In this document: positions 1 through 64,000 of the stretch, one piece after another
Numbering within the stretch: the first letter of the stretch is position 1
How the letters are laid out: the number at the start of each line of letters is the position of its first letter
Source of the DNA: Porticoccaceae bacterium
GTDB taxonomy: Bacteria; Pseudomonadota; Gammaproteobacteria; Pseudomonadales; Porticoccaceae
DNA: 64,000 nt
Direction of reading: 5' to 3'
Assembly (NCBI GenBank): GCA_902562425.1
Contig: CACETF010000002.1
Span: 62,001-126,000, forward strand
Made by a program: the position numbers and the translations under genes
Notes under the pieces: model-generated
Told to the model about the DNA's origin: nothing
The model's database searches: none
What the model saw: only the letters and a program-made list of their open reading frames with translations

Positions 1-1
1 T

Positions 2-739
2 CCTTTAGGTGCTGTTTTAGGAGTTTTCTTGGGGCATCAGTTCGACCGCGGATTCAGCAATTTTTTTATCCCCATGAGTGAGGGAGAACGTCATAAAATT
101 CGGGAGATCTTCTTTTCCACATTATTTAGTCTGCTAGGACATCTAGCGAAAAGCGATGGACATATTTCTCAAGCTGAGATCTCTCACACGGAAGATATGA
201 TGACGAGCCTTGGATTGAGCGCTGAGCGAAAACAAGAGGCTATTAAATTTTTTAAAATTGGTGCAGCGACAGATTTTTCTGCTCAGCTTTGCGTTAGGTC
301 ATTCGTGCAAGTGAGTAATAGGCAGGTCAATTTAAAAAATCAGCTACTTAATTATTTGATTTCACTCGCTCTCGCAGACGGCGAGCTCCACTCCCAGGAA
401 GAGTCTGTCCTTAGAAAGATTGCGATTGATTTAGGTTTCTCGGAAAGAAATTTCGAAGAATTAATTAGGATGATCGGTGCTCAAACCCACTTCGGCAAAC
501 GTGGCTCAAGCATTGGGAGTCAAGATAAACTATCCAACGCCTATTCTGTTCTTGGAGTCGCATCAACCAGTTCTGATATGGCTATAAAAAAAGCATATAG
601 AAAATTGGTTAGTCAGAATCATCCAGATAAATTGATTGGACAGGGTGTTCCCGACGATATAATAAAACTAGCTACTGAGAGAACTCAAAAAATTCAAATG
701 GCTTATGACCTGATATCTGAATCGAGAAAAAGTAAATAA
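2..739 (+). CDS. djlA: Co-chaperone DjlA, C-terminal part (5' end outside window)
   Basis: Membrane-anchored J-domain co-chaperone that stimulates DnaK ATPase. The reading frame is open to the window edge: codons before the TTG at 29 read PLGAVLGVFLGHQFDRG, a glycine-rich membrane-proximal stretch, so the TTG is not the true start. A TerB-like helical domain covers roughly residues 25-150 of the visible part (repeated KSDGHIS and LADGELH acidic loops). A C-terminal J domain follows, with YSVLGV at its start and the diagnostic HPDK (NHPDKLIG). The N-terminal transmembrane segment lies outside the window. The domain order TerB then J is specific to DjlA, as opposed to DnaJ or CbpA. It ends about 55 bases before the promoter of the downstream tRNA gene, with no obvious terminator. 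Confidence 0.9.
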   Translation, partial: PLGAVLGVFLGHQFDRGFSNFFIPMSEGERHKIREIFFSTLFSLLGHLAKSDGHISQAEISHTEDMMTSLGLSAERKQEAIKFFKIGAATDFSAQLCVRSFVQVSNRQVNLKNQLLNYLISLALADGELHSQEESVLRKIAIDLGFSERNFEELIRMIGAQTHFGKRGSSIGSQDKLSNAYSVLGVASTSSDMAIKKAYRKLVSQNHPDKLIGQGVPDDIIKLATERTQKIQMAYDLISESRKSK

Positions 740-793
740 GTTGTCTCTGAGCAATGCTAATGTTTTATTCCCTGTTTGAAACGTGGGAGTCGG

Positions 794-822
794 TTGACCT
801 TGCGCCTTGGTCTTTCTATAAT
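794..822 (+). promoter_or_regulatory. Sigma-70 promoter of the initiator tRNA / nusA operon
   Basis: TTGACC at 794-799 and a perfect TATAAT at 817-822 with a 17-base spacer. Transcription would start near 829, about 57 bases before the tRNA. In enterobacteria and pseudomonads the metY-nusA-infB operon is transcribed from such a promoter upstream of the tRNA, so this is likely the main promoter of the following cluster. Confidence 0.8.
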
Positions 823-885
823 GCGCGTCCTAGGTCATAAAGGGCTTGGAAGATCCACCTTTCGGTCTTACATCGAAAGTTTTGA

Positions 886-962
<77 letters not shown>

Positions 963-1094
963 ATCAGTAAGAGTGTATGATATTGATCAAGTGTTGACAG
1001 TTTTCCCTTTGGCTGGAGGTCTGTAATGTGTTTTGACGCTTGAGAACGTAACCAAGGTCTTAGTTTGGAGCTTGGAAAGTGGGAGACTGTTTTG

Positions 1095-1117
1095 ATGGGC
1101 CAGATGGCCCATTTTTT
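1095..1117 (+). terminator. Intrinsic terminator/attenuator between tRNA-fMet and rimP
   Basis: Perfect 7-bp stem ATGGGCC / GGCCCAT with a 4-nt loop, followed by six T residues (1112-1117). It lies 24 bases before the rimP start. It would release part of the transcripts after the tRNA, so the operon genes need read-through or antitermination; NusA itself is encoded downstream. Confidence 0.75.
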
Positions 1118-1140
1118 ATGTGCAGAAAGAGAGGATAGTT

Positions 1141-1599
1141 TTGAAGATCGGAAAAATCGCATTAAAGCAACTTTTAAGTCCGGTTGTTGAAGCCTTGGGG
1201 TTCCAGGTGTGGGGGATTGAAATTGAAAATAATAAAAGTATCGCTTTACTTCGCGTCTATATAGATTTGACTGATAATTTCATCTCAGTGGATGATTGTG
1301 CGGTGGTAAGTAAGCACATCGTCGCGATTTTGAATGTGGAGCGGGTATTTGCAGGAAAATATACCTTAGAGGTATCTTCCCCCGGTATAGAGAGACCATT
1401 GTATGATCTGGCGCACTTCGAATCGTTCGTCGGGCATGATATAGCTTTGAGGCTTAGATTCGCACATGGAAATAGAAAAAATTTTAAAGGTTGTTTGCAT
1501 GGTGTAGAGGGAGACGAGATAGTTGTGCGTATCGATAGCAGTGAGTATCTTTTTCCCTTTGAAAATATTGATCGGGCAAATGTAATCGCAAAATTCTAA
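1141..1599 (+). CDS. rimP: Ribosome maturation factor RimP
   Basis: Cytoplasmic factor for 30S subunit maturation. The family signature is clear: VDDCAVVSKHI in the N-terminal domain, the highly conserved LEVSSPGIERPL motif, and a C-terminal SH3-like domain. About 152 residues, as in E. coli. I start it at TTG 1141 because AGAGAGGA lies 6-7 bases upstream. An in-frame GTG at 1120 adds seven residues, has no Shine-Dalgarno and sits right behind the T-run of the terminator, so it is less likely. First protein gene of the nusA operon; nusA follows after 19 bases. Confidence 0.93.
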   Translation: MKIGKIALKQLLSPVVEALGFQVWGIEIENNKSIALLRVYIDLTDNFISVDDCAVVSKHIVAILNVERVFAGKYTLEVSSPGIERPLYDLAHFESFVGHDIALRLRFAHGNRKNFKGCLHGVEGDEIVVRIDSSEYLFPFENIDRANVIAKF

Positions 1600-1618
1600 T
1601 ATTCGTGAGGTTGTAGGA

Positions 1619-3100
1619 GTGAATAAAGAGATTCTAATGGTGACTGAGGCTGTCTCCAATGAAAAGGGGGTTGAAAGAGAGATTATATTTGAGGCTATTG
1701 AGCAAGCTTTAGAAATGGCCACCAAGAAAAGGTTTGAAGAGGGAGCCAATATTCGGGTAGTCATAGATCGGGAAACAGGAAGTTACGAGTCGTTCCGATG
1801 GTGGGAAGTTGTTGCCGATGACGTATTGGCAGAATTAGGAACTCAGTTTACTACTGAGGAAGCCCATGAAAAAGATCCAGATCTAAACGTTGGTGACTTA
1901 TACGAAGAGCGCGTAGACAATGCTAAATTTGGGCGTATAGCCGCGCAGGCAGCAAAGCAAGTGATAGTCCAACGAGTGAGAGAGGCAGAGCGAGAAATTA
2001 TTGTTGATCGATTTAAACATCGTGTTGGCGAGCTCCTGAACGGCACGGTCAAAAAAGTTACCCGAGAACATGTAATTATTGATTTTGGAGACAATGCAGA
2101 GGGACTTTTGCCGAGAGAGCAGCTGGTTGGTCGTGAAATATTTAGGATAAATGATAGGACTAGAACGATTTTGACGGCCATCAGAGAAGATACACGTGGT
2201 CCCCAACTGCTTGTGTCAAGAACCTCTCCCGACATGCTAATTCAGCTTTTTAGAATTGAAGTTCCTGAAATAGCGGAGGGCATAATTGAAATTAAGGGTG
2301 CAGCAAGGGATCCTGGTCTAAGGGCCAAAATAGCGGTCAAGAGTAAAGATGCTCGTATAGATCCAGTTGGGGCTTGCGTAGGAATGAGAGGAGCTCGAGT
2401 TCAGGCGGTGTCAAGTGATCTTGATGATGAAAGAGTTGACATTGTTTTGTGGGATGACAATCCAGCACAACTTGTAATTAATGCCATGGCGCCTGCTGAG
2501 GTGGGTTCTATTGTGGTAGATGAGGAGTCGCATTCAATGGATGTTGCAGTTAATGAAGAAAATCTAGCGCAAGCGATCGGTAAAGGTGGGCAAAATGTTC
2601 GGCTTGCATCTGAGCTTACCGGTTGGAATATAAATGTAATGACCTTGGAAGATGCTGAGGATAAGCAAATGCAGGAAGCGACAGATATTGTGAATACCTT
2701 CATGCAGGAACTCGATATCGGAGAGGATATTGCTATCGTGCTTGTGGAGGAGGGATTCACCAGTTTAGAAGAAGTAGCATATGTCCCACTTGATGAAATT
2801 AGTGCAATTGAGGGCTTTGATCAAGATTTATCCCAAGAATTGCGCGCTCGTGCTAAGGATGCTCTCCTCACGATGGCACTTGTTAGTGAGGAAAAATTAA
2901 CTAGCTCTGTCCCGGCAGATGATTTACTTAATATGGAGGGAATGGACAGAGGTCTTGCCCATAAGTTAGCTGCCAGGAATATCATTACAATGGAAGATCT
3001 TGCGGAGCAAGCGGTTGATGACATATCAGATATTGATAATTTGAGTAATCAACGTGCGGCCGAATTGATAATGACGGCCCGCGCCCCCTGGTTTGAGTAA
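1619..3100 (+). CDS. nusA: Transcription termination/antitermination protein NusA
   Basis: RNA-polymerase-binding factor for pausing, termination and antitermination. 493 residues, almost the same as E. coli (495). The N terminus [17 protein letters not shown] matches the family start, which supports the GTG at 1619 with GTGAGG 8 bases upstream. An N-terminal RNAP-binding domain (1-130) is followed by an S1 domain (about 135-200, [18 protein letters not shown]) and two KH domains. KH1 carries [14 protein letters not shown] and KH2 carries [14 protein letters not shown]. Two C-terminal acidic repeats (about 360-490) are present; these are typical of gamma- and some other proteobacteria and bind the RNAP alpha C-terminal domain. 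Confidence 0.97.
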
Positions 3101-3140
3101 CAAAAATAGTAACAAGGCAGACATTGATAGAGGATTACCG

Positions 3141-5696
3141 ATGGCTGAAGTAACAGTTAGTGAATTGGCGATGACCGTGGGTGCATCTGTGGATCGGTTG
3201 CTGAAGCAAATGACTGATGCAGGCCTAGCGCATACAAATGCAGAAGCGCTGGTATCAGACGGAGAAAAACAAATTTTGCTTGCATATCTTAAAGGGTTGC
3301 ACGGAGAACGTGCCCGAGAGCCTGGAAAGATTACACTCCGTCGAAAAACTGTAACAACGTTAAAATCGGCGAATAGAAAAACCGTAAACATCGAAGTCCG
3401 TCGAAAGCGAACCTTTGTCAAGCGATCGGATGAAGAGGTATCGACATCGCCTACGAAATCAACCGAACCCTCGGAAAACACAACAACTAATCCAGACGCA
3501 AGTACGGCTGAAGCATTAGATGAAGTTGAGGTGCAGCGAGTAGCTGCAATTGAAACCCGGCGAAGAGCGGATGACGAAGCTAAGAAAAAGGTGGGTAACA
3601 AAGAACTTACCAATGCAGATGCTGCGTCAGACAAGAAAGATAACCTTACTACCAAAAGAATTTCACGCGTAGATAAGACGGTTGTTGGCATGCCTTTATC
3701 ACCCTCCGAAATCGTTCATGATAAAGGACGACGGACCAACAAGATAAAAGATGATGAAGATGACCCCATCAGGCGTGTAAAAAAACCTATTTCAAAAGGT
3801 GCGAAGAAAAAGTCTCACCTAGTTTTAGACGACGTAGAGATAGATGGAGCCAAAAAAACTAGGCTAAGATCTGCCATTGCCACCCCGCTAAAAGTTACAA
3901 ATAAGCATACTTTCAAGCGTCCGACAGCGAAGAAAGTTCAAGAAATTACAGTAGGTGATGAAATTTCGGTCTCTGATTTGGCAGCAGGATTGTCTTTGAA
4001 GTCAGAAAATGTCATCAGAAAACTCGCGAAGTTAGGGGTTGTGGTAACTGCGCATGAAATTATCGACCAAGAAACTGCTGTATTAGTTACTGAAGAATTA
4101 GGGCATAGAGCGATACCCTCCAATAATACTGATTTGGAGGAACAATTAGACGCTGCTTTTACAGAACAAGCGAGGAATTACGCTAAATTACCGCGGGCGC
4201 CTGTGGTAACCATTATGGGTCACGTAGATCATGGTAAGACATCGCTTCTGGATTATATTCGAAAAACCCGTATTGCCATAGGTGAGGCAGGTGGTATTAC
4301 TCAGCACATAGGTGCTTATCACGTAAGCACCTCTAAGGGTGCAATTACTTTTTTGGATACGCCAGGTCATGCCGCTTTTACTGCAATGCGGGCTCGTGGA
4401 GCTAAAAGTACTGATATTGTCATTCTTGTGGTAGCAGCAGATGATGGCGTAATGCCGCAAACTGAAGAGGCTGTTCAGCATGCTAGGGCAGCAGGGGTAC
4501 CTATAGTTGTTGCCATTAATAAAATGGACAAAGATGGTGCAGATCCCGAAAAAGTGACAAGTGAACTGGGCGCAAAAGACGTGATTCCAGAAGAATGGGG
4601 TGGTGACACTCAGTTTGTTAAGGTTTCTGCACAGACAGGTGAGGGAATAGATGAGTTGTTAGATGCGGTATTATTACAGTCAGAGCTTCTCGAATTAACG
4701 GCGAGCTTTGAAGGCAGGGCTCGAGGGGTGATAGTTGAGTCTCGTATTGATAAGGGTAGAGGAGTTGTAGCTACAGCTTTGGTGCAACAAGGAAATCTGA
4801 ATAAGGGCGATTTTGTGCTGGCAGGTTTGAGTGTTGGAAAGATAAGGGCTATGGTTGACCAAAGCAACAAATCTTTGCAGAAGGCGGGACCATCGGTTCC
4901 TATAGAAATTTTGGGATTGGACGAGGTTCCAGACGCAGGTAATTACTTTTACGTAGTACCTGATGAAAGACAGGGTCGAGAAATAGTCGCATTTCGACAA
5001 GAAAAAGCTCGCGCCCAAAAATTGTCGAGTCAGCGTGCCTCGGCTTTAGAGACGATGTTTGTGGATATCGGTTCAGAGGTTAAACGTACTTTACCATTAG
5101 TGATAAAAGCAGATGTTCGGGGATCGCTTGAGGCGATTAGTGCTGCTCTAAACGATTTTTCAACTCAAGAAGTGGGCGTTGACATTATAGCCTCGGGGGT
5201 GGGGGGTATTGCTGAGTCCGATGTCAATTTGGCCATCACCACTGAGGCTATTATTTTGGGTTTTAACGTGCGTGCTTCCGGTGGAGCGCGTGCATTAGCA
5301 AAGAAAGAGGAAATTGAAGTACGTTACTATAGTGTAATTTATAATCTTCTAGACGAGGTTAAGGCCGCTCTTTCTGGGATGCTATCCCCTGAGTCTAGAG
5401 AGAAAATTGTAGGCACAGCAGAAGTTAGGGATGTCTTCCGATCCCCAAAATTTGGTGCGATAGCGGGATGCATGGTTACAGAAGGTACCGTTTATCGTAG
5501 TAAGCCAATTCGTGTCTTAAGAGATAGCATAGTCATTTATGAAGGAGAGTTAGAGTCGTTGCGAAGGTATAAAGATGATGCTCAGGAGGTGCGAAGCGGA
5601 ATGGAGTGCGGTATTGGCGTAAAAGATTACAATGATGTTCGTGCGGGTGATTTAATAGAAGTTTATGAAGTCACCCAAATTCTTCGGACCCTTTGA
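3141..5696 (+). CDS. infB: Translation initiation factor IF-2
   Basis: GTPase that places fMet-tRNA on the 30S subunit. The G-domain motifs are [12 protein letters not shown] (G1), DTPGHAAF (G3) and NKMDK (G4). N-terminal IF2 domains lie at about residues 1-55 and again before the G domain ([14 protein letters not shown]), separated by a long charged, probably disordered linker. C-terminal domains II-IV are complete. The start at ATG 3141 ([10 protein letters not shown]) has AGAGGA 8 bases upstream. An in-frame TTG at 3093 overlaps the nusA stop, lacks a ribosome site and would add 16 atypical residues. 851 residues, slightly shorter than E. coli IF2-1 (890). Confidence 0.96.
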
Positions 5697-5770
5697 AAAA
5701 ACTGAGATCGCACCAGCAATCGACGGTGCCCCAGAAACACTAAACTAAACCACAGAAAATTAAGATATTG

Positions 5771-6157
5771 ATGCCGAGAGAATTTTACCGCTGCGATAGA
5801 GTTGCTGATGCGATTCAGAGAGAGCTATCCGTGCTGATTAATGACTCGTTAAGAGATCCGAGAATCGGTATGGTGAGCGTTACCGAAGTTAGCGTCAGTA
5901 GAGACCTTTCAAATAGCAAGGTTTATGTTAGCTTTATTGAGACAAACACTGATCATCAAGCAAATATTGCCATGTCAGCCCTTGATGGCGCCAGTGGGTA
6001 TTTGCGAAAGTTAATGGCGGCTAATATGAATTTGCGGGTGATGCCAAAAATTACTTTTATCCATGATAATTTGGCGGCGAAAAGTCAAGACATGTCTGAA
6101 TTGATTGATCTTGCAATTGCTTCGGATTCTAGGTTGGCATCTTCGGAGGAACCCTAA
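5771..6157 (+). CDS. rbfA: Ribosome-binding factor A
   Basis: Small KH-like protein that assists 16S rRNA 5'-end maturation and cold adaptation of 30S subunits. The N terminus MPREFYRCDRVADAIQREL, the DPRIGMVSVTEVSVSRDL core and the MPKITFIHD strand are family signatures. About 128 residues, as usual. I use ATG 5771; a TTG three bases earlier would only add one Met. The Shine-Dalgarno is poor (TAAGA). It ends one base before the truB start, so the two are probably translationally coupled. Confidence 0.93.
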   Translation: MPREFYRCDRVADAIQRELSVLINDSLRDPRIGMVSVTEVSVSRDLSNSKVYVSFIETNTDHQANIAMSALDGASGYLRKLMAANMNLRVMPKITFIHDNLAAKSQDMSELIDLAIASDSRLASSEEP

Positions 6158-6158
6158 T

Positions 6159-7097
6159 TTGTCGCATCAGAAGCAGTGCTTCAGATTGGTCAATGGCATT
6201 TTTTTGCTAAATAAATCAAAAGGTGCTTCCTCCAACCATTCATTGCAGCGTGTGAAATATTTATTTGCTGCCAAAAAAGCTGGACATACAGGAAGTTTGG
6301 ATCCTTTGGCTACCGGCGTGTTGCCGGTCTGCTTTGGAGAGGCTACGAAACTAAGTCGGTATTTACTTGATTCCGAAAAAGGATATCTTAGTGTTTTCAA
6401 GTTAGGAGTAGAGACAGATACTGGAGATAGTGAGGGCCGAATAGTATCAACTAATGATGCAAGCACAATTACTGAGGGATTGATTCGTGCCACTATCGAT
6501 CAATTTTTAGGAGACACCGTTCAAGTACCACCAATGTATTCAGCTCTCAAGCGTAACGGACAACCACTGTACAAGTATGCGAGGAAAGGTATTGATATAG
6601 AGAGATCACCCAGATCGATTGCAATATATGAGTTTGAGATTGTATCTTTTAAAAGTGGAGTCGCTCCGGAGTTGGAGGTGAAAATACGCTGTAGCAAGGG
6701 CACATATATAAGGAGCCTTGCTTCTGATCTCGGGCGTTTGCTGCGATGTGGAGCTCATGTGATTAAATTACACCGGTTTGCCGTAGGACCATTCAGTGAC
6801 GATATGTCAGTTTCCCTCTCAGAGCTCACAAATTGTTATGATAGACATGGAATAACTGCATGTGATGAAAGATTGTTACCTGTTGATTATGCTTTGCATG
6901 CAACGCCTAAAGTTACTCTGGACGAGAAAAGTGCGGCGCGATTACAACAAGGACAATCAGTATTCTTATCAAAAGGCTTTAACCAAGAGGGAGAAGGGGA
7001 TATAGTGCGCGTCTTTGACAACAATCTAATGTTTTTGGGAGTGGGGACTTTGCGGACTGGCGGTATGTTGGTGCCCAAGCGCTTGGTAGCCCTGTAG
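6159..7097 (+). CDS. truB: tRNA pseudouridine(55) synthase TruB
   Basis: Forms pseudouridine 55 in the T loop of tRNAs. The catalytic Asp is in GHTGSLDPLATGVLP; the NGIFLLNKSKGASS motif precedes it and a C-terminal PUA-like domain follows. 312 residues (E. coli 314). The start is TTG 6159, two bases after the rbfA stop codon begins its end, with GGAGGA at 6145-6150 and 8-base spacing. Longer in-frame starts inside rbfA give residues with no family similarity. Confidence 0.95.
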   Translation: MSHQKQCFRLVNGIFLLNKSKGASSNHSLQRVKYLFAAKKAGHTGSLDPLATGVLPVCFGEATKLSRYLLDSEKGYLSVFKLGVETDTGDSEGRIVSTNDASTITEGLIRATIDQFLGDTVQVPPMYSALKRNGQPLYKYARKGIDIERSPRSIAIYEFEIVSFKSGVAPELEVKIRCSKGTYIRSLASDLGRLLRCGAHVIKLHRFAVGPFSDDMSVSLSELTNCYDRHGITACDERLLPVDYALHATPKVTLDEKSAARLQQGQSVFLSKGFNQEGEGDIVRVFDNNLMFLGVGTLRTGGMLVPKRLVAL

Positions 7098-7225
7098 GAT
7101 AGATTCAATTGAATCAAGCCTTAGTGATGATTCAGTTGTTATAAAAAGAATTGGCTGCAATGACGAGCGTCCTGTAAGTGCGCATGGGATGCCAGTCGTT
7201 ATTAACTTGCGTACTGGAGAAGTTT

Positions 7226-7495
7226 ATGGCCTTAAGTGCAGAAGAAAAAGCGTTGTTGGTCAAAGAATATGGCCACGATCAGAAAGACACAGGCTCGCCA
7301 GAAGTGCAGGTTGCACTTTTAACGGCGAATATAAATAAGTTGCAGAATCATTTCGGTTCTCACAAGAAAGATCACCATTCTCGGCGTGGACTGATACGTA
7401 TGGTTAATCAACGGAGAAAGTTACTTGATTACCTTAAAACAAAAAATTTTGAGCGGTACACTGAACTTATCAAGAAACTTGGCCTGCGAAGATAG
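7226..7495 (+). CDS. rpsO: 30S ribosomal protein S15
   Basis: Primary 16S rRNA-binding protein. 89 residues, exactly the family length, with [19 protein letters not shown] and the end KKLGLRR. ATG 7226 has TGGAGA 5 bases upstream. The rpsO-pnp pair is the classical arrangement in which processing in the intergenic region controls pnp expression. Confidence 0.97.
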
Positions 7496-7552
7496 TGACT
7501 AATCGGGGGCAAACAAATTATTTTAAGGGTGATATATTCCTCAATTATACTC

Positions 7553-7582
7553 TTGAGAGCGTATAGACTACATATCTACACT
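7553..7582 (+). promoter_or_regulatory. Weak candidate promoter for pnp
   Basis: In the 169-base rpsO-pnp gap, TTGAGA (7553-7558) is followed 18 bases later by TACACT (7577-7582). Both boxes are imperfect. E. coli has a pnp promoter and an RNase III site in this gap; here I see only this candidate and a 5-bp inverted repeat (CTCAA/TTGAG, 7540-7557). Confidence 0.25.
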
Positions 7583-7664
7583 GCAGTTAATGGCGTTTTA
7601 GGATACTAACTTCCTTTTACTTATATTAAAGAACTGATTTAAAGAAATATATGAAGGCAACAAT

Positions 7665-9779
7665 ATGAATCCATTAGTAAAAAGATTTAAGTATGGTGAA
7701 TGCAACGTAACAATCGAGACAGGTCGTATAGCCAGACAAGCGACGGGTGCAGTGATATGTTCGATTGATGAGACTTCTGTGTTGTGTACGGTGGTTGGAG
7801 CAAGAGAAAAAAAAGAGGATGTCGACTTTTTCCCCTTAGGTGTTCATTATCAAGAAAAAGCCTATGCTGCTGGAAAAATTCCTGGAGGTTTCTTCAAAAG
7901 AGAGGGTCGTCCAACAGAAAAAGAAACGTTAACTTCTAGATTAATTGATAGACCTATTCGACCACTTTTTCCAGAAGGTTTTAAGAATGAAGTACAGGTG
8001 GTTTGCACGGTTCTATCAGCACAAAAAAATGCTGATCCTGATATAGCCGCAATGATAGGAACTTCTGCCGCTTTGGCGATCTCTGGCATTCCATTTAACG
8101 GGCCCATCGGTGGGGCGAGAGTAGGTTATTCGGAGGAAGAGGGCTACCTTTTAAATCCGACTAATGCTGAGTTGTTAAACTCCGAACTTGATATGGTAGT
8201 TGCTGGAACCGAGGACGCAGTTCTAATGGTAGAGTCCGAAGCGAAGGAGTTATCTGAAGACATAATGCTTGGAGCTGTTTTGTTCGCACATCAAGAGATG
8301 CAAACCGTGATTACTGTCATAAAACAGCTGGCCTCTGAAGTGGGAAAACCTCGGTGGAATTGGGAATCAGTGGGAGTGAATAAAACACTTAGAGATGCCC
8401 TCAACACGTTGTTAGCAGAGGATCTCAAGCGAGCTTACCAACTTGTTGATAAGCAACAACGTATGGACAATATCGCTAGCTTGAGGGATAAGGCGCTAAC
8501 GCAACTGAGCTCTGAAATGGGTAATGAACAAAATAATATAAAAGATGAGTTTAAAAAACTTGAGAAAAATATTGTGCGCGGTCGAATTCTTCGAGGTGAT
8601 CCTAGAATTGATGGGAGAGATAACCGAAGCGTAAGGCCCATTGGCGCTGAGGTTTCTATTTTGTCTCGTGCGCATGGTTCAGCTCTGTTTACGCGAGGCG
8701 AGACGCAGGCGCTTGTTGTAGCAACGCTAGGCTCGACTCGCGATGCCCAAATGATTGATGACCTAGATGGTCGTCGAGATGATCCATTTATGCTGCATTA
8801 TAATTTTCCCCCATATTCTGTTGGAGAATGTGGAAGAATCGGATTCACAGGTAGACGAGAAATTGGTCACGGTAGATTGGCCCGCAGAGGAATCGCGGCT
8901 GTGCTTCCGTCAATTGATGAATTTCCGTATGCGATGCGTGTTGTTTCGGAGATCACTGAATCAAATGGATCAAGTTCGATGGCATCGGTTTGCGGGGCAA
9001 GTCTTGCGCTCATGGATGCGGGGGTTCCGTTAAAAGCGCCAGTAGCAGGAATAGCGATGGGACTAGTTAAAGAAGGAGACCAATTTTCGGTGTTGACCGA
9101 TATACTTGGAGATGAAGATCATCTCGGTGATATGGATTTCAAAGTGGCTGGAACGGCTGAGGGTATTACTGCTCTTCAGATGGATATAAAAATTGAAGGT
9201 ATAACCGAGGAGATTATGGAAATTGCACTGCAGCAGGCTATGGATGCTCGTCTACATATTCTTACTTCTATGAACGCTACATTGGCTGTTGGTCGTGAGG
9301 AGGTGGCAGATTCAGCACCACGAATGGGAGCAATGCAAATAGATGCCGATAAGATTAGAGATGTTATTGGAAAGGGTGGAGCAACCATACGTAGTTTGTG
9401 TGAGGAGACTAGTTCTACCATAGACATAACCGATGACGGGGCAGTAAAAATATACGCCGATGACAGTGCGGGTCTTCAAGCCGCTATTGATGCTATTTCG
9501 GCAATCGTTGCTGAGCCCGAGCCAGGAGCAATTTATGATGGTAAAGTGGTGAGAATTGTTGACTTTGGCGCTTTCGTTAATTTCATGCCCGGCACCGATG
9601 GTCTGGTGCATATATCACAGATAGCCTCTCAAAGAGTCAACAAAGTAACAGATTATTTGGCCGAAGGACAAGAAGTGCGTGTAAAGGTCTTAGAAATTGA
9701 TAATCGCGGAAGAGTAAAGTTATCCATCAAAGAAGCCACTCTGGAGGAACAATCGCGTTCCGAGAACGCTGATGATTGA
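7665..9779 (+). CDS. pnp: Polyribonucleotide nucleotidyltransferase (PNPase)
   Basis: Phosphorolytic 3'-5' exoribonuclease of the RNA degradosome. 704 residues (E. coli 711). There are two RNase PH domains: the first has [11 protein letters not shown], and the second has the catalytic loop with [13 protein letters not shown] and [22 protein letters not shown] domain ([15 protein letters not shown]) and an S1 domain ([15 protein letters not shown]) complete the protein. ATG 7665 has GAAGG 7 bases upstream. It ends 36 bases from the convergent recN gene, with no clear terminator between them. Confidence 0.97.
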
Positions 9780-9815
9780 GAAAAAACAAATACTAATTCT
9801 GTTGCTTGCAGTCTA

Positions 9816-11507
9816 TTAAAGCTCAGGTTTGGTCTTTTGAGCTAATGCCAACATCTCGTGTGCATGGCCTCTTGTTTTCTCAGTAATGTTTATTCCACCG
9901 AGCATTCTGGAAATTTCTTCAACTCGATCTTCGTCATTTAGTAACGTTAGGGTGGTTGAGATCTTCCCTGAGTGCAGCTGTTGTTTCTGTGCAACATAGT
10001 GGTTATTTGCATGTGAGGCTACTTGTGGTAAGTGTGTGATAGTTATCACTTGACTGATGCTGCCAAGTTTTTTCAATAGCTGACCAATTATCTCCGCAGT
10101 TGCTCCCCCAATGCCGACATCCACCTCGTCGAGAACTAAAGTAGGAATTTTTGAGTGTTCAGCTGCCACTATTTGAATTGCAAGGCTTATTCTTGATAAT
10201 TCCCCACCAGAAACTACTTTGTGCAGTTGGTTATGGGGTTGGCCGCGGTTGGTGGAGATTAAGAATTCAATTCTTTCTGATCCTGAGGGATGGTAATTAG
10301 AATCGTTTCGAGGAACTAATTTTATCATCAACTCTGAATCTTTCATTTCAAGCTTCGCTAATTGCAAATTGATTTCAGAAGCCATTTTTTTTGCGGCTAG
10401 TTGTCTCGTATTCGATAGTTTTTGAGCTCGATCTTTATACAGCATGGTTGTTTTTTCGTATTGTTTTTGTAGAGTCTGCATTTTTTGTTCGTTTCGCTCG
10501 AGAGCTTTCAACTCGTCTTTGAGGACCAGAATGGCGGCGTCTAACTGATTAGGAGGAACCCTATGTTTCCTCGACAATTGAAAAATTGCAGAAATTCTTT
10601 CATTTACTTCCGCAAGCTTTTGTGGATTTGAATAAAGATTTTCTAATGCTGTTTTTATTTCGTAAGTTGCCTCTTCGACTTGGATTAAGCATGAACGAAG
10701 CAAGTCTGAAACATTTTCAAGGGATTTGGGTAAATAGCTCAACTCCCTCAGAATCGACAATGCTTCGCTTAGGCTATCTCGAATATTGTGACCTGTGTTT
10801 GGACCACATAAATTGAGCAGTCGGTGGCTTTGTAGAAGTAGATGTTCAGAATTAGACAATAGCTTCTGTTCCTCCTCGAGTTTATCAAACTCATCGGGTG
10901 CAACTGCCAATTTTTCCCATTCTTCAATTTGAAATTGCAAAAAATTTAATTTATCTAAATTTTTATTTGAACTACTTTCAAGTGACTCTATGTCTTGCTG
11001 AATTTGGTTTAACTCTTCGGCTATCTTATTTACTTCTGCACAACTTGCAGTTGCACCAGCATAATCATCTAGTAAAAATCTGTAGTTATCTTGACGCATC
11101 AATGATTGATGTTCATGTTGGCTGTGAATATCGATCAAAAAACTGCTAAGTTTCTGTAATTGTTGCATCGTACATGCACGCCCATTAATGTAACCACGAG
11201 TTCGTTTCCCTTCGTTGAAAACGCGTCTTAGCACGCAATCATTATCGCTCGTAAATTGCTCTTCACGTAGCCAGCTTGCAGCTCGATTAATTTTTGTGAT
11301 ATCAAAACTGGCACTTATCTCCGAGTGGCCCTTGTTCAGACCTAATGCGTCGGTGTCCGCACGCGCCCCAAGAGTTATCGCAAGAGCATCTAGAATTAGT
11401 GATTTACCGGCTCCTGTCTTACCACTTATTGCCGAGGTCCCACTTAAAAATTCGATTTCTAAATGTTCAATCAAGGAAAAGTTATGAATATTTAATGATG
11501 TAAGCAA
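9816..11507 (-). CDS. recN: DNA repair protein RecN
   Basis: SMC-like ATPase for double-strand break repair. Walker A is SGKTGAGKS near the N terminus (GETGAGKS is more usual). A long coiled-coil centre is followed by the ABC signature VVSGGELSRISLA and Walker B LVLDEVDVGIGG. I start it at TTG 11507 (LLTSLNIHNFSLIEHLE, the family N terminus), with AGGAA about 8 bases upstream. This gives 563 residues (E. coli 553). An in-frame ATG at 11558 would lie upstream of the inferred transcription start (about 11523) and is rejected. In many bacteria recN is SOS-regulated; I see no convincing LexA box at this promoter. Confidence 0.93.
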   Translation of the reverse strand: MLTSLNIHNFSLIEHLEIEFLSGTSAISGKTGAGKSLILDALAITLGARADTDALGLNKGHSEISASFDITKINRAASWLREEQFTSDNDCVLRRVFNEGKRTRGYINGRACTMQQLQKLSSFLIDIHSQHEHQSLMRQDNYRFLLDDYAGATASCAEVNKIAEELNQIQQDIESLESSSNKNLDKLNFLQFQIEEWEKLAVAPDEFDKLEEEQKLLSNSEHLLLQSHRLLNLCGPNTGHNIRDSLSEALSILRELSYLPKSLENVSDLLRSCLIQVEEATYEIKTALENLYSNPQKLAEVNERISAIFQLSRKHRVPPNQLDAAILVLKDELKALERNEQKMQTLQKQYEKTTMLYKDRAQKLSNTRQLAAKKMASEINLQLAKLEMKDSELMIKLVPRNDSNYHPSGSERIEFLISTNRGQPHNQLHKVVSGGELSRISLAIQIVAAEHSKIPTLVLDEVDVGIGGATAEIIGQLLKKLGSISQVITITHLPQVASHANNHYVAQKQQLHSGKISTTLTLLNDEDRVEEISRMLGGINITEKTRGHAHEMLALAQKTKPEL

Positions 11508-11529
11508 TGTTGCTTCCTGTTTTTCATTG

Positions 11530-11558
11530 TTTATACACTTCCAACTCGTATATGGCAA
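11530..11558 (-). promoter_or_regulatory. Sigma-70 promoter of recN
   Basis: On the minus strand, TTGCCA (11558-11553) and TATAAA (11535-11530) are separated by 17 bases; each matches consensus at five of six positions. Transcription would start near 11523, leaving a leader of about 16 bases that holds the AGGAA ribosome site. The -35 box lies three bases from the -35 of the divergent heat-shock promoter of grpE. Confidence 0.6.
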
Positions 11559-11561
11559 TTG

Positions 11562-11590
11562 CTTGAAACTAATTTGTTTGTCCCCATATT
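11562..11590 (+). promoter_or_regulatory. Sigma-32 heat-shock promoter of grpE-dnaK
   Basis: CTTGAAA (11562-11568), a 13-base spacer, then CCCCATATT (11582-11590). This is almost the exact sigma-32 (RpoH) consensus, directly in front of a chaperone operon. It indicates that the organism has RpoH and heat-induces GrpE and, by read-through, DnaK. Confidence 0.85.
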
Positions 11591-11632
11591 ATGAAATGAT
11601 GCAAATTTGGTAAATGTTTACAGGAGTGTTCA

Positions 11633-12178
11633 GTGTCACAAGAAATTGATAAGGAGTCCGCAAGCATTACTGACCCCGAGAAAAACACGAATGAAGAATC
11701 TGAAACGTTTGAAAAGCAAGATCAAACAGAGGCAGACAATACCCACCGTGAATTGATAGAGGTTAAGGATAAAGTCCTTCGTATTCAAGCGGAAATGCAA
11801 AATGTTCGTCGTCGAGCACAGCGAGACGTAGAAAATGCTCATAAATTCGCGCTAGATAAGTTTGTGTCCGCATTAATACCCGTTGTTGATAATCTCGATA
11901 GGGCGATTGATACGATTAACGAAGCTGATGAAGCTCAGAGGCTAGTGGCTGATGGTCTTAAGTTGACATTGAAAAGCTTCCTGGACGTTTTAACACAATT
12001 TAATGTAGAGCAGGTTGATCCGTCTGGAGTACCTTTTGACGCAGAGCTGCACCAAGCAGTTAGTACGGTGATTAACAGTGAAGTAGAGCCGAATACTGTC
12101 ATTGATGTCTATCAGAAAGGATATGTACTCAACGGCCGATTAGTACGACCAGCAATGGTAACAGTCGCAAAAGTTTGA
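11633..12178 (+). CDS. grpE: Nucleotide exchange factor GrpE
   Basis: Releases ADP from DnaK in the chaperone cycle. An acidic, poorly ordered N terminus (about 1-40) leads into a long helix (ELIEVKDKVLRIQAEMQNV). The C-terminal beta domain has the signature FNVEQVDPSGVPFDAELHQA and ends GYVLNGRLVRPAMVTVAK. 181 residues. GTG 11633 has CAGGAG at good spacing. It is expressed from a sigma-32 promoter and followed by dnaK after 101 bases. Confidence 0.96.
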   Translation: MSQEIDKESASITDPEKNTNEESETFEKQDQTEADNTHRELIEVKDKVLRIQAEMQNVRRRAQRDVENAHKFALDKFVSALIPVVDNLDRAIDTINEADEAQRLVADGLKLTLKSFLDVLTQFNVEQVDPSGVPFDAELHQAVSTVINSEVEPNTVIDVYQKGYVLNGRLVRPAMVTVAKV

Positions 12179-12183
12179 CGAGA

Positions 12184-12212
12184 CTTGAATTAAAAGAATT
12201 AATGCCCAAATA
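12184..12212 (+). promoter_or_regulatory. Candidate second sigma-32 promoter in front of dnaK
   Basis: CTTGAAT (12184-12190), 13 bases, GCCCAAATA (12204-12212). The -35 is one base off consensus and the -10 is weaker. The spacing equals that of the strong grpE promoter 620 bases upstream, which makes an internal heat-shock promoter plausible. Confidence 0.4.
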
Positions 12213-12279
12213 CCTAAGTATAAGCTTAGAGACGAAGAATTCAAAATTACCCTGAAGAAATTCATAGGAGAAACCTGTA

Positions 12280-14202
12280 ATGGGAAAAATAATTGGAATT
12301 GACCTAGGAACAACCAACTCGTGTGTTTCAGTGCTCGAGGGAGAGAAGCCAAAGGTAATAGAAAATTCGGAAGGGTCGAGAACTACCCCTTCTGTTGTTG
12401 CGTTTGCGGATGATGGAGAAATTTTAGTTGGTCAGTCTGCGAAGCGACAGGCAGTTACTAATCCAACGAACACCGTTTATGCAGTCAAGCGTTTAATAGG
12501 TCGTCGATTTGAAGACAGGGTTGTTCAGAAAGACATTGAAATGGTTCCCTATAAAATCGTCAAGGCGGACAATGGTGATGCATGGGTTGAGATTAAGGGT
12601 GAGAGCAAAGCGGCGCCTCAAATTTCTGCTGAAGTTCTCAAAAAAATGAAGAAAACTGCAGAAGATTATATTGGCGAAAATATCTCCGAAGCAGTTATCA
12701 CTGTGCCAGCATACTTTAATGATTCCCAACGACAAGCCACTAAGGATGCAGGGCGCATTGCCGGATTGGACGTGAAGCGAATTATAAACGAGCCAACGGC
12801 TGCGGCTTTGGCTTATGGGATAGACAAAGTCTCTGGTGATCGTGTGGTGGCTGTTTATGATCTGGGGGGAGGTACCTTTGATATCTCGATTATTGAGATT
12901 GCGGATGTTGATGGCGAAAAGCAGTTCGAAGTTTTAGCCACAAATGGAGATACATTCCTTGGTGGGGAGGATTTTGATTTACGGTTAATTGAATATTTGT
13001 CGCAAGAATTCAAGAATGAGAGCGGGATGGACTTGCATGGAGACCCTCTTGCGATGCAACGCCTTAAAGAGGCAGCTGAAAAAGCAAAAATTGAACTGTC
13101 ATCAAGTCAGCAGACAGAAGTTAATCTTCCATACATCACGGCCGATGCAACTGGTCCCAAGCATTTAGTGGTTAAATTGACACGCAGCAAATTGGAAGCG
13201 CTTGTTGAGGAATTGGTTGAGAGATCGTTGGAACCATTGAGAATTGCCTTGAAAGATGCGGATAAAAGTGCATCTGAAATAGATGAGATAATTTTAGTGG
13301 GGGGACAAACTCGTATGCCCTTGGTGCAAGAGCGAGTTTCAGCATTTTTTGGTAAAGAACCAAGAAAAGATGTCAATCCAGATGAAGCGGTAGCTGTTGG
13401 CGCAGCCTTACAAGGTGCAGTTTTAGCGGGGGACGTGACCGATGTACTACTTCTGGACGTGACGCCCCTGACCCTTGGCATTGAAACTATGGGTAGCATC
13501 GCTACTCCCGTTATAGAGAAGAACACGACGATTCCTACGAAAAAGTCGCAGATCTTTTCGACGGCTGATGATAATCAGACAGCAGTGACGATACACGTTG
13601 TGCAAGGTGAGAGAAAGCAGGCGATTCAAAATAAGTCTCTCGGTAGATTTGACTTGGCTGATATTCCTCCAGCGCCGCGAGGAATGCCACAAATCGAGGT
13701 TACATTCGATATAGATGCGAATGGGATATTAAACGTAAGTGCTAAAGATAAAGCGACGGGTAAAGAACAATCAATCGTTATTAAAGCATCTTCGGGTCTT
13801 TCTGATGAAGAAATTGAGTCAATGGTTCGTGATGCGGAGGCAAATGCAGAAGAGGACAAGCGTTTTGCAGAGCTGGTTCAAGCCAGAAATGCTGCAGACG
13901 GCATTGCTCATGCTGCAACCAAAACAATTCAGGAAGCGGGTGAAAAGATCAGTGATGCGGAAAAAGGTGCGATTGAGGAGGCAGTCAAGGCAGTTGAAGA
14001 GGCTGTTCAAGGTGACGACAAGGATAAGATCGATTTAGCAGCAAAAACTTTATCTGAAATGTCGTCAGAGCTTGCACAAAAGCTCTATGCAAATCAAAAT
14101 CAAGCCGAGGGCGCTGGCAGTAAGGCTGGTGAAGATTCAAGTGATGGTAACGAAGATGTTATGGATGCTGAATTTGAAGAAGTTAAAGAGGAATCAAAGT
14201 AA
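12280..14202 (+). CDS. dnaK: Molecular chaperone DnaK (Hsp70)
   Basis: ATP-driven Hsp70. 640 residues (E. coli 638). The N-terminal ATPase domain has [13 protein letters not shown], the phosphate-2 motif [15 protein letters not shown] and the adenosine motif [14 protein letters not shown]. The linker [11 protein letters not shown] leads to the substrate-binding domain and a helical lid. The end is acidic ([14 protein letters not shown]), close to the EEVKDKK-type tail of proteobacterial DnaK. The start ATG 12280 has TAGGAGAA upstream. A strong intrinsic terminator follows at 14244. Confidence 0.98.
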
Positions 14203-14243
14203 TAGCAATTAGAAGATGTGGTGTGTGCAAGCGAGTTTCTTTC

Positions 14244-14274
14244 AGGCGCGAACAAGTCTTTCGCGCCTTTTTTT
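14244..14274 (+). terminator. Intrinsic terminator after dnaK
   Basis: A 9-bp stem, AGGCGCGAA / TTCGCGCCT, with a 7-nt loop and seven T residues. It lies 32 bases before dnaJ, so dnaJ expression depends on partial read-through or on a weak promoter that I could not identify. Confidence 0.88.
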
Positions 14275-14306
14275 AATAATTACGTCGGGTGGTGGATAAC
14301 GAGTTT

Positions 14307-15425
14307 ATGGCAAAACGCGACTATTATGATGTTTTAGGAGTAAGTAAAGATGCTTCTGGCAGTGAGATCAAGAAGGCATTTCGTCGAACCGCAATGAAAT
14401 ATCACCCAGATCGTAATCCGGATAATCAACAGGCCGAAGAAAAGTTTAAAGAGGCACAGGAGGCATATGAAGTTCTAAGTGATGAAGAGAAAAAGGACAA
14501 TTACGACCGTTTTGGACATGCTAATACTGGGAATGCCCAAAACTCTGGAGCTGGCTTTAGCGATATTTTCGGAGACGTCTTCGGAGATATTTTTGGAGGT
14601 TCCGGCGCAAGCTCTAGCCGCGGCGGGCCTGCGCGAGGTTCAGATCTCCGCTACGATTTACAGCTGGAGTTAGAAGATGCGGTGCGCGGTAAAACAGTGG
14701 AAATTAATATTCCAACTAAGGACACCTGCGCTACTTGCAAAGGTTCAGGGGCACGGCCCGGATCCTCACCCCGAACTTGTAATTCATGCCAAGGGGCAGG
14801 CCAAGTAAGAATGTCTCAGGGCTTTTTTTCTGTGCAACAAACCTGTCCAAAGTGCAGAGGGCGCGGACAGATGATTACTGATCCATGTGGTGAGTGTCAT
14901 GGTCAGGGAGTCTTGGAAAAGAGTAAAACTTTGTCGGTAAAAATTCCTCCGGGCGTTGACACAGGAGATAGAATACGACTTTCTGGAAAAGGTGAAGCTG
15001 GTCCCCACGGGGGAGCAAATGGAGATCTATATGTCCAAATGAACGTCGCTGAGCACAACATTTTTGTTCGAGACGGAGCAAATTTACATTGTGAAGTCCC
15101 AATAAGTTTCAGCCAAGCTGCACTGGGAGGAGAACTAGAAGTTCCCACTTTGTCTGGGAGAGTCAAGTTGAAAGTGCCTCCAGAAACGCAGACTGGTAAG
15201 CTATTTCGGTTGAGAGGTAAAGGAGTTACTCAGGTTCGAAGTGCGGGAGTGGGTGACCTCCTGTGCAGAGTGTGTGTTGAAACACCGGTAAATTTGTCGT
15301 CAAAACAAATAAAGCTACTCGAGACGTTCGATAAGAGTCTTGGAACGAGTAGCAGGCACTCCCCTCGGAGTGATAGCTGGTTTGGGGGTGTGAAAACCTT
15401 TTTCGATAACCTCACCAAAGGTTAA
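14307..15425 (+). CDS. dnaJ: Chaperone protein DnaJ (Hsp40)
   Basis: Delivers substrates to DnaK and stimulates its ATPase. J domain with HPD ([10 protein letters not shown]), then a G/F-rich segment (about 75-110). Four zinc-binding repeats follow: [24 protein letters not shown] and CGECHGQG. The C-terminal substrate-binding domains end the protein. 372 residues. The start ATG 14307 ([12 protein letters not shown]) is the family start; an upstream GTG at 14289 adds six unlikely residues. Separated from dnaK by a terminator; dapB follows after 36 bases. Confidence 0.97.
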
Positions 15426-15461
15426 AGACTTATAACGTTTTAAAAATTTGGGCGTCAAAAT

Positions 15462-16268
15462 ATGTTAAGTGTAGTTATAAGCGGAGCTAATGGTCGAATG
15501 GGACGAACTCTAACAGCCCTTTTGGCAGAAACAGCTGACGTATGTCTGGTAGGTGCGGCAGAAAGCCCTAATTGTAATTATATTGGATCAGATGTCGGAG
15601 AACTATCTGGTGTCGGCAAGATGGGGATAAAGGTTGTGGGAACATTAAAAGATGCGTCGGACAACCTTGACGTGTTAATCGACTTTTCGTCCGTTTCTTC
15701 AACGCCTGCGAACGCTGAGTGGTGTGCAAAACTAGGAATTCCCATAGTGATCGGAACTACTGGATTGAGTAAAGCAGATTTAAAACGGATTGATTTAGCA
15801 AGCAAAGTAATACCAATATGTATGGCTAGTAATTTTTCTATCGGCATTAATCTTTGCTACAGATTGGTGGAGATGGCGGCTGATGCTTTAAAAAATGATG
15901 ATGTAGATATAGAGGTTTGTGAAGCACACCATAATAAAAAATTAGACGCACCGTCTGGTACGGCGCTATCCCTTGGACAGGTTATCGCCAATGCTCGTGG
16001 GCAAAAATTAGAAGAGGTGGCTGTATATGATCGTAAAAGTCAATTCGTAAAGAGAACTCCTCAATCTATCGGTTTTACAAGTATCAGAGGGGGGGACATC
16101 GTAGGTGATCACACAGTGTTGTTTGCGGGTGAAGGAGAACTTGTTGAAATAACTCATCGCGCATCAAGTCGAATGGCATTCGCGAGGGGAGCGCTTCGGG
16201 CATCAAGGTGGCTGATACAAAAGCCGCCTGGGCTTTATAATATGCAACATGTTCTAGGGTTTAATTAA
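15462..16268 (+). CDS. dapB: 4-hydroxy-tetrahydrodipicolinate reductase
   Basis: NAD(P)H-dependent reductase of the diaminopimelate/lysine pathway. The nucleotide-binding loop is GANGRMGRTL at the N terminus. The substrate/catalytic motif is EAHHNKKLDAPSGTAL, including the HH pair and the Lys of KLDAPSGT. 268 residues (E. coli 273). It follows dnaJ and precedes carAB, the order known from Pseudomonas. Other lysine genes of the window are lysA and dapF. Confidence 0.97.
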   Translation: MLSVVISGANGRMGRTLTALLAETADVCLVGAAESPNCNYIGSDVGELSGVGKMGIKVVGTLKDASDNLDVLIDFSSVSSTPANAEWCAKLGIPIVIGTTGLSKADLKRIDLASKVIPICMASNFSIGINLCYRLVEMAADALKNDDVDIEVCEAHHNKKLDAPSGTALSLGQVIANARGQKLEEVAVYDRKSQFVKRTPQSIGFTSIRGGDIVGDHTVLFAGEGELVEITHRASSRMAFARGALRASRWLIQKPPGLYNMQHVLGFN

Positions 16269-16306
16269 GTTTTTAGGTCAATTTTTCATTTAATAGGTGA
16301 CCTAGC

Positions 16307-16334
16307 TAGACAATAAACATTACTTTTCTATACA
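16307..16334 (+). promoter_or_regulatory. Candidate upstream promoter in the dapB-carA gap
   Basis: TAGACA (16307-16312), 16 bases, TATACA (16329-16334). If used, the transcript would pass through the hairpin at 16405-16440 before reaching carA, which would make the hairpin an attenuator. The match is only moderate. Confidence 0.28.
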
Positions 16335-16404
16335 CTATCAATGTGGTTGTTTCAACTGGATTGTAAACTCAATTGGAGTGTTGACTTAGATTAGTAACCC
16401 TGTA

Positions 16405-16440
16405 AACGAGATGAGACTTTAATTCTCATCTCGTTTTTTT
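16405..16440 (+). terminator. Intrinsic terminator between dapB and carA
   Basis: A 12-bp perfect stem (AACGAGATGAGA / TCTCATCTCGTT) with a 7-nt loop, followed by a T-run to 16440. It lies 136 bases after dapB and 86 before carA. The simplest reading is the end of the dnaJ-dapB transcript; a role as carA attenuator is possible. Confidence 0.87.
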
Positions 16441-16489
16441 GTGTCTGGTGGGTTGGTCTCAGTAGTTAAAGCGAAAATTTGTTGTGGCG

Positions 16490-16498
16490 TGGTAAAAT
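16490..16498 (+). promoter_or_regulatory. Candidate extended -10 promoter of carA
   Basis: TGGTAAAAT is an extended -10 (TGn plus TAAAAT) downstream of the terminator, without a recognisable -35. Transcription would begin near 16505, giving a leader of about 20 bases that carries the GGAGGA ribosome site of carA. Confidence 0.35.
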
Positions 16499-16525
16499 TC
16501 GAGGGATTCTCTTGGAGGACAGCTT

Positions 16526-17662
16526 GTGGATCCAAAGGTAGACTCAGATGCCGTGTTGGCTCTTGCTGATGGAACTGTTTTTGTTGGCAGAGCAATAGGA
16601 GCATTAGGCATTTCTGTTGGGGAAGTGGTGTTTAATACGGCTATGACCGGGTATCAAGAGATTCTTACAGATGCAAGTTACGCTCGTCAAATTGTCACTC
16701 TTACGTATCCCCATATTGGTAATGTTGGTACAAATAGCCAAGACGAGGAGTCAGATAATGTCTGGGCATCGGGACTTGTGGTAAGAGACTTACCCGTGGT
16801 CGCCTCAAATTTTCGTAATGAAAAAACCCTTGGAGCTTACCTATGTGATAGAAATGTTGTTGCAATAAGTGATATTGATACTCGTAAACTTACTCGAATT
16901 ATCAGAAATACTGGCTCGCAAAACGGTTGCATAATTGCAGGATCTAGAGATGCTGACAAAGCGATAGCATGCGCCCAGGACTTTGCTGGATTAAAGGGAA
17001 TGGATCTTGCGAAAGAGGTTTCAATTTTGGAACCGAAAGAGTGGTATCAGGCTAGTTGGCGCTTGGAAGTGGAATCGTCAACCACTCAAAACGCACGTTA
17101 TAAGGTAGTTGCCTATGACTTTGGTGTTAAACAAAGCATATTAAGAATGTTTATCGATAGATGCTGTTCAGTAACAATAGTTCCTGCACAAACACCCGCT
17201 AGTGAAGTTTTAGCAATGAAACCGGATGGTGTATTTTTATCAAATGGACCGGGTGACCCGGAACCATGTAGGTATGCAATTGATGCTATAAAAGCTATTT
17301 TAAGTCAAGATATTCCAATATTTGGTATATGTCTGGGTCATCAATTGCTAGCTTTAGCTTCTGGTGCTACAACAAAAAAGATGAAGTTCGGTCATCATGG
17401 TGCAAATCACCCCGTATACGACGTAAAAAATGACAGAGTTTTGATCACCAGTCAAAATCATGGCTTTGCAGTTGATGAGGCATCTTTGCCGTCAAATCTA
17501 CTAGTTACCCATCGATCTTTGTTTGACGGATCACTGCAAGGTATAGAGAGAGTTGATAAGCTTGCATTCAGTTTCCAAGGACATCCAGAGGCGAGTCCAG
17601 GACCACATGATGCGGCCCTTCTTTTCGATCGATTTGTACACATGATGGGATCTATTAAATAA
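16526..17662 (+). CDS. carA: Carbamoyl-phosphate synthase small subunit
   Basis: Glutaminase subunit that feeds ammonia to CarB for arginine and pyrimidine synthesis. The N-terminal domain has the family start [12 protein letters not shown]. The C-terminal class I amidotransferase domain has the nucleophile Cys in [15 protein letters not shown] and the His/Glu pair in GHPEASPGP. 378 residues. The GTG start is preceded by GGAGGAC. carB follows after 69 bases. Confidence 0.97.
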
Positions 17663-17731
17663 TTATGACAAGTATTTCATTGTAAATAGTTTGAGAAAAC
17701 TTGTATTTAGGGAAAAGTACGAACAAGAAAC

Positions 17732-20700
17732 ATGCCAAAAAGAAATGATATTAATAGTGTTCTGATAATTGGTGCTGGACCAATCGTAATCGGTCAGGCT
17801 TGCGAATTCGATTATTCAGGTGCCCAGGCTTGCAAAGCTCTTCGAGAGGAGGGTATCCGAGTTGTTTTGGTGAATTCTAATCCTGCTACCATAATGACTG
17901 ATCCGACGATGGCAGATGCTACTTACATTGAACCAGTACACTGGCAGACTGTAGCTAAGATTATTGAGAAAGAGCGCCCCGATGCCCTGCTACCCACAAT
18001 GGGTGGGCAAACTGCCCTTAACTGTGCGTTAGATTTATCAAAACATGGAATTTTAAGTAAGTATAACGTAGAGATGATAGGGGCAAATGCCAGCGCAATT
18101 GATAAGGCAGAAGATCGCGAAAGATTCGACATTGCTATGCGAAAGATAGGTCTGACAACGCCTAATTCCGGTGTTGCACACAGCTTGGAAGAGGCAAACC
18201 AAATTGCTGATAGATTTGGATTTCCATGTATTATAAGGCCGTCATTCACAATGGGAGGTTCGGGGGGTGGCATTGCGTATAACCGAGAAGAATTTGGAAT
18301 AATATGCCGAAGAGGATTAGATCTTTCTCCCACTGATGAATTATTAATTGATGAATCACTTATTGGTTGGAAAGAATTTGAAATGGAGGTTATGAGGGAT
18401 TGCAATGATAATTGCATCATTGTGTGCGCGATTGAAAATTTTGATCCAATGGGCATTCACACAGGGGATTCAATCACTGTTGCACCAGCTCAGACGCTAA
18501 CGGATAAAGAATATCAGTTGATGCGTGATGCATCAGTCAGAATTTTACGCGAAATTGGGATTGAAACAGGTGGGTCTAATGTGCAGTTTGCCGTGAATCC
18601 TGTTAAAGGAGATTTAGTGGTTATTGAGATGAATCCGAGAGTCTCCCGGTCTTCGGCATTAGCCTCAAAAGCAACCGGATTTCCAATTGCTAAAATAGCA
18701 GCCAAGTTATCAATCGGTTATACCCTGAATGAGTTGAGAAATGAAATTACGGGTGGTAGGACTCCTGCGTCTTTTGAACCCACCATAGATTATGTGGTTA
18801 CTAAAGTTCCTAGGTTTGCTTTTGAAAAGTTTAACCAAGCAAGTGCTGTTTTAACTACCCAAATGAAATCAGTCGGCGAGGTAATGGCGATAGGTCGGAC
18901 ATTTCAAGAATCGCTTCAGAAGGCATTGCGGGGATTAGAAGTAGGTTTTTCTGGCCTAGATCCGTTATTTAAAGCACATGAGAATGATTTAAGTTACCTC
19001 AAGAATCAGCTGTCCGAGGCTACACCAGAACGAATTTGGTATATTGGCGACGCATTTCGTGTTGGTATGACCTGCGATGATGTCCATGCGATGACTAATA
19101 TCGATTATTGGTTCCTGTCTCAAATAGAGGATTTAATTTCTGAGGAAAGATCTCTCCAAGCTAATACTGTATTTAATAAGAGTACGATTTTCCGACTAAA
19201 ACGTAAGGGATTTTCTGATCGCCGTCTAGCCGAACTCACTGGTAAAACTGAGAAAGCTATTAGGACATTTAGGTGGGATAAACAACTCTTTCCAGTTTAT
19301 AAGCGTGTTGATACATGTGCAGCAGAATTTGCTACGGACACAGCATATATGTATTCCACTTATGAGGAAGAATGTGAGTCACACGCAACTGAAAACAAGA
19401 AGATTCTTATATTGGGAGGTGGTCCAAATAGAATTGGCCAAGGTATTGAGTTTGATTATTGTTGCGTGCATGCGTCCTTGGCATTGCGTGAAGAAGGTTT
19501 CGAAACAATAATGGTAAATTGTAACCCTGAAACTGTGTCCACAGATTTCGATATCTCAAATAGACTATATTTTGAGCCTGTAACTCTTGAGGACGTGCTA
19601 GAAATTATTCGAGTGGAAAATCCTAGCGGAGTTATAGTCCAATTTGGTGGCCAAACCCCCTTGAGGTTGGCGCGGTCACTCGAGAATGAGGGGGTAAAGA
19701 TAATAGGCACTTCGCCAGATGCGATTGATCGCGCAGAAGATCGTGAACGATTTCAAAATATGATTAAGAAATTAGCTTTATTGCAGCCAAATAATGCGAC
19801 AGCTCGGAGCATAGAAGAATCCATGAATTTGGCTCAAATAATTGGTTACCCGTTGGTAGTAAGGCCCTCCTACGTACTTGGCGGGAGGGCAATGGAAATT
19901 GTTTATAAGAACGAAGAACTTTTGCGCTATATGGAGACAGCCGTAAGTGTGGGAAATGACGCGCCTGTCTTACTTGATTTATTTTTACCAGACGCAATTG
20001 AAATTGATATTGATGTTGTGAGCGATGGAAATAATATAGTTTTAGGCGCTATTATGCAGCACATAGAGCAGGCGGGAATTCACTCGGGTGATTCGGCCTG
20101 TTCACTTCCTCCATATAGTTTGAGTGCAAATTTGCAAGATAAGATGCGAGATATGTGTATAAAGATGGCTCGTGAGTTAGGTGTAGTTGGATTAATGAAT
20201 GTACAACTTGCTATTCAAGATGGTGAAATCTATGTCATTGAGGTAAATCCACGTGCTTCCCGGACTATACCGTTTGTTTCAAAGTGTATTGGGATCTCTT
20301 TGGCGCAAATAGCCGCGAAATGTATGGCTGGAACGTCACTGAAATCGTTGAGTTTTACTAAAGAAATTGAACCGGTTTTGTATGGAGTTAAAGAGGCTGT
20401 TTTCCCATTTAATAAATTCCCCGGTATTGATCCTATTTTGGGGCCTGAAATGAAATCAACTGGTGAGGTGATGGGAATCGGGGCTTCTTTCGCTGAAGCA
20501 TATGGTAAAGCTCAATTAGGATCGGGAGAAATTCTCCCAAGTTCTGGAAATGTGTTTATTAGCGTAAGAGATAGGGATAAACAGTTAGTACCAGCCATGG
20601 CAGAGGACCTAGAGAAATTAGGCTTCTGTTTGTTTGCTACAAGAGGTACCGCAGAGGTAATAAAATCTCATGGAATATCTGTTTCGATTGTCAACAAAGT

Positions 20701-20953
20701 ACAAGAAGGACGACCTCATATAGTAGATATGATAAAAAGTGATCAAATTGACTTAATTATAAATACCACTGAGGGGAGGAAAGCAATTTCCGACTCCTCT
20801 ACAATTCGGTCTAAAGCAGAGCAACATCAGATCTATTACACTACAACGATGGCGGGAGGAAGAGCAGTTTGTGAGACATTGAAGTTTTCTAAAAATTTGA
20901 AAGATATTACTGTTAGAAGTCTCCAATCAGTACATAAAGAGGTGGAGTTATGA
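17732..20953 (+). CDS. carB: Carbamoyl-phosphate synthase large subunit
   Basis: Makes carbamoyl phosphate from bicarbonate, ammonia and two ATP. 1073 residues, identical to E. coli in length. Two homologous ATP-grasp halves are visible: [20 protein letters not shown] near residue 7 and [19 protein letters not shown] near residue 558. Each half also has its own Glu/Asn metal-binding stretch ([20 protein letters not shown] and [20 protein letters not shown]). A C-terminal MGS-like allosteric domain (about 940-1073) ends the protein. The stop overlaps the greA start (ATGA). Confidence 0.98.
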
Positions 20954-21426
20954 AAAAAAATCCAATGACAGTAACAGGGGAAAAGGAGCTGAGAGAAGAA
21001 TTAGACAGGCTTAAAACCCTTCAACGTCCGGCCATCATAAATGCGATAGCATCTGCTAGGGAACATGGAGATTTGAAGGAGAATGCGGAGTATCATGCAG
21101 CCCGTGAACAACAGAGTTTTGTTGAGGGTCGTATACAAGATATAGAGGGTAAGTTATCGAATGCTCAAATCATCGACATAACAAAAATTTTGCCAAGTGA
21201 GCGAGTTATATTTGGATGCAGAGTAACCATTACTGATTTGAAAACGGAGAAAACATATAATTATCGAATAGTTGGCGATGATGAGGCGGAAGTTAAGCAG
21301 GGAAAGATTTCTTATAAATCACCAATTGCCAGAGCACTCATTGGTAAAGACTGTGGTGATTGTGTCGTTGTTAAAGCGCCGGCTGGGGACGTTGAATATG
21401 AAATTGAAGTGGTCGATTACGTCTGA
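20950..21426 (+). CDS. greA: Transcription elongation factor GreA
   Basis: Rescues backtracked RNA polymerase by stimulating transcript cleavage. The N-terminal coiled coil contains the acidic tip ([17 protein letters not shown]). The C-terminal FKBP-like domain ends with [15 protein letters not shown]. 158 residues, as in E. coli. Its ATG overlaps the carB stop by four bases, so it is cotranslated with carB; carAB-greA is a known gammaproteobacterial order. It converges on argF with only two bases between the stops. Confidence 0.97.
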
Positions 21427-21428
21427 AG

Positions 21429-22355
21429 TTAATTGAAATTAGGGACCTGTAGCAAAAATAACATCAAGGCTTTTTGTGCGTGAAGGCGATTCTCTGCTTC
21501 GTCCCAAACCACTGAAATGGATTCATCCTCAAGTAGTTCTCCGGTAACTTCCTCGTTTCGATGCGCCGGTAAGCAGTGCATAAAAAGAGCGCCTTCAGCC
21601 GCTAATGACATGAGATTATGATCGACTTTAAAATCTGAAAATTGAGTAAGACGGAGTTGCCTTTGATTCTCTTGTCCCATCGAAGCAAACACATCTGTTG
21701 TGACTAAATTTGCTCCTCGAGCGGCTATCTGAGGAGATTGAGAAATCGTGACACGATCTTTTGCCAAGCTAGTAAGCTGCTGACATGGTTCAAAGCCCTC
21801 TGGACATGCAATGTTAAGATCAAAGTCAAGTAGCATAGAAGCATGGATCCATGATTGACACATGTTATTTCCATCACCTATCCACGCGACAGTTTGTCCC
21901 TCCAGAGTTCCGCGGAATTCCATAAAAGTTTGTATATCTGCGAGTAATTGACAGGGATGAAAATCATCACTTAGACCGTTAATAACTGGAACCTTCGAGT
22001 GTTCAGCGAACTCCTCAATATCTGCTTGCTCGAAAGTTCTCATCATTACAATATCTACCATACTTGAGATCACTTTGGCAGCATCACGAATAGGCTCTCC
22101 GCGACCGAACTGTGTATCTTTTGTTGATAAGAATAATGCGGACCCTCCTAACTGAGACATGCCAGCCTCGAAGCTGACTCGGGTTCGAGTAGAGGATTTT
22201 TCAAAGAACATTGCAAGCACTTTCCCATTGAGCACATTGCGGAGGTGATCCTCATGCCGATTTGCTTTAAGAAAGTTTGCATTGCGAACTATTGTTAACA
22301 ATTCATCTTTTTTTAGATCCAGAAGAGTGAGAAGGTGTCTTGGCTTACTTGTCAT
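21429..22355 (-). CDS. argF: Ornithine carbamoyltransferase
   Basis: Converts ornithine and carbamoyl phosphate to citrulline in arginine synthesis. The carbamoyl-phosphate site is SSTRTRVSFE, with the HPCQLLAD motif in the middle and HCLPAHRNEEV holding the ornithine-side Cys near the C terminus. 308 residues, closest in style to the anabolic pseudomonad-type enzyme. It starts two bases after the argD stop, so argD-argF form an operon. Its substrate is made by the neighbouring carAB. Confidence 0.97.
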   Translation of the reverse strand: MTSKPRHLLTLLDLKKDELLTIVRNANFLKANRHEDHLRNVLNGKVLAMFFEKSSTRTRVSFEAGMSQLGGSALFLSTKDTQFGRGEPIRDAAKVISSMVDIVMMRTFEQADIEEFAEHSKVPVINGLSDDFHPCQLLADIQTFMEFRGTLEGQTVAWIGDGNNMCQSWIHASMLLDFDLNIACPEGFEPCQQLTSLAKDRVTISQSPQIAARGANLVTTDVFASMGQENQRQLRLTQFSDFKVDHNLMSLAAEGALFMHCLPAHRNEEVTGELLEDESISVVWDEAENRLHAQKALMLFLLQVPNFN

Positions 22356-22357
22356 TT

Positions 22358-23536
22358 CTAATCTTCAACAAAATCGAGAATAAGTGGTGCAAGTATATCG
22401 ACCAGCAGATCTATCTGATCATCACTCATTATAAGTGGTGGCAAGAGCCGAATGACCGAGTCAGCGGTAACATTTATGAGTAGACCTTTATCTAATGCTA
22501 AATTGAATAAAGATTTACATGGTCTGTCTAGCTGGATTCCGATCATGCAGCCTTTTCCTCGAATATCTGATACATTGGTCGCGTTTTTTAGCCTCAATTT
22601 GAGGCCGTGCATTATTGACTCACCAACAATTTTGGCTCGTTCAGAGAGGTTTTCTTTACAGATATATTCCACTGACGCCAAGGCTGCGGCGCATGATAGT
22701 GGATTACCACCAAATGTTGATCCATGATTACCGGGTTTCATTAAGTCCGCTGCCCAGCTGCTAGCTAGGCAAGCTCCTATTGGGACACCATTTCCAAGTC
22801 CTTTTGAGGTGGTAACAACGTCGGGCACAATGTCGTTGTGTTGATAACAAAAATATTTCCCTGTGCGACCATTCCCTGTTTGTACTTCATCGATCATCAG
22901 CAGCCAATTATTTGTTTTGCATAAACTTTGTAATTCATTAAGGTAGTTTTTGCTGGGTATATTTATACCTCCCTCACCTTGAATGGGCTCCACAAATACT
23001 GCACATATGTTTGCATTGTTGGAGGCTATCCTTTCTAAGGAGGGGATATCGTTGAAGGGCGCTCTGACAAATCCACTGACCAGAGGCTCAAATCCAGCTT
23101 GAACTTTGCGACCACCCGATGCACTCAGCGTAGCCATGGTTCGCCCATGAAAGGCATTATCCATCACAACAATAGTGGGTAGTTTGAGACCGCATTTATT
23201 TCCGTGTAGTCTTGCAATTTTGATCGCTGCTTCGTTCGCTTCAGCGCCAGAGTTACTAAAAAAAACTCGACGCATTTTAGAAATTTTACAGAGTGTTTCT
23301 GCTAGTTGAATTTGTTTCGGAATACTAAAAAAATTTGAACAGTGCACTAATTCCTTTGCTTGTTCTGCAACGGCATTCGCAACTGACGGGTGAGAGTGTC
23401 CCAACCCGCACACGGCAATGCCAGACAAACCATCTAAGTATTTTTTTCCATGTTGGTCCCAAACCCAGCAACCCTCGCCTCGTACTAATGAGCACTGGCT
23501 GGGACCATAAGTATTCATTAAAGAGTCATTTTGCAT
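22358..23536 (-). CDS. argD: Acetylornithine aminotransferase
   Basis: PLP-dependent class III aminotransferase of arginine (and, in many bacteria, lysine) synthesis. The catalytic Lys is in TTSKGLGNGVPIGA; IDEVQTGNGRTG carries the PLP-binding Asp, and an SNSGAEANEAAIK motif is present. I start it at ATG 23536 (MQNDSLMNTYGPSQ), matching the usual LMNTYGR-type N terminus; AGGAG lies 13 bases upstream, a rather long spacing. An in-frame ATG at 23605 would translate through the leader terminator and is rejected. 392 residues. Confidence 0.94.
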   Translation of the reverse strand: MQNDSLMNTYGPSQCSLVRGEGCWVWDQHGKKYLDGLSGIAVCGLGHSHPSVANAVAEQAKELVHCSNFFSIPKQIQLAETLCKISKMRRVFFSNSGAEANEAAIKIARLHGNKCGLKLPTIVVMDNAFHGRTMATLSASGGRKVQAGFEPLVSGFVRAPFNDIPSLERIASNNANICAVFVEPIQGEGGINIPSKNYLNELQSLCKTNNWLLMIDEVQTGNGRTGKYFCYQHNDIVPDVVTTSKGLGNGVPIGACLASSWAADLMKPGNHGSTFGGNPLSCAAALASVEYICKENLSERAKIVGESIMHGLKLRLKNATNVSDIRGKGCMIGIQLDRPCKSLFNLALDKGLLINVTADSVIRLLPPLIMSDDQIDLLVDILAPLILDFVED

Positions 23537-23577
23537 TCTGGAATATTTACTCCTAATACTTTCATTTTTGTAAAAAT

Positions 23578-23599
23578 AAAAAAAGGCGACATAGCCGCC
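23578..23599 (-). terminator. Intrinsic terminator in the argD leader
   Basis: On the minus strand, GGCGGC / GTCGCC form a 6-bp stem (one G-U pair) with a 3-nt loop, followed by seven T residues (complement of 23584-23578). It lies 42 bases upstream of the argD start and there is no minus-strand gene before it, since grxD is divergent. It must therefore act on the argD leader itself or end a short separate RNA. Confidence 0.65.
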
Positions 23600-23621
23600 C
23601 TTCATTGAATGATATCTTGGT

Positions 23622-23702
23622 TTACAACTTCTGGCAAACTTTGCGCACTGGATTGCAATAAAAGTCTAAACCAGGCTTTGTAGGGTGATTTTGAGTATTC
23701 AT
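23622..23702 (-). CDS. Possible 26-residue leader peptide before argD
   Basis: An ATG-started frame encoding MNTQNHPTKPGLDFYCNPVR plus KVCQKL, whose stop lies 22 bases before the terminator hairpin. The order short ORF, terminator, argD resembles an attenuator. The peptide contains one Arg and no run of a regulatory amino acid, and its ribosome site is weak. I do not recognise it. The rest of the 293-base argD-grxD gap shows no other gene. Confidence 0.2.
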   Translation of the reverse strand: MNTQNHPTKPGLDFYCNPVRKVCQKL

Positions 23703-23829
23703 TTTCTGCAGTAACAAAAATATTACTTGTCCAAATTAACTTCGATTTAAATTCTTTTTATTGTGGCTATCGATTTTTAATTTTAAGGGTTATCATGGAC
23801 TTGTTTTGGATTGAGAAAGGACAGCATAA

Positions 23830-24162
23830 ATGGACGTTATGGAAAACATAGCAGAGCAAGTAAAGAATAATCCTGTAATTATTTATATGAAAGGGTCACC
23901 AACGCAGCCTCAATGTGGCTTTTCAGCTCGGACTGTTCAGGCGCTAATGGATTGTGGACGCGAATTTGCTTATATCGATGTTCTGTCAAATCCGGAGATC
24001 AGAGCAAATCTACCCAATTTCGGTAACTGGCCGACATTTCCGCAACTTTGGGTTATGGGAGAGCTGATTGGTGGGTGTGATATTGTTTCTGAAATGCACG
24101 AAAATGGGGAACTGCAAACTCTAATAGACGGTGCAATAAACGAGAGTGCCGCGACAGGTTAA
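23830..24162 (+). CDS. grxD: Monothiol glutaredoxin, Grx4 family
   Basis: CGFS-type glutaredoxin that carries [2Fe-2S] clusters with glutathione. The active site is PQCGFSARTVQAL; the family motifs YMKGSP, NWPTFPQLWVMGELIGGCDI and the C-terminal acidic helix are present. 110 residues (E. coli 115). AAAGGA lies 9 bases before ATG 23830. In Pseudomonas grxD lies near argF, as here. Confidence 0.96.
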   Translation: MDVMENIAEQVKNNPVIIYMKGSPTQPQCGFSARTVQALMDCGREFAYIDVLSNPEIRANLPNFGNWPTFPQLWVMGELIGGCDIVSEMHENGELQTLIDGAINESAATG

Positions 24163-24251
24163 AGGTGCGTCTCCAACTGGAACACATTTTTTAAAAAATT
24201 AGCTGAGTGGGGAGGAATAGCTCTTGTTTGATCTTCACATAAACTATTTTG

Positions 24252-24779
24252 TCAAGAAATGGTGTCTTGATGTACCGAAAAATTCCGAGCACGTCGATCA
24301 CCTAAAAAGCGTCTCAAAGTGATAGTCATGACTGGAAAAGCTAGTTCTTCCCAAGGAATTGAGTGCTCATCAAATAGGTTAACCTCCGATGATTCTGCGG
24401 TAGTTGAGTAGGATGGATCTATCAATTGAGCGCGATAGAAGAGGTACACTTGGTTAATTCGTGGAATGTCGAAAATGGCAAAAAGTTTCACGTCCTCCAG
24501 CCTCGCTAAACATTCTTCGTAACACTCTCTCACAGCTCCGTCCTTAGTAGATTCCCCGTTTTCCATAAAACCCGCTGGCAATGTCCAAAATCCTAATCTA
24601 GGAGAAATAGCTCTCTTGCAAAGAAGAATACGATGGTCGAATGTTGGAATAGTTCCAACGATTATTTGCGGGTTTTGATAGTGAATCTTATTACACTTAA
24701 CACAAACAAATCGGTACCTATCGTCGCCGTCGGGGATCGCTTTAACAACCTTACCACTGCAATCAGAACAGTATTTCAT
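24252..24779 (-). CDS. Nudix hydrolase with N-terminal zinc ribbon
   Basis: Likely hydrolyses a nucleoside diphosphate derivative; the substrate is unknown. The N terminus has two CxxC pairs (CSDC and CVKC, about 20 residues apart) of a zinc ribbon, as in NudC-like proteins. The Nudix box starts at GFMENGESTKDGAVRECYEE; the usual Gly after the EE pair is replaced, a pattern I associate with this NudC-like subfamily. About 175 residues, shorter than NudC (257). ATG 24779 has AAGGTG at good spacing; a GTG three codons upstream is less likely. Divergent from a second Nudix gene. Confidence 0.85.
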   Translation of the reverse strand: MKYCSDCSGKVVKAIPDGDDRYRFVCVKCNKIHYQNPQIIVGTIPTFDHRILLCKRAISPRLGFWTLPAGFMENGESTKDGAVRECYEECLARLEDVKLFAIFDIPRINQVYLFYRAQLIDPSYSTTAESSEVNLFDEHSIPWEELAFPVMTITLRRFLGDRRARNFSVHQDTIS

Positions 24780-24817
24780 TAGCTTCACCTTTTCCCTTGA
24801 TTAATTATAATGGAGAA

Positions 24818-25408
24818 ATGCATGAAAAACTTATTCGGGGTTTAAAAAAAAATGGTTTAGTCAGGGTGGAAGCTCCGTTGGTGGGCCATCCCCAGTGTGC
24901 TGCAGTGCTTGTGTTATTATGTGAAGAAGGAGATGATTTTGAAATTCTGCTCACTAAAAGATCTGAATTAGTAACCCATCACCGTGGAGAGGTAGCATTT
25001 CCTGGAGGCATTTGGGAAACGTGTGATACAGATATGCTTGAGACCGCATTCAGAGAGACAAAAGAGGAAATTGGATTATCAGGAGATCATATAGAGCCAA
25101 TAACTACACTAACATCGGTTATGCCGTTTAATGGACAGACACATGTGACGCCATTCGTGGCACGTATGATAGGAAACCCGGAATTAACTTTACAATCGTC
25201 AGAAATAGATTGTGTATTCCGTGTTCCACTAAATCATTTTTTATTAGCGACGAATTATCAATATTTTATGGTTCAGCACAGAAAACATCAGAAGAAAGTC
25301 CCCATGGTTCACTTTCATAAATTCAGGATATGGGGCATGACACTTCGAATCATCATTGATATGTTGAATACTTTCGGTGATGCAAATATTAAATTCAATA
25401 TTACTTAA
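24818..25408 (+). CDS. Nudix hydrolase, CoA pyrophosphatase (NudL) type
   Basis: Probably cleaves CoA or acyl-CoA into phosphopantetheine products. The NuCoA motif LLTKRSELVTHHRGEVAFPG precedes the Nudix box ETAFRETKEEIGL, and the late conserved IWGMT motif is present. The position expected for the Glu seven residues before RE is Thr, but the ETCDTD acidic stretch matches NudL-like proteins, where Asp occurs there. 196 residues. I use ATG 24818; GGAG is only 3 bases away. A TTG at 24797 is the alternative. Confidence 0.8.
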   Translation: MHEKLIRGLKKNGLVRVEAPLVGHPQCAAVLVLLCEEGDDFEILLTKRSELVTHHRGEVAFPGGIWETCDTDMLETAFRETKEEIGLSGDHIEPITTLTSVMPFNGQTHVTPFVARMIGNPELTLQSSEIDCVFRVPLNHFLLATNYQYFMVQHRKHQKKVPMVHFHKFRIWGMTLRIIIDMLNTFGDANIKFNIT

Positions 25409-25571
25409 ACTATTGCCCTCAAACATCGGTTGTGTGGAGTGCGAGATTTGTGCTAGAAACTGCATGGTTGTGTGAGAATCGGAGGTGACAGATCCTTTTC
25501 GATCGGTGCAATTTTAGGTTAGGTTGGGGCGGTGATGATAGGAAGAGCATTTGCCTTTCAAGATGTTGAAA

Positions 25572-26849
25572 TTATTTCTCTGTGTAATCCCGTGACTCTA
25601 ATGCCCGAACGAAAAGTTTCTTTATCATAACGCTGTTAAACTCTGCCGTCTCAAATCTGTAACGATGAAGCGGAAAGCTGACGTTGCCATCTGGTATCCG
25701 TTGCAATTGCTCCAATGCAAGGCCATTGAGTGTTTTAGGCCCATCGGTAGGTAAGTTCCAACCTATTGACTTATTAATTTCACGGATAGTAGCTGCTCCG
25801 TCAATCAAAAAGACATCTTCATCATATTTTACAATTTCATGTTCCTGATGTGAGGCGTGGCTTGTGAAATCGCCTACGATTTCCTCAAGAATGTCTTCAA
25901 GTGTTACTAAACCTTGAACTTCTCCATATTCATCAACGACAATGGCAAAACGTTTCCGATGTTTTTGAAAACTAAGAAGTTGTTTTGTCAGGCTTGTACT
26001 TTCTGGAATAAAGTAAGGTTCTTCGGAGAATCTAATAACGGTATTATAATTAACATTATCTGAGCTGAGGAGTTTATGTCCTCTTCGAACCTTAAATACC
26101 CCAACAATTTTATTGATATCACCCTCATAAATTGGCAACCGACTGTATTCAGAGTTAGATATTTGTTCCACCAAGGTGCTCAGGGAATTTTCTAAATCTA
26201 GTCCAAAAATTTCATTACGCGGAATCATGATGTCTTCAACGGTGACATTTTCTAAATCCAAAATTGCGGTTAACATCCTTTGGTGGTTATCCGGTATTTT
26301 GTGAGAAGAGCTATCCACAATTGAACGCAACTCCTCGGTATTGAGACCATCATCACGATGCTTTTTGGGATCAAATCCTAGTTGAGCGATTAGGCTATTG
26401 GTTAATTGATTGACTACCCAGACTAGAGGAGACAATATTTGCAACAAAGGTTTCAAGATATGACTTGCTTTAAAGGCAAACCATTCAGGATTTTGCGCAG
26501 CAATACTCTTTGGTGTAACTTCAGAAAAAACTAGCACTAATATGGTCAGTGTGGCGGTTGCGACCCATGGTGCTGCGGTCGGTCCCACGTATAGAATTGC
26601 CAACATGTTGGCAATTATAGCGGCCAAAATGTTTACTGCGTTGTTGCCTATTAATATTAACCCGATGAGTCGATCTGGAGTAGCCAGCAATTTAGCGGCT
26701 CGTCTTGCGCCCGCGTTACTTTTTCGCTGATGGCGTAATTTGTATCGATTAAGGGACATCATGCCCGTCTCAGATCCTGAGAAAAAAGCCGAAATCAATA
26801 GCAAGATTATCAGAATTGTCCATAACGCTACGGAATTATAAGAATCCAA
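25572..26849 (-). CDS. CorB/YfjD-type CNNM-CBS membrane protein
   Basis: CNNM family protein thought to transport or regulate Mg2+/Co2+. The N-terminal CNNM domain has about four membrane segments (roughly 8-30, 60-85, 92-115, 130-150) and the motif SAFFSGSETGMMSLNRYKLR. A CBS pair follows (about 200-330; VTVEDIMIPRNEI, VVDEYGEVQGLVTLEDILEE), then a C-terminal CorC/HlyC domain (about 345-420). 425 residues. The start is a TTG with GAGG 11 bases upstream. ypjD lies just upstream on the same strand; this pair next to ffh is conserved in gammaproteobacteria. Confidence 0.92.
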   Translation of the reverse strand: MDSYNSVALWTILIILLLISAFFSGSETGMMSLNRYKLRHQRKSNAGARRAAKLLATPDRLIGLILIGNNAVNILAAIIANMLAILYVGPTAAPWVATATLTILVLVFSEVTPKSIAAQNPEWFAFKASHILKPLLQILSPLVWVVNQLTNSLIAQLGFDPKKHRDDGLNTEELRSIVDSSSHKIPDNHQRMLTAILDLENVTVEDIMIPRNEIFGLDLENSLSTLVEQISNSEYSRLPIYEGDINKIVGVFKVRRGHKLLSSDNVNYNTVIRFSEEPYFIPESTSLTKQLLSFQKHRKRFAIVVDEYGEVQGLVTLEDILEEIVGDFTSHASHQEHEIVKYDEDVFLIDGAATIREINKSIGWNLPTDGPKTLNGLALEQLQRIPDGNVSFPLHRYRFETAEFNSVMIKKLFVRALESRDYTEK

Positions 26850-26939
26850 AAATTGCAGGCCTCAAAAAAACTAGGAAGGATTAATGTTGTATTAGTTCGC
26901 GAACTTTGGCAATAGACTTTTATGAATAAATAGTAACGC

Positions 26940-27737
26940 TTATATTTTGATCAAGTACTCTGTTACGAATTTACTTCCCACAAAGCCTAAACCTAAACAA
27001 GTAAAACTAATCCAAGTCAGTCTTATCGCGAGTTTGCCCCGCCAACCTTTAAGAAACCGACCAAGCAATAAAATTGCAAAACAAAACCAAGCCGTGCTAC
27101 TAAAAAAAACTTTATGCAGAAGTTTTTGCGCTTGTAAATCCTCATAAAAGAGAAATCCAGTGACGAGTGAAATGGAAAGAAAAATTTCACTTAATAAAAT
27201 GATTCTGAAGAGAACCTTTTCCATCACTTCGAGGGATGGTAAAGAGCGGACCACCTCATTTTGGCTTTTGTATTTTAGTTGTCTGATTTGAAGTTGGATC
27301 AGGAGTGCTTGAAGTGAGGAGATGGTGATGAGACTATAGGCTAGTATTGAAGTCACTACGTGTGCTTGTAGAGCCGGCGATATTGGCATGGTTGGTTTAC
27401 TTCCCGATGTAATTGCGGCAACAAGTAATATTGTCCCTGAGATAGGAAAGAGTAAAATGTATAAAGTATTTAAGATGGTATTTAGCTGTTTTGTTAGCAC
27501 TAAAGCATTAGTTACAAAAGTTATAAGCACACAGACGTTAATTAAACTCAAATCTAAGCCGTCAGGGTCAGTTATAAGAGCAATTGTGGTTCCTCCATGC
27601 ATTATTAGTGCAATAGCTGTTAGATATTTTAACTTTGAGCTATCAAAAACGGGATTATGCCAACCTTGAGACTTTGGATAAACAAAGGCGGCTGAGTAAA
27701 GAATAATGGTTATTACGCAAAGTAACGAATTCGTCAT
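26940..27737 (-). CDS. ypjD: Inner membrane protein YpjD (CcsA/CcmC-like)
   Basis: Eight or so hydrophobic helices with the cytochrome c assembly-protein fold. Motifs include HGGTT, PALQAHVVTSILAY, and LLHKVFFSSTAWFCF near the C terminus, where heme-binding His residues sit in CcsA-like proteins. Its own function is not established. 265 residues from ATG 27737 (MTNSLLCVITII), as in E. coli (263). An upstream ATG at 27773 adds 12 polar residues and is less likely. It is divergent from ffh, as in Pseudomonas and E. coli. Confidence 0.88.
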   Translation of the reverse strand: MTNSLLCVITIILYSAAFVYPKSQGWHNPVFDSSKLKYLTAIALIMHGGTTIALITDPDGLDLSLINVCVLITFVTNALVLTKQLNTILNTLYILLFPISGTILLVAAITSGSKPTMPISPALQAHVVTSILAYSLITISSLQALLIQLQIRQLKYKSQNEVVRSLPSLEVMEKVLFRIILLSEIFLSISLVTGFLFYEDLQAQKLLHKVFFSSTAWFCFAILLLGRFLKGWRGKLAIRLTWISFTCLGLGFVGSKFVTEYLIKI

Positions 27738-27843
27738 ATATGGGTTCCCACACGGATTCGAGGAGTGTGTCATAAACCTCGTATGGGTAGAAGAGCGTGG
27801 GAAAAATTAAGTTAAATTATTTTAGCCCTTGAGGTGAATTATT

Positions 27844-29211
27844 GTGCCAATTTTTGAAAACCTAAGTGGTCGTCTTACGTCCTCGCTGAAGAAGATTTCC
27901 GGTAGGACCAGCCTCAGTGAAACCAATATTCGAGATACTTTGCGACAAGTGCGCATTGCTCTGATAGAGGCAGATGTAGCTCTCCCAGTAGTAAAAGAAA
28001 TCGTTGAACAGATAAAAGATCGAGCGTTGGGTCAGGAGGTAAAAAATAGCCTCACACCGGGACAACAATTCTTGAAAATTGTCCAAGCAGAGCTGACCAC
28101 ACTCATGGGGAGTAAGAACGAAGCACTTAATCTTTCTGTTCAACCACCTGCAGTGATTTTGATCGCTGGTTTGCAGGGTGTGGGAAAGACTACCACCGCC
28201 GCTAAATTAGCGAAGTTATTGATAGAGAGAGACAAAAAGAAAGTCATGTTAGTTTCGGCTGACGTTTATCGTCCTGCAGCTATCAAGCAATTAGAGATTT
28301 TGAGTAGCGAAGTGAATGCTAAATTTTTTGAGAGTAAAAACACCCAGAAACCAGAAAAGATTGTTCAAGCCGCCATGCAAGACGCAAAAAAAAGTTTCGT
28401 TGATGTGCTCATAGTGGATACTGCTGGAAGGCTACATGTTGATTCAGAGATGATGAGTGAACTCTCAAGTATCCAATTCAGTTGTGAGCCAATAGAGACC
28501 CTTTTCGTTCTTGACGCTATGACCGGACAGGATGCATCCAACACAGCAGCTGAGTTTAATCGTCAGTTGTCGCTGACAGGAATTATTTTGACAAAAGTTG
28601 ATGGTGATGCCCGAGGTGGCGCTGCATTGACTGTGAAGAGGATTTCGGGAAAGCCTATAAAGTTTGTAGGTGTAGGTGAAAAAATTGACGATCTTGAGTC
28701 GTTTCATCCTGAACGGATTGCCTCCCGAATTTTAGGCATGGGAGACATGTTAAGTTTAATAGAGGAAGCGGAACGAAAGGTTGATAAGCAGAAGGCACAA
28801 AAACTGGCAAGTAAATTTATTCGTGGTAAAACCTTTGACCTCGAGGATTTACGTGATCAATTACATCAGATGCGAGATATGGGAGGTATGTCGGGCATGA
28901 TAGAAAAATTACCCGGCTTTCAGAATATGCCCAAGGTTGCGCAGCAATCGAACGCAATAAATCAGTTTGCACGCATGGAGGTAATCATTGACTCAATGAC
29001 ACCTGCAGAGCGTCGTAATCCTGATATTTTAAATGGATCACGAAAGCGGCGAATCACCCGCGGCTCTGGTACCACGATCCAAGACTTAAATCGGTTGGTG
29101 AAACAATACAAGCAAATGGGAAAAATGATGAAACGTATGAAAGGCCGAGATATGGGAAATATGATGCGTGGCTTGGTGGCTAAACACGTATCGCCCAAGG
29201 GAAGATATTGA
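27844..29211 (+). CDS. ffh: Signal recognition particle protein Ffh
   Basis: SRP54 GTPase that binds 4.5S RNA and targets membrane proteins. The N domain leads into the G domain: GLQGVGKTTTAAKLAK, DTAGRLHVD and TKVDGDARGGAAL. The methionine-rich M domain starts about residue 310 (MGGMSGMIEKLPG) and ends in a basic RNA-binding segment (RKRRITRGSGTT). 455 residues (E. coli 453). GTG 27844 has GAGGTGA 6 bases upstream. Confidence 0.98.
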   Translation: MPIFENLSGRLTSSLKKISGRTSLSETNIRDTLRQVRIALIEADVALPVVKEIVEQIKDRALGQEVKNSLTPGQQFLKIVQAELTTLMGSKNEALNLSVQPPAVILIAGLQGVGKTTTAAKLAKLLIERDKKKVMLVSADVYRPAAIKQLEILSSEVNAKFFESKNTQKPEKIVQAAMQDAKKSFVDVLIVDTAGRLHVDSEMMSELSSIQFSCEPIETLFVLDAMTGQDASNTAAEFNRQLSLTGIILTKVDGDARGGAALTVKRISGKPIKFVGVGEKIDDLESFHPERIASRILGMGDMLSLIEEAERKVDKQKAQKLASKFIRGKTFDLEDLRDQLHQMRDMGGMSGMIEKLPGFQNMPKVAQQSNAINQFARMEVIIDSMTPAERRNPDILNGSRKRRITRGSGTTIQDLNRLVKQYKQMGKMMKRMKGRDMGNMMRGLVAKHVSPKGRY

Positions 29212-29222
29212 CAACAGTCTTT

Positions 29223-29253
29223 GGGATTTGCGCCCCAGTACCAAGCAAATCCC
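29223..29253 (+). terminator. Long-loop hairpin after ffh
   Basis: Perfect 9-bp inverted repeat GGGATTTGC / GCAAATCCC with a 13-nt loop, 12 bases after the ffh stop. There is no adjacent T-run, so it may be a weak terminator or a 3'-end stabilising structure. A T-rich tract occurs about 35 bases later. The rest of the 195-base gap before rpsP is AT-rich; a possible -10 (TATACT, 29327-29332) has no good -35. Confidence 0.4.
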
Positions 29254-29406
29254 TGACATACTGTCTCAATTAGGAGATAAATTACTTTTTTTTCCTTAAG
29301 CTATGTCTTACACTTACGCGCTTTTTTATACTCAATTACTTAATATATTTAGAATTTAAAACAAGCATGTTTTCGGAAACTACATGCACTGATTACAGGA
29401 TAAAAA

Positions 29407-29658
29407 ATGGTAACAATACGATTGGCGCGCGGAGGCGCGAAAAAACGACCTTTTTACTATGTGACTGTATGCGACGCGAGGAAGTCCAGAGATGGACGTT
29501 ACATAGAGCGAATTGGATTCTTTAATCCCGTCGCAAGAGGCGCAGAGAAGCGTCTTCGCATAGATCTCTCGAGAGCATCATATTGGTCTGACCGAGGTGC
29601 AAAAATCAGCGACCGTGTTAGTGCATTGTTGAAAGAGGCTGAAAAAGAGATAGCTTGA
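29407..29658 (+). CDS. rpsP: 30S ribosomal protein S16
   Basis: Assembly protein of the 30S subunit. 83 residues with [19 protein letters not shown] and the [11 protein letters not shown] motif. It heads the conserved rpsP-rimM-trmD-rplS operon. ACAGGAT precedes the ATG. Confidence 0.97.
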
Positions 29659-29667
29659 CCGCTTCTT

Positions 29668-30204
29668 ATGGAATGTGTCTTGTGTCATAACAGTATTGTG
29701 CTCGGTAGAATCATATCCCCATATGGTGTGCGTGGTTGGGTCAAAATTAGGTCTTACACAGAAGAACTTGAGGGATTGATGAGTTACCAACCATTATGGG
29801 TTGATAAAGGTGGGCTAGAGCCACTGATTATAAATCATTGGCAGGTTCATGGTGGTGGTTTGATCGCTCAGATAGAGGGCGTTAATAATAGAGAGAAAGC
29901 TAGCTTTTGGTGTAAACGAAATATTCTTATTGGAAAAGATGCTTTGCCAAGGACTCATGCAGACGAATATTATTGGCATGAATTAATCGGATTACGAATA
30001 AAGAATTTTTTTGCTGGCCGAAACGAAGATCTGGGAGTTGTTATGTCCGTGCTCGCTACAGGATCAAATGATGTGTTGTTGGTATCAGGCGACCAAGCCA
30101 GCCTTGATTCGCGTGAAAGACTCATACCTTTTATTAAGGAGTACGTTTGTTCAGTCAACCAGACCCATGGTTATATTAAAGTGAACTGGGATCCTACTTT
30201 TTAA
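29668..30204 (+). CDS. rimM: Ribosome maturation factor RimM
   Basis: Binds S19 and helps 30S head assembly. The N-terminal domain has VLGRIISPYGVRGWVKI. The C-terminal PRC-barrel domain has DEYYWHELIGLRI, the GSNDVLLV motif and the end VNWDPTF. 178 residues. ATG 29668 has no clear Shine-Dalgarno and lies 9 bases after rpsP, so translation is probably coupled. Confidence 0.94.
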   Translation: MECVLCHNSIVLGRIISPYGVRGWVKIRSYTEELEGLMSYQPLWVDKGGLEPLIINHWQVHGGGLIAQIEGVNNREKASFWCKRNILIGKDALPRTHADEYYWHELIGLRIKNFFAGRNEDLGVVMSVLATGSNDVLLVSGDQASLDSRERLIPFIKEYVCSVNQTHGYIKVNWDPTF

Positions 30205-30231
30205 TGATTTTTTCCACCGGAACTTAAATAG

Positions 30232-30969
30232 ATGAAAATTGCGGTTGTGACCATATTGCCTGACATGTTTTCAATAATGTTCGATCATGGTGTCAGTGGT
30301 CGCGCGATAAAACGCGGGCTCGTTAATTTAGCTGTTTTTAATCCGCGAGATTTTACTAAGGATATTCATCGAACTGTGGACTCGCGTCCATATGGCGGTG
30401 GACCAGGGATGATAATGATGGTTGAACCACTTAAAAAAGCGGTGGCAGCTGCGAGAAGTTGGGTGTCGGAGAGTGACACTTCGGTAGTATACTTAAGTCC
30501 TCAAGGACAACTCTTGTGCCATTCTTTTATGGAGAAGTCTGCTAAAAGAAAGGGCTTGATACTGGTGGCGGGACGCTTCGAAGGTGTAGATGAGAGGTTT
30601 GTGCGCCTTGAGGTTGATGAGGAATGGTCTATTGGGGACTATGTTTTGAGTGGAGGCGAGTTGGCCGCCATGGTAGTTTCCGATGCAATAATTCGACTGA
30701 TTCCTGGAGCATTGGGTCATGAAGATGCTGCAGTGCAAGATTCTTTTTCATCCGGGATGTTGGAACATCCGCAATATGCAAGACCAAGTATTTTTGGAGG
30801 CCTCAAGGTTCCGGAGGTTCTTCTATCAGGGGATCATGACAGAATAAAAAACTGGCGTAAAAGACAGTCACTAATGAGAACGCGTTCGAGAAGACCAGAT
30901 CTTTTTGCATCGTTGAGCCTCAGTGAAGAGCAGCGAAACCTGATCCTTAAAGAGAATAATGATATTTAA
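30232..30969 (+). CDS. trmD: tRNA (guanine(37)-N1)-methyltransferase
   Basis: SPOUT methyltransferase that makes m1G37 and prevents frameshifting. The trefoil-knot AdoMet site is visible in [24 protein letters not shown] and [15 protein letters not shown]. The catalytic-site motif [12 protein letters not shown] is followed by the C-terminal domain [10 protein letters not shown]. 245 residues (E. coli 255). Confidence 0.97.
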
Positions 30970-31052
30970 GAGTGTGGTGGATATATTTCCTAAAGAACTA
31001 TACGGACCAAAGAGATTTAATTTGATTATTAAAGTAAATGGAGTGTTAAAAC

Positions 31053-31409
31053 ATGACCGGCAAGACACCTATTATAGATGAGCTCGAAAAAGAACAGATC
31101 AATCGAGAGATACCTCACTTTAGCCCCGGGGACACGGTCGTGGTTCAAGTTAAAGTTAAAGAAGGTTCTCGCGAGCGCTTGCAGGCGTTTGAAGGAGTTG
31201 TGCTTGGTAAAAGGAATCGGGGATTAAATTCATCATTTACTGTTCGAAAGATTTCTAGTGGTATTGGGGTTGAGCGTACTTTTCAAGTATACAGTCCTTT
31301 AATTGACAGTATTACGGTCAAAAGAAAAGGGGCGGTTCGTCGAGCAAAACTATATTACCTGCGTGACCGTTCTGGGAGATCTGCAAGAATTAAAGAAAAG
31401 TTAGGTTAA
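31053..31409 (+). CDS. rplS: 50S ribosomal protein L19
   Basis: 118 residues. Shows [33 protein letters not shown] and the C-terminal [20 protein letters not shown]. Last gene of the rpsP operon; TGGAGTG lies upstream of the ATG. No terminator is evident before rnr. Confidence 0.97.
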
Positions 31410-31574
31410 ACTAATTTTAATTAATTGTTTCTAACATGGTATTAAGCGTTTCAATTGGCGTGTTACCTTCTACTCAAAGTATGTATTATAACTGATATCG
31501 CTTCTGAGCTGTCGGCGCATTATTTGCCCGAATTTGAGTGCGCACTGTTTACTGAGTGCTTGAAGAGGATTTTA

Positions 31575-33830
31575 ATGAGGAAAACAAAGGGCAGAAGCTG
31601 TCGTGCAGAAACTAGGAAGAACAAAAAATATATATTAAAAATCCCTGATAGAAATCGTATCCTCGAAGTTCTCGATAAGGCTAACTTTGCTCTTTCATTT
31701 GAAAATATCATGGATGCTTTATCTCTCGATTCAAAATACGAGCATTCGTTATTCAAACGCATTAATGCTATGGAGCGAGACGGACAGTTAATAATTAACC
31801 GTAAAAATGAATATAGTGTGCTGGATGAGTCGAGACTATTTGAAGGAAGAGTCATCGGGCATCAAAGGGGTTTTGGGTTTCTCGATTGTTTTCTCAAAGA
31901 TATGAAAGATATATTCCTACCCACCTGCGAAATGACTAAAGTTTTTGACGGGGACATTGTGATGGTTCGCATAGTCGGATTAGACCAAAAAGGTCGTCCT
32001 GAAGGTCTAGTGGAGAGGGTAGTTGAGCGAAAAACATCTCAATTAGTTGGGCAATTTTTTCTTAAAGAGGGAAGTGCTTTTGTAAAACCAGATAATCCTC
32101 GTATTAGTCGAGATATATTGATCCAATGCAAAAGGATTGATAAGGCATTAATTGGACAAATTGTTGTAGTAAACGTTAACCACCCACCCTTTTTAAGTTC
32201 TCAACCCACAGGACAGATAGTCGAAATTCTTGGTGAAAGAAAAGACCCTGGCATTGAGATTGCGATGGCAATAAAAACTTACTTGATACCGTACGTATGG
32301 AGTAAAGAAGTCAGGTTAGAGACACAAAACATTGATGAGACCATTCAACTCTCCTCTAAGCGTGTTGATCTAAGGCAACTTCCTTTTGTAACTATTGATG
32401 GAGAGGACGCTAGAGATTTCGATGATGCCGTTTATTGTGAAGAAAACAAAGATGGAGGTTGGAAATTAATCGTTGCGATTGCAGATGTATCTCATTATGT
32501 TTTACCGGATTCGGCAGTTAATGAAGAGGCATTAGAGCGCGGAACATCAGTTTATTTTCCTGATCATGTTGTTCCCATGTTGCCAGAAAAATTATCTAAT
32601 GAATTGTGCTCACTTTTGCCAAATGTGGATCGATTTTGTCTCGCTTGTGAAATGTATATTGACGTCTCGGGTAAGGTTCGAAAATTCCGATTTTTTCAAG
32701 GCATAATTAAGTCACACGCGAGAATAACTTACAGTCAAGTAGCAACAATTCTGCACAAATCAAGTCGTACAGAGACAGCGAAAAATAAACCATTCTATGA
32801 GTTCACACCGCAAATTATCGTGTTAAAGAGGTTATATGATGTGTTAAGAAGGCAGCGAAGGTTGCGAGGTACTATTGATTTTGAAATTCAAGAAACGCGT
32901 CTCTTATTAGACGGTCAGCGCAAAGTGTATAGTATACTTCCTCTGGAGCGAACAGTTGCACACAGGCTGGTGGAAGAGTGCATGCTATGTGCAAATGAAT
33001 GTGCTGCAAGGTTACTAAATGAAATCGGTTGCCCAACTCTTTACAGAGTACATCAGGCTCCAGATCCAGAAAAAGTCGACAGGCTCCGCTCGTTTCTGCA
33101 TGAAATTGGATTTGAACTTAATGGAGGCAGCGAGCCAAAGCCGCGGGACTACTCGCATGTCTTACGCGAGATAAACAACAGAAAGGATAGATCAGTAATC
33201 GAGGCCCTTATGTTACGGTCTATGAATCGGGCAGTTTATCAGACAAACAATATCGGTCATTTCGGACTCTCTTACGGGGCCTATACACACTTCACCTCTC
33301 CGATACGACGGTTCCCAGATTTGATTGTTCATAGGATAATTCGAAATTCTTTTAAAAATGAGTGTGGCACCCCGTTCTATGGTGAGGAAATAAAAAGGCT
33401 TAAAGTGGGTAATGAGTTAGTGAAGGTGCCGCTATATTCCCTAGCAGAATTAGATGATATTGGCTATCGAGTATCTTATTTGGAAAGGAGGGCAGATGAG
33501 GCTACTCGCGATGTTATAAACGGACTTAAATGTGAGTATTTGCTGGATAAGGTCGGCGATCAGTTTTTCGGCATCGTGACTCAAGTGACTAGATTCGGTC
33601 TTTTCATCACTTTGGATGATTTGTGTATAGAAGGTCTGTTGCATGTGAGCAAACTCACCAGTGACTATTACGAGTTTGATCCTATATTACACCGCCTGAT
33701 GGGAGAAAAACGCAAACACGTTTTTCAATTGGGACAAAGATTAAATGTATCGATCAGTCAGATTATTATTGAGCAAAAGAAAATTAATTTTGATTTGGTC
33801 AGAGCTGAGACCTCGTCTAAGCTCTATTGA
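31575..33830 (+). CDS. rnr: Ribonuclease R
   Basis: Processive 3'-5' exoribonuclease that degrades structured RNA. Order: N-terminal helix-turn-helix (about 20-85), cold-shock domains (about 85-230), then the RNB catalytic domain with TIDGEDARDFDDAVYCEE and GLSYGAYTHFTSPIRRFPDL. An S1 domain lies near the C terminus (FFGIVTQVTRFGLFITLDDL). 751 residues, shorter than E. coli (813) because the lysine-rich tail is nearly absent. ATG 31575 has GAAGAGGA 5 bases upstream; a TTG-started extension of 40 residues is unlikely. Position after rplS, rather than near rlmB, is not the E. coli order. Confidence 0.94.
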   Translation: MRKTKGRSCRAETRKNKKYILKIPDRNRILEVLDKANFALSFENIMDALSLDSKYEHSLFKRINAMERDGQLIINRKNEYSVLDESRLFEGRVIGHQRGFGFLDCFLKDMKDIFLPTCEMTKVFDGDIVMVRIVGLDQKGRPEGLVERVVERKTSQLVGQFFLKEGSAFVKPDNPRISRDILIQCKRIDKALIGQIVVVNVNHPPFLSSQPTGQIVEILGERKDPGIEIAMAIKTYLIPYVWSKEVRLETQNIDETIQLSSKRVDLRQLPFVTIDGEDARDFDDAVYCEENKDGGWKLIVAIADVSHYVLPDSAVNEEALERGTSVYFPDHVVPMLPEKLSNELCSLLPNVDRFCLACEMYIDVSGKVRKFRFFQGIIKSHARITYSQVATILHKSSRTETAKNKPFYEFTPQIIVLKRLYDVLRRQRRLRGTIDFEIQETRLLLDGQRKVYSILPLERTVAHRLVEECMLCANECAARLLNEIGCPTLYRVHQAPDPEKVDRLRSFLHEIGFELNGGSEPKPRDYSHVLREINNRKDRSVIEALMLRSMNRAVYQTNNIGHFGLSYGAYTHFTSPIRRFPDLIVHRIIRNSFKNECGTPFYGEEIKRLKVGNELVKVPLYSLAELDDIGYRVSYLERRADEATRDVINGLKCEYLLDKVGDQFFGIVTQVTRFGLFITLDDLCIEGLLHVSKLTSDYYEFDPILHRLMGEKRKHVFQLGQRLNVSISQIIIEQKKINFDLVRAETSSKLY

Positions 33831-33918
33831 AAGGCTGAGCACGATAAATCCCCTTGCTCATCCGGTAGAGAGAAAAGTCACACAAAAAGATCACGTTATT
33901 CGGCAGTAGCTAATCTGT

Positions 33919-34620
33919 TCAGGCGTCATTTTCATTATCATTAGAGTTTTGCATAAGCAATTTGAGAATGTGATCAATAATAGATCCCAAATAGCTTAAG
34001 AATAAGGTCCCCATATCTGTGGTGTAAAAGTGTCTGTCGCGATTTCCGAGTGCAAGCACAGCGATAGGACTCTCTTCACCAATAACCACAGTTGCCACAG
34101 ATCCAATTTTACTTGCATCGCCTCCAAACAAAAACTGAAGTTCTTCCTTTCTTACGACTCCACATAGAACTTTTGCGGATAGGATAGAAGATATTTGTTT
34201 CCTTGCGGTACCGAGGGCAACACTTTTCACCTCAAGGTCTTTCAACTGTTTATTACCTGACAGTATAGTCAATGAGCAGAACTCTACGTCGAAGCTGTGC
34301 TTCAGGTCCCTAAGCAGAATTTGTGTCAATCCATTAATGGTTGACGCACCAAGAATCGTAAGTATTAAACTTTGAGTTTTGACTAATCTGTCTTCATTTT
34401 CTTTTGCTTGACTACTCAGAACCTCAAATTTGGCTCGTAAATCTTTATTGCGATCTCTTAAGAGGGCTACTTGTCTTTCTACTAAAGAGATTGCAGAGCC
34501 TGTTGCATGCGGTAAATAGAGATTTTCAAGAATTTCTGGATGATCGTAAAGATAAGTGGGATTCTCTCTTAAAAACTCCCTTAATACATGTGCCATATTT
34601 TCCGCTTCATTATTTTTCAT
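33919..34620 (-). CDS. DUF484 family protein
   Basis: GAF-like protein of unknown function found in gammaproteobacteria downstream of dapF. The N-terminal signature FLRENPTYLYDHPEILENL and SLVERQVALLRDRN are typical. A coiled coil (about 45-80) precedes a GAF-like domain (about 95-220). 233 residues. It overlaps the dapF end by 11 bases. In Pseudomonas and E. coli xerC follows; here nothing follows on this strand and rnr converges, so xerC is missing from this position. Confidence 0.85.
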   Translation of the reverse strand: MKNNEAENMAHVLREFLRENPTYLYDHPEILENLYLPHATGSAISLVERQVALLRDRNKDLRAKFEVLSSQAKENEDRLVKTQSLILTILGASTINGLTQILLRDLKHSFDVEFCSLTILSGNKQLKDLEVKSVALGTARKQISSILSAKVLCGVVRKEELQFLFGGDASKIGSVATVVIGEESPIAVLALGNRDRHFYTTDMGTLFLSYLGSIIDHILKLLMQNSNDNENDA

Positions 34621-35446
34621 AATTTAATATACCGTCATACACATGCTGCACAGGACCTGTTATCTTGACTGGGTTACTTCCACCGAACCACTCGACATCA
34701 ATTGTTCCTCCGGGTAACGAAACTTCAACAATTGAGTCTATCACCTGTTGCTGAACTCCTGCTACTACCGCAGCACATGCGCCAGTGCCACATGCCGGTG
34801 TTTCTCCAACTCCTCGTTCGAAAACACGTAATTTAATTGTTTTTCGATTCACCACTTGCATGAAATTCACATTTACCCTATCTGGGAAACGCGAATGTTT
34901 TTGTAATATCTTACCTATTTTTTCAACCTCAGCGTTGTCTGTATTATTCACTGTAATAACCGCATGTGGATTTCCCATGGATAGTACCGAAATATCTAGA
35001 ATAATGCCCTCAACGTCGATTTGGTACAGCATTGATTCATTGCGTGCAATAAATGGAATTTTTTTTGGATTAAAGATTGGCTTACCCATATCAGCTGTTA
35101 CAGATTTATCGTCATTCAATTTTAAATGTACAACTGAGGACTTTGTTTGCATTTTTATTTGTCGGTTGCCAGTTAATTTTTTTTTAAAAACATAGTGGGC
35201 AGCGCACCTCGCGCCATTACCACATTGTTCCGCCTCGCTACCGTCGTGATTATAAAAGATCAAATCAAAATCTGTCTCTGAGTTTAAAGGGGGCTGTATA
35301 AACAGAATTTGGTCGCACCCAACTCCCAATCGACGATCAGCAATACGACGTGCCATAGTGGCACTAATCCTTACATTTTGGACGAGGGAATTTATGATCA
35401 CAAAATCATTGCCTAATCCGTGCATTTTTGAGAACTTGATTCTCAT
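34610..35446 (-). CDS. dapF: Diaminopimelate epimerase
   Basis: PLP-independent epimerase converting LL- to meso-diaminopimelate. Its two catalytic cysteines are in EQCGNGARCAAHY and TPACGTGACAAV. The N terminus is MRIKFSKMHGLGNDFVI. 278 residues. Its ATG overlaps the lysA stop (ATGA), so it is coupled to the decarboxylase that uses its product. Confidence 0.97.
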   Translation of the reverse strand: MRIKFSKMHGLGNDFVIINSLVQNVRISATMARRIADRRLGVGCDQILFIQPPLNSETDFDLIFYNHDGSEAEQCGNGARCAAHYVFKKKLTGNRQIKMQTKSSVVHLKLNDDKSVTADMGKPIFNPKKIPFIARNESMLYQIDVEGIILDISVLSMGNPHAVITVNNTDNAEVEKIGKILQKHSRFPDRVNVNFMQVVNRKTIKLRVFERGVGETPACGTGACAAVVAGVQQQVIDSIVEVSLPGGTIDVEWFGGSNPVKITGPVQHVYDGILNYEK

Positions 35447-36705
35447 TTTAGTATTTTCTCAGGAAGTAGGTTTTCTCCCCGAGTAAGATCTGCAAGATTT
35501 TCGCGCTCTCGCACGAGATATGCTTGGTCACCTGAGACCATGACCTCTGCCGCTCTTGGACGACTATTATAATTCGAACTCATTGCAAATCCATATGCGC
35601 CTGCTGAGCGCATGCAAAGCAGATCACCCGCATTGATTGACAAAAGTCTTTTTAAACCAAGGAAATCACTGCTCTCACACACTGGTCCAACTATATCAAA
35701 ATATTTTTTGGGCTTGTAATCGTCGCAGTTGACGGATTGTATATCCATCCACGCCTGATATAACGCTGGACGAAGCATGTCATTCATTCCTGCGTCGACT
35801 ATTGCAAAATTTTTCACGTCATTATTTTTGAGGTACTGAACCCTTGTTATGAGATATCCCGCATCGGCTATGATAGATCTGCCTGGCTCTAAAACCAATG
35901 TTTCATTTCGGCCGGAAAAACATTTTAAAACTGAACTTAGGAACGCACTTATTGAGGGAGGCTGCTCGTTTTCATAACGAACGCCAAGCCCGCCACCTAA
36001 ATCAATATGCTCTAAGTAGATTCCTTGACTCTTTAACTTGTCAGATAGCACTATAAGATGCTCAAGAGCCTGTATTATCGGTTGTATTTCAGTTATTTGT
36101 GACCCTATATGGCAGTCTATCCCCACTATTTGGATATTTTTCAACTTTTTTGCTTTGTGATAAATCTTTTCTGCCTCTTTGATATCAATACCAAATTTAC
36201 TCTCCTTGAGTCCCGTTGAAATGTAAGGGTGAGTTACTGGGTCAACATCGGGATTGACCCGCACTGAAATCGGCGCTAGCAGTCCCAGATCGAGAGCTAC
36301 TTGATTCAGTAGAAACAGTTCTTCTTCTGATTCAATATTGAAGCAATAGATTCCTATTTCTAATGCGCGCCTCATCTCAACTGAGGTTTTTGCTATCCCA
36401 GAGAAAACTATTTTCTTTGGGTCTCCTCCGGCGATTAAAACTCTCTCTAACTCACCGACAGACACGATATCAAAACCTGCGCCTAAACGAGCCAAAACTT
36501 GAAGGATTGCCAAATTAGAATTAGCTTTTACGGCAAAACAAATTAGGTGTTTGTGTCCTCGAAGTGCTTCTTGGTAAGCTATAAAATTTGATTCTAAAGT
36601 TGCATGACTATAGATATAGCAGGGGGTAGAGTATCGCTCGGCAAGTTCTGTGATCGAAAGGCCCTCTATCCAGAGTCGTTGTTTTTCTTCAGACATTACA
36701 CTCAT
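35443..36705 (-). CDS. lysA: Diaminopimelate decarboxylase
   Basis: PLP enzyme of the last lysine step. The PLP Lys is in ICFAVKANSNLAIL; the phosphate-binding glycine loop is HIDLGGGLGVRY. The second active-site Cys is in GPVCESSDFL, followed by MRSAGAYGFAMSSNYN. 420 residues. ATG 36705 shares one base with the stop of lptM (TGATG). Confidence 0.97.
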   Translation of the reverse strand: MSVMSEEKQRLWIEGLSITELAERYSTPCYIYSHATLESNFIAYQEALRGHKHLICFAVKANSNLAILQVLARLGAGFDIVSVGELERVLIAGGDPKKIVFSGIAKTSVEMRRALEIGIYCFNIESEEELFLLNQVALDLGLLAPISVRVNPDVDPVTHPYISTGLKESKFGIDIKEAEKIYHKAKKLKNIQIVGIDCHIGSQITEIQPIIQALEHLIVLSDKLKSQGIYLEHIDLGGGLGVRYENEQPPSISAFLSSVLKCFSGRNETLVLEPGRSIIADAGYLITRVQYLKNNDVKNFAIVDAGMNDMLRPALYQAWMDIQSVNCDDYKPKKYFDIVGPVCESSDFLGLKRLLSINAGDLLCMRSAGAYGFAMSSNYNSRPRAAEVMVSGDQAYLVRERENLADLTRGENLLPEKILK

Positions 36706-36845
36706 CAGACATCACTTGATACATCAGTGTAAAAGATTTCTGAGGAATGCTCTGGCAGATAGAGTGGCCCTTTGTTACCGCACCCAGCAAGTGAGGCAAC
36801 AATCATTACTGCGAGGAGTTTTGTGAGGCCGTCGAATTTTAACAT
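36705..36845 (-). CDS. lptM: LptM/YifL-type lipoprotein
   Basis: Very small outer-membrane lipoprotein; the E. coli homologue (YifL) promotes LptD-LptE maturation for LPS export. A signal peptide with lipobox LAGC is followed directly by the family motif GNKGPLYLP. 46 residues from ATG 36845 (MLKFDGLTKLLA); longer starts at 36866 or 36908 are possible but give an odd signal sequence. lptM-lysA-dapF is the usual order. Confidence 0.85.
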   Translation of the reverse strand: MLKFDGLTKLLAVMIVASLAGCGNKGPLYLPEHSSEIFYTDVSSDV

Positions 36846-36941
36846 TTCCGTTATCCTGGTTATCATGGTTAAGTATAACGGCGTAAGTGGAAGAAAACAC
36901 TCAATCATTTATACTCATTGCTCTTGATACAGAGGTAAATT

Positions 36942-37271
36942 ATGAACGAAGACGAATTCAATCGATTGGTAGATCAACTAATGTATAATCTCGAGGAAGC
37001 GCTCGATAATTGCATTTCAGACATAGACAGCGAGAACTCTTCTGGAATGCTTACTATCACAGTGGAGAGTAATAAAAGTCAAATTGTGCTTTCTCGCCAA
37101 GTCGCCTCAAGGGAAATATGGCTCGCCGATCTATCTGGAGGGTTTCATTTTACTTTTCGAGAAGGGAAGTGGCGAGATACGCAAGACCAAGTCTCACTCG
37201 AGAAGAAGCTAGAAACAGCTATCCTAGTCCAGGCCAATGAAAGAATCAATCTAAATTTTAGCGACTTATGA
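36942..37271 (+). CDS. cyaY: Iron-sulfur cluster assembly protein CyaY (frataxin)
   Basis: Bacterial frataxin, an iron-binding regulator of the IscS machinery. An acidic first helix ([20 protein letters not shown]) leads to the beta sheet with [14 protein letters not shown]. 109 residues. GAGGTAAATT precedes the ATG. It is divergent from lptM. Its 3' end overlaps that of convergent argH by 14 bases. Confidence 0.95.
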
Positions 37272-38682
37272 TTAATGTCATAGCGCGATTGGCTGCCTCG
37301 GCAACAACAGCGGGCGATGTACCTCCAAAATGGTTTCGAGATTCTACAGAACCTTCCACAGCTAGTATGTCAAAAACATCTCCCTCAATCTTATTGGAGA
37401 ACTGCTTCATTTGAAAAAGACTGAGTTGTGGCAGGTCTAAGCCTTGCTCGATCGCGAAAGCAACAGTTTTCCCAACTATTTCATGTGCCTCGCGAAATGG
37501 CACATTTTTATTTACGAGATAATCTGCAAGATCCGTTGCAGTTGCGAAACTTTGAGCGACTGCCTCTAGCATGTTTTTCTTTTTAACTTCTATGTTGGGA
37601 ATTAAATCAGCAAATGCTCTGAGACAATCCGAAAGAGTGTCTACACTATCAAAGAGAGGTTCCTTATCCTCTTGGTTATCTTTGTTGTATGCAAGCGGTT
37701 GTGACTTCATAATTGTGAGAAGTGCAATTAAATTGCCGGTTATCCTTCCAGATTTACCACGAACTAGCTCCGGAACGTCAGGATTTTTCTTCTGAGGCAT
37801 TATCGATGAACCGGTACAAAAGCGATCTGGTAGCGCAACGAAATCAAACTGCGCGGAAGTCCAAAGAATAAGTTCTTCAGCCATGCGTGATAGATGTGAC
37901 ATTAGAATGCTGGCAACAGAGCAGAACTCTATGGCGAAGTCTCGGTCGCTCACCGAATCGAGCGAGTTTCTAGTTGGCCTCGCAAAGCCAAGTTTTGATG
38001 CCGTAAATTTTCGGTCGATTGAAAAGGTTGTTCCCGCGAGTGCTGCAGCACCCAATGGACATTGATTTAAGCGTTCTCTACAATCCATCAACCTACTGTA
38101 ATCGCGCTCCAACATCTCGTTCCAAGCCAGTAGATGATGACCTAAGGTTACTGGTTGTGCGATCTGTAGATGGGTGAAACCCGGCATAATCGTTCCAGAA
38201 TGGTATGATGCTAATTCAATAACGCCTCGCTGCAAATTGAATAATAATTTGTTAATTGAGTCTATTTGATTTCGGAGCCATAGCCGGAGGTCAGTAGCGA
38301 CTTGGTCATTACGCGACCGGCCTGTGTGCAGTTTCTTCCCAATCGAGCCAATTTTTTGGACAAGAGCCGCTTCAATGTTCATATGGACATCTTCTAGCTC
38401 TAATGACCAGTTGAATTTATTATTAACGATATCGTTCTTTATATGCTCCAAGCCATCTATGATTTTTTCTGTTTCAACTGCAGTTAATATCCCGACATGT
38501 TCCAGCATTTGCGCGTGCGCTATCGAACCGAGAATATCTTCATTATAGAGGCGTTTGTCAAAAGAGAGAGATGCGGAAAAACGCTTCACAAAGTCATCGA
38601 TAGGTTCATGGAAGCGACCTCCCCATGACACGTTGATAAATTTTTTCGGCACTTTTTTGTTGGCTGACTCTGATTCGTCCAT
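37258..38682 (-). CDS. argH: Argininosuccinate lyase
   Basis: Splits argininosuccinate into arginine and fumarate. The signature loop is [20 protein letters not shown]; the motifs [17 protein letters not shown] and [16 protein letters not shown] are present. 474 residues from ATG 38682 (E. coli 457), with a slightly long polar N terminus; an upstream ATG at 38718 adds 12 residues. In Pseudomonas algZR lies between argH and hemC; here they are direct neighbours. Confidence 0.96.
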
Positions 38683-38716
38683 TATTTTAGCCGTAAACAA
38701 TAAATTATGAAGTGGC

Positions 38717-38722
38717 ATTATA
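38717..38722 (-). promoter_or_regulatory. Candidate -10 element of argH
   Basis: A perfect TATAAT on the minus strand, 35 bases before the argH start. The -35 region is poor (GTTTTC at 17 bases), so this is only a candidate. Confidence 0.35.
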
Positions 38723-38787
38723 ACTGATTGCTCTTGCTAGAAAACTCTATATAACTTGCCACAAGTCAAAAAGCTTACAAATTATGT

Positions 38788-38817
38788 TGGACACTAAACC
38801 TTGATAGGAATTATAAG
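38788..38817 (+). promoter_or_regulatory. Candidate promoter of hemCDXY
   Basis: TGGACA (38788-38793), 18 bases, TATAAG (38812-38817). Both boxes match consensus at five of six positions. The leader would be about 90 bases and contains a 6-bp perfect hairpin at 38853-38868. Confidence 0.5.
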
Positions 38818-38852
38818 TAGAAAACTGTTGGGTGCAAAAAAATTACCGAACA

Positions 38853-38868
38853 ACTGGCAATGGCCAGT
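38853..38868 (+). other. Perfect hairpin in the hemC leader
   Basis: ACTGGC AATG GCCAGT: a 6-bp stem with a 4-nt loop, 44 bases before the hemC start. No T-run follows, so it is not an intrinsic terminator; it could be an RNA element or chance. Confidence 0.3.
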
Positions 38869-38912
38869 AAAACGTTGATAATGAATTTGTCTAAATCTTA
38901 GAGGTTATAACT

Positions 38913-39845
38913 TTGAGGAAATCTATTCGTATTGCAACTAGGCGAAGCCCTTTAGCAATTTGGCAAGCGGAGTTCGTAAGAGAAAAACTATGGGAATTGA
39001 ATCCAGAATTAGAGGTAGAGTTGGTCGCAATGAATACCAAGGGTGATCAAGCTCTCGATGCTGCGTTGTCAGAGCTTGGAGGGAAAGGATTATTTATTAA
39101 TGAACTGGAAAGTGCCTTGCTTGATGGTCGCGCCGACATAGCTGTCCATTCACTAAAGGACATGCCAATCACATTGTCAGAAAATTTTTGTTTAGGTGCG
39201 GTATGTGCGAGGGGTAATCCATGTGACGCTTTGGTGACGAATTTGTCAAACTCACTAAAAAATCTTAAACCCGGCTCGATTGTTGGTACTTCGAGTCTTC
39301 GGCGTCGCAGTCAGTTATTGGCGGCTCATCCTCACCTAGAGGTCAGAGAAATTAGAGGTAATGTAAATACTCGCTTAGATAAGCTCGACAATGGCAGTTA
39401 TCATGCAATTATTTTAGCGTCCATCGGCTTAGAAAGACTTAAATTGCACCATCGAATTTCTTCTCGTTTATCAATAAATGAAATGTTGCCTGCGCCAGGG
39501 CAGGGAGTTATCGCAGTTCAATGTCATGCCGGAGACCCATTTATAAAGTCCTTGATTCTGCCACTGCATGATGAGATTACGGGCTATTGTGTGGCTGCTG
39601 AGAGGGCGGTGAGCGCTCGTCTTAATGGGAATTGTCAAGTTCCCATAGCAGCATATGCCGAGTTGCAAAGAGAGAGAAACGAAATTGTTTTGAGAGCATT
39701 GGTTGGTAGTTTGGATGGCACGTCGATAATATGTACCGAGGATTGGGATTGTCCAAGCAATGCGGTTAAGTTGGGGAACAGAGTTGGCGACAAATTACTT
39801 GGGCTTGGAGCCGATAAAATACTAAAGAATGTGGCTAGAATTTGA
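38913..39845 (+). CDS. hemC: Porphobilinogen deaminase (hydroxymethylbilane synthase)
   Basis: Condenses four porphobilinogens into hydroxymethylbilane. Shown by IRIATRRSPLAIWQAE, the active-site Asp region VHSLKDMP, the arginine-rich GTSSLRRRSQLL and the dipyrromethane-binding Cys in RLNGNCQVPIAAYA. 310 residues. The TTG start has GAGGT 7 bases upstream. First of a four-gene cluster hemC-hemD-hemX-hemY. Confidence 0.97.
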   Translation: MRKSIRIATRRSPLAIWQAEFVREKLWELNPELEVELVAMNTKGDQALDAALSELGGKGLFINELESALLDGRADIAVHSLKDMPITLSENFCLGAVCARGNPCDALVTNLSNSLKNLKPGSIVGTSSLRRRSQLLAAHPHLEVREIRGNVNTRLDKLDNGSYHAIILASIGLERLKLHHRISSRLSINEMLPAPGQGVIAVQCHAGDPFIKSLILPLHDEITGYCVAAERAVSARLNGNCQVPIAAYAELQRERNEIVLRALVGSLDGTSIICTEDWDCPSNAVKLGNRVGDKLLGLGADKILKNVARI

Positions 39846-40615
39846 AACGGTTAGTCTTTATGAATTGTAAAAAAAACGTATTATTGATTCGCTCTTATAG
39901 AGGTGATGACGAGTTAGTGAGACAGTTGGATGATGCATTGATTAACGTTTTTTGTATTCCAATAACTCGAATCGAGGAGATCGAGCAGGATCAGCATGAC
40001 AAAACTATCATCTTTGATTTTGATCACTTTGACATTGCTATATTTGTAAGTGTAAACGCAGCAAGGATAGGGTTATCTTTGTTGGAGAAATATTGGCCGA
40101 TGTTCCCGCAACATGTGGTGTTTTTCGCTATTGGCGCCCAAACTGCCGCATGCATCAGTGACCATAATTTAGAGGTAATTGTACCTGTAACGGAAACGAC
40201 AGAGGGTCTTCTTTCTTTGAGGGGATTAAGGGATGTCGGAGCTAAAAGGATTGTAATCTTCAGAGGCCAAGGTGGTCGTGAAAAACTCGCTTGCGAGCTG
40301 GCCAAACGAGGAGCGCAGGTAACTTACTATGAGGTCTACAGGCGTGTAATTGACGAGGATAACTTGAAAAATGCGTTAAAAGTATTGCCATCAGTAGACT
40401 GTTTGGTTGCTCACAGTTCGGCATCACTTGCGTTGTTGGGTCGTCCATCTAATCTCATTGCGTCTAATTTGAGGGTCGTTGTGCCGAGTGAGCGTGTTGG
40501 TGGCTATGCCGCTGATTTGGGTTATCGTCTATTAAACGTTGCAAAGGGTGCAGCTCCGTGGTCAATGCGTGAAGCCGTGATGACTGCTCTCAAAGAAATA
40601 TCGTTAACAACGTAG
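39842..40615 (+). CDS. hemD: Uroporphyrinogen-III synthase
   Basis: Cyclises hydroxymethylbilane with inversion of ring D. Sequence conservation is low in this family; recognisable parts are NVLLIRSYRGDDELVRQL, FVSVNAARIGLSLL, IVIFRGQGGREKLACELAKR and the VAHSSASLALLG segment. 257 residues from a TTG whose TTGA overlaps the hemC stop; ATG 39860 is an alternative that removes six residues. Its place after hemC supports the call. Confidence 0.88.
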   Translation: MKRLVFMNCKKNVLLIRSYRGDDELVRQLDDALINVFCIPITRIEEIEQDQHDKTIIFDFDHFDIAIFVSVNAARIGLSLLEKYWPMFPQHVVFFAIGAQTAACISDHNLEVIVPVTETTEGLLSLRGLRDVGAKRIVIFRGQGGREKLACELAKRGAQVTYYEVYRRVIDEDNLKNALKVLPSVDCLVAHSSASLALLGRPSNLIASNLRVVVPSERVGGYAADLGYRLLNVAKGAAPWSMREAVMTALKEISLTT

Positions 40616-40671
40616 TCCTTTTTAATTGGTGTGTTTCTGCGTAATTTTATCTAGAAATATGGAGTTAATAA

Positions 40672-41751
40672 GTGTCTAACCCGGATAAGCCGACAGGGCA
40701 GCAAACTCATGTAACTCAAGTGGATCGAAGTCGGACCCAAAGGTATCCTTTCATTTTCGTTTCGTTTGCGGTTGTAACTTCTATTGTACTTTTTTTGTTT
40801 TACTACCAAAAACTTTACGTGGACAAATCTTTGAAGTCTATTTTCTCCAAGATGTCCAGTTTGGAGATCACCATCACCAATGATGAAGCGATCATCAATG
40901 ACTTGCGCCAACAATCATCAAAATCTAATCTGCTTCTCGATCGAGTGACAAGTCTAGAAAAATCCGTAGATAAAACAGCGAGATTCATGACGGAAAGTAG
41001 TGATTTTTCGAGAGATAAATGGCTTCTTTTGGAGTCCATTTACCTGATGAGATTAGCCAAACATGAGGTAAAGATTAACCGAAACGGTGAAGATGTAGCG
41101 CGTATATTAACCATTATCGATGACATTTTTGCCGAATTAGATGATCCAAACTTTTCATCCGTCCGCGCTGCTCTCGCAATGGATATTAAGGATCTCAAAG
41201 CTCTGAGGAGTAATAATCTAGAGGAAACTTTTTTAGAACTCTGGGATGTAGGTGAAAAAGTCGTTCTGTTAAAGGGGTTAAAAAGCTCGATTTATACCGT
41301 AGCGCCAGTCGCAGAGAATGGCGAGTCCAAGGTCTCTGAGGAGCTGACTCATGATACTCTTGATTTAAATGTAGGTTGGGAGAGTTTGAGGAGGAAGCTT
41401 GAGGGAGTTATTACCATCCAAAAACACAGTGACCCCCTCCCCTCCTTACTTGATAATCAGCAAGAATCTTTTGTGAGGTCCGCTTTGCAAAGTTTTTTAT
41501 TACAGGCTAGATACGCTCTAATTCTTGAGCAAGGAACCATATATAGAATTAATTTGTTGGAGGCGGCAGACACCGTCGATCGATTTTTTTCACATGAAAG
41601 TAATGCCGAGGCTCTCTCTAATCAGCTACGACGATTAGCAGAGCGACCTGTTAGCCGTAGATCTCTGAGTATTGGACGCTCTTATAACGCGTTTGCGGCA
41701 GCGATTGGAACGGAAATGTTGGAGTTAAAAAGTAAGGACGATCGGCCATGA
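40672..41751 (+). CDS. hemX: HemX-like membrane protein (uroporphyrinogen-III C-methyltransferase HemX family)
   Basis: A single N-terminal transmembrane helix (about 26-45, FIFVSFAVVTSIVLFLF) is followed by a coiled coil (about 55-105) and a helical periplasmic domain. Despite the family name, no methyltransferase motifs are seen. The function is unknown; it is always linked to heme genes in gammaproteobacteria. 359 residues, GTG start with TATGGAG upstream. Its stop overlaps the hemY start (ATGA). Confidence 0.85.
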   Translation: MSNPDKPTGQQTHVTQVDRSRTQRYPFIFVSFAVVTSIVLFLFYYQKLYVDKSLKSIFSKMSSLEITITNDEAIINDLRQQSSKSNLLLDRVTSLEKSVDKTARFMTESSDFSRDKWLLLESIYLMRLAKHEVKINRNGEDVARILTIIDDIFAELDDPNFSSVRAALAMDIKDLKALRSNNLEETFLELWDVGEKVVLLKGLKSSIYTVAPVAENGESKVSEELTHDTLDLNVGWESLRRKLEGVITIQKHSDPLPSLLDNQQESFVRSALQSFLLQARYALILEQGTIYRINLLEAADTVDRFFSHESNAEALSNQLRRLAERPVSRRSLSIGRSYNAFAAAIGTEMLELKSKDDRP

Positions 41752-42956
41752 GAAGCTATTTAGTAGTATTAGTGTTGACCATACTTTTTGGAGCATTTTT
41801 TGTGGGAATTGTGCAAGAGCACAGAGGATATATATTAATCGTATTCGATCAAATAAGTATTGAAATGAATATTTGGATGGCAGTTTTAGCTTTTTGCATA
41901 ATGTTTTTTATATTAATTACGGTGATTTTAATTTTTTTTGATCTGTCATCCGGTTTTGGTTTTCGAAAGAGGTGGGAGGATCATTTACAAAACAAAAGTT
42001 TAAAGTTTACGAAGATTGGGCTTCAAAGTTATGTGCTCGGCTCTTGGAGCGATGCAGTCCGACAGTTGTCTTTTGAGAAGAAATCTATGCTCCCACCCGA
42101 AATCTTAATGCAATATGTGGCAAAAGCTGAGGCTAATGATGGTAACTTAGATCGAGCAAGAGAGATTATAGAGAAGCTTAAAAGGCGTTTCCCAAAATTG
42201 AAGTCAGAGGCCGACATAATGCTTGCTGACATACTCTGTGATGAGAGTAGATATTCTGAGGCCGAGGAATTGCTTTGGGAGGCACACCAGCGAGATTATT
42301 CCAATTGGTTGATCATTGAAGCCCTTGTTCATATTAGCAATGAGAATCAAAATTGGACTAGGATTTGTGCGATCCTTCCGACACTAAAAGCTATAAAAAG
42401 CGTGCCATCAGGTAAAAAGATTTTCATTGAAGAAATAGCGTACCAAGCGAAAATCCAAACTTTCATGGGAGCCTCCGATGAGGAAGGTCGAGTGCAGCAA
42501 AAAAAATTACAAGAACTTTGGAAAAATATTCCTCGCACATATCGAAAATCGTCAAATGTCATAATTACTTTTACCAAAGCTTTAGTTTCAGTTGGCTTAG
42601 GGATCGAGGCAAAAGTCTTGCTTGAAAAGGAAATACTTAAGCAGTGGTGCCCTCTGTTGGTGTCTCAATTTGGGAAAATAGAGGAGCCGACTACGCTTGA
42701 GCATCTTGCTACCGCAGAGTTATGGTTGAAAAAGCACCCGAATGATTCTGAGCTTCTTCTCGCTTTGGGACGGATTTCAAAGAGATTAAATTTTTTTGCG
42801 AAAGCAACAGATTATCTGGAGCAGCTTCTATCAAAAAATCGATCGACAGCTGTGCTTGCTGAGTTAGCGGAAGTAAAAGCAAATTTAGGTGAAACGACTT
42901 GTGCAATACAGCTCTATCAAAGCATGCTCGATGCGACAACCCATCGACCCTCTTAA
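41748..42956 (+). CDS. hemY: HemY-like TPR membrane protein
   Basis: Two N-terminal membrane helices (about 4-24 and 40-65) make the HemY_N region. A TPR-rich domain facing the periplasm follows (for example ANDGNLDRAREIIEKLKRRF, ILCDESRYSEAEELLWEA). 402 residues. This is the gammaproteobacterial HemY, not protoporphyrinogen oxidase. Its exact role in heme synthesis is unclear. It ends six bases from the convergent mnmC-like gene. Confidence 0.87.
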   Translation: MRSYLVVLVLTILFGAFFVGIVQEHRGYILIVFDQISIEMNIWMAVLAFCIMFFILITVILIFFDLSSGFGFRKRWEDHLQNKSLKFTKIGLQSYVLGSWSDAVRQLSFEKKSMLPPEILMQYVAKAEANDGNLDRAREIIEKLKRRFPKLKSEADIMLADILCDESRYSEAEELLWEAHQRDYSNWLIIEALVHISNENQNWTRICAILPTLKAIKSVPSGKKIFIEEIAYQAKIQTFMGASDEEGRVQQKKLQELWKNIPRTYRKSSNVIITFTKALVSVGLGIEAKVLLEKEILKQWCPLLVSQFGKIEEPTTLEHLATAELWLKKHPNDSELLLALGRISKRLNFFAKATDYLEQLLSKNRSTAVLAELAEVKANLGETTCAIQLYQSMLDATTHRPS

Positions 42957-42962
42957 TTTGGC

Positions 42963-44258
42963 CTAGAGTTGCCTCTTTTTCAGAGCTCTAATTATAAAAC
43001 GTGCAGGATGCATAGCTATGCGTAAGTCTTTTTCTAGTGGAGAGGGTTTTCTCGCTATTTCAGCTGCAAGTATTTTTGCGCCGAGTGGGGCGTAGCCCAA
43101 GCCCCGGGATCCTAAACCGCAATGTATATAAAGGTTTGGTAAGTAAGTACCATATGTTGTGATTTGACTTTTCGCATCTTTTCTTAACTCAGAGAACGCC
43201 TCAATCATTACGGATAAATTGGGTACCGCTCCCACGATAGGAAGGTAATCTGGCGTTGTGCAGCGAAAGTCGGCCCGTCCATCAAGGTTGGCTGGACTTA
43301 AGCGGTTCACCAGCTTCTTAAGTAGTGGATCATTTGAGCTAAGTTTTTCGAGATTTTTTTTATGGTCAGAAATACAGACTTTTTGATCTTGAGATTTGCT
43401 GTAAGTCGCGCCGCAACTATGCGTCCCATTAGTGCCCGGAGTTAAATAACCTTGTCCGCATATGACAACACGGAGTCTACTACTGGCACTTGTCGCTGGG
43501 ATTTCAGTTATTTGTCCGCGCACTTTTTGCACAGGCAAAAACTGTGTTTGTGAAAAATTTAGGCACTCGTAAGAATTTGCTAGAACTAATATTGGTGTTT
43601 CAGCAAATTTATTTCCCATTGAGTCAAAGAGGTTCCATGTGTTCAGTTTTTGTCTGTACTCAATTTTTTTTATGACGGCTTTTTTCAAACTGATATTTGG
43701 ATGTTTTAATAATCTCTCACAAACTGCCACTGGGGGAAGCCAGCCCAGTAAAGGAAAATAGAGGGCACTTGGTGAGGAGAGCGCTAGTCCGCTAATTTTT
43801 TTAAGATTTCGCTTATCAAGTAGCTTAAAAAAAGTATTGCTTTGACCCAAATTTTGAAAAATCGTTTTCTGTTTTTTTGCATCATGGATGCTACTTGGCA
43901 GAATTATCACCCCACACTGCTCCCCTAAGCCAGACCGCCAAAACGATTTATAAAAGCCACTGGCATTTACCATAGCTTTATAATTTATTTGTGGTAATGG
44001 GGTACCATGAAGCGATAGCCGAGGATAAATTATTGCTTGCCTATTCCCGGACCCTCCTTGAGCGGGTTTTTCATTGCGATCAATAACCGTGACGCTGTAT
44101 CCAATATCAGCCAGCGCAGAAGCGGTCGTACAACCGGCTAATCCTGCGCCTAATATTGTCACATTTTTTTGAAGAGAACGCTTTTGTGGTTCGATGTTAT
44201 TATGCCAGCTGGAAGACAATTTATTGCTTTCTTGACGAGGTTGACTCTCCTTTTTCAT
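42963..44258 (-). CDS. Stand-alone MnmC oxidase domain (tRNA cmnm5(s2)U-demodifying FAD oxidoreductase)
   Basis: In E. coli, MnmC is bifunctional: an N-terminal methyltransferase and a C-terminal FAD oxidase that converts cmnm5U34 to nm5U34. This protein matches only the oxidase half: FAD loop VTILGAGLAGCTTASALAD, GSGNRQAIIYPRLSLHG, LPVQKVRGQITEIP, and the late GLGSRGLGYAPLGAKILAAE. The first 34 residues are polar and include SSSWHN, similar to the PW[FH] linker between the two MnmC domains. So it looks like a bifunctional ancestor that lost its first half. 431 residues; its ATG overlaps the flavodoxin stop. Confidence 0.85.
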   Translation of the reverse strand: MKKESQPRQESNKLSSSWHNNIEPQKRSLQKNVTILGAGLAGCTTASALADIGYSVTVIDRNEKPAQGGSGNRQAIIYPRLSLHGTPLPQINYKAMVNASGFYKSFWRSGLGEQCGVIILPSSIHDAKKQKTIFQNLGQSNTFFKLLDKRNLKKISGLALSSPSALYFPLLGWLPPVAVCERLLKHPNISLKKAVIKKIEYRQKLNTWNLFDSMGNKFAETPILVLANSYECLNFSQTQFLPVQKVRGQITEIPATSASSRLRVVICGQGYLTPGTNGTHSCGATYSKSQDQKVCISDHKKNLEKLSSNDPLLKKLVNRLSPANLDGRADFRCTTPDYLPIVGAVPNLSVMIEAFSELRKDAKSQITTYGTYLPNLYIHCGLGSRGLGYAPLGAKILAAEIARKPSPLEKDLRIAMHPARFIIRALKKRQL

Positions 44259-44788
44259 TTTTTTAACGAGTAATACTCTTTCAGGATTTGCTCACACCAT
44301 TTAGCAATGTTACCGTCGCAAGCATATGATTGGTTTTCGTCATCAAGTGCTAGTCCAACAAAGAAGGTCTTTTCTTCATTTAGCGCCTTTGAATCGTTGA
44401 AAACATAATCTTTATTCGGCCATGCACCTATGGTCTGTGCTCCATGTTTCTTCACTTTATGCCACAAATAACCCATTGCATCTTGAAACCAGTCGGGATA
44501 GCCGATTTGATCCCCTAAACCATAGAGCGCGATTGTTTTTCCTTTCAAGTGTATCGAATCAATATCTTCCCAATGTTTTTCCCAGTCCTCTTGCAATTCT
44601 CCATAATCCCAAGTGGGTATTCCAAAAATCATAAAATCATACTTTGACATTGAGTCAGTCTGATTAAAAGCAATATTATGAAGTGTTACGCAAGGATATC
44701 CGACGAGCATATCTATGTTGTCTCGGATTTTTTCTGCCGCCATTTCGGTATAACAAGTAGTACTTCCAAAAAAAAGCCCAATTTTCAT
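44255..44788 (-). CDS. fldB: Flavodoxin, long-chain FldB type
   Basis: FMN electron carrier. The phosphate loop FFGSTTCYTEMAAEKI and the FMN-ring segments FGIPTWDYGELQEDWE and ALYGLGDQIGYPDWFQDAMG closely follow E. coli FldB. 177 residues from ATG 44788; an ATG two codons upstream is also possible. No Shine-Dalgarno is obvious. It lies between trmL and the MnmC oxidase on one strand and overlaps the latter by four bases. Confidence 0.93.
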   Translation of the reverse strand: MKIGLFFGSTTCYTEMAAEKIRDNIDMLVGYPCVTLHNIAFNQTDSMSKYDFMIFGIPTWDYGELQEDWEKHWEDIDSIHLKGKTIALYGLGDQIGYPDWFQDAMGYLWHKVKKHGAQTIGAWPNKDYVFNDSKALNEEKTFFVGLALDDENQSYACDGNIAKWCEQILKEYYSLKK

Positions 44789-44842
44789 ATACATAGTATC
44801 ATTTACTTCTTACGCATTAAAATTTCATAATAATTTAAAGAT

Positions 44843-45310
44843 TTATATTGTACCGTTGATATAAGCCAGCTGTCGCCAAGCCTCATAAACCACAATTGCA
44901 GCGGCATTGGACAAATTCAGACTTCTACTGTCCGATATCATGGGTATTTTTAGTATATTTTCGACTCCAATTTCTTGGAAAATTTGCTCAGGAAGCCCGC
45001 GCGTTTCAGGGCCAAATAAGAGCGCATTTCCGCGTTCATAAGCTGCATCTGAAAAGCATGTTTTTCCTTTCGTTGAGAAGCCATATATTTTTTTTTCAAT
45101 ATTTAATTTTTTATATTCAGTCCAATCCGAATAAACTTTTGTCGAATAGTAATCGTTATAGTCGAGACCCGCTCGACGCAACTTTTTGCTGTCCAAATCG
45201 AACCCTAAAGGTTCGATTAAATGTAGCTTAAACCCCGTATTTCTGCATAGCCGCATTATATTGCCCGTGTTCGGGGGGATCTCTGGTTCATATAATACTA
45301 TGTCAAGCAT
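44843..45310 (-). CDS. trmL: tRNA (cytidine/uridine(34)-2'-O)-methyltransferase TrmL
   Basis: SPOUT enzyme that 2'-O-methylates the wobble base of tRNA-Leu isoacceptors. Motifs: PPNTGNIMRLCRNTG, LRRAGLDYNDY, LLFGPETRGLP and the knot end SLNLSNAAAIVVYEAWRQ. 155 residues (E. coli 157). In this window it shares an apparent operon with another wobble-position enzyme, the MnmC oxidase. Confidence 0.96.
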   Translation of the reverse strand: MLDIVLYEPEIPPNTGNIMRLCRNTGFKLHLIEPLGFDLDSKKLRRAGLDYNDYYSTKVYSDWTEYKKLNIEKKIYGFSTKGKTCFSDAAYERGNALLFGPETRGLPEQIFQEIGVENILKIPMISDSRSLNLSNAAAIVVYEAWRQLAYINGTI

Positions 45311-45804
45311 TGCTTATTTTCAGTTTTAGTATGTTTGACAATCATAACCTAATTATAGATGAATTGACTTAGAGCTTTAGCCTCGATTTTACGAGGGATA
45401 AAATTTGATTTTTTATGCTGTGGCCTGTTTCGTATGAAAGCAAATATCCCCAGAACACTCAGCATGATGTTCAAGTATCACTTAAATCTTGCTGTTCTAG
45501 GTTCTATTCGATTCATATTAGATGAACTATCGCACTTAAGTGTGAAGCCTGCTTGACTGATATTGTGCTTGGATGTATTACCTTTGTGGTTTAATTTTGA
45601 ACTCGATAGATGGATGACCTATCTAACTTAAGTGGAAAATATCGATAAATTTCCATCGATGGTTAATCAGTTGTAATCTACCCAATGATACTTAAATCCA
45701 TAATTATGACTCATGCCAGTCAGATGGATAATTTATGTGAATATATTTTTTGAGATGCCGAAAAGGCGCTATTTAAACTGTGAAAGTCTACAGGGAGATT
45801 TAAT
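45311..45804. other. 494-base gap between trmL and tilS
   Basis: The longest gap of the window. In Pseudomonas and many relatives accA lies just upstream of tilS; it is absent here. The gap holds a 40-codon ORF (45434-45556), a small CCTCG/CGAGG hairpin (45381-45396) and AT-rich sequence. I find no tRNA, no terminator with a proper T-run and no clear promoter. Confidence 0.6.
45434..45556 (+). CDS. Possible 40-residue ORF of unknown function
   Basis: ATG-started frame beginning MKANIPRTLSMMFKYHLNLA and ending SHLSVKPA. There is no Shine-Dalgarno and no similarity that I recognise. It may be chance or a remnant of a lost gene. Confidence 0.15.
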   Translation: MKANIPRTLSMMFKYHLNLAVLGSIRFILDELSHLSVKPA

Positions 45805-45807
45805 CTG
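45794..45807 (+). promoter_or_regulatory. Shine-Dalgarno and CTG start codon of tilS
   Basis: GGAG (45794-45797, within CAGGGAGA) lies 7 bases before CTG 45805. An in-frame stop (TGA 45781) lies eight codons upstream. No ATG, GTG or TTG occurs in frame between that stop and 45967, which is already past the catalytic PP-loop. Confidence 0.7.
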
Positions 45808-47130
45808 AAACTGTTCGCGCTGTTTGCTGACGTAGAAAAATATTTAAGCAAGAAAGGAAGAATACTGATTGGATACAGCGGTGGTCTAGACTCCACTGTT
45901 CTACTTACGCTTGCGTCCGAATATTTTACACCAAAAAAAGTACTCGCCGTTCATATCAACCATGGGTTGTCTCCAAATGCAGAGAATTGGCAAAGTTTTG
46001 TTGTTGCTTATTGTAAATTTTTGTCAGTTGAGTATTCGCTTCAACGCGTTGAGATAATTGAGTCGGCTAATCAGGAGGCTGTAGCTCGAGAGGCTCGTTT
46101 TGATGTTTTTTCAAAGTTGCTTAAAAAAGGAGACGCATTGCTACTTGGACATCACCTTGATGATCAGATTGAGACAGTCATATATCGTCTGCTCAGGGGC
46201 TCCGGTAGTCAGGGATTATCTGGTATTCCATTTGATCGTAAGCTCCGAGAGGGAAGACTTTTTCGGCCATTTCTGACATTAACGCGAACTTGCATACATG
46301 AAATAGCAAAAGCTAGAGGTCTGAATTGGATCGAGGATGAAACTAATAAAGAGGATCGTTTTGATAGAAATTATCTTCGTAATCGCGTCATACCTCAAAT
46401 AAGCGCGCGATGGCCTAGTTATCATAAGCGGATCAAAAAAACAATAAAGTTGAGTAAAGATGGCGAAGTGCTTGCACAATCAATATTCAAGAGTGATTTG
46501 GATAAATTAGATTTGCAAGATGAGAGAGGTGGGTTATCGATCAATTTAGAAAAGCTAAAAAATTTGGAGAGGATTCGACAAGGCAACATTATCCGTTATT
46601 TGCCAACATTACTAGGATATTCTCCGCCGAACTATAACGTACATAATGAGTTTTTTGCTTCGTTTCTGGGAGCGCGACTAGATGGATGTCCATTTTTAAA
46701 GTGTTGTGGATATCAGTATAGGAGGTTTCGTAATAAAATTTACGTGGTGCGTGAAAAACTTTACCAAGAAAAGGTCATTAAATTTCCGATAACTTGGGAT
46801 GTATCGTCTACCCTACCTCTTCCAGATGGATCATCGCTTGAAGCGGTTGAAGTTAACTCGGGAGGGTTACAATTACCCCAAACCATGAGCTTAGATATTG
46901 AGGTTAGGCGCGGAGGTGAAAAGTGCCGTCCTGCGGGGAGGGGTAGAACCCAAACACTCAAGAAATTGTTTCAAGAGTACTCACTTGAGCCATGGTGGCG
47001 AAGCCACATACCTTTGTTGTATTGCGGGGGTATGTTGGTGGCTGTTGGAGATCTTTGGATCTGTCAAGGTTGGATAGCACCCCCGGGGAAACGTGGATTG
47101 AAAATAATTTGGAAACACAACTCCGAGTAG
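45805..47130 (+). CDS. tilS: tRNA(Ile)-lysidine synthase, apparent CTG start
   Basis: Modifies C34 of tRNA-Ile(CAU) to lysidine; normally essential. The ATP-pyrophosphatase PP-loop GYSGGLDSTVLL is encoded at 45871-45906, followed by VLAVHINHGLSPNA, LLLGHHLDDQIETVIYRLLR and RNYLRNRVIPQI. The C-terminal TilS domains include GGEKCRPAGRGRTQTLKKLF. The first ordinary start codon (TTG 45967) would delete the PP-loop, so I place the start at CTG 45805, which has a well spaced GGAG. This gives 441 residues (E. coli 432). ATA, ATT or other CTG codons just downstream are less likely. A sequence error is the main alternative. Confidence 0.85.
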   Translation: MKLFALFADVEKYLSKKGRILIGYSGGLDSTVLLTLASEYFTPKKVLAVHINHGLSPNAENWQSFVVAYCKFLSVEYSLQRVEIIESANQEAVAREARFDVFSKLLKKGDALLLGHHLDDQIETVIYRLLRGSGSQGLSGIPFDRKLREGRLFRPFLTLTRTCIHEIAKARGLNWIEDETNKEDRFDRNYLRNRVIPQISARWPSYHKRIKKTIKLSKDGEVLAQSIFKSDLDKLDLQDERGGLSINLEKLKNLERIRQGNIIRYLPTLLGYSPPNYNVHNEFFASFLGARLDGCPFLKCCGYQYRRFRNKIYVVREKLYQEKVIKFPITWDVSSTLPLPDGSSLEAVEVNSGGLQLPQTMSLDIEVRRGGEKCRPAGRGRTQTLKKLFQEYSLEPWWRSHIPLLYCGGMLVAVGDLWICQGWIAPPGKRGLKIIWKHNSE

Positions 47131-47245
47131 ATACATAATGGTAATTCTGCTAACCTTTCTGCTTAATTATAGTGAATTTTGCGTTGGGTTTAGAGGTCAT
47201 GCAGTCTTTGCGTGCACCCTTTCTTGTAGCCAACCTAGTTGTTGA

Positions 47246-49746
<2,501 letters not shown>

Positions 49747-49793
49747 TTGAGGTTCAACAATAATTCTGAGAAAGATTGAAGAGTGAGGTAAGC

Positions 49794-51086
49794 ATGTCTG
49801 TAATATCAGATGTACGCGCATTTGAGATGTTGGATTCACGCGGCAACCCGACAGTGATGGCGGAGGTGGAGCTTAGCTCTGGAGTGATGTCCTCCGCTAT
49901 GGCACCCTCTGGTGCCTCCACAGGTTCGCGGGAGGCAATAGAACTTCGAGATCATGACAAAGATCGTTACATGGGGAAAGGGGTGTTGAAAGCCGTTGCT
50001 AATATTAATAACGTGATAAAGAATACGATAGTCGGTATAAACCCCAAGGCACAGTTAGATATTGATAATATGATGATTGAGTTAGATGGCAGTAAAGATA
50101 AAAGCGCTCTGGGAGCAAATGCAATATTGTCAGTTTCTTTGGCCGTTGCTAAAGCCGCGTCCTTGGAAAAAGGTGTTCCCTTGTATTCGCATATCAGTGA
50201 TTTAAATGGCACTCCAGGCAAGTTCAATATGCCTATACCTATGATGAATATTTTAAACGGGGGTGAGCATGCAAATAACAATGTAGATATACAAGAATTT
50301 ATGGTTCAACCAATCAAAGCTGGATCTTTTGCTAAGGCTTTGCAGACGGGTGTAGAAATTTTTCACGCACTGAAAAGAGTATTGATTTCTGCTGGCTTAA
50401 ATACTGCTGTTGGAGATGAGGGAGGCTTTGCTCCCGACTTGGATTCCAATTCAAGTGCTCTTTCTATTATTTCTGAAGCAGTAGCGGAGGCTGGCTATCG
50501 GTTAGGCACTGATGTGACTTTAGCACTTGACTGTGCTGCTAGCGAATTTTACCGATCAGGCTTTTATAATCTTAAGGGAGAGGGAAAGAAATTTAGTCCG
50601 CATGGTTTCACCGATTTTTTAGGAGAATTATGTAGACAATTTCCAATCACTTCAATTGAGGATGGACAAGATGAGTCTGATTGGAGTGGATGGAGATATC
50701 ACACAGATCAATTGGGAAAAAAAGTCCAATTGGTCGGCGATGATTTGTTCGTTACCAATACCGAGATTTTGAGGCGTGGTATAGATCAGGGGATAGGAAA
50801 TTCAGTTTTGATCAAATTTAATCAGATAGGCACCCTGAGTGAGACACTGAATGCTATTTCTATGGCGAAAGAGGCTGGGTATGGGGTAATCATTTCTCAT
50901 CGTTCTGGAGAGACAGAGGATACAACCATAGCGGATTTAGCCGTTGGCACTGCAGCCGGACAGATTAAAACTGGGTCACTGTGCCGATCGGATCGTGTGG
51001 CTAAATATAATCGCCTTCTGCGCATCGAAGCTGAGCTTGGATGTGTTAACGCTCCATATTATGGGGGTTTAGGGTCGCGGTCTTAA
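49794..51086 (+). CDS. eno: Enolase
   Basis: Interconverts 2-phosphoglycerate and PEP in glycolysis; part of the degradosome in many gammaproteobacteria. Shown by [37 protein letters not shown], the Mg2+ ligands in [21 protein letters not shown] and VGDDLFVTN, and [20 protein letters not shown]. 430 residues. ATG 49794 has GAGGTAA at good spacing; an upstream in-frame ATG at 49776 is less likely. Confidence 0.98.
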
Positions 51087-51120
51087 ATAGCAGTTTTTGT
51101 GATAGCTAGTGGGGTTTAGA

Positions 51121-51426
51121 ATGTTATTAAAGTTGTTTTTTTTTATTTTAACGCTTATGTTCTTCTCACTCCAAGCCAAGTTATGGTCTGGCGACGGGAG
51201 CCTTGCTCACAAGTCAGAATTAGAAAACTTGCTGACAAAACAAAATGAAGAAAATGAGCGCCTAAAAGAAAAAAATAAAGACCTAATCAAGAAAATTTCA
51301 AGTTTAAAAGAGAGTGTTAATAGCATTGAAGAAATCGCTCGAGAAGACTTAGGCATGATAAGACATAACGAAGTCTTCTATTTGGTGACTGATGACGAGG
51401 GTGACAAAAACAATGGTGATCTTTAG
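51121..51426 (+). CDS. ftsB: Cell division protein FtsB
   Basis: Bitopic divisome protein that pairs with FtsL and FtsQ. An N-terminal membrane helix (about 1-20, MLLKLFFFILTLMFFSL) is followed by a coiled coil (about 28-75) and the family end IAREDLGMIRHNEVFYLV. 101 residues from ATG 51121. The order eno-ftsB-ispD-ispF is standard for gammaproteobacteria. Confidence 0.93.
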   Translation: MLLKLFFFILTLMFFSLQAKLWSGDGSLAHKSELENLLTKQNEENERLKEKNKDLIKKISSLKESVNSIEEIAREDLGMIRHNEVFYLVTDDEGDKNNGDL

Positions 51427-51449
51427 ATGGATTAACAGGATCATTTATC

Positions 51450-52163
51450 TTGGTTAAAGCACGTTACTGGATCATTGTGCCTGCGGGGGGTATTGGTCGT
51501 CGGTTTTCGCCAAAATTACCTAAACAATTTTTCCCGCTCGGACAATCAAACGTCGCTCAACATTGCCTTTCGAGACTGTTAAAAGTACCCCAAATAGATC
51601 GTTTAATTGTCCCATGTAAAATTCGAGAAAAGTGGTGGTCCTCAGTACCAGCAACAATAAATGATCGGGTTGAATTGGTCGAAGGAGGACTCGATCGCGC
51701 AGAATCTGTCCTTAATGGGTTGCTAGCCTTGGCCAAGGACGCAACTTTTAGCGATTGGGTCCTCGTACATGACATTGTGCGGCCTTGTGTCACTCTGGGC
51801 TCGATTATGAAGTTGCGAGAAAGTGTTTATAGACATCCAATAGGTGGAATCTTAGTTTCACCCATTAGCGATACAGTAAAGTTGATTTCAGAGCATGGTC
51901 AGATCAAAACCACCATAGATCGTCGGTATTGCAGACTTGCACAAACACCTCAAATGTTTCGCTATGGTGAGTTATTGGAGGCGATGGAGTATGCGATCAA
52001 ACATAAAAAGGCTGTTACCGACGAATCTTCCGCATTAGAGCAATTGGGTAAGACCATAACGATGGTTGAGGGTCGTGCCGATAACGTAAAGATAACTTGG
52101 GCGGAAGATTTGATTTTCGCCGATGCAATCATAAAAGAGCAAGCGAAATTAGAATGCGAATAG
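51450..52163 (+). CDS. ispD: 2-C-methyl-D-erythritol 4-phosphate cytidylyltransferase
   Basis: Third enzyme of the MEP isoprenoid pathway. The CTP-binding loop is VPAGGIGRRFSPKLPKQFFP. The usual VHDAARP motif is VHDIVRPCV here. TTIDRRYCRLAQTPQMFRY and the VTDESSALEQLG motif follow. 237 residues; the TTG start has AACAGGA about 9 bases upstream. It overlaps ispF by 10 bases. Confidence 0.95.
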   Translation: MVKARYWIIVPAGGIGRRFSPKLPKQFFPLGQSNVAQHCLSRLLKVPQIDRLIVPCKIREKWWSSVPATINDRVELVEGGLDRAESVLNGLLALAKDATFSDWVLVHDIVRPCVTLGSIMKLRESVYRHPIGGILVSPISDTVKLISEHGQIKTTIDRRYCRLAQTPQMFRYGELLEAMEYAIKHKKAVTDESSALEQLGKTITMVEGRADNVKITWAEDLIFADAIIKEQAKLECE

Positions 52164-52630
52164 GCCATGGTTATGATGTCCATGCTTTTTCCTCGGGCAC
52201 TGGATTTACTCTGGGCGGCGTTTATATTCCATACAAAATGGGATTGCTAGCTCACTCAGATGGAGATGTGGTTATCCATGCACTTATGGACGCGATCCTT
52301 GGCGCATTGGGTTTGGGAGATATCGGTGTCAATTTCTCAGACTCTGATTCAGAGTATCTTGGTATTGATAGTCGAAAACTACTCCGCAGGGTTGCAATAA
52401 TGATGAGTGAGAAAAAGTACCAACTCGTTAATGCAGATGTGACCATCGTTGCACAAGAACCTAAAATGGCATCTTATATAGAACGTATGTGTACAAATTT
52501 AGGTCAAGATATCGGCGTTTCAACGGAGTGCATAAATGTTAAGGCTACAACTACCGAAGCCTTAGGATTCATAGGTCGGATTGAGGGTATAGCATGTCAT
52601 GCTGTGGTTCTTTTGCAGTCCTCAGCGTGA
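52154..52630 (+). CDS. ispF: 2-C-methyl-D-erythritol 2,4-cyclodiphosphate synthase
   Basis: Next-but-one MEP enzyme. Metal ligands are in GHGYDVHAF; LAHSDGDVVIHALMDAILGA and the C-terminal ATTTEALGFIGRIEGIACHA are family motifs. 158 residues from ATG 52154, which lies within the ispD end. IspE is not in this window. Confidence 0.97.
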   Translation: MRIGHGYDVHAFSSGTGFTLGGVYIPYKMGLLAHSDGDVVIHALMDAILGALGLGDIGVNFSDSDSEYLGIDSRKLLRRVAIMMSEKKYQLVNADVTIVAQEPKMASYIERMCTNLGQDIGVSTECINVKATTTEALGFIGRIEGIACHAVVLLQSSA

Positions 52631-52660
52631 ATTAATTGACATGAGGCTTACCAACTGAAT

Positions 52661-53599
52661 TTGTTGGATTTTAACTTTGAGTGCTTTCCAAAATTTCTCC
52701 CTTTCCTTGGAGAGGCTCGCATGAAAGCCTCAATGACCGATTTTTGTGTTGATGAAATTCTTGGATTCGAGTTTTCTGGGGTAGGAGAACATTTGATTGT
52801 CAACATCCGTAAACATGGACAAAATAGTCGATGGATAGCGGCGCGATTGGCAGAATTGTCTGGCATAGAGGAGAGACATGTAGGTTACTGTGGGTTGAAG
52901 GACAGATATGCTGTTACATCGCAGTGGTATAGTCTCTATTTGCCGAACCGCTGTTTAAATATGGCTGATTTGAGCCATCCAGATTTTGAGGTTCTATCAC
53001 TCAACCGGCACAGAAAAAAATTACGGCGAGGAATGCATGCCGGTAATTCATTCAATATTGTAATTAGTAACATTACTGCGTCTCAAGAAAAGCTCGAACA
53101 AAGGCTCAAAATGATAGATCATTTGGGCTTTCCCAATTATTTTGCGGAGCAGCGTTTTGGATTTAATGGTGGGAATCTTGTTGAGGCTGCTCGCCTCATC
53201 AATGCATCTCGGTTAAAAGGTAATCGTAGGAGGCATGGTATTTTTCTCTCGGCCGCTCGTTCTTGGCTATTTAACCTAGTGCTCGCAAGACATATTACGA
53301 ATTATCATGATGGGATAATTTTTCCATTTGATGAGACTGGACCTTTATGGGGAAGAGGGAAGAGTAAACCTAATCAATTTGTTGCCTCAACCGAGCGAGA
53401 GGTACTCGCCGATTGGCCGGAATGGAAGCACGCGCTCGAGCACACTGGATTGACTCAAGAGCGACGTAAACTATTTATGCACGCCGATGGGCTAAAGTTT
53501 CATTTTCTAGATAGACGTCAATTGAAGCTTAGGTTTTACTTGCCAAAGGGCGTTTATGCTACAGCATTATTGCGCGAGTTGGCAGAATTTTATCGGTAA
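52661..53599 (+). CDS. truD: tRNA pseudouridine(13) synthase TruD
   Basis: Forms pseudouridine 13 in tRNA-Glu. The catalytic Asp is in VGYCGLKDRYAVTSQWYS; RGMHAGNSFNIVI, FPNYFAEQRFGFNGGNL and FLSAARSWLFN are family motifs. 312 residues, shorter than E. coli (349), mainly in the TRUD insertion domain. The start is TTG 52661, with a weak ribosome site. surE, normally next, is absent. Confidence 0.94.
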   Translation: MLDFNFECFPKFLPFLGEARMKASMTDFCVDEILGFEFSGVGEHLIVNIRKHGQNSRWIAARLAELSGIEERHVGYCGLKDRYAVTSQWYSLYLPNRCLNMADLSHPDFEVLSLNRHRKKLRRGMHAGNSFNIVISNITASQEKLEQRLKMIDHLGFPNYFAEQRFGFNGGNLVEAARLINASRLKGNRRRHGIFLSAARSWLFNLVLARHITNYHDGIIFPFDETGPLWGRGKSKPNQFVASTEREVLADWPEWKHALEHTGLTQERRKLFMHADGLKFHFLDRRQLKLRFYLPKGVYATALLRELAEFYR

Positions 53600-53691
53600 C
53601 TAGGTGCTTCCCTATGTTATATTCTGCTACTAATTGGTCAGAACCTTAACTATTTTTGATTTGGATTCTGCCCCGATGGATGGAGGTAGCC

Positions 53692-54369
53692 ATGAATTCC
53701 CTTGATTTCTCTGGTGTTGGCATGACCTCTCAGCGTACGCGTGAGAGATTAATCACAAGATTACAAGCTCAAGGTATTAATAATCAGAGGGTTCTAGATA
53801 CCATTAGAGTGACGCCACGGCATCTTTTTTTGGATGAGGCTCTTGCGCACAGGGCATATGAAGATACAGCTTTACCTATCGGGTTTTCTCAGACTTTATC
53901 TCAACCATACATCGTTGCTCGCATGACTGAATTGCTTTTAGCGAGAGGATCGCTAAAGAAAGTTCTTGAAATTGGGACTGGATCTGGATACCAGACTACC
54001 ATTCTAGCGCAGCTTGTCACCAAAGTTTTCTCTGTTGAACGGATAAATCCATTGTTGGTAAAGGCAAAAAAAAGGTTCAGAAAATTGGGAGCTACAGGAA
54101 TTAAAGTCAAATTATCAGACGGCAGTCATGGATGGGAAGAGCAAGCCCCTTTTGATGGAATAATTAGTACAGCGGCACCTCAAGCTGTGCCGATTGAACT
54201 TCTTGAGCAACTTGGGGTTGACGGAGTCTTAGTTATACCCATCGGCGGTCTCAATAAGCAAGAGCTGCTCAGAATAAAGCGGGTTGGAGACACGGAACAG
54301 TTCGATGAGGAGGTAGTTGAAACAGTGAAGTTTGTGCCACTTTTGAGTGGTTTGACATATGCGGATTAA
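53692..54369 (+). CDS. pcm: Protein-L-isoaspartate O-methyltransferase
   Basis: Repairs isoaspartyl damage in proteins. RHLFLDEALAHRAYEDTALP, the substrate loop IGFSQTLSQPYIVARM and the AdoMet site VLEIGTGSGYQTTILAQL are diagnostic. 225 residues from ATG 53692, with GGAGGTA upstream; an in-frame ATG at 53656 is rejected. Overlaps the following popT gene by 11 bases. Confidence 0.96.
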   Translation: MNSLDFSGVGMTSQRTRERLITRLQAQGINNQRVLDTIRVTPRHLFLDEALAHRAYEDTALPIGFSQTLSQPYIVARMTELLLARGSLKKVLEIGTGSGYQTTILAQLVTKVFSVERINPLLVKAKKRFRKLGATGIKVKLSDGSHGWEEQAPFDGIISTAAPQAVPIELLEQLGVDGVLVIPIGGLNKQELLRIKRVGDTEQFDEEVVETVKFVPLLSGLTYAD

Positions 54370-55306
54370 GTTATTCGGGAATGTGTTGAGAAATATATCT
54401 CTCATGCTGTTTTTAAAGGGAATGGCGATGGGAGCTGCGGATATGATTCCAGGGGTGTCTGGAGGTACTGTCGCCTTAATAACTGGTATCTACAAAGAGC
54501 TAGTAACTAGCATAAGAGCTTTTGATTCCAGAGCGATCAAATTACTTTTTATTGGCGACATATCAGTCGTTTGGCGACACGTAAATGGTGCGTTTCTCTC
54601 GACTCTGTTGGCTGGGATTTTAACTAGTATCATTATGCTTTCCAAAATTATTGAATACATCATGAAGAATTACGGATTGTTTATGTGGTCTTTTTTTAGT
54701 GGCATCATTTTGGCCTCAGTGGTGCTTCTTTTTCAACGTTATCGGGTAGTAAATTTGTGTCAAATTGGTTATGTTTGCCTTGGTGTAGTCGCCGCTTTGG
54801 TAGTGTCGAACTCTCCTGTTTTGAATTTTAGTGCTAATTATTTAGTTATGTTCCTCGCTGGAGTGGTAGCTTTTTGTGCGATGATTCTTCCCGGTATTTC
54901 TGGAAGTCTGCTGCTAGTTTCAATGGGGGTTTATCCGACTGTACTCTCCGCCGTGGCGCATTTTCAATGGGACATATTAATATTTTTTTCGTCTGGAGGT
55001 TTGGTGGGACTAATATCTTTTAGTCGACTCCTCTCGAAGTTACTTATGTACCATGAGCATTCATTGCTTGTCACAATGTGCGGGTTTTTGATGGGAAGTT
55101 TGCACTTGGTCTGGCCTTGGAAAGATTCGTCAGTGGTTGTTTCACCTGGGTTTGTCAATTTGTCTCCATCGCAATACGGTGTTCTGATCGATGCTGATCC
55201 ACACACTGATATGTGCCTATTGTTTATGGTACTAGGATTATTTTTTGTCTTCGTTGTTAATGCGCTTGGTTTAAGACAAAGTGAACAGCAAAGTATGGAA
55301 AATTAG
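54359..55306 (+). CDS. DUF368 / PopT-type polyprenyl-phosphate transporter
   Basis: Polytopic membrane protein (about 8-9 hydrophobic segments). The DUF368 signature is GMAMGAADMIPGVSGGTVAL near the N terminus, with an inverted-repeat-like copy FCAMILPGISGSLLLVSMG in the second half. DUF368 proteins (PopT) were recently shown to flip undecaprenyl phosphate back across the inner membrane for cell-envelope synthesis. 315 residues. It overlaps pcm and is followed immediately by nlpD. Confidence 0.9.
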   Translation: MRIKLFGNVLRNISLMLFLKGMAMGAADMIPGVSGGTVALITGIYKELVTSIRAFDSRAIKLLFIGDISVVWRHVNGAFLSTLLAGILTSIIMLSKIIEYIMKNYGLFMWSFFSGIILASVVLLFQRYRVVNLCQIGYVCLGVVAALVVSNSPVLNFSANYLVMFLAGVVAFCAMILPGISGSLLLVSMGVYPTVLSAVAHFQWDILIFFSSGGLVGLISFSRLLSKLLMYHEHSLLVTMCGFLMGSLHLVWPWKDSSVVVSPGFVNLSPSQYGVLIDADPHTDMCLLFMVLGLFFVFVVNALGLRQSEQQSMEN

Positions 55307-55307
55307 T

Positions 55308-56132
55308 TTGTCTAATACTCGAAAGGGCATTTTGTCTGTTATTACCATGATTTTGTATGGTTGTGCACAACAGTCTGCACCAGTTGTATCCTTGGATATT
55401 CCCCTACCTGAAATGATTACACATCATGTGGTTCAAGAGGGAGAAACCTTATATTCGATTGCTTGGAGATATGACTTAAACGTATCCACATTAGTAAAAA
55501 ATAATCGACTTAGTGCATCCACAAATATATATCCAGGTCAAATTTTAAATATCGAAGAAGAGATGAAAGCAGATTTCCAAAAAGAGGTGAGTTCATTACA
55601 AACTAAATTACCGAAAGATTATCCGCCTTCAGCGGATTCGTTCAATTTAGAAAGGGCGAAAAAAAGTTCGGAAAAACTGTTTAAGCAACAGAAAGTCGAA
55701 GCAGATGATACAAAGGGTGTTGGAGTACTTACGAACTTAAAAAATGAGAAGGCTTCAAAACAATCGTCTTTAAAAACTGTCAAGAATCATTGGCAGTGGC
55801 CAGTAAGGGGGAAGCTTAAAGCAGAGTTCAACGTTCAAAATCTACAAAAGGGCATTACCATAGAAACGGTTGGTCGTGCTTCAGTAAGGGCGACTGCTCC
55901 CGGTAAAGTGGTTTATGCAGGAGACGGGTTGAGGGGCTATGGTCAACTTATAATTGTGAAACATAATGAAATTTTGCTGAGTGCTTATGCTCAGAATGAA
56001 AAAATTCTCGTTTATGAGGGGCAGGCCATTGATACTATGGAAATAATTTCAAAACTTGGACCTTCGGGTATTCTGTATTTTGAAATAAGAAAGGATGGCC
56101 GCCCGGTTGATCCTTTGGATTACATAAATTAA
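55308..56132 (+). CDS. nlpD: NlpD-like lipoprotein, LysM + degenerate LytM domain
   Basis: Probable activator of the cell-separation amidase AmiC. The signal peptide ends in the lipobox ILYGC. A LysM domain (about 38-85, HVVQEGETLYSIAWRYDLNV) binds peptidoglycan, a charged linker follows, and a C-terminal LytM/M23 domain ends the protein (WPVRGKLKAEFN, GYGQLIIVKHNEILLSAYAQ). The YAH metal-ligand His of active peptidases is Gln (AYAQN), so it should be non-catalytic, like NlpD and EnvC. Start TTG 55308 gives a normal lipoprotein leader; GTG 55281 adds nine residues. rpoS, its usual neighbour, is missing. Confidence 0.9.
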   Translation: MSNTRKGILSVITMILYGCAQQSAPVVSLDIPLPEMITHHVVQEGETLYSIAWRYDLNVSTLVKNNRLSASTNIYPGQILNIEEEMKADFQKEVSSLQTKLPKDYPPSADSFNLERAKKSSEKLFKQQKVEADDTKGVGVLTNLKNEKASKQSSLKTVKNHWQWPVRGKLKAEFNVQNLQKGITIETVGRASVRATAPGKVVYAGDGLRGYGQLIIVKHNEILLSAYAQNEKILVYEGQAIDTMEIISKLGPSGILYFEIRKDGRPVDPLDYIN

Positions 56133-56262
56133 TTAACCGAGCTTCAAAGAAAACAAATGTTATTAGCCTTCCGCGGCATAAAGCAGGAATTTATCGTGTG
56201 ATCGGAATATTTTTTTTGGTACCATACGCTTTAGTTTACCGTGATCCAGACAGGAAAAAGTT

Positions 56263-58245
56263 ATGAACACTTTGTTATATCCGCCTTTGTTGGGTGCTGC
56301 CGGTATGGTCACTGCGCTTGTAATCTATTCGCTTATAATGCGTTATTCGGATGGTGAGGACAAAGTTAAAAAGATTGGTGATCAAATCCACACTGGTGCA
56401 CTAACTTTTATGAGGACTGAGTACAAATATCTTATGATGTTTGTAGCTGTGCTCGTCTTTTTAGTCGGTATTTTTCTATCTATAGAATCTGCGATTGCAG
56501 TATTTGCTGGAGCTGCATGTTCCTCTTTAGCCGGTTTTATTGGTATGTATGCTGCGACCAAAGCGAATGTAAGAACTGCTACTGCTGCTCAAAAGGAGGG
56601 AGCCGCCGCGGCTCTATCGGTGTCTTTTTTCGGAGGCTCTGTAATGGGTTTATGTGTAGCATCGCTGGGATTAATAGGCCTGGGCACCCTTTATTATTTT
56701 TATAACGAATCTCACGTTCATGCTCTGGAGGGCTTTGGCATGGGAGCGTCAGTCGTTGCGTTGTTTTCAAGAGTTGGCGGAGGCATTTTTACAAAATGTG
56801 CTGATGTCGGAGCGGATTTAGTCGGTAAGCTTGAAGCGGGCATACCTGAAGATGATCCACGTAACCCGGGAGTTATAGCAGATAATGTTGGCGATAATGT
56901 CGGCGATGTTGCTGGTATGGGTTCAGATATTTTTGAATCTTATTGTGGGTCGATGATCGCTTCTATCGCAATAGCTTATACCCTAGGTTCTCCTGAACTA
57001 ATGACGTTGCCATTAGCTCTTGCCTCTATTGGATTAATTTCTTCCATCTTGGGTATTATTGTAGTGAAGATGCGCTCAGGAAGCTCTCCTTCAGCAGCAC
57101 TTCGGTTCGGTACTTTATTAGCACCTATAATTTTTATCATTCTTGCATACTTTTTGATAGAGAATTCGTCTAATGTTTCTTTGGACATATGGTGGTGTGT
57201 AATTTGCGGTGCAGTCGGTGGCGTGATGATTGGTTTGGTAACTGAGTTTTATACTGATACAAGTCAACGTCCAGTTAGAAAGATCGCTAGATCAGGTGAG
57301 ACAGGGTCCGCGACGGTCATGATTTCGGGCCTCTCAGTTGGTATGGAATCAGTAGTTATACCAATTTTAGTTCTTGCTGGAGTAATTTTTATATCCACCG
57401 GACTAGCGGGTATTTATGGGGTTGGGATTGCAGCAGTTGGAATGTTATCAACCGTTGGCATCACGATGGCGATTGATGCATACGGCCCTGTGGCGGACAA
57501 TGCTGGAGGCATAGCTGAAATGTCTGGAATGGGTGAGGATGTACGAGAAATTACCGATTCTCTTGACGAATTAGGCAACACCACAGCCGCGATTGGAAAA
57601 GGTTTTGCTATAGGAGCCGCTGCCTTAGCAGCTTTGGCGATAATATCTGCTTATGCGGCAGTAGTATCGGTTAAAAATCCGGAGTTCTCGCTGGAGTTGA
57701 CCAAACCTGTTGTGCTGGTAGGTATGTTCATTGGAGCGTGTATACCATTTTTGATTTCTTCGATCACTATGACTGCTGTAGGCGATGCCGCATTTGAAAT
57801 GATCAACGAGATACGGAGACAATTTCGTGAAATCGCTGGACTGATGCAGGGCGAGTCCGACCCAGACTCAGAAAAATGTGTAGAAATCGCAACTGAGGCA
57901 GCACTCAAAAAAATGATGCTCCCTGGGATTATTGCAGTATCAATGCCGGTTTTAGTAGGTGTTGGTCTTGGAGCAGAGGCATTGGGGGGGATGCTGGGAG
58001 GTGGATTATTGGGTTGCGTTTCTTTAGCACTTATGATGGCAAATGCTGGTGGCGCCTGGGATAACGCCAAAAAGTTTGTAGAAAAGGGGAACCATGGAGG
58101 AAAGGGCTCAGAAACGCATGCTGCCGTTGTTGTTGGAGACACAGTGGGAGATCCCTTCAAAGATACATCCGGACCTTCCATGAATATCCTAATAAATGTA
58201 ATGGCGATTGTTAGTCTCGTCATAGCGCCGCTTCTGACAATTTAG
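56263..58245 (+). CDS. hppA: Membrane-bound ion-pumping pyrophosphatase, K+-dependent type
   Basis: Couples PPi hydrolysis to H+ or Na+ export. About 16 membrane helices in 660 residues. The PPi/Mg site is in [36 protein letters not shown] and [18 protein letters not shown] are also conserved. The segment [14 protein letters not shown] has Ala and Gly where K+-independent enzymes have Lys and Thr (GNTTKAVTKG), which places it in the K+-dependent class that includes Na+ pumps. Which ion it moves cannot be decided here. ATG 56263 has AGGAAA upstream. Confidence 0.94.
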
Positions 58246-58314
58246 TATCGGGTAAGGCCATATTTCCAGATAAAAAACTCTAAAGGTTGTCATCTGTCCC
58301 GAGGAGGTGGTTCT

Positions 58315-59388
58315 ATGAACTCTAATGCTCTGGTATCGCTCCTTTTGTTCTTCACTATCCTGATATGGTTGGTGAGTGGACTTTGGTTCTCGGATGAAAC
58401 TGAATCTGTCAATGATTCAGGTGTGAGAGATGATGCTGCGCCAACACCAGTGCAAGTAAAGTATTTCTCGGGGGAATCTTTTTCTCCTACTATGAAATTG
58501 TTCGCAGAAACTCATGCCAATCGGCACGTGTTTTTAAAGGCACAAATACCCGGCGAGGTTATTAATACCCCACAATTACGAGGGGTATTCGTGACTGCTG
58601 GACAAACAATCTGCGAACTGGACGGCGATGGCCGCAGAGCAGATTATGTGAGCGCACAGTCAACCTTTGATAAATCACAACTTGAATACTCGGGGTTTTT
58701 GAGTCTCAAGCGAAATCAGTTTCAATCTGAATTAACAATTGCCAGAGCAGCCGCAGATTTAGAGAGGGCTAGAGTTCGTCTAGATCTTGCTAGAGAAGCA
58801 GTTGATGATCTACAGATAAAGGCGCCTTTTGATGGTTTTTTGGAGACAAGATTTGCGGAAGTGGGGGATTACTTGCAACCTGGAGAATTATGTGGGTTGA
58901 TAGTTGAACTCAATCCACTTCGGGTGAGGGCTCACGTGACAGATCTTCAAATTAGTCAAGTCGAGACTGCGCAATTTGTTGAGTTTGAGGCTGGTAATGG
59001 TGAGATGCACCCGGCCACGATTAACTATATATCCAGCATGGCTGATTCTGAAATTAGAACATTTTTGGTCGAGGCAATATTCCCGAATCCTGCGTCGCAA
59101 ATGCGGTCAGGAGTGATGGGAAAGTTAATCGTCACTGCTCCTGAGGTTATAGCGCACCAAATTCCAGGTTCCGTTTTATTACTCGATGATGATGGAGAAA
59201 TTATTGTTAGGACAATTTCAGGTGACAATGTCGTTAAAAACGTAAATATAACAATTCTTGGTGAGAGTGAACACGCAGTCTGGGTATCGGGGTTGCCGAA
59301 AACTGTCGCCGTCATAACGGTTGGACAGAATTATGTGTTAGCTGGTGAGATAATTGATCCAGTTTTTGAAGACAGTCAAAATGACTAA
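58315..59388 (+). CDS. RND efflux periplasmic adaptor subunit
   Basis: Membrane-fusion protein linking an inner-membrane RND pump to an outer-membrane channel. An N-terminal membrane anchor (about 6-27) without a lipobox is followed by a lipoyl half-motif (IPGEVINTPQLRGVFVTAGQ), a helical hairpin (about 115-160), the second half (LQIKAPFDGFLETRFAEVGD) and beta-barrel domains. 357 residues. GAGGAGGTGG lies directly upstream, a very strong ribosome site. It overlaps the permease gene by eight bases. Substrate unknown. Confidence 0.9.
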   Translation: MNSNALVSLLLFFTILIWLVSGLWFSDETESVNDSGVRDDAAPTPVQVKYFSGESFSPTMKLFAETHANRHVFLKAQIPGEVINTPQLRGVFVTAGQTICELDGDGRRADYVSAQSTFDKSQLEYSGFLSLKRNQFQSELTIARAAADLERARVRLDLAREAVDDLQIKAPFDGFLETRFAEVGDYLQPGELCGLIVELNPLRVRAHVTDLQISQVETAQFVEFEAGNGEMHPATINYISSMADSEIRTFLVEAIFPNPASQMRSGVMGKLIVTAPEVIAHQIPGSVLLLDDDGEIIVRTISGDNVVKNVNITILGESEHAVWVSGLPKTVAVITVGQNYVLAGEIIDPVFEDSQND

Positions 59389-62300
59389 AGATGAGGCAGA
59401 GATTCCTCCTGGCGGAGATTTCATGAACTCGCTCATAAAAACACCGAAAGTCACGTTATTTATAATGCTTTTAGTTTTCTTTGTGGGTATTTTAGCATTT
59501 AAAACTATCCCTGTTGAAATGGAACCCGACATACAGGTGCCTGTTTTTTTAGTATTGGTACAACACGAGGGGATTTCACCAGAAGACGGCGCACGGTTAC
59601 TAATAAAACCAATCGAGACTGAATTAAAAAAATTAGATGGAGTTGAGGAAATAAATGGGATTGCTAAGGATGACTCAATTCAAATTATTGTACAGTTTGA
59701 AATTGACTTGCAAGTAGAAGGGTCATTGACTGACTTAAGGAACGCAGTAGAGCGAGCGAGTACAAAATTTCCAGAGGGCACTGAGGAACCAATTATAGAA
59801 GAAATAAGTATTCGCTTACCTGAGGTAGTTGTTGCGTTTGCTGCGTTGGAAGAGTCTCATCGAGAGCTAAGCGCCATCGCAAAGCATTTTGAAGCAGAGT
59901 TTGAAAAGTTGCCGCATGTGTTGGAGGTTACACTGGGAGGATATCGGGAAGAGGTATTAGAGATCTTACTCCTGCCAGAGCGACTGAGATATTTTCAGAT
60001 TACATTAGATGAAATTCTTAATGTTTTTTCAGTAAACAATCTTGTTGTACCAGCTGGTCAACTAGAAACGACATCAGGTCTTTTTGCTATAAAGCTGCCT
60101 GCCCCCATTGAGGATGAGGGAGACGTAAGAGAAATTCCAATCAAAAGTTCCGGAAGTGGAGTGGTAAAGTTCGGCGACGTCGCTCAAATCGTACGAAAAT
60201 TTAAGGATGCTGATGGATTTAGCACGTTAAATGGTATTGATGCGATTACACTCGACATTATGAAGCGTCCGGGTGCGAATTCTATTGAAACAGTGCAATT
60301 GGTGAGAGACTTGGTTGCACGAGATCGGCACTTATTTTCTCAAAATATCAACATAGACTTCTTGTTTGACTCAGCTCCTTATTCTCAGGCGCTTATTGAT
60401 GAGCTATCGGGGAATATTCTAACCGCGATGGCTTTAATTCTAATTCTCGTAGTTGCTACGTTGGGTCCTCAATCAGGTATTTTGGTGACACTAGCAGTCC
60501 CATTTTGTCTTCTTGGATCGCTAATTGTAATTTTGTTTCTGGGTTTTAGCTATAACTTCGTCGTAATGTTTGGTTTGTTATTATCACTTGGGATGCTGAT
60601 TGATGGTGCGATTGTAGTGGTTGAATTTGCGGATGCGAGAATGAGAACTGGTGCAAACGCTTTAGAGGCTTATCAAGAGGCGGTTGAAAGGATGAGATTA
60701 CCGATTACTGCATCTATAGGAACAACCTTGGCCGCTTTCTCGCCCTTGCTGTTTTGGCCAGGTACTACTGGTAAATTCATGGCTTACATGCCTGTGACTG
60801 TATTCGCAGTGCTTGTTTGGTCATTGTTATACGCATTGATATTTGCGCCAACGCTTGGAGTAGTTATTGAGCGCAGCTTTCTCCCTATTGATTCCAAAAA
60901 TCGAAGTTATCAGTCAAAAAAACCTTCGATTGGCTTGTTAACGTATTTTTATGTCACCTACCTCAAACTTTTAAGGGAGGTGATCAATCGGCCACTGACA
61001 TCGGTTACTCTATTACTTACATTTTTGTTTTTGGTGTTTTTAGGGTATGCAAAGTATGGGGCTGGAAGTGAATTTTTTACGGAGACTGAAAACCGATTTG
61101 GTACAATATCAGTGCGGGCTCAAGGCAATTTCTCTGTTGAGCAAAAACGCGAACTTACCGATCAAGTGGCCAAAAGTATCGGTGAGTTTGATGAAATCAA
61201 AAGCCTTCATGCCACTAGTAGTGACGCCTGGTTGGTTCAAAGAGACACAAGTAGAGACCAAATAAGTGTATTTTTCGTCGAACTTACTCCCAGTAAAGAA
61301 CGTGATCTGTCCAGTACAGAGGTCTTTGAAAAAATTCGAGCAGTTCTATCCAAAATTCCCGGCATTATTGCTACGGGCCAAAATCTTGAGAATGGCCCGC
61401 CAGTAGGAAAGGATTTACAACTTCAAATTTCTTCTACAGATCGTGATGCAATGTATCGAACTGCGGGTGTGGTAAAACGATGGATTTCAAAAAACGTTGC
61501 TGGATTCAGAGATTTGGAGGATACGATGCCCATTGCGGGTGTCCAATGGGAATTTCAGATTGATCGGTCTTTAGCGTCTATGACTGATGTGAATGTTAAG
61601 ACTTTAGGACAGTCGATACAATTGGTTACAAATGGGTTACCTTTGAGTTATTTTAGACCCGATGATGCAGAGGAAGAGGTTGAAATACGCCTCAGATATC
61701 CGAAACTGCAACGAAATTTCGCTGAATTAGATGGCCTTTTGGTCAACTCAGCCCTAGGTTCTATCCCGATAAGTATTTTTTCGAACAGACGGCCTGTTCG
61801 TAAAGTTGACAAAATAAATCGGCTAGATATGCAAGAGTCAGTCATGGTTATGGCGTCTTCGGAGGAAGGTTTCCTGATTGATGACCAAATGCAACAAATC
61901 ACTAAATGGCTAGAGACCGCGGATATTCCTCCCAATGTCGAGGTAAAATTTCGAGGGGTCAATGAGGAGCAGGCTGAATCCGAAAGTTTTTTGCTAATGT
62001 CGTTTGGAATGGCTTTGGGACTTATGCTAATACTTATGCTTGCTCACTTTAACAGCTTTTATCAGACATTTTTAATTCTATTTTCCGTAGTAATATCTAC
62101 AGCTGGAGTTTTGCTGGGATTGCTGGTCGGTAACGAAGTATTTAGCATCACGCTAACAGGTATTGGTATTGTAGCTTTGGCTGGGATTGTCGTGAATAAT
62201 AATATCGTCTTACTCCATACTTATAATCATATAAGAAAAAACAGGATCGGGATTCCACCTGAGGCAGCGGTTTTTGAGGCCACAAAATCTCGTCTCCGAC

Positions 62301-62557
62301 CGATTATTTTGACTTCGACAACAACCATTGTGGGATTACTCCCTCTCGCCAACGGTATTAGTGTTGACATTGTTAACCGTACATGGGAGCGAGGCGGAAT
62401 GATTGTTTCCTGGTGGCAGCCGCTTGCAAGTGCTATTGTCGATGGTTTGTTATTGTCAACCGTAATGACTCTGTTGTTAACTCCAGCCCTGTTAGTTTTA
62501 CCGAATAGGATCCATGGGATATTGTCTATGATTGTGTATGCATCAGAAAGGAGGTAG
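59381..62557 (+). CDS. RND efflux permease subunit
   Basis: Large inner-membrane pump (HAE/AcrB superfamily) with the 1+5+1+5 helix pattern and two big periplasmic loops. TM4 reads SLGMLIDGAIVVVEFADARM: of the two adjacent Asp that relay protons in AcrB (D407, D408) only the first is kept, the second being Gly. In TM10 GIVVNNNIVLLHTY has Asn where AcrB has K940. 1058 residues from ATG 59381, which overlaps the adaptor stop; ATG 59423 has a better Shine-Dalgarno (GGCGGAGA) and is a real alternative. No outer-membrane channel gene follows. Confidence 0.92.
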   Translation: MTKDEAEIPPGGDFMNSLIKTPKVTLFIMLLVFFVGILAFKTIPVEMEPDIQVPVFLVLVQHEGISPEDGARLLIKPIETELKKLDGVEEINGIAKDDSIQIIVQFEIDLQVEGSLTDLRNAVERASTKFPEGTEEPIIEEISIRLPEVVVAFAALEESHRELSAIAKHFEAEFEKLPHVLEVTLGGYREEVLEILLLPERLRYFQITLDEILNVFSVNNLVVPAGQLETTSGLFAIKLPAPIEDEGDVREIPIKSSGSGVVKFGDVAQIVRKFKDADGFSTLNGIDAITLDIMKRPGANSIETVQLVRDLVARDRHLFSQNINIDFLFDSAPYSQALIDELSGNILTAMALILILVVATLGPQSGILVTLAVPFCLLGSLIVILFLGFSYNFVVMFGLLLSLGMLIDGAIVVVEFADARMRTGANALEAYQEAVERMRLPITASIGTTLAAFSPLLFWPGTTGKFMAYMPVTVFAVLVWSLLYALIFAPTLGVVIERSFLPIDSKNRSYQSKKPSIGLLTYFYVTYLKLLREVINRPLTSVTLLLTFLFLVFLGYAKYGAGSEFFTETENRFGTISVRAQGNFSVEQKRELTDQVAKSIGEFDEIKSLHATSSDAWLVQRDTSRDQISVFFVELTPSKERDLSSTEVFEKIRAVLSKIPGIIATGQNLENGPPVGKDLQLQISSTDRDAMYRTAGVVKRWISKNVAGFRDLEDTMPIAGVQWEFQIDRSLASMTDVNVKTLGQSIQLVTNGLPLSYFRPDDAEEEVEIRLRYPKLQRNFAELDGLLVNSALGSIPISIFSNRRPVRKVDKINRLDMQESVMVMASSEEGFLIDDQMQQITKWLETADIPPNVEVKFRGVNEEQAESESFLLMSFGMALGLMLILMLAHFNSFYQTFLILFSVVISTAGVLLGLLVGNEVFSITLTGIGIVALAGIVVNNNIVLLHTYNHIRKNRIGIPPEAAVFEATKSRLRPIILTSTTTIVGLLPLANGISVDIVNRTWERGGMIVSWWQPLASAIVDGLLLSTVMTLLLTPALLVLPNRIHGILSMIVYASERR

Positions 62558-62562
62558 TTTGA

Positions 62563-62961
62563 TTGTATTGTTTGCCGATTAAAAATTCGCTATTATTTAA
62601 GAAATTTTTTGATAGATACATAGTGAAGCTAAGTAAAAAATCCATACGAAAAGAGATTTTGGCAAAAACACAAGAATATCTCTGCAATGGTGGATTGATA
62701 GAGGAAGTGTTGCTTGGAGAATCAGGCCAAAATACCAAAGAGCCAATAGTTCGACCAGCCTTTAAGATTGACGAATCCTCAAGAAACAAAATTTATCTCA
62801 CTGAGGTTGTTTCAACAATAGATGCTCGCAAAGTCAAAACTACTAAGTCCAGACTTCTCACTAAAAATCACTCTGGGAGGCATAAAAAAATCATTTATGA
62901 TGATTTTGGTGAACCATTACGCGAAGTATGGGTCGACTCGAAGGTCAGATCAAAACCTTGA
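62563..62961 (+). CDS. Unrecognised basic protein, cotranslated with the RND permease
   Basis: 132 residues, rich in Lys and Arg, no signal peptide or membrane helix. TTG 62563 has AAGGAGGT at 62548-62555 with 7-base spacing, one of the best ribosome sites in the window and located inside the end of the permease gene, so it is very probably translated. The segment RKEILAKTQEYLCNGGLIEE weakly resembles the LAxxxxxFLxxGGxI helix-turn of SutA-like RNA-polymerase-binding proteins. The C-terminal part (KKIIYDDFGEPLREVWVDS) is not familiar. The function is unknown. Confidence 0.7.
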   Translation: MYCLPIKNSLLFKKFFDRYIVKLSKKSIRKEILAKTQEYLCNGGLIEEVLLGESGQNTKEPIVRPAFKIDESSRNKIYLTEVVSTIDARKVKTTKSRLLTKNHSGRHKKIIYDDFGEPLREVWVDSKVRSKP

Positions 62962-63132
62962 AATATAGATTAGTTTTGATTTCTAATTCATATTCCATTA
63001 CAAGTGTAAGCACTAAAGACTTTAACTTTACAACTGCAAGGTCTAATTACTGAACCTAGAACGAGGCAAGGTGTTATTCTATATATCAATTTAACAAAGA
63101 CGGTTGGACAAAATAGGGGTATCGTTCATTCT

Positions 63133-64000
63133 TTATTGCCCCAAAGCTTGCTTTTCCGCATGATAACTGGATCTCACTAGAGGTCCGCAAACAGCATGTG
63201 TGAAACCGATATTTAGCGCATATTTGGCATATTCTTCAAATTCTTTGGGGTTAACAAACCTGTCAATTTTTAAGTGATTAACTGACGGCTGAAGATATTG
63301 GCCCACGGTGAGCATCGTGACACCGCTGGAACGAAGATCATCAATTGTATTGAAGATATCAGTTTTAGTTTCTCCGAGCCCTACCATGAGGCCTGATTTT
63401 GTAGGTATTTCTGGATTCCGTGATAAATATTCGCTCAATAGACGCAGAGACCACTGATAATTTGCTCCCGGTCTAACCTTCCTATACAGATCTGGAATCG
63501 TTTCAATATTGTGATTAAAAACATCGGGTGGAGAATCGCTTAAGATATCCAATGCGACATCCATACGGCCGCGGAAATCGGGCACTAATACTTCGATCTT
63601 CAAATCTGGAATTTTGAGTCTCGCTGAACGGATACAGTCTGCAAAGTGTTTCGCCCCACCATCACGAAGATCATCTCTGTCCACCGAGGTGATCACAACA
63701 TATTTTAAATCCATTTCTGCAATGGCTTGAGATAAATTTCTTGGCTCATTTTTATCTAAGGGTAGAGGCTTCCCATGACCTACATCACAAAATGGACATC
63801 GCCGGGTACAGATATCGCCCATAATCATGAAAGTTGCAGTTCCACTAGAGAAACATTCATTAAGATTAGGGCATGATGCTTCTTCACAGACTGTGGATAG
63901 TCTATTTTTTCGCAGCACATTTTTGATTAGGTGAACCTTTCGAGAGGTGCTAATCGGAGCTCTCAACCATGCCGGCTTCCGAATAATTTCTTTTGATGGA
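63133..64000 (-). CDS. lipA: Lipoyl synthase (N terminus beyond window)
   Basis: Radical-SAM enzyme that inserts two sulfurs into octanoyl groups on E2/GcvH proteins. The auxiliary cluster motif is [12 protein letters not shown] and the radical-SAM motif CTRRCPFC. The AdoMet/substrate motifs [26 protein letters not shown] and [10 protein letters not shown] follow. The frame continues upstream of the TTG at 63966 as [13 protein letters not shown], the normal LipA N-terminal context, to the window edge; so the gene is cut here and the TTG is internal. The 171-base gap to the previous gene holds nothing I can identify. Confidence 0.95.

Follow-up and report, generated by a model that had tools for sequence, protein, structure and literature searches.

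A probable CTG start codon of tilS in a marine Porticoccaceae genome and two related species

Identification of a CTG start codon candidate

The tilS gene of a marine Porticoccaceae MAG is most probably an intact, functional gene that is translated with fMet from the CTG codon at position 45805, its ATG and TTG start codons having apparently been lost and a strong Shine-Dalgarno (SD) sequence having been kept. No canonical start codon lies ahead of the indispensable PP-loop domain, an SD sequence with suitable spacing precedes the CTG, and this state is conserved under selection. All positions refer to the window, i.e., the whole analyzed stretch of DNA with a length of 64,000 nucleotides.

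The tilS frame is closed upstream by an in-frame TGA codon (45781-45783), and the first ATG, GTG or TTG that follows in this frame is the TTG at 45967. An ORF beginning there comprises 387 amino acids and leaves the PP-loop motif SGGLDS outside; counted from CTG 45805, 54 codons would be discarded. This gap, including the position of the PP-loop within it, had been reported in a preliminary description of the window together with an SD sequence 7 bases before CTG 45805, and all of these coordinates could be reproduced. Since the codon set of gene callers consists of ATG, GTG and TTG, standard gene finders would clip tilS to an inactive 387-residue fragment without the active-site loop, which illustrates how, with such callers, an essential enzyme may be annotated as an inactive fragment. 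The features of the region are as follows:

45775-45804, + strand: 30-base block 5′ of the CTG, without variation among the three CTG-only species except for one N in SP293
45780-45803, + strand: possible 7-codon leader ORF in another frame (GTG AAA GTC TAC AGG GAG ATT TAA), with its stop codon 1 base before the CTG
45790-45792, + strand: ACA at the putative place of the ancestral ATG; the aligned codon is ATG in MED754, NP1052 and MED584
45793-45797, + strand: Shine-Dalgarno sequence GGGAG, separated from CTG 45805 by 7 bases
45805-45807, + strand: CTG, most likely start codon, present in six close species
45805-47130, + strand: tilS, tRNA(Ile2)-lysidine synthetase, 441 codons plus stop, read from CTG 45805
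45811-45813, + strand: CTG aligned with the TTG of the sister species; next-best start codon candidate, separated from the SD sequence by 13 bases
45877-45894, + strand: PP-loop SGGLDS, the catalytic loop of the ATP-pyrophosphatase
45967-45969, + strand: TTG, first ordinary in-frame start codon, the use of which would remove the PP-loop

Readthrough of the TGA at 45781 was rejected as an explanation, because another stop codon is located in frame at 45751 and no canonical start codon lies in between. The absence of ATG, GTG and TTG from 54 codons of the leucine-rich tilS is only mildly unlikely when taken alone (7% in a codon shuffle). It gains its meaning because the catalytic loop lies inside the gap, because mutations are visible both in the putative ancestral ATG and in a nearby TTG, and because the state is common to three species. 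A wider use of CTG starts in the genome was rejected after a scan of the stop-to-stop ORFs of the window against five relatives: in tilS alone among the conserved main genes does the conserved frame extend upstream of the first canonical codon by more than about 24 codons, and the other flags were mostly antisense or shadow ORFs.

Verification of TilS and of the need for it

In a Pfam search, the 441-codon product matched ATP_bind_3 (1.7e-52, residues 20-193), TilS_C (7.7e-24) and TilS (3.6e-4). The substrate-binding and C-terminal domains of TilS are present, with scores of 21.2 for PF09179 (cut-off 21) and 83.3 for PF11734 (cut-off 22). The NCBIfam model TIGR02432, which describes the PP-loop ATPase domain with SGGxDS, was matched with 172.2 bits (cut-off 93.6) and TIGR02433 with 47.8 (cut-off 20.2), while the score of 275.8 for the stricter equivalog NF007942 did not reach the cut-off of 606, as expected of a distant relative. 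The E. coli TilS structure 1ni5 was matched with E = 1.6e-60. The Pfam, NCBIfam and 1ni5 matches cover the whole 441-residue product, the TilS motifs and the catalytic and domain residues are all intact, and the gene encodes a real, ordinary TilS enzyme. For the 387-residue version, the ATP_bind_3 match covers the profile (182 positions) only from position 40 onward, so that the first 39 positions are gone; the PP-loop domain is complete only if translation begins upstream of 45877.

Pairwise dN/dS values over the whole frame were 0.12-0.15 for nearly all pairs of the compared species and 0.17 for the closest pair. Codons 1-54 behave in the same way; for example, 16 synonymous and 6 nonsynonymous changes were counted there between the window and MED754; nonsynonymous sites are more than three times as numerous as synonymous sites in these codons, yet the synonymous changes are well in excess. 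tilS is under purifying selection, codons 1-54 included.

Among the tRNAs of the genome, one resembles the E. coli tRNA-Ile2 (CAU), and elongator and initiator tRNA-Met are present as well. No UAU anticodon was found among the tRNAs read, which comprise all but a few of the 34 tRNA hits in this approximately 90% complete genome. In 14 genes of the window, ATA accounts for 190 of the 627 Ile codons (about 30%) and of 8224 codons counted. With tRNA-Ile2(CAU) present, tRNA-Ile(UAU) missing from the tRNAs read and AUA in frequent use, TilS is needed in this genome. That TilS is dispensable through a tRNA-Ile(UAU) was rejected, because no such tRNA is among those read. In E. coli and B. subtilis TilS is considered essential (PMC12514573).

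Comparison with related species

The closest relatives, all of them MAGs, are SP293, UBA1854, MED754, NP1052 and MED584. SP293 and UBA1854 are separate species that were separately assembled and that show 92-93% protein identity to the window. In both of them, ATG, GTG and TTG are likewise absent ahead of the PP-loop. The sister species MED754, NP1052 and MED584 encode, like E. coli, the same enzyme with the same domains and a similar length, but keep an ATG before the PP-loop, whereas the clade of the window is without a canonical start there. This ATG aligns with ACA 45790, five codons upstream of CTG 45805; at CTG 45811, two codons downstream, the same three species have TTG. Six more distant members of the genus likewise have an ATG roughly as far ahead of the PP-loop. 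At 70 other loci of relatives with a recognizable PP-loop, a canonical start is located at least 12 codons before the loop; only SP293 and UBA1854 are without such a start among the named relatives fetched, seven loci having been left out as unjudgeable.

The CTG at position 45805 is conserved in all six close species, and the neighboring Leu codons vary. An SD-like purine run stands before the CTG in each of the six, a comparison that the preliminary description had proposed, and the ordinary start codon at this position that would have spoken against CTG initiation was found in none of the close relatives. The claim that tilS starts at this CTG finds good support in the conserved CTG and strong SD sequence, in the selection on codons 1-54 and in two further, independently assembled species with the same state; it had to be amended in that the start appears to be displaced from an upstream ATG.

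The ancestral start of tilS was very probably the ATG five codons upstream, and both this ATG and the downstream TTG were lost in the lineage from which the three species with CTG alone descend. Because the in-frame ATG of the sister species sits five codons upstream, the start seems to have moved downstream and not to have arisen by mutation of an ATG to CTG in place. In the proposed course of events, the ancestor of the clade would have started at that ATG, which would then have changed to ACA, with the TTG two codons downstream of CTG 45805 changing to CTG. Initiation would have become dependent on CTG 45805, before which an SD-like purine run already lay near the right distance, and the strong SD sequence GGGAG would since have been retained, offsetting the weak start codon. 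Read in this way, tilS would be a clear-cut natural example of a displaced start codon accompanied by a strong SD sequence, in which the sister species preserve the state before the change.

Ribosome-binding site of tilS

The duplex with the anti-SD sequence before CTG 45805 was calculated at −8.2 kcal/mol with correct spacing, which is stronger than at 25 of the 26 ATG genes of the window. An SD sequence of such strength is not very rare by chance, as 2.6% of the CTG triplets on the strand reach an equally strong one and several CTGs are located nearby. In MED754, the anti-SD value is +0.1 at the ATG, i.e., there is no SD sequence, and −9.4 at the CTG, and for this reason initiation at the CTG may already take place in this species. 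The purine runs before the same CTG are AGGAG in MED754 and AGGA in NP1052 and MED584.

Among the three CTG-only species, none of the 30 columns before the CTG is variable, compared with 15 of 74 (20%) and 27 of 102 columns farther upstream. For other genes of the window, 0-9 of the 30 columns before the start vary, with a median of about 3. Against too strong a reading of the block stands gene 12280, one other gene of the window with 0 of 30 variable columns; moreover, the invariant block exceeds the needs of an SD sequence, so that something else may act there. A conserved RNA structure around the CTG was sought by folding, which gave a different structure in each species. CTG is also a Leu codon, and its conservation rests on six sequences. 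No single line among the conserved CTG, the SD sequence and the 30-base block is decisive; ribosomes would begin at 45805 and not at 45811, and the changes would have taken place in the order given above.

A further point against CTG 45805 is the weakness of CUG initiation in E. coli, where it has 0.86% of the activity of AUG (PMC11497404), which is low for an essential enzyme. By analogy with this value, the TilS product is probably scarce. Work on Shewanella argued that the level of TilS needs tight control and that an excess could convert tRNA-Met (PMC6520445). It may be speculated that a low, IF3-sensitive output is useful, since an excess of TilS could modify tRNA-Met with its CAU anticodon, and it is plausible that a CTG start would hold TilS at a low level or make it sensitive to IF3. 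It is rather unlikely that the CTG has been selected as a regulatory start, by which weak TilS synthesis would be tied to IF3 and initiator tRNA, maybe coupled to the leader, and the tRNA-Met pools would be spared.

Alternative explanations

Initiation at CTG 45805 could be reached, alongside the SD sequence, by coupled re-initiation after translation of the 7-codon leader GTG...TAA. The invariant block spans both the leader and the CTG, and MED754 has a leader of equal length with the same stop codon (TTG CAA GCC TAT GAG GAG ATT TAA); with TGA at the same place in NP1052 and MED584, a stop codon is found there in all six species. However, a stop in the leader frame follows from the sequence TTT-RA, and the peptide is not conserved between the window and MED754 (MKVYREI vs. 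MQAYEEI). As the leader GTG is also without a well-spaced SD sequence and the fixation of the leader is limited to three nearly identical sequences, coupling appears unlikely. The same leader would be joined directly to tilS by a +1 frameshift at ATT TAA. An SD-like AGGGAG is located directly before this site, an arrangement that presumably resembles the AGGGGG TAT CTT TGA of prfB in a superficial way, but the spacing is unlike that of prfB and the slip of tRNA-Ile onto UUU would leave a mismatch at the first position. With an in-frame ATG in the sister species making a shift unnecessary, this explanation is very unlikely. A start at the second CTG, 45811, would need only one transition from the TTG of the sister species, and the length of its product fits TilS too. 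Its distance of 13 bases from the SD sequence is too large for good initiation, and at usable spacing only a weaker duplex (−6.9) is formed, so that its use is quite improbable.

A dead or N-terminally truncated tilS in this clade, starting at TTG 45967, would correspond to the output of a gene caller restricted to ATG, GTG and TTG. Its product would be without the PP-loop, whereas purifying selection acts across the whole frame in three species, AUA codons are abundant and tRNA-Ile2(CAU) is the only tRNA found for them, and a search of the genome for a second tilS found none; a pseudogene or truncated enzyme was ruled out by the dN/dS values and the missing second copy, and this reading is extremely improbable. 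A sequencing or assembly error that deleted a canonical start could be suspected, since all genomes are MAGs and one N is located within the block in SP293. Such an error, which the preliminary description had named as a possible objection, was excluded by the two separately assembled species that share the state of the window and by the frame, which is intact throughout, and its probability is practically negligible.

Comparison with known non-canonical start codons

CTG starts account for approximately 0.024% of annotated bacterial genes (PMC11497404, PMC11983097). The best-proven case found is a plasmid gene, the rep gene of the IncF FIB replicon, for which mutations and an N-terminal analysis established a CTG start with a good ribosome-binding site (PMC11983097). 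Like tilS, it combines a CTG with a good ribosome-binding site, and annotations usually place its start wrongly at a canonical codon farther downstream; the CTG is thought to yield a low but sufficient expression. In contrast to this plasmid replication gene with its proven start, tilS is a chromosomal housekeeping gene with a start proposed by comparison. Here, a chromosomal and normally essential gene has lost its canonical start and very probably kept a rare one through the divergence of three species. A report of a CTG-started tilS was not found in a literature search.

The combination of a strong SD sequence with a poor start codon is a general pattern for GUG and UUG starts (PMC5622118). 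The sigR gene of Streptomyces with its GTC start (PMC5472188) is, like tilS, an example of a rare start missed by gene callers; repression of the GTC start by IF3 was shown in vivo for sigR, whereas tilS is known here from its sequence.

The infC gene of the same genome (contig C27, approximately 7196-7730, minus strand) is likewise without a canonical start and reads GGAG-TAATATTT-ATT AAA AAA GAC, a classical ATT start. Since GGAG is followed by 8 nt and ATT, the genome already holds one non-canonical start of the known IF3-controlled kind. Both infC and tilS are essential, translation-related genes with a non-canonical start after a GGAG-type SD sequence; IF3 regulates its own gene, infC, through the ATT codon (ATC in Streptomyces), whereas the likeness of tilS to infC is one of layout.

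Genomic neighborhood of tilS

Three modifiers of tRNA anticodon position 34 are clustered at 42963-47130, namely the mnmC FAD-domain protein, trmL and tilS. The cluster also contains a small gene (44255-44794), which is assumed to be flavodoxin-like, and in the close relatives matches to all four genes were found on the same contigs. The MnmC ORF (42963-44258) comprises only the C-terminal FAD oxidoreductase part (TIGR03197), with the methyltransferase half missing. The usual gammaproteobacterial neighbor upstream of tilS is accA; it is absent from 45310-45805, and tilS, which is oriented divergently from trmL, follows a long intergenic gap. Within this 494-base gap between trmL and tilS, an inverted repeat, ATCGATAAATTTCCATCGAT, was found at 45641-45660. 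It is largely conserved in the six close species, occurs in one copy in the genome and is perhaps an operator or promoter element.
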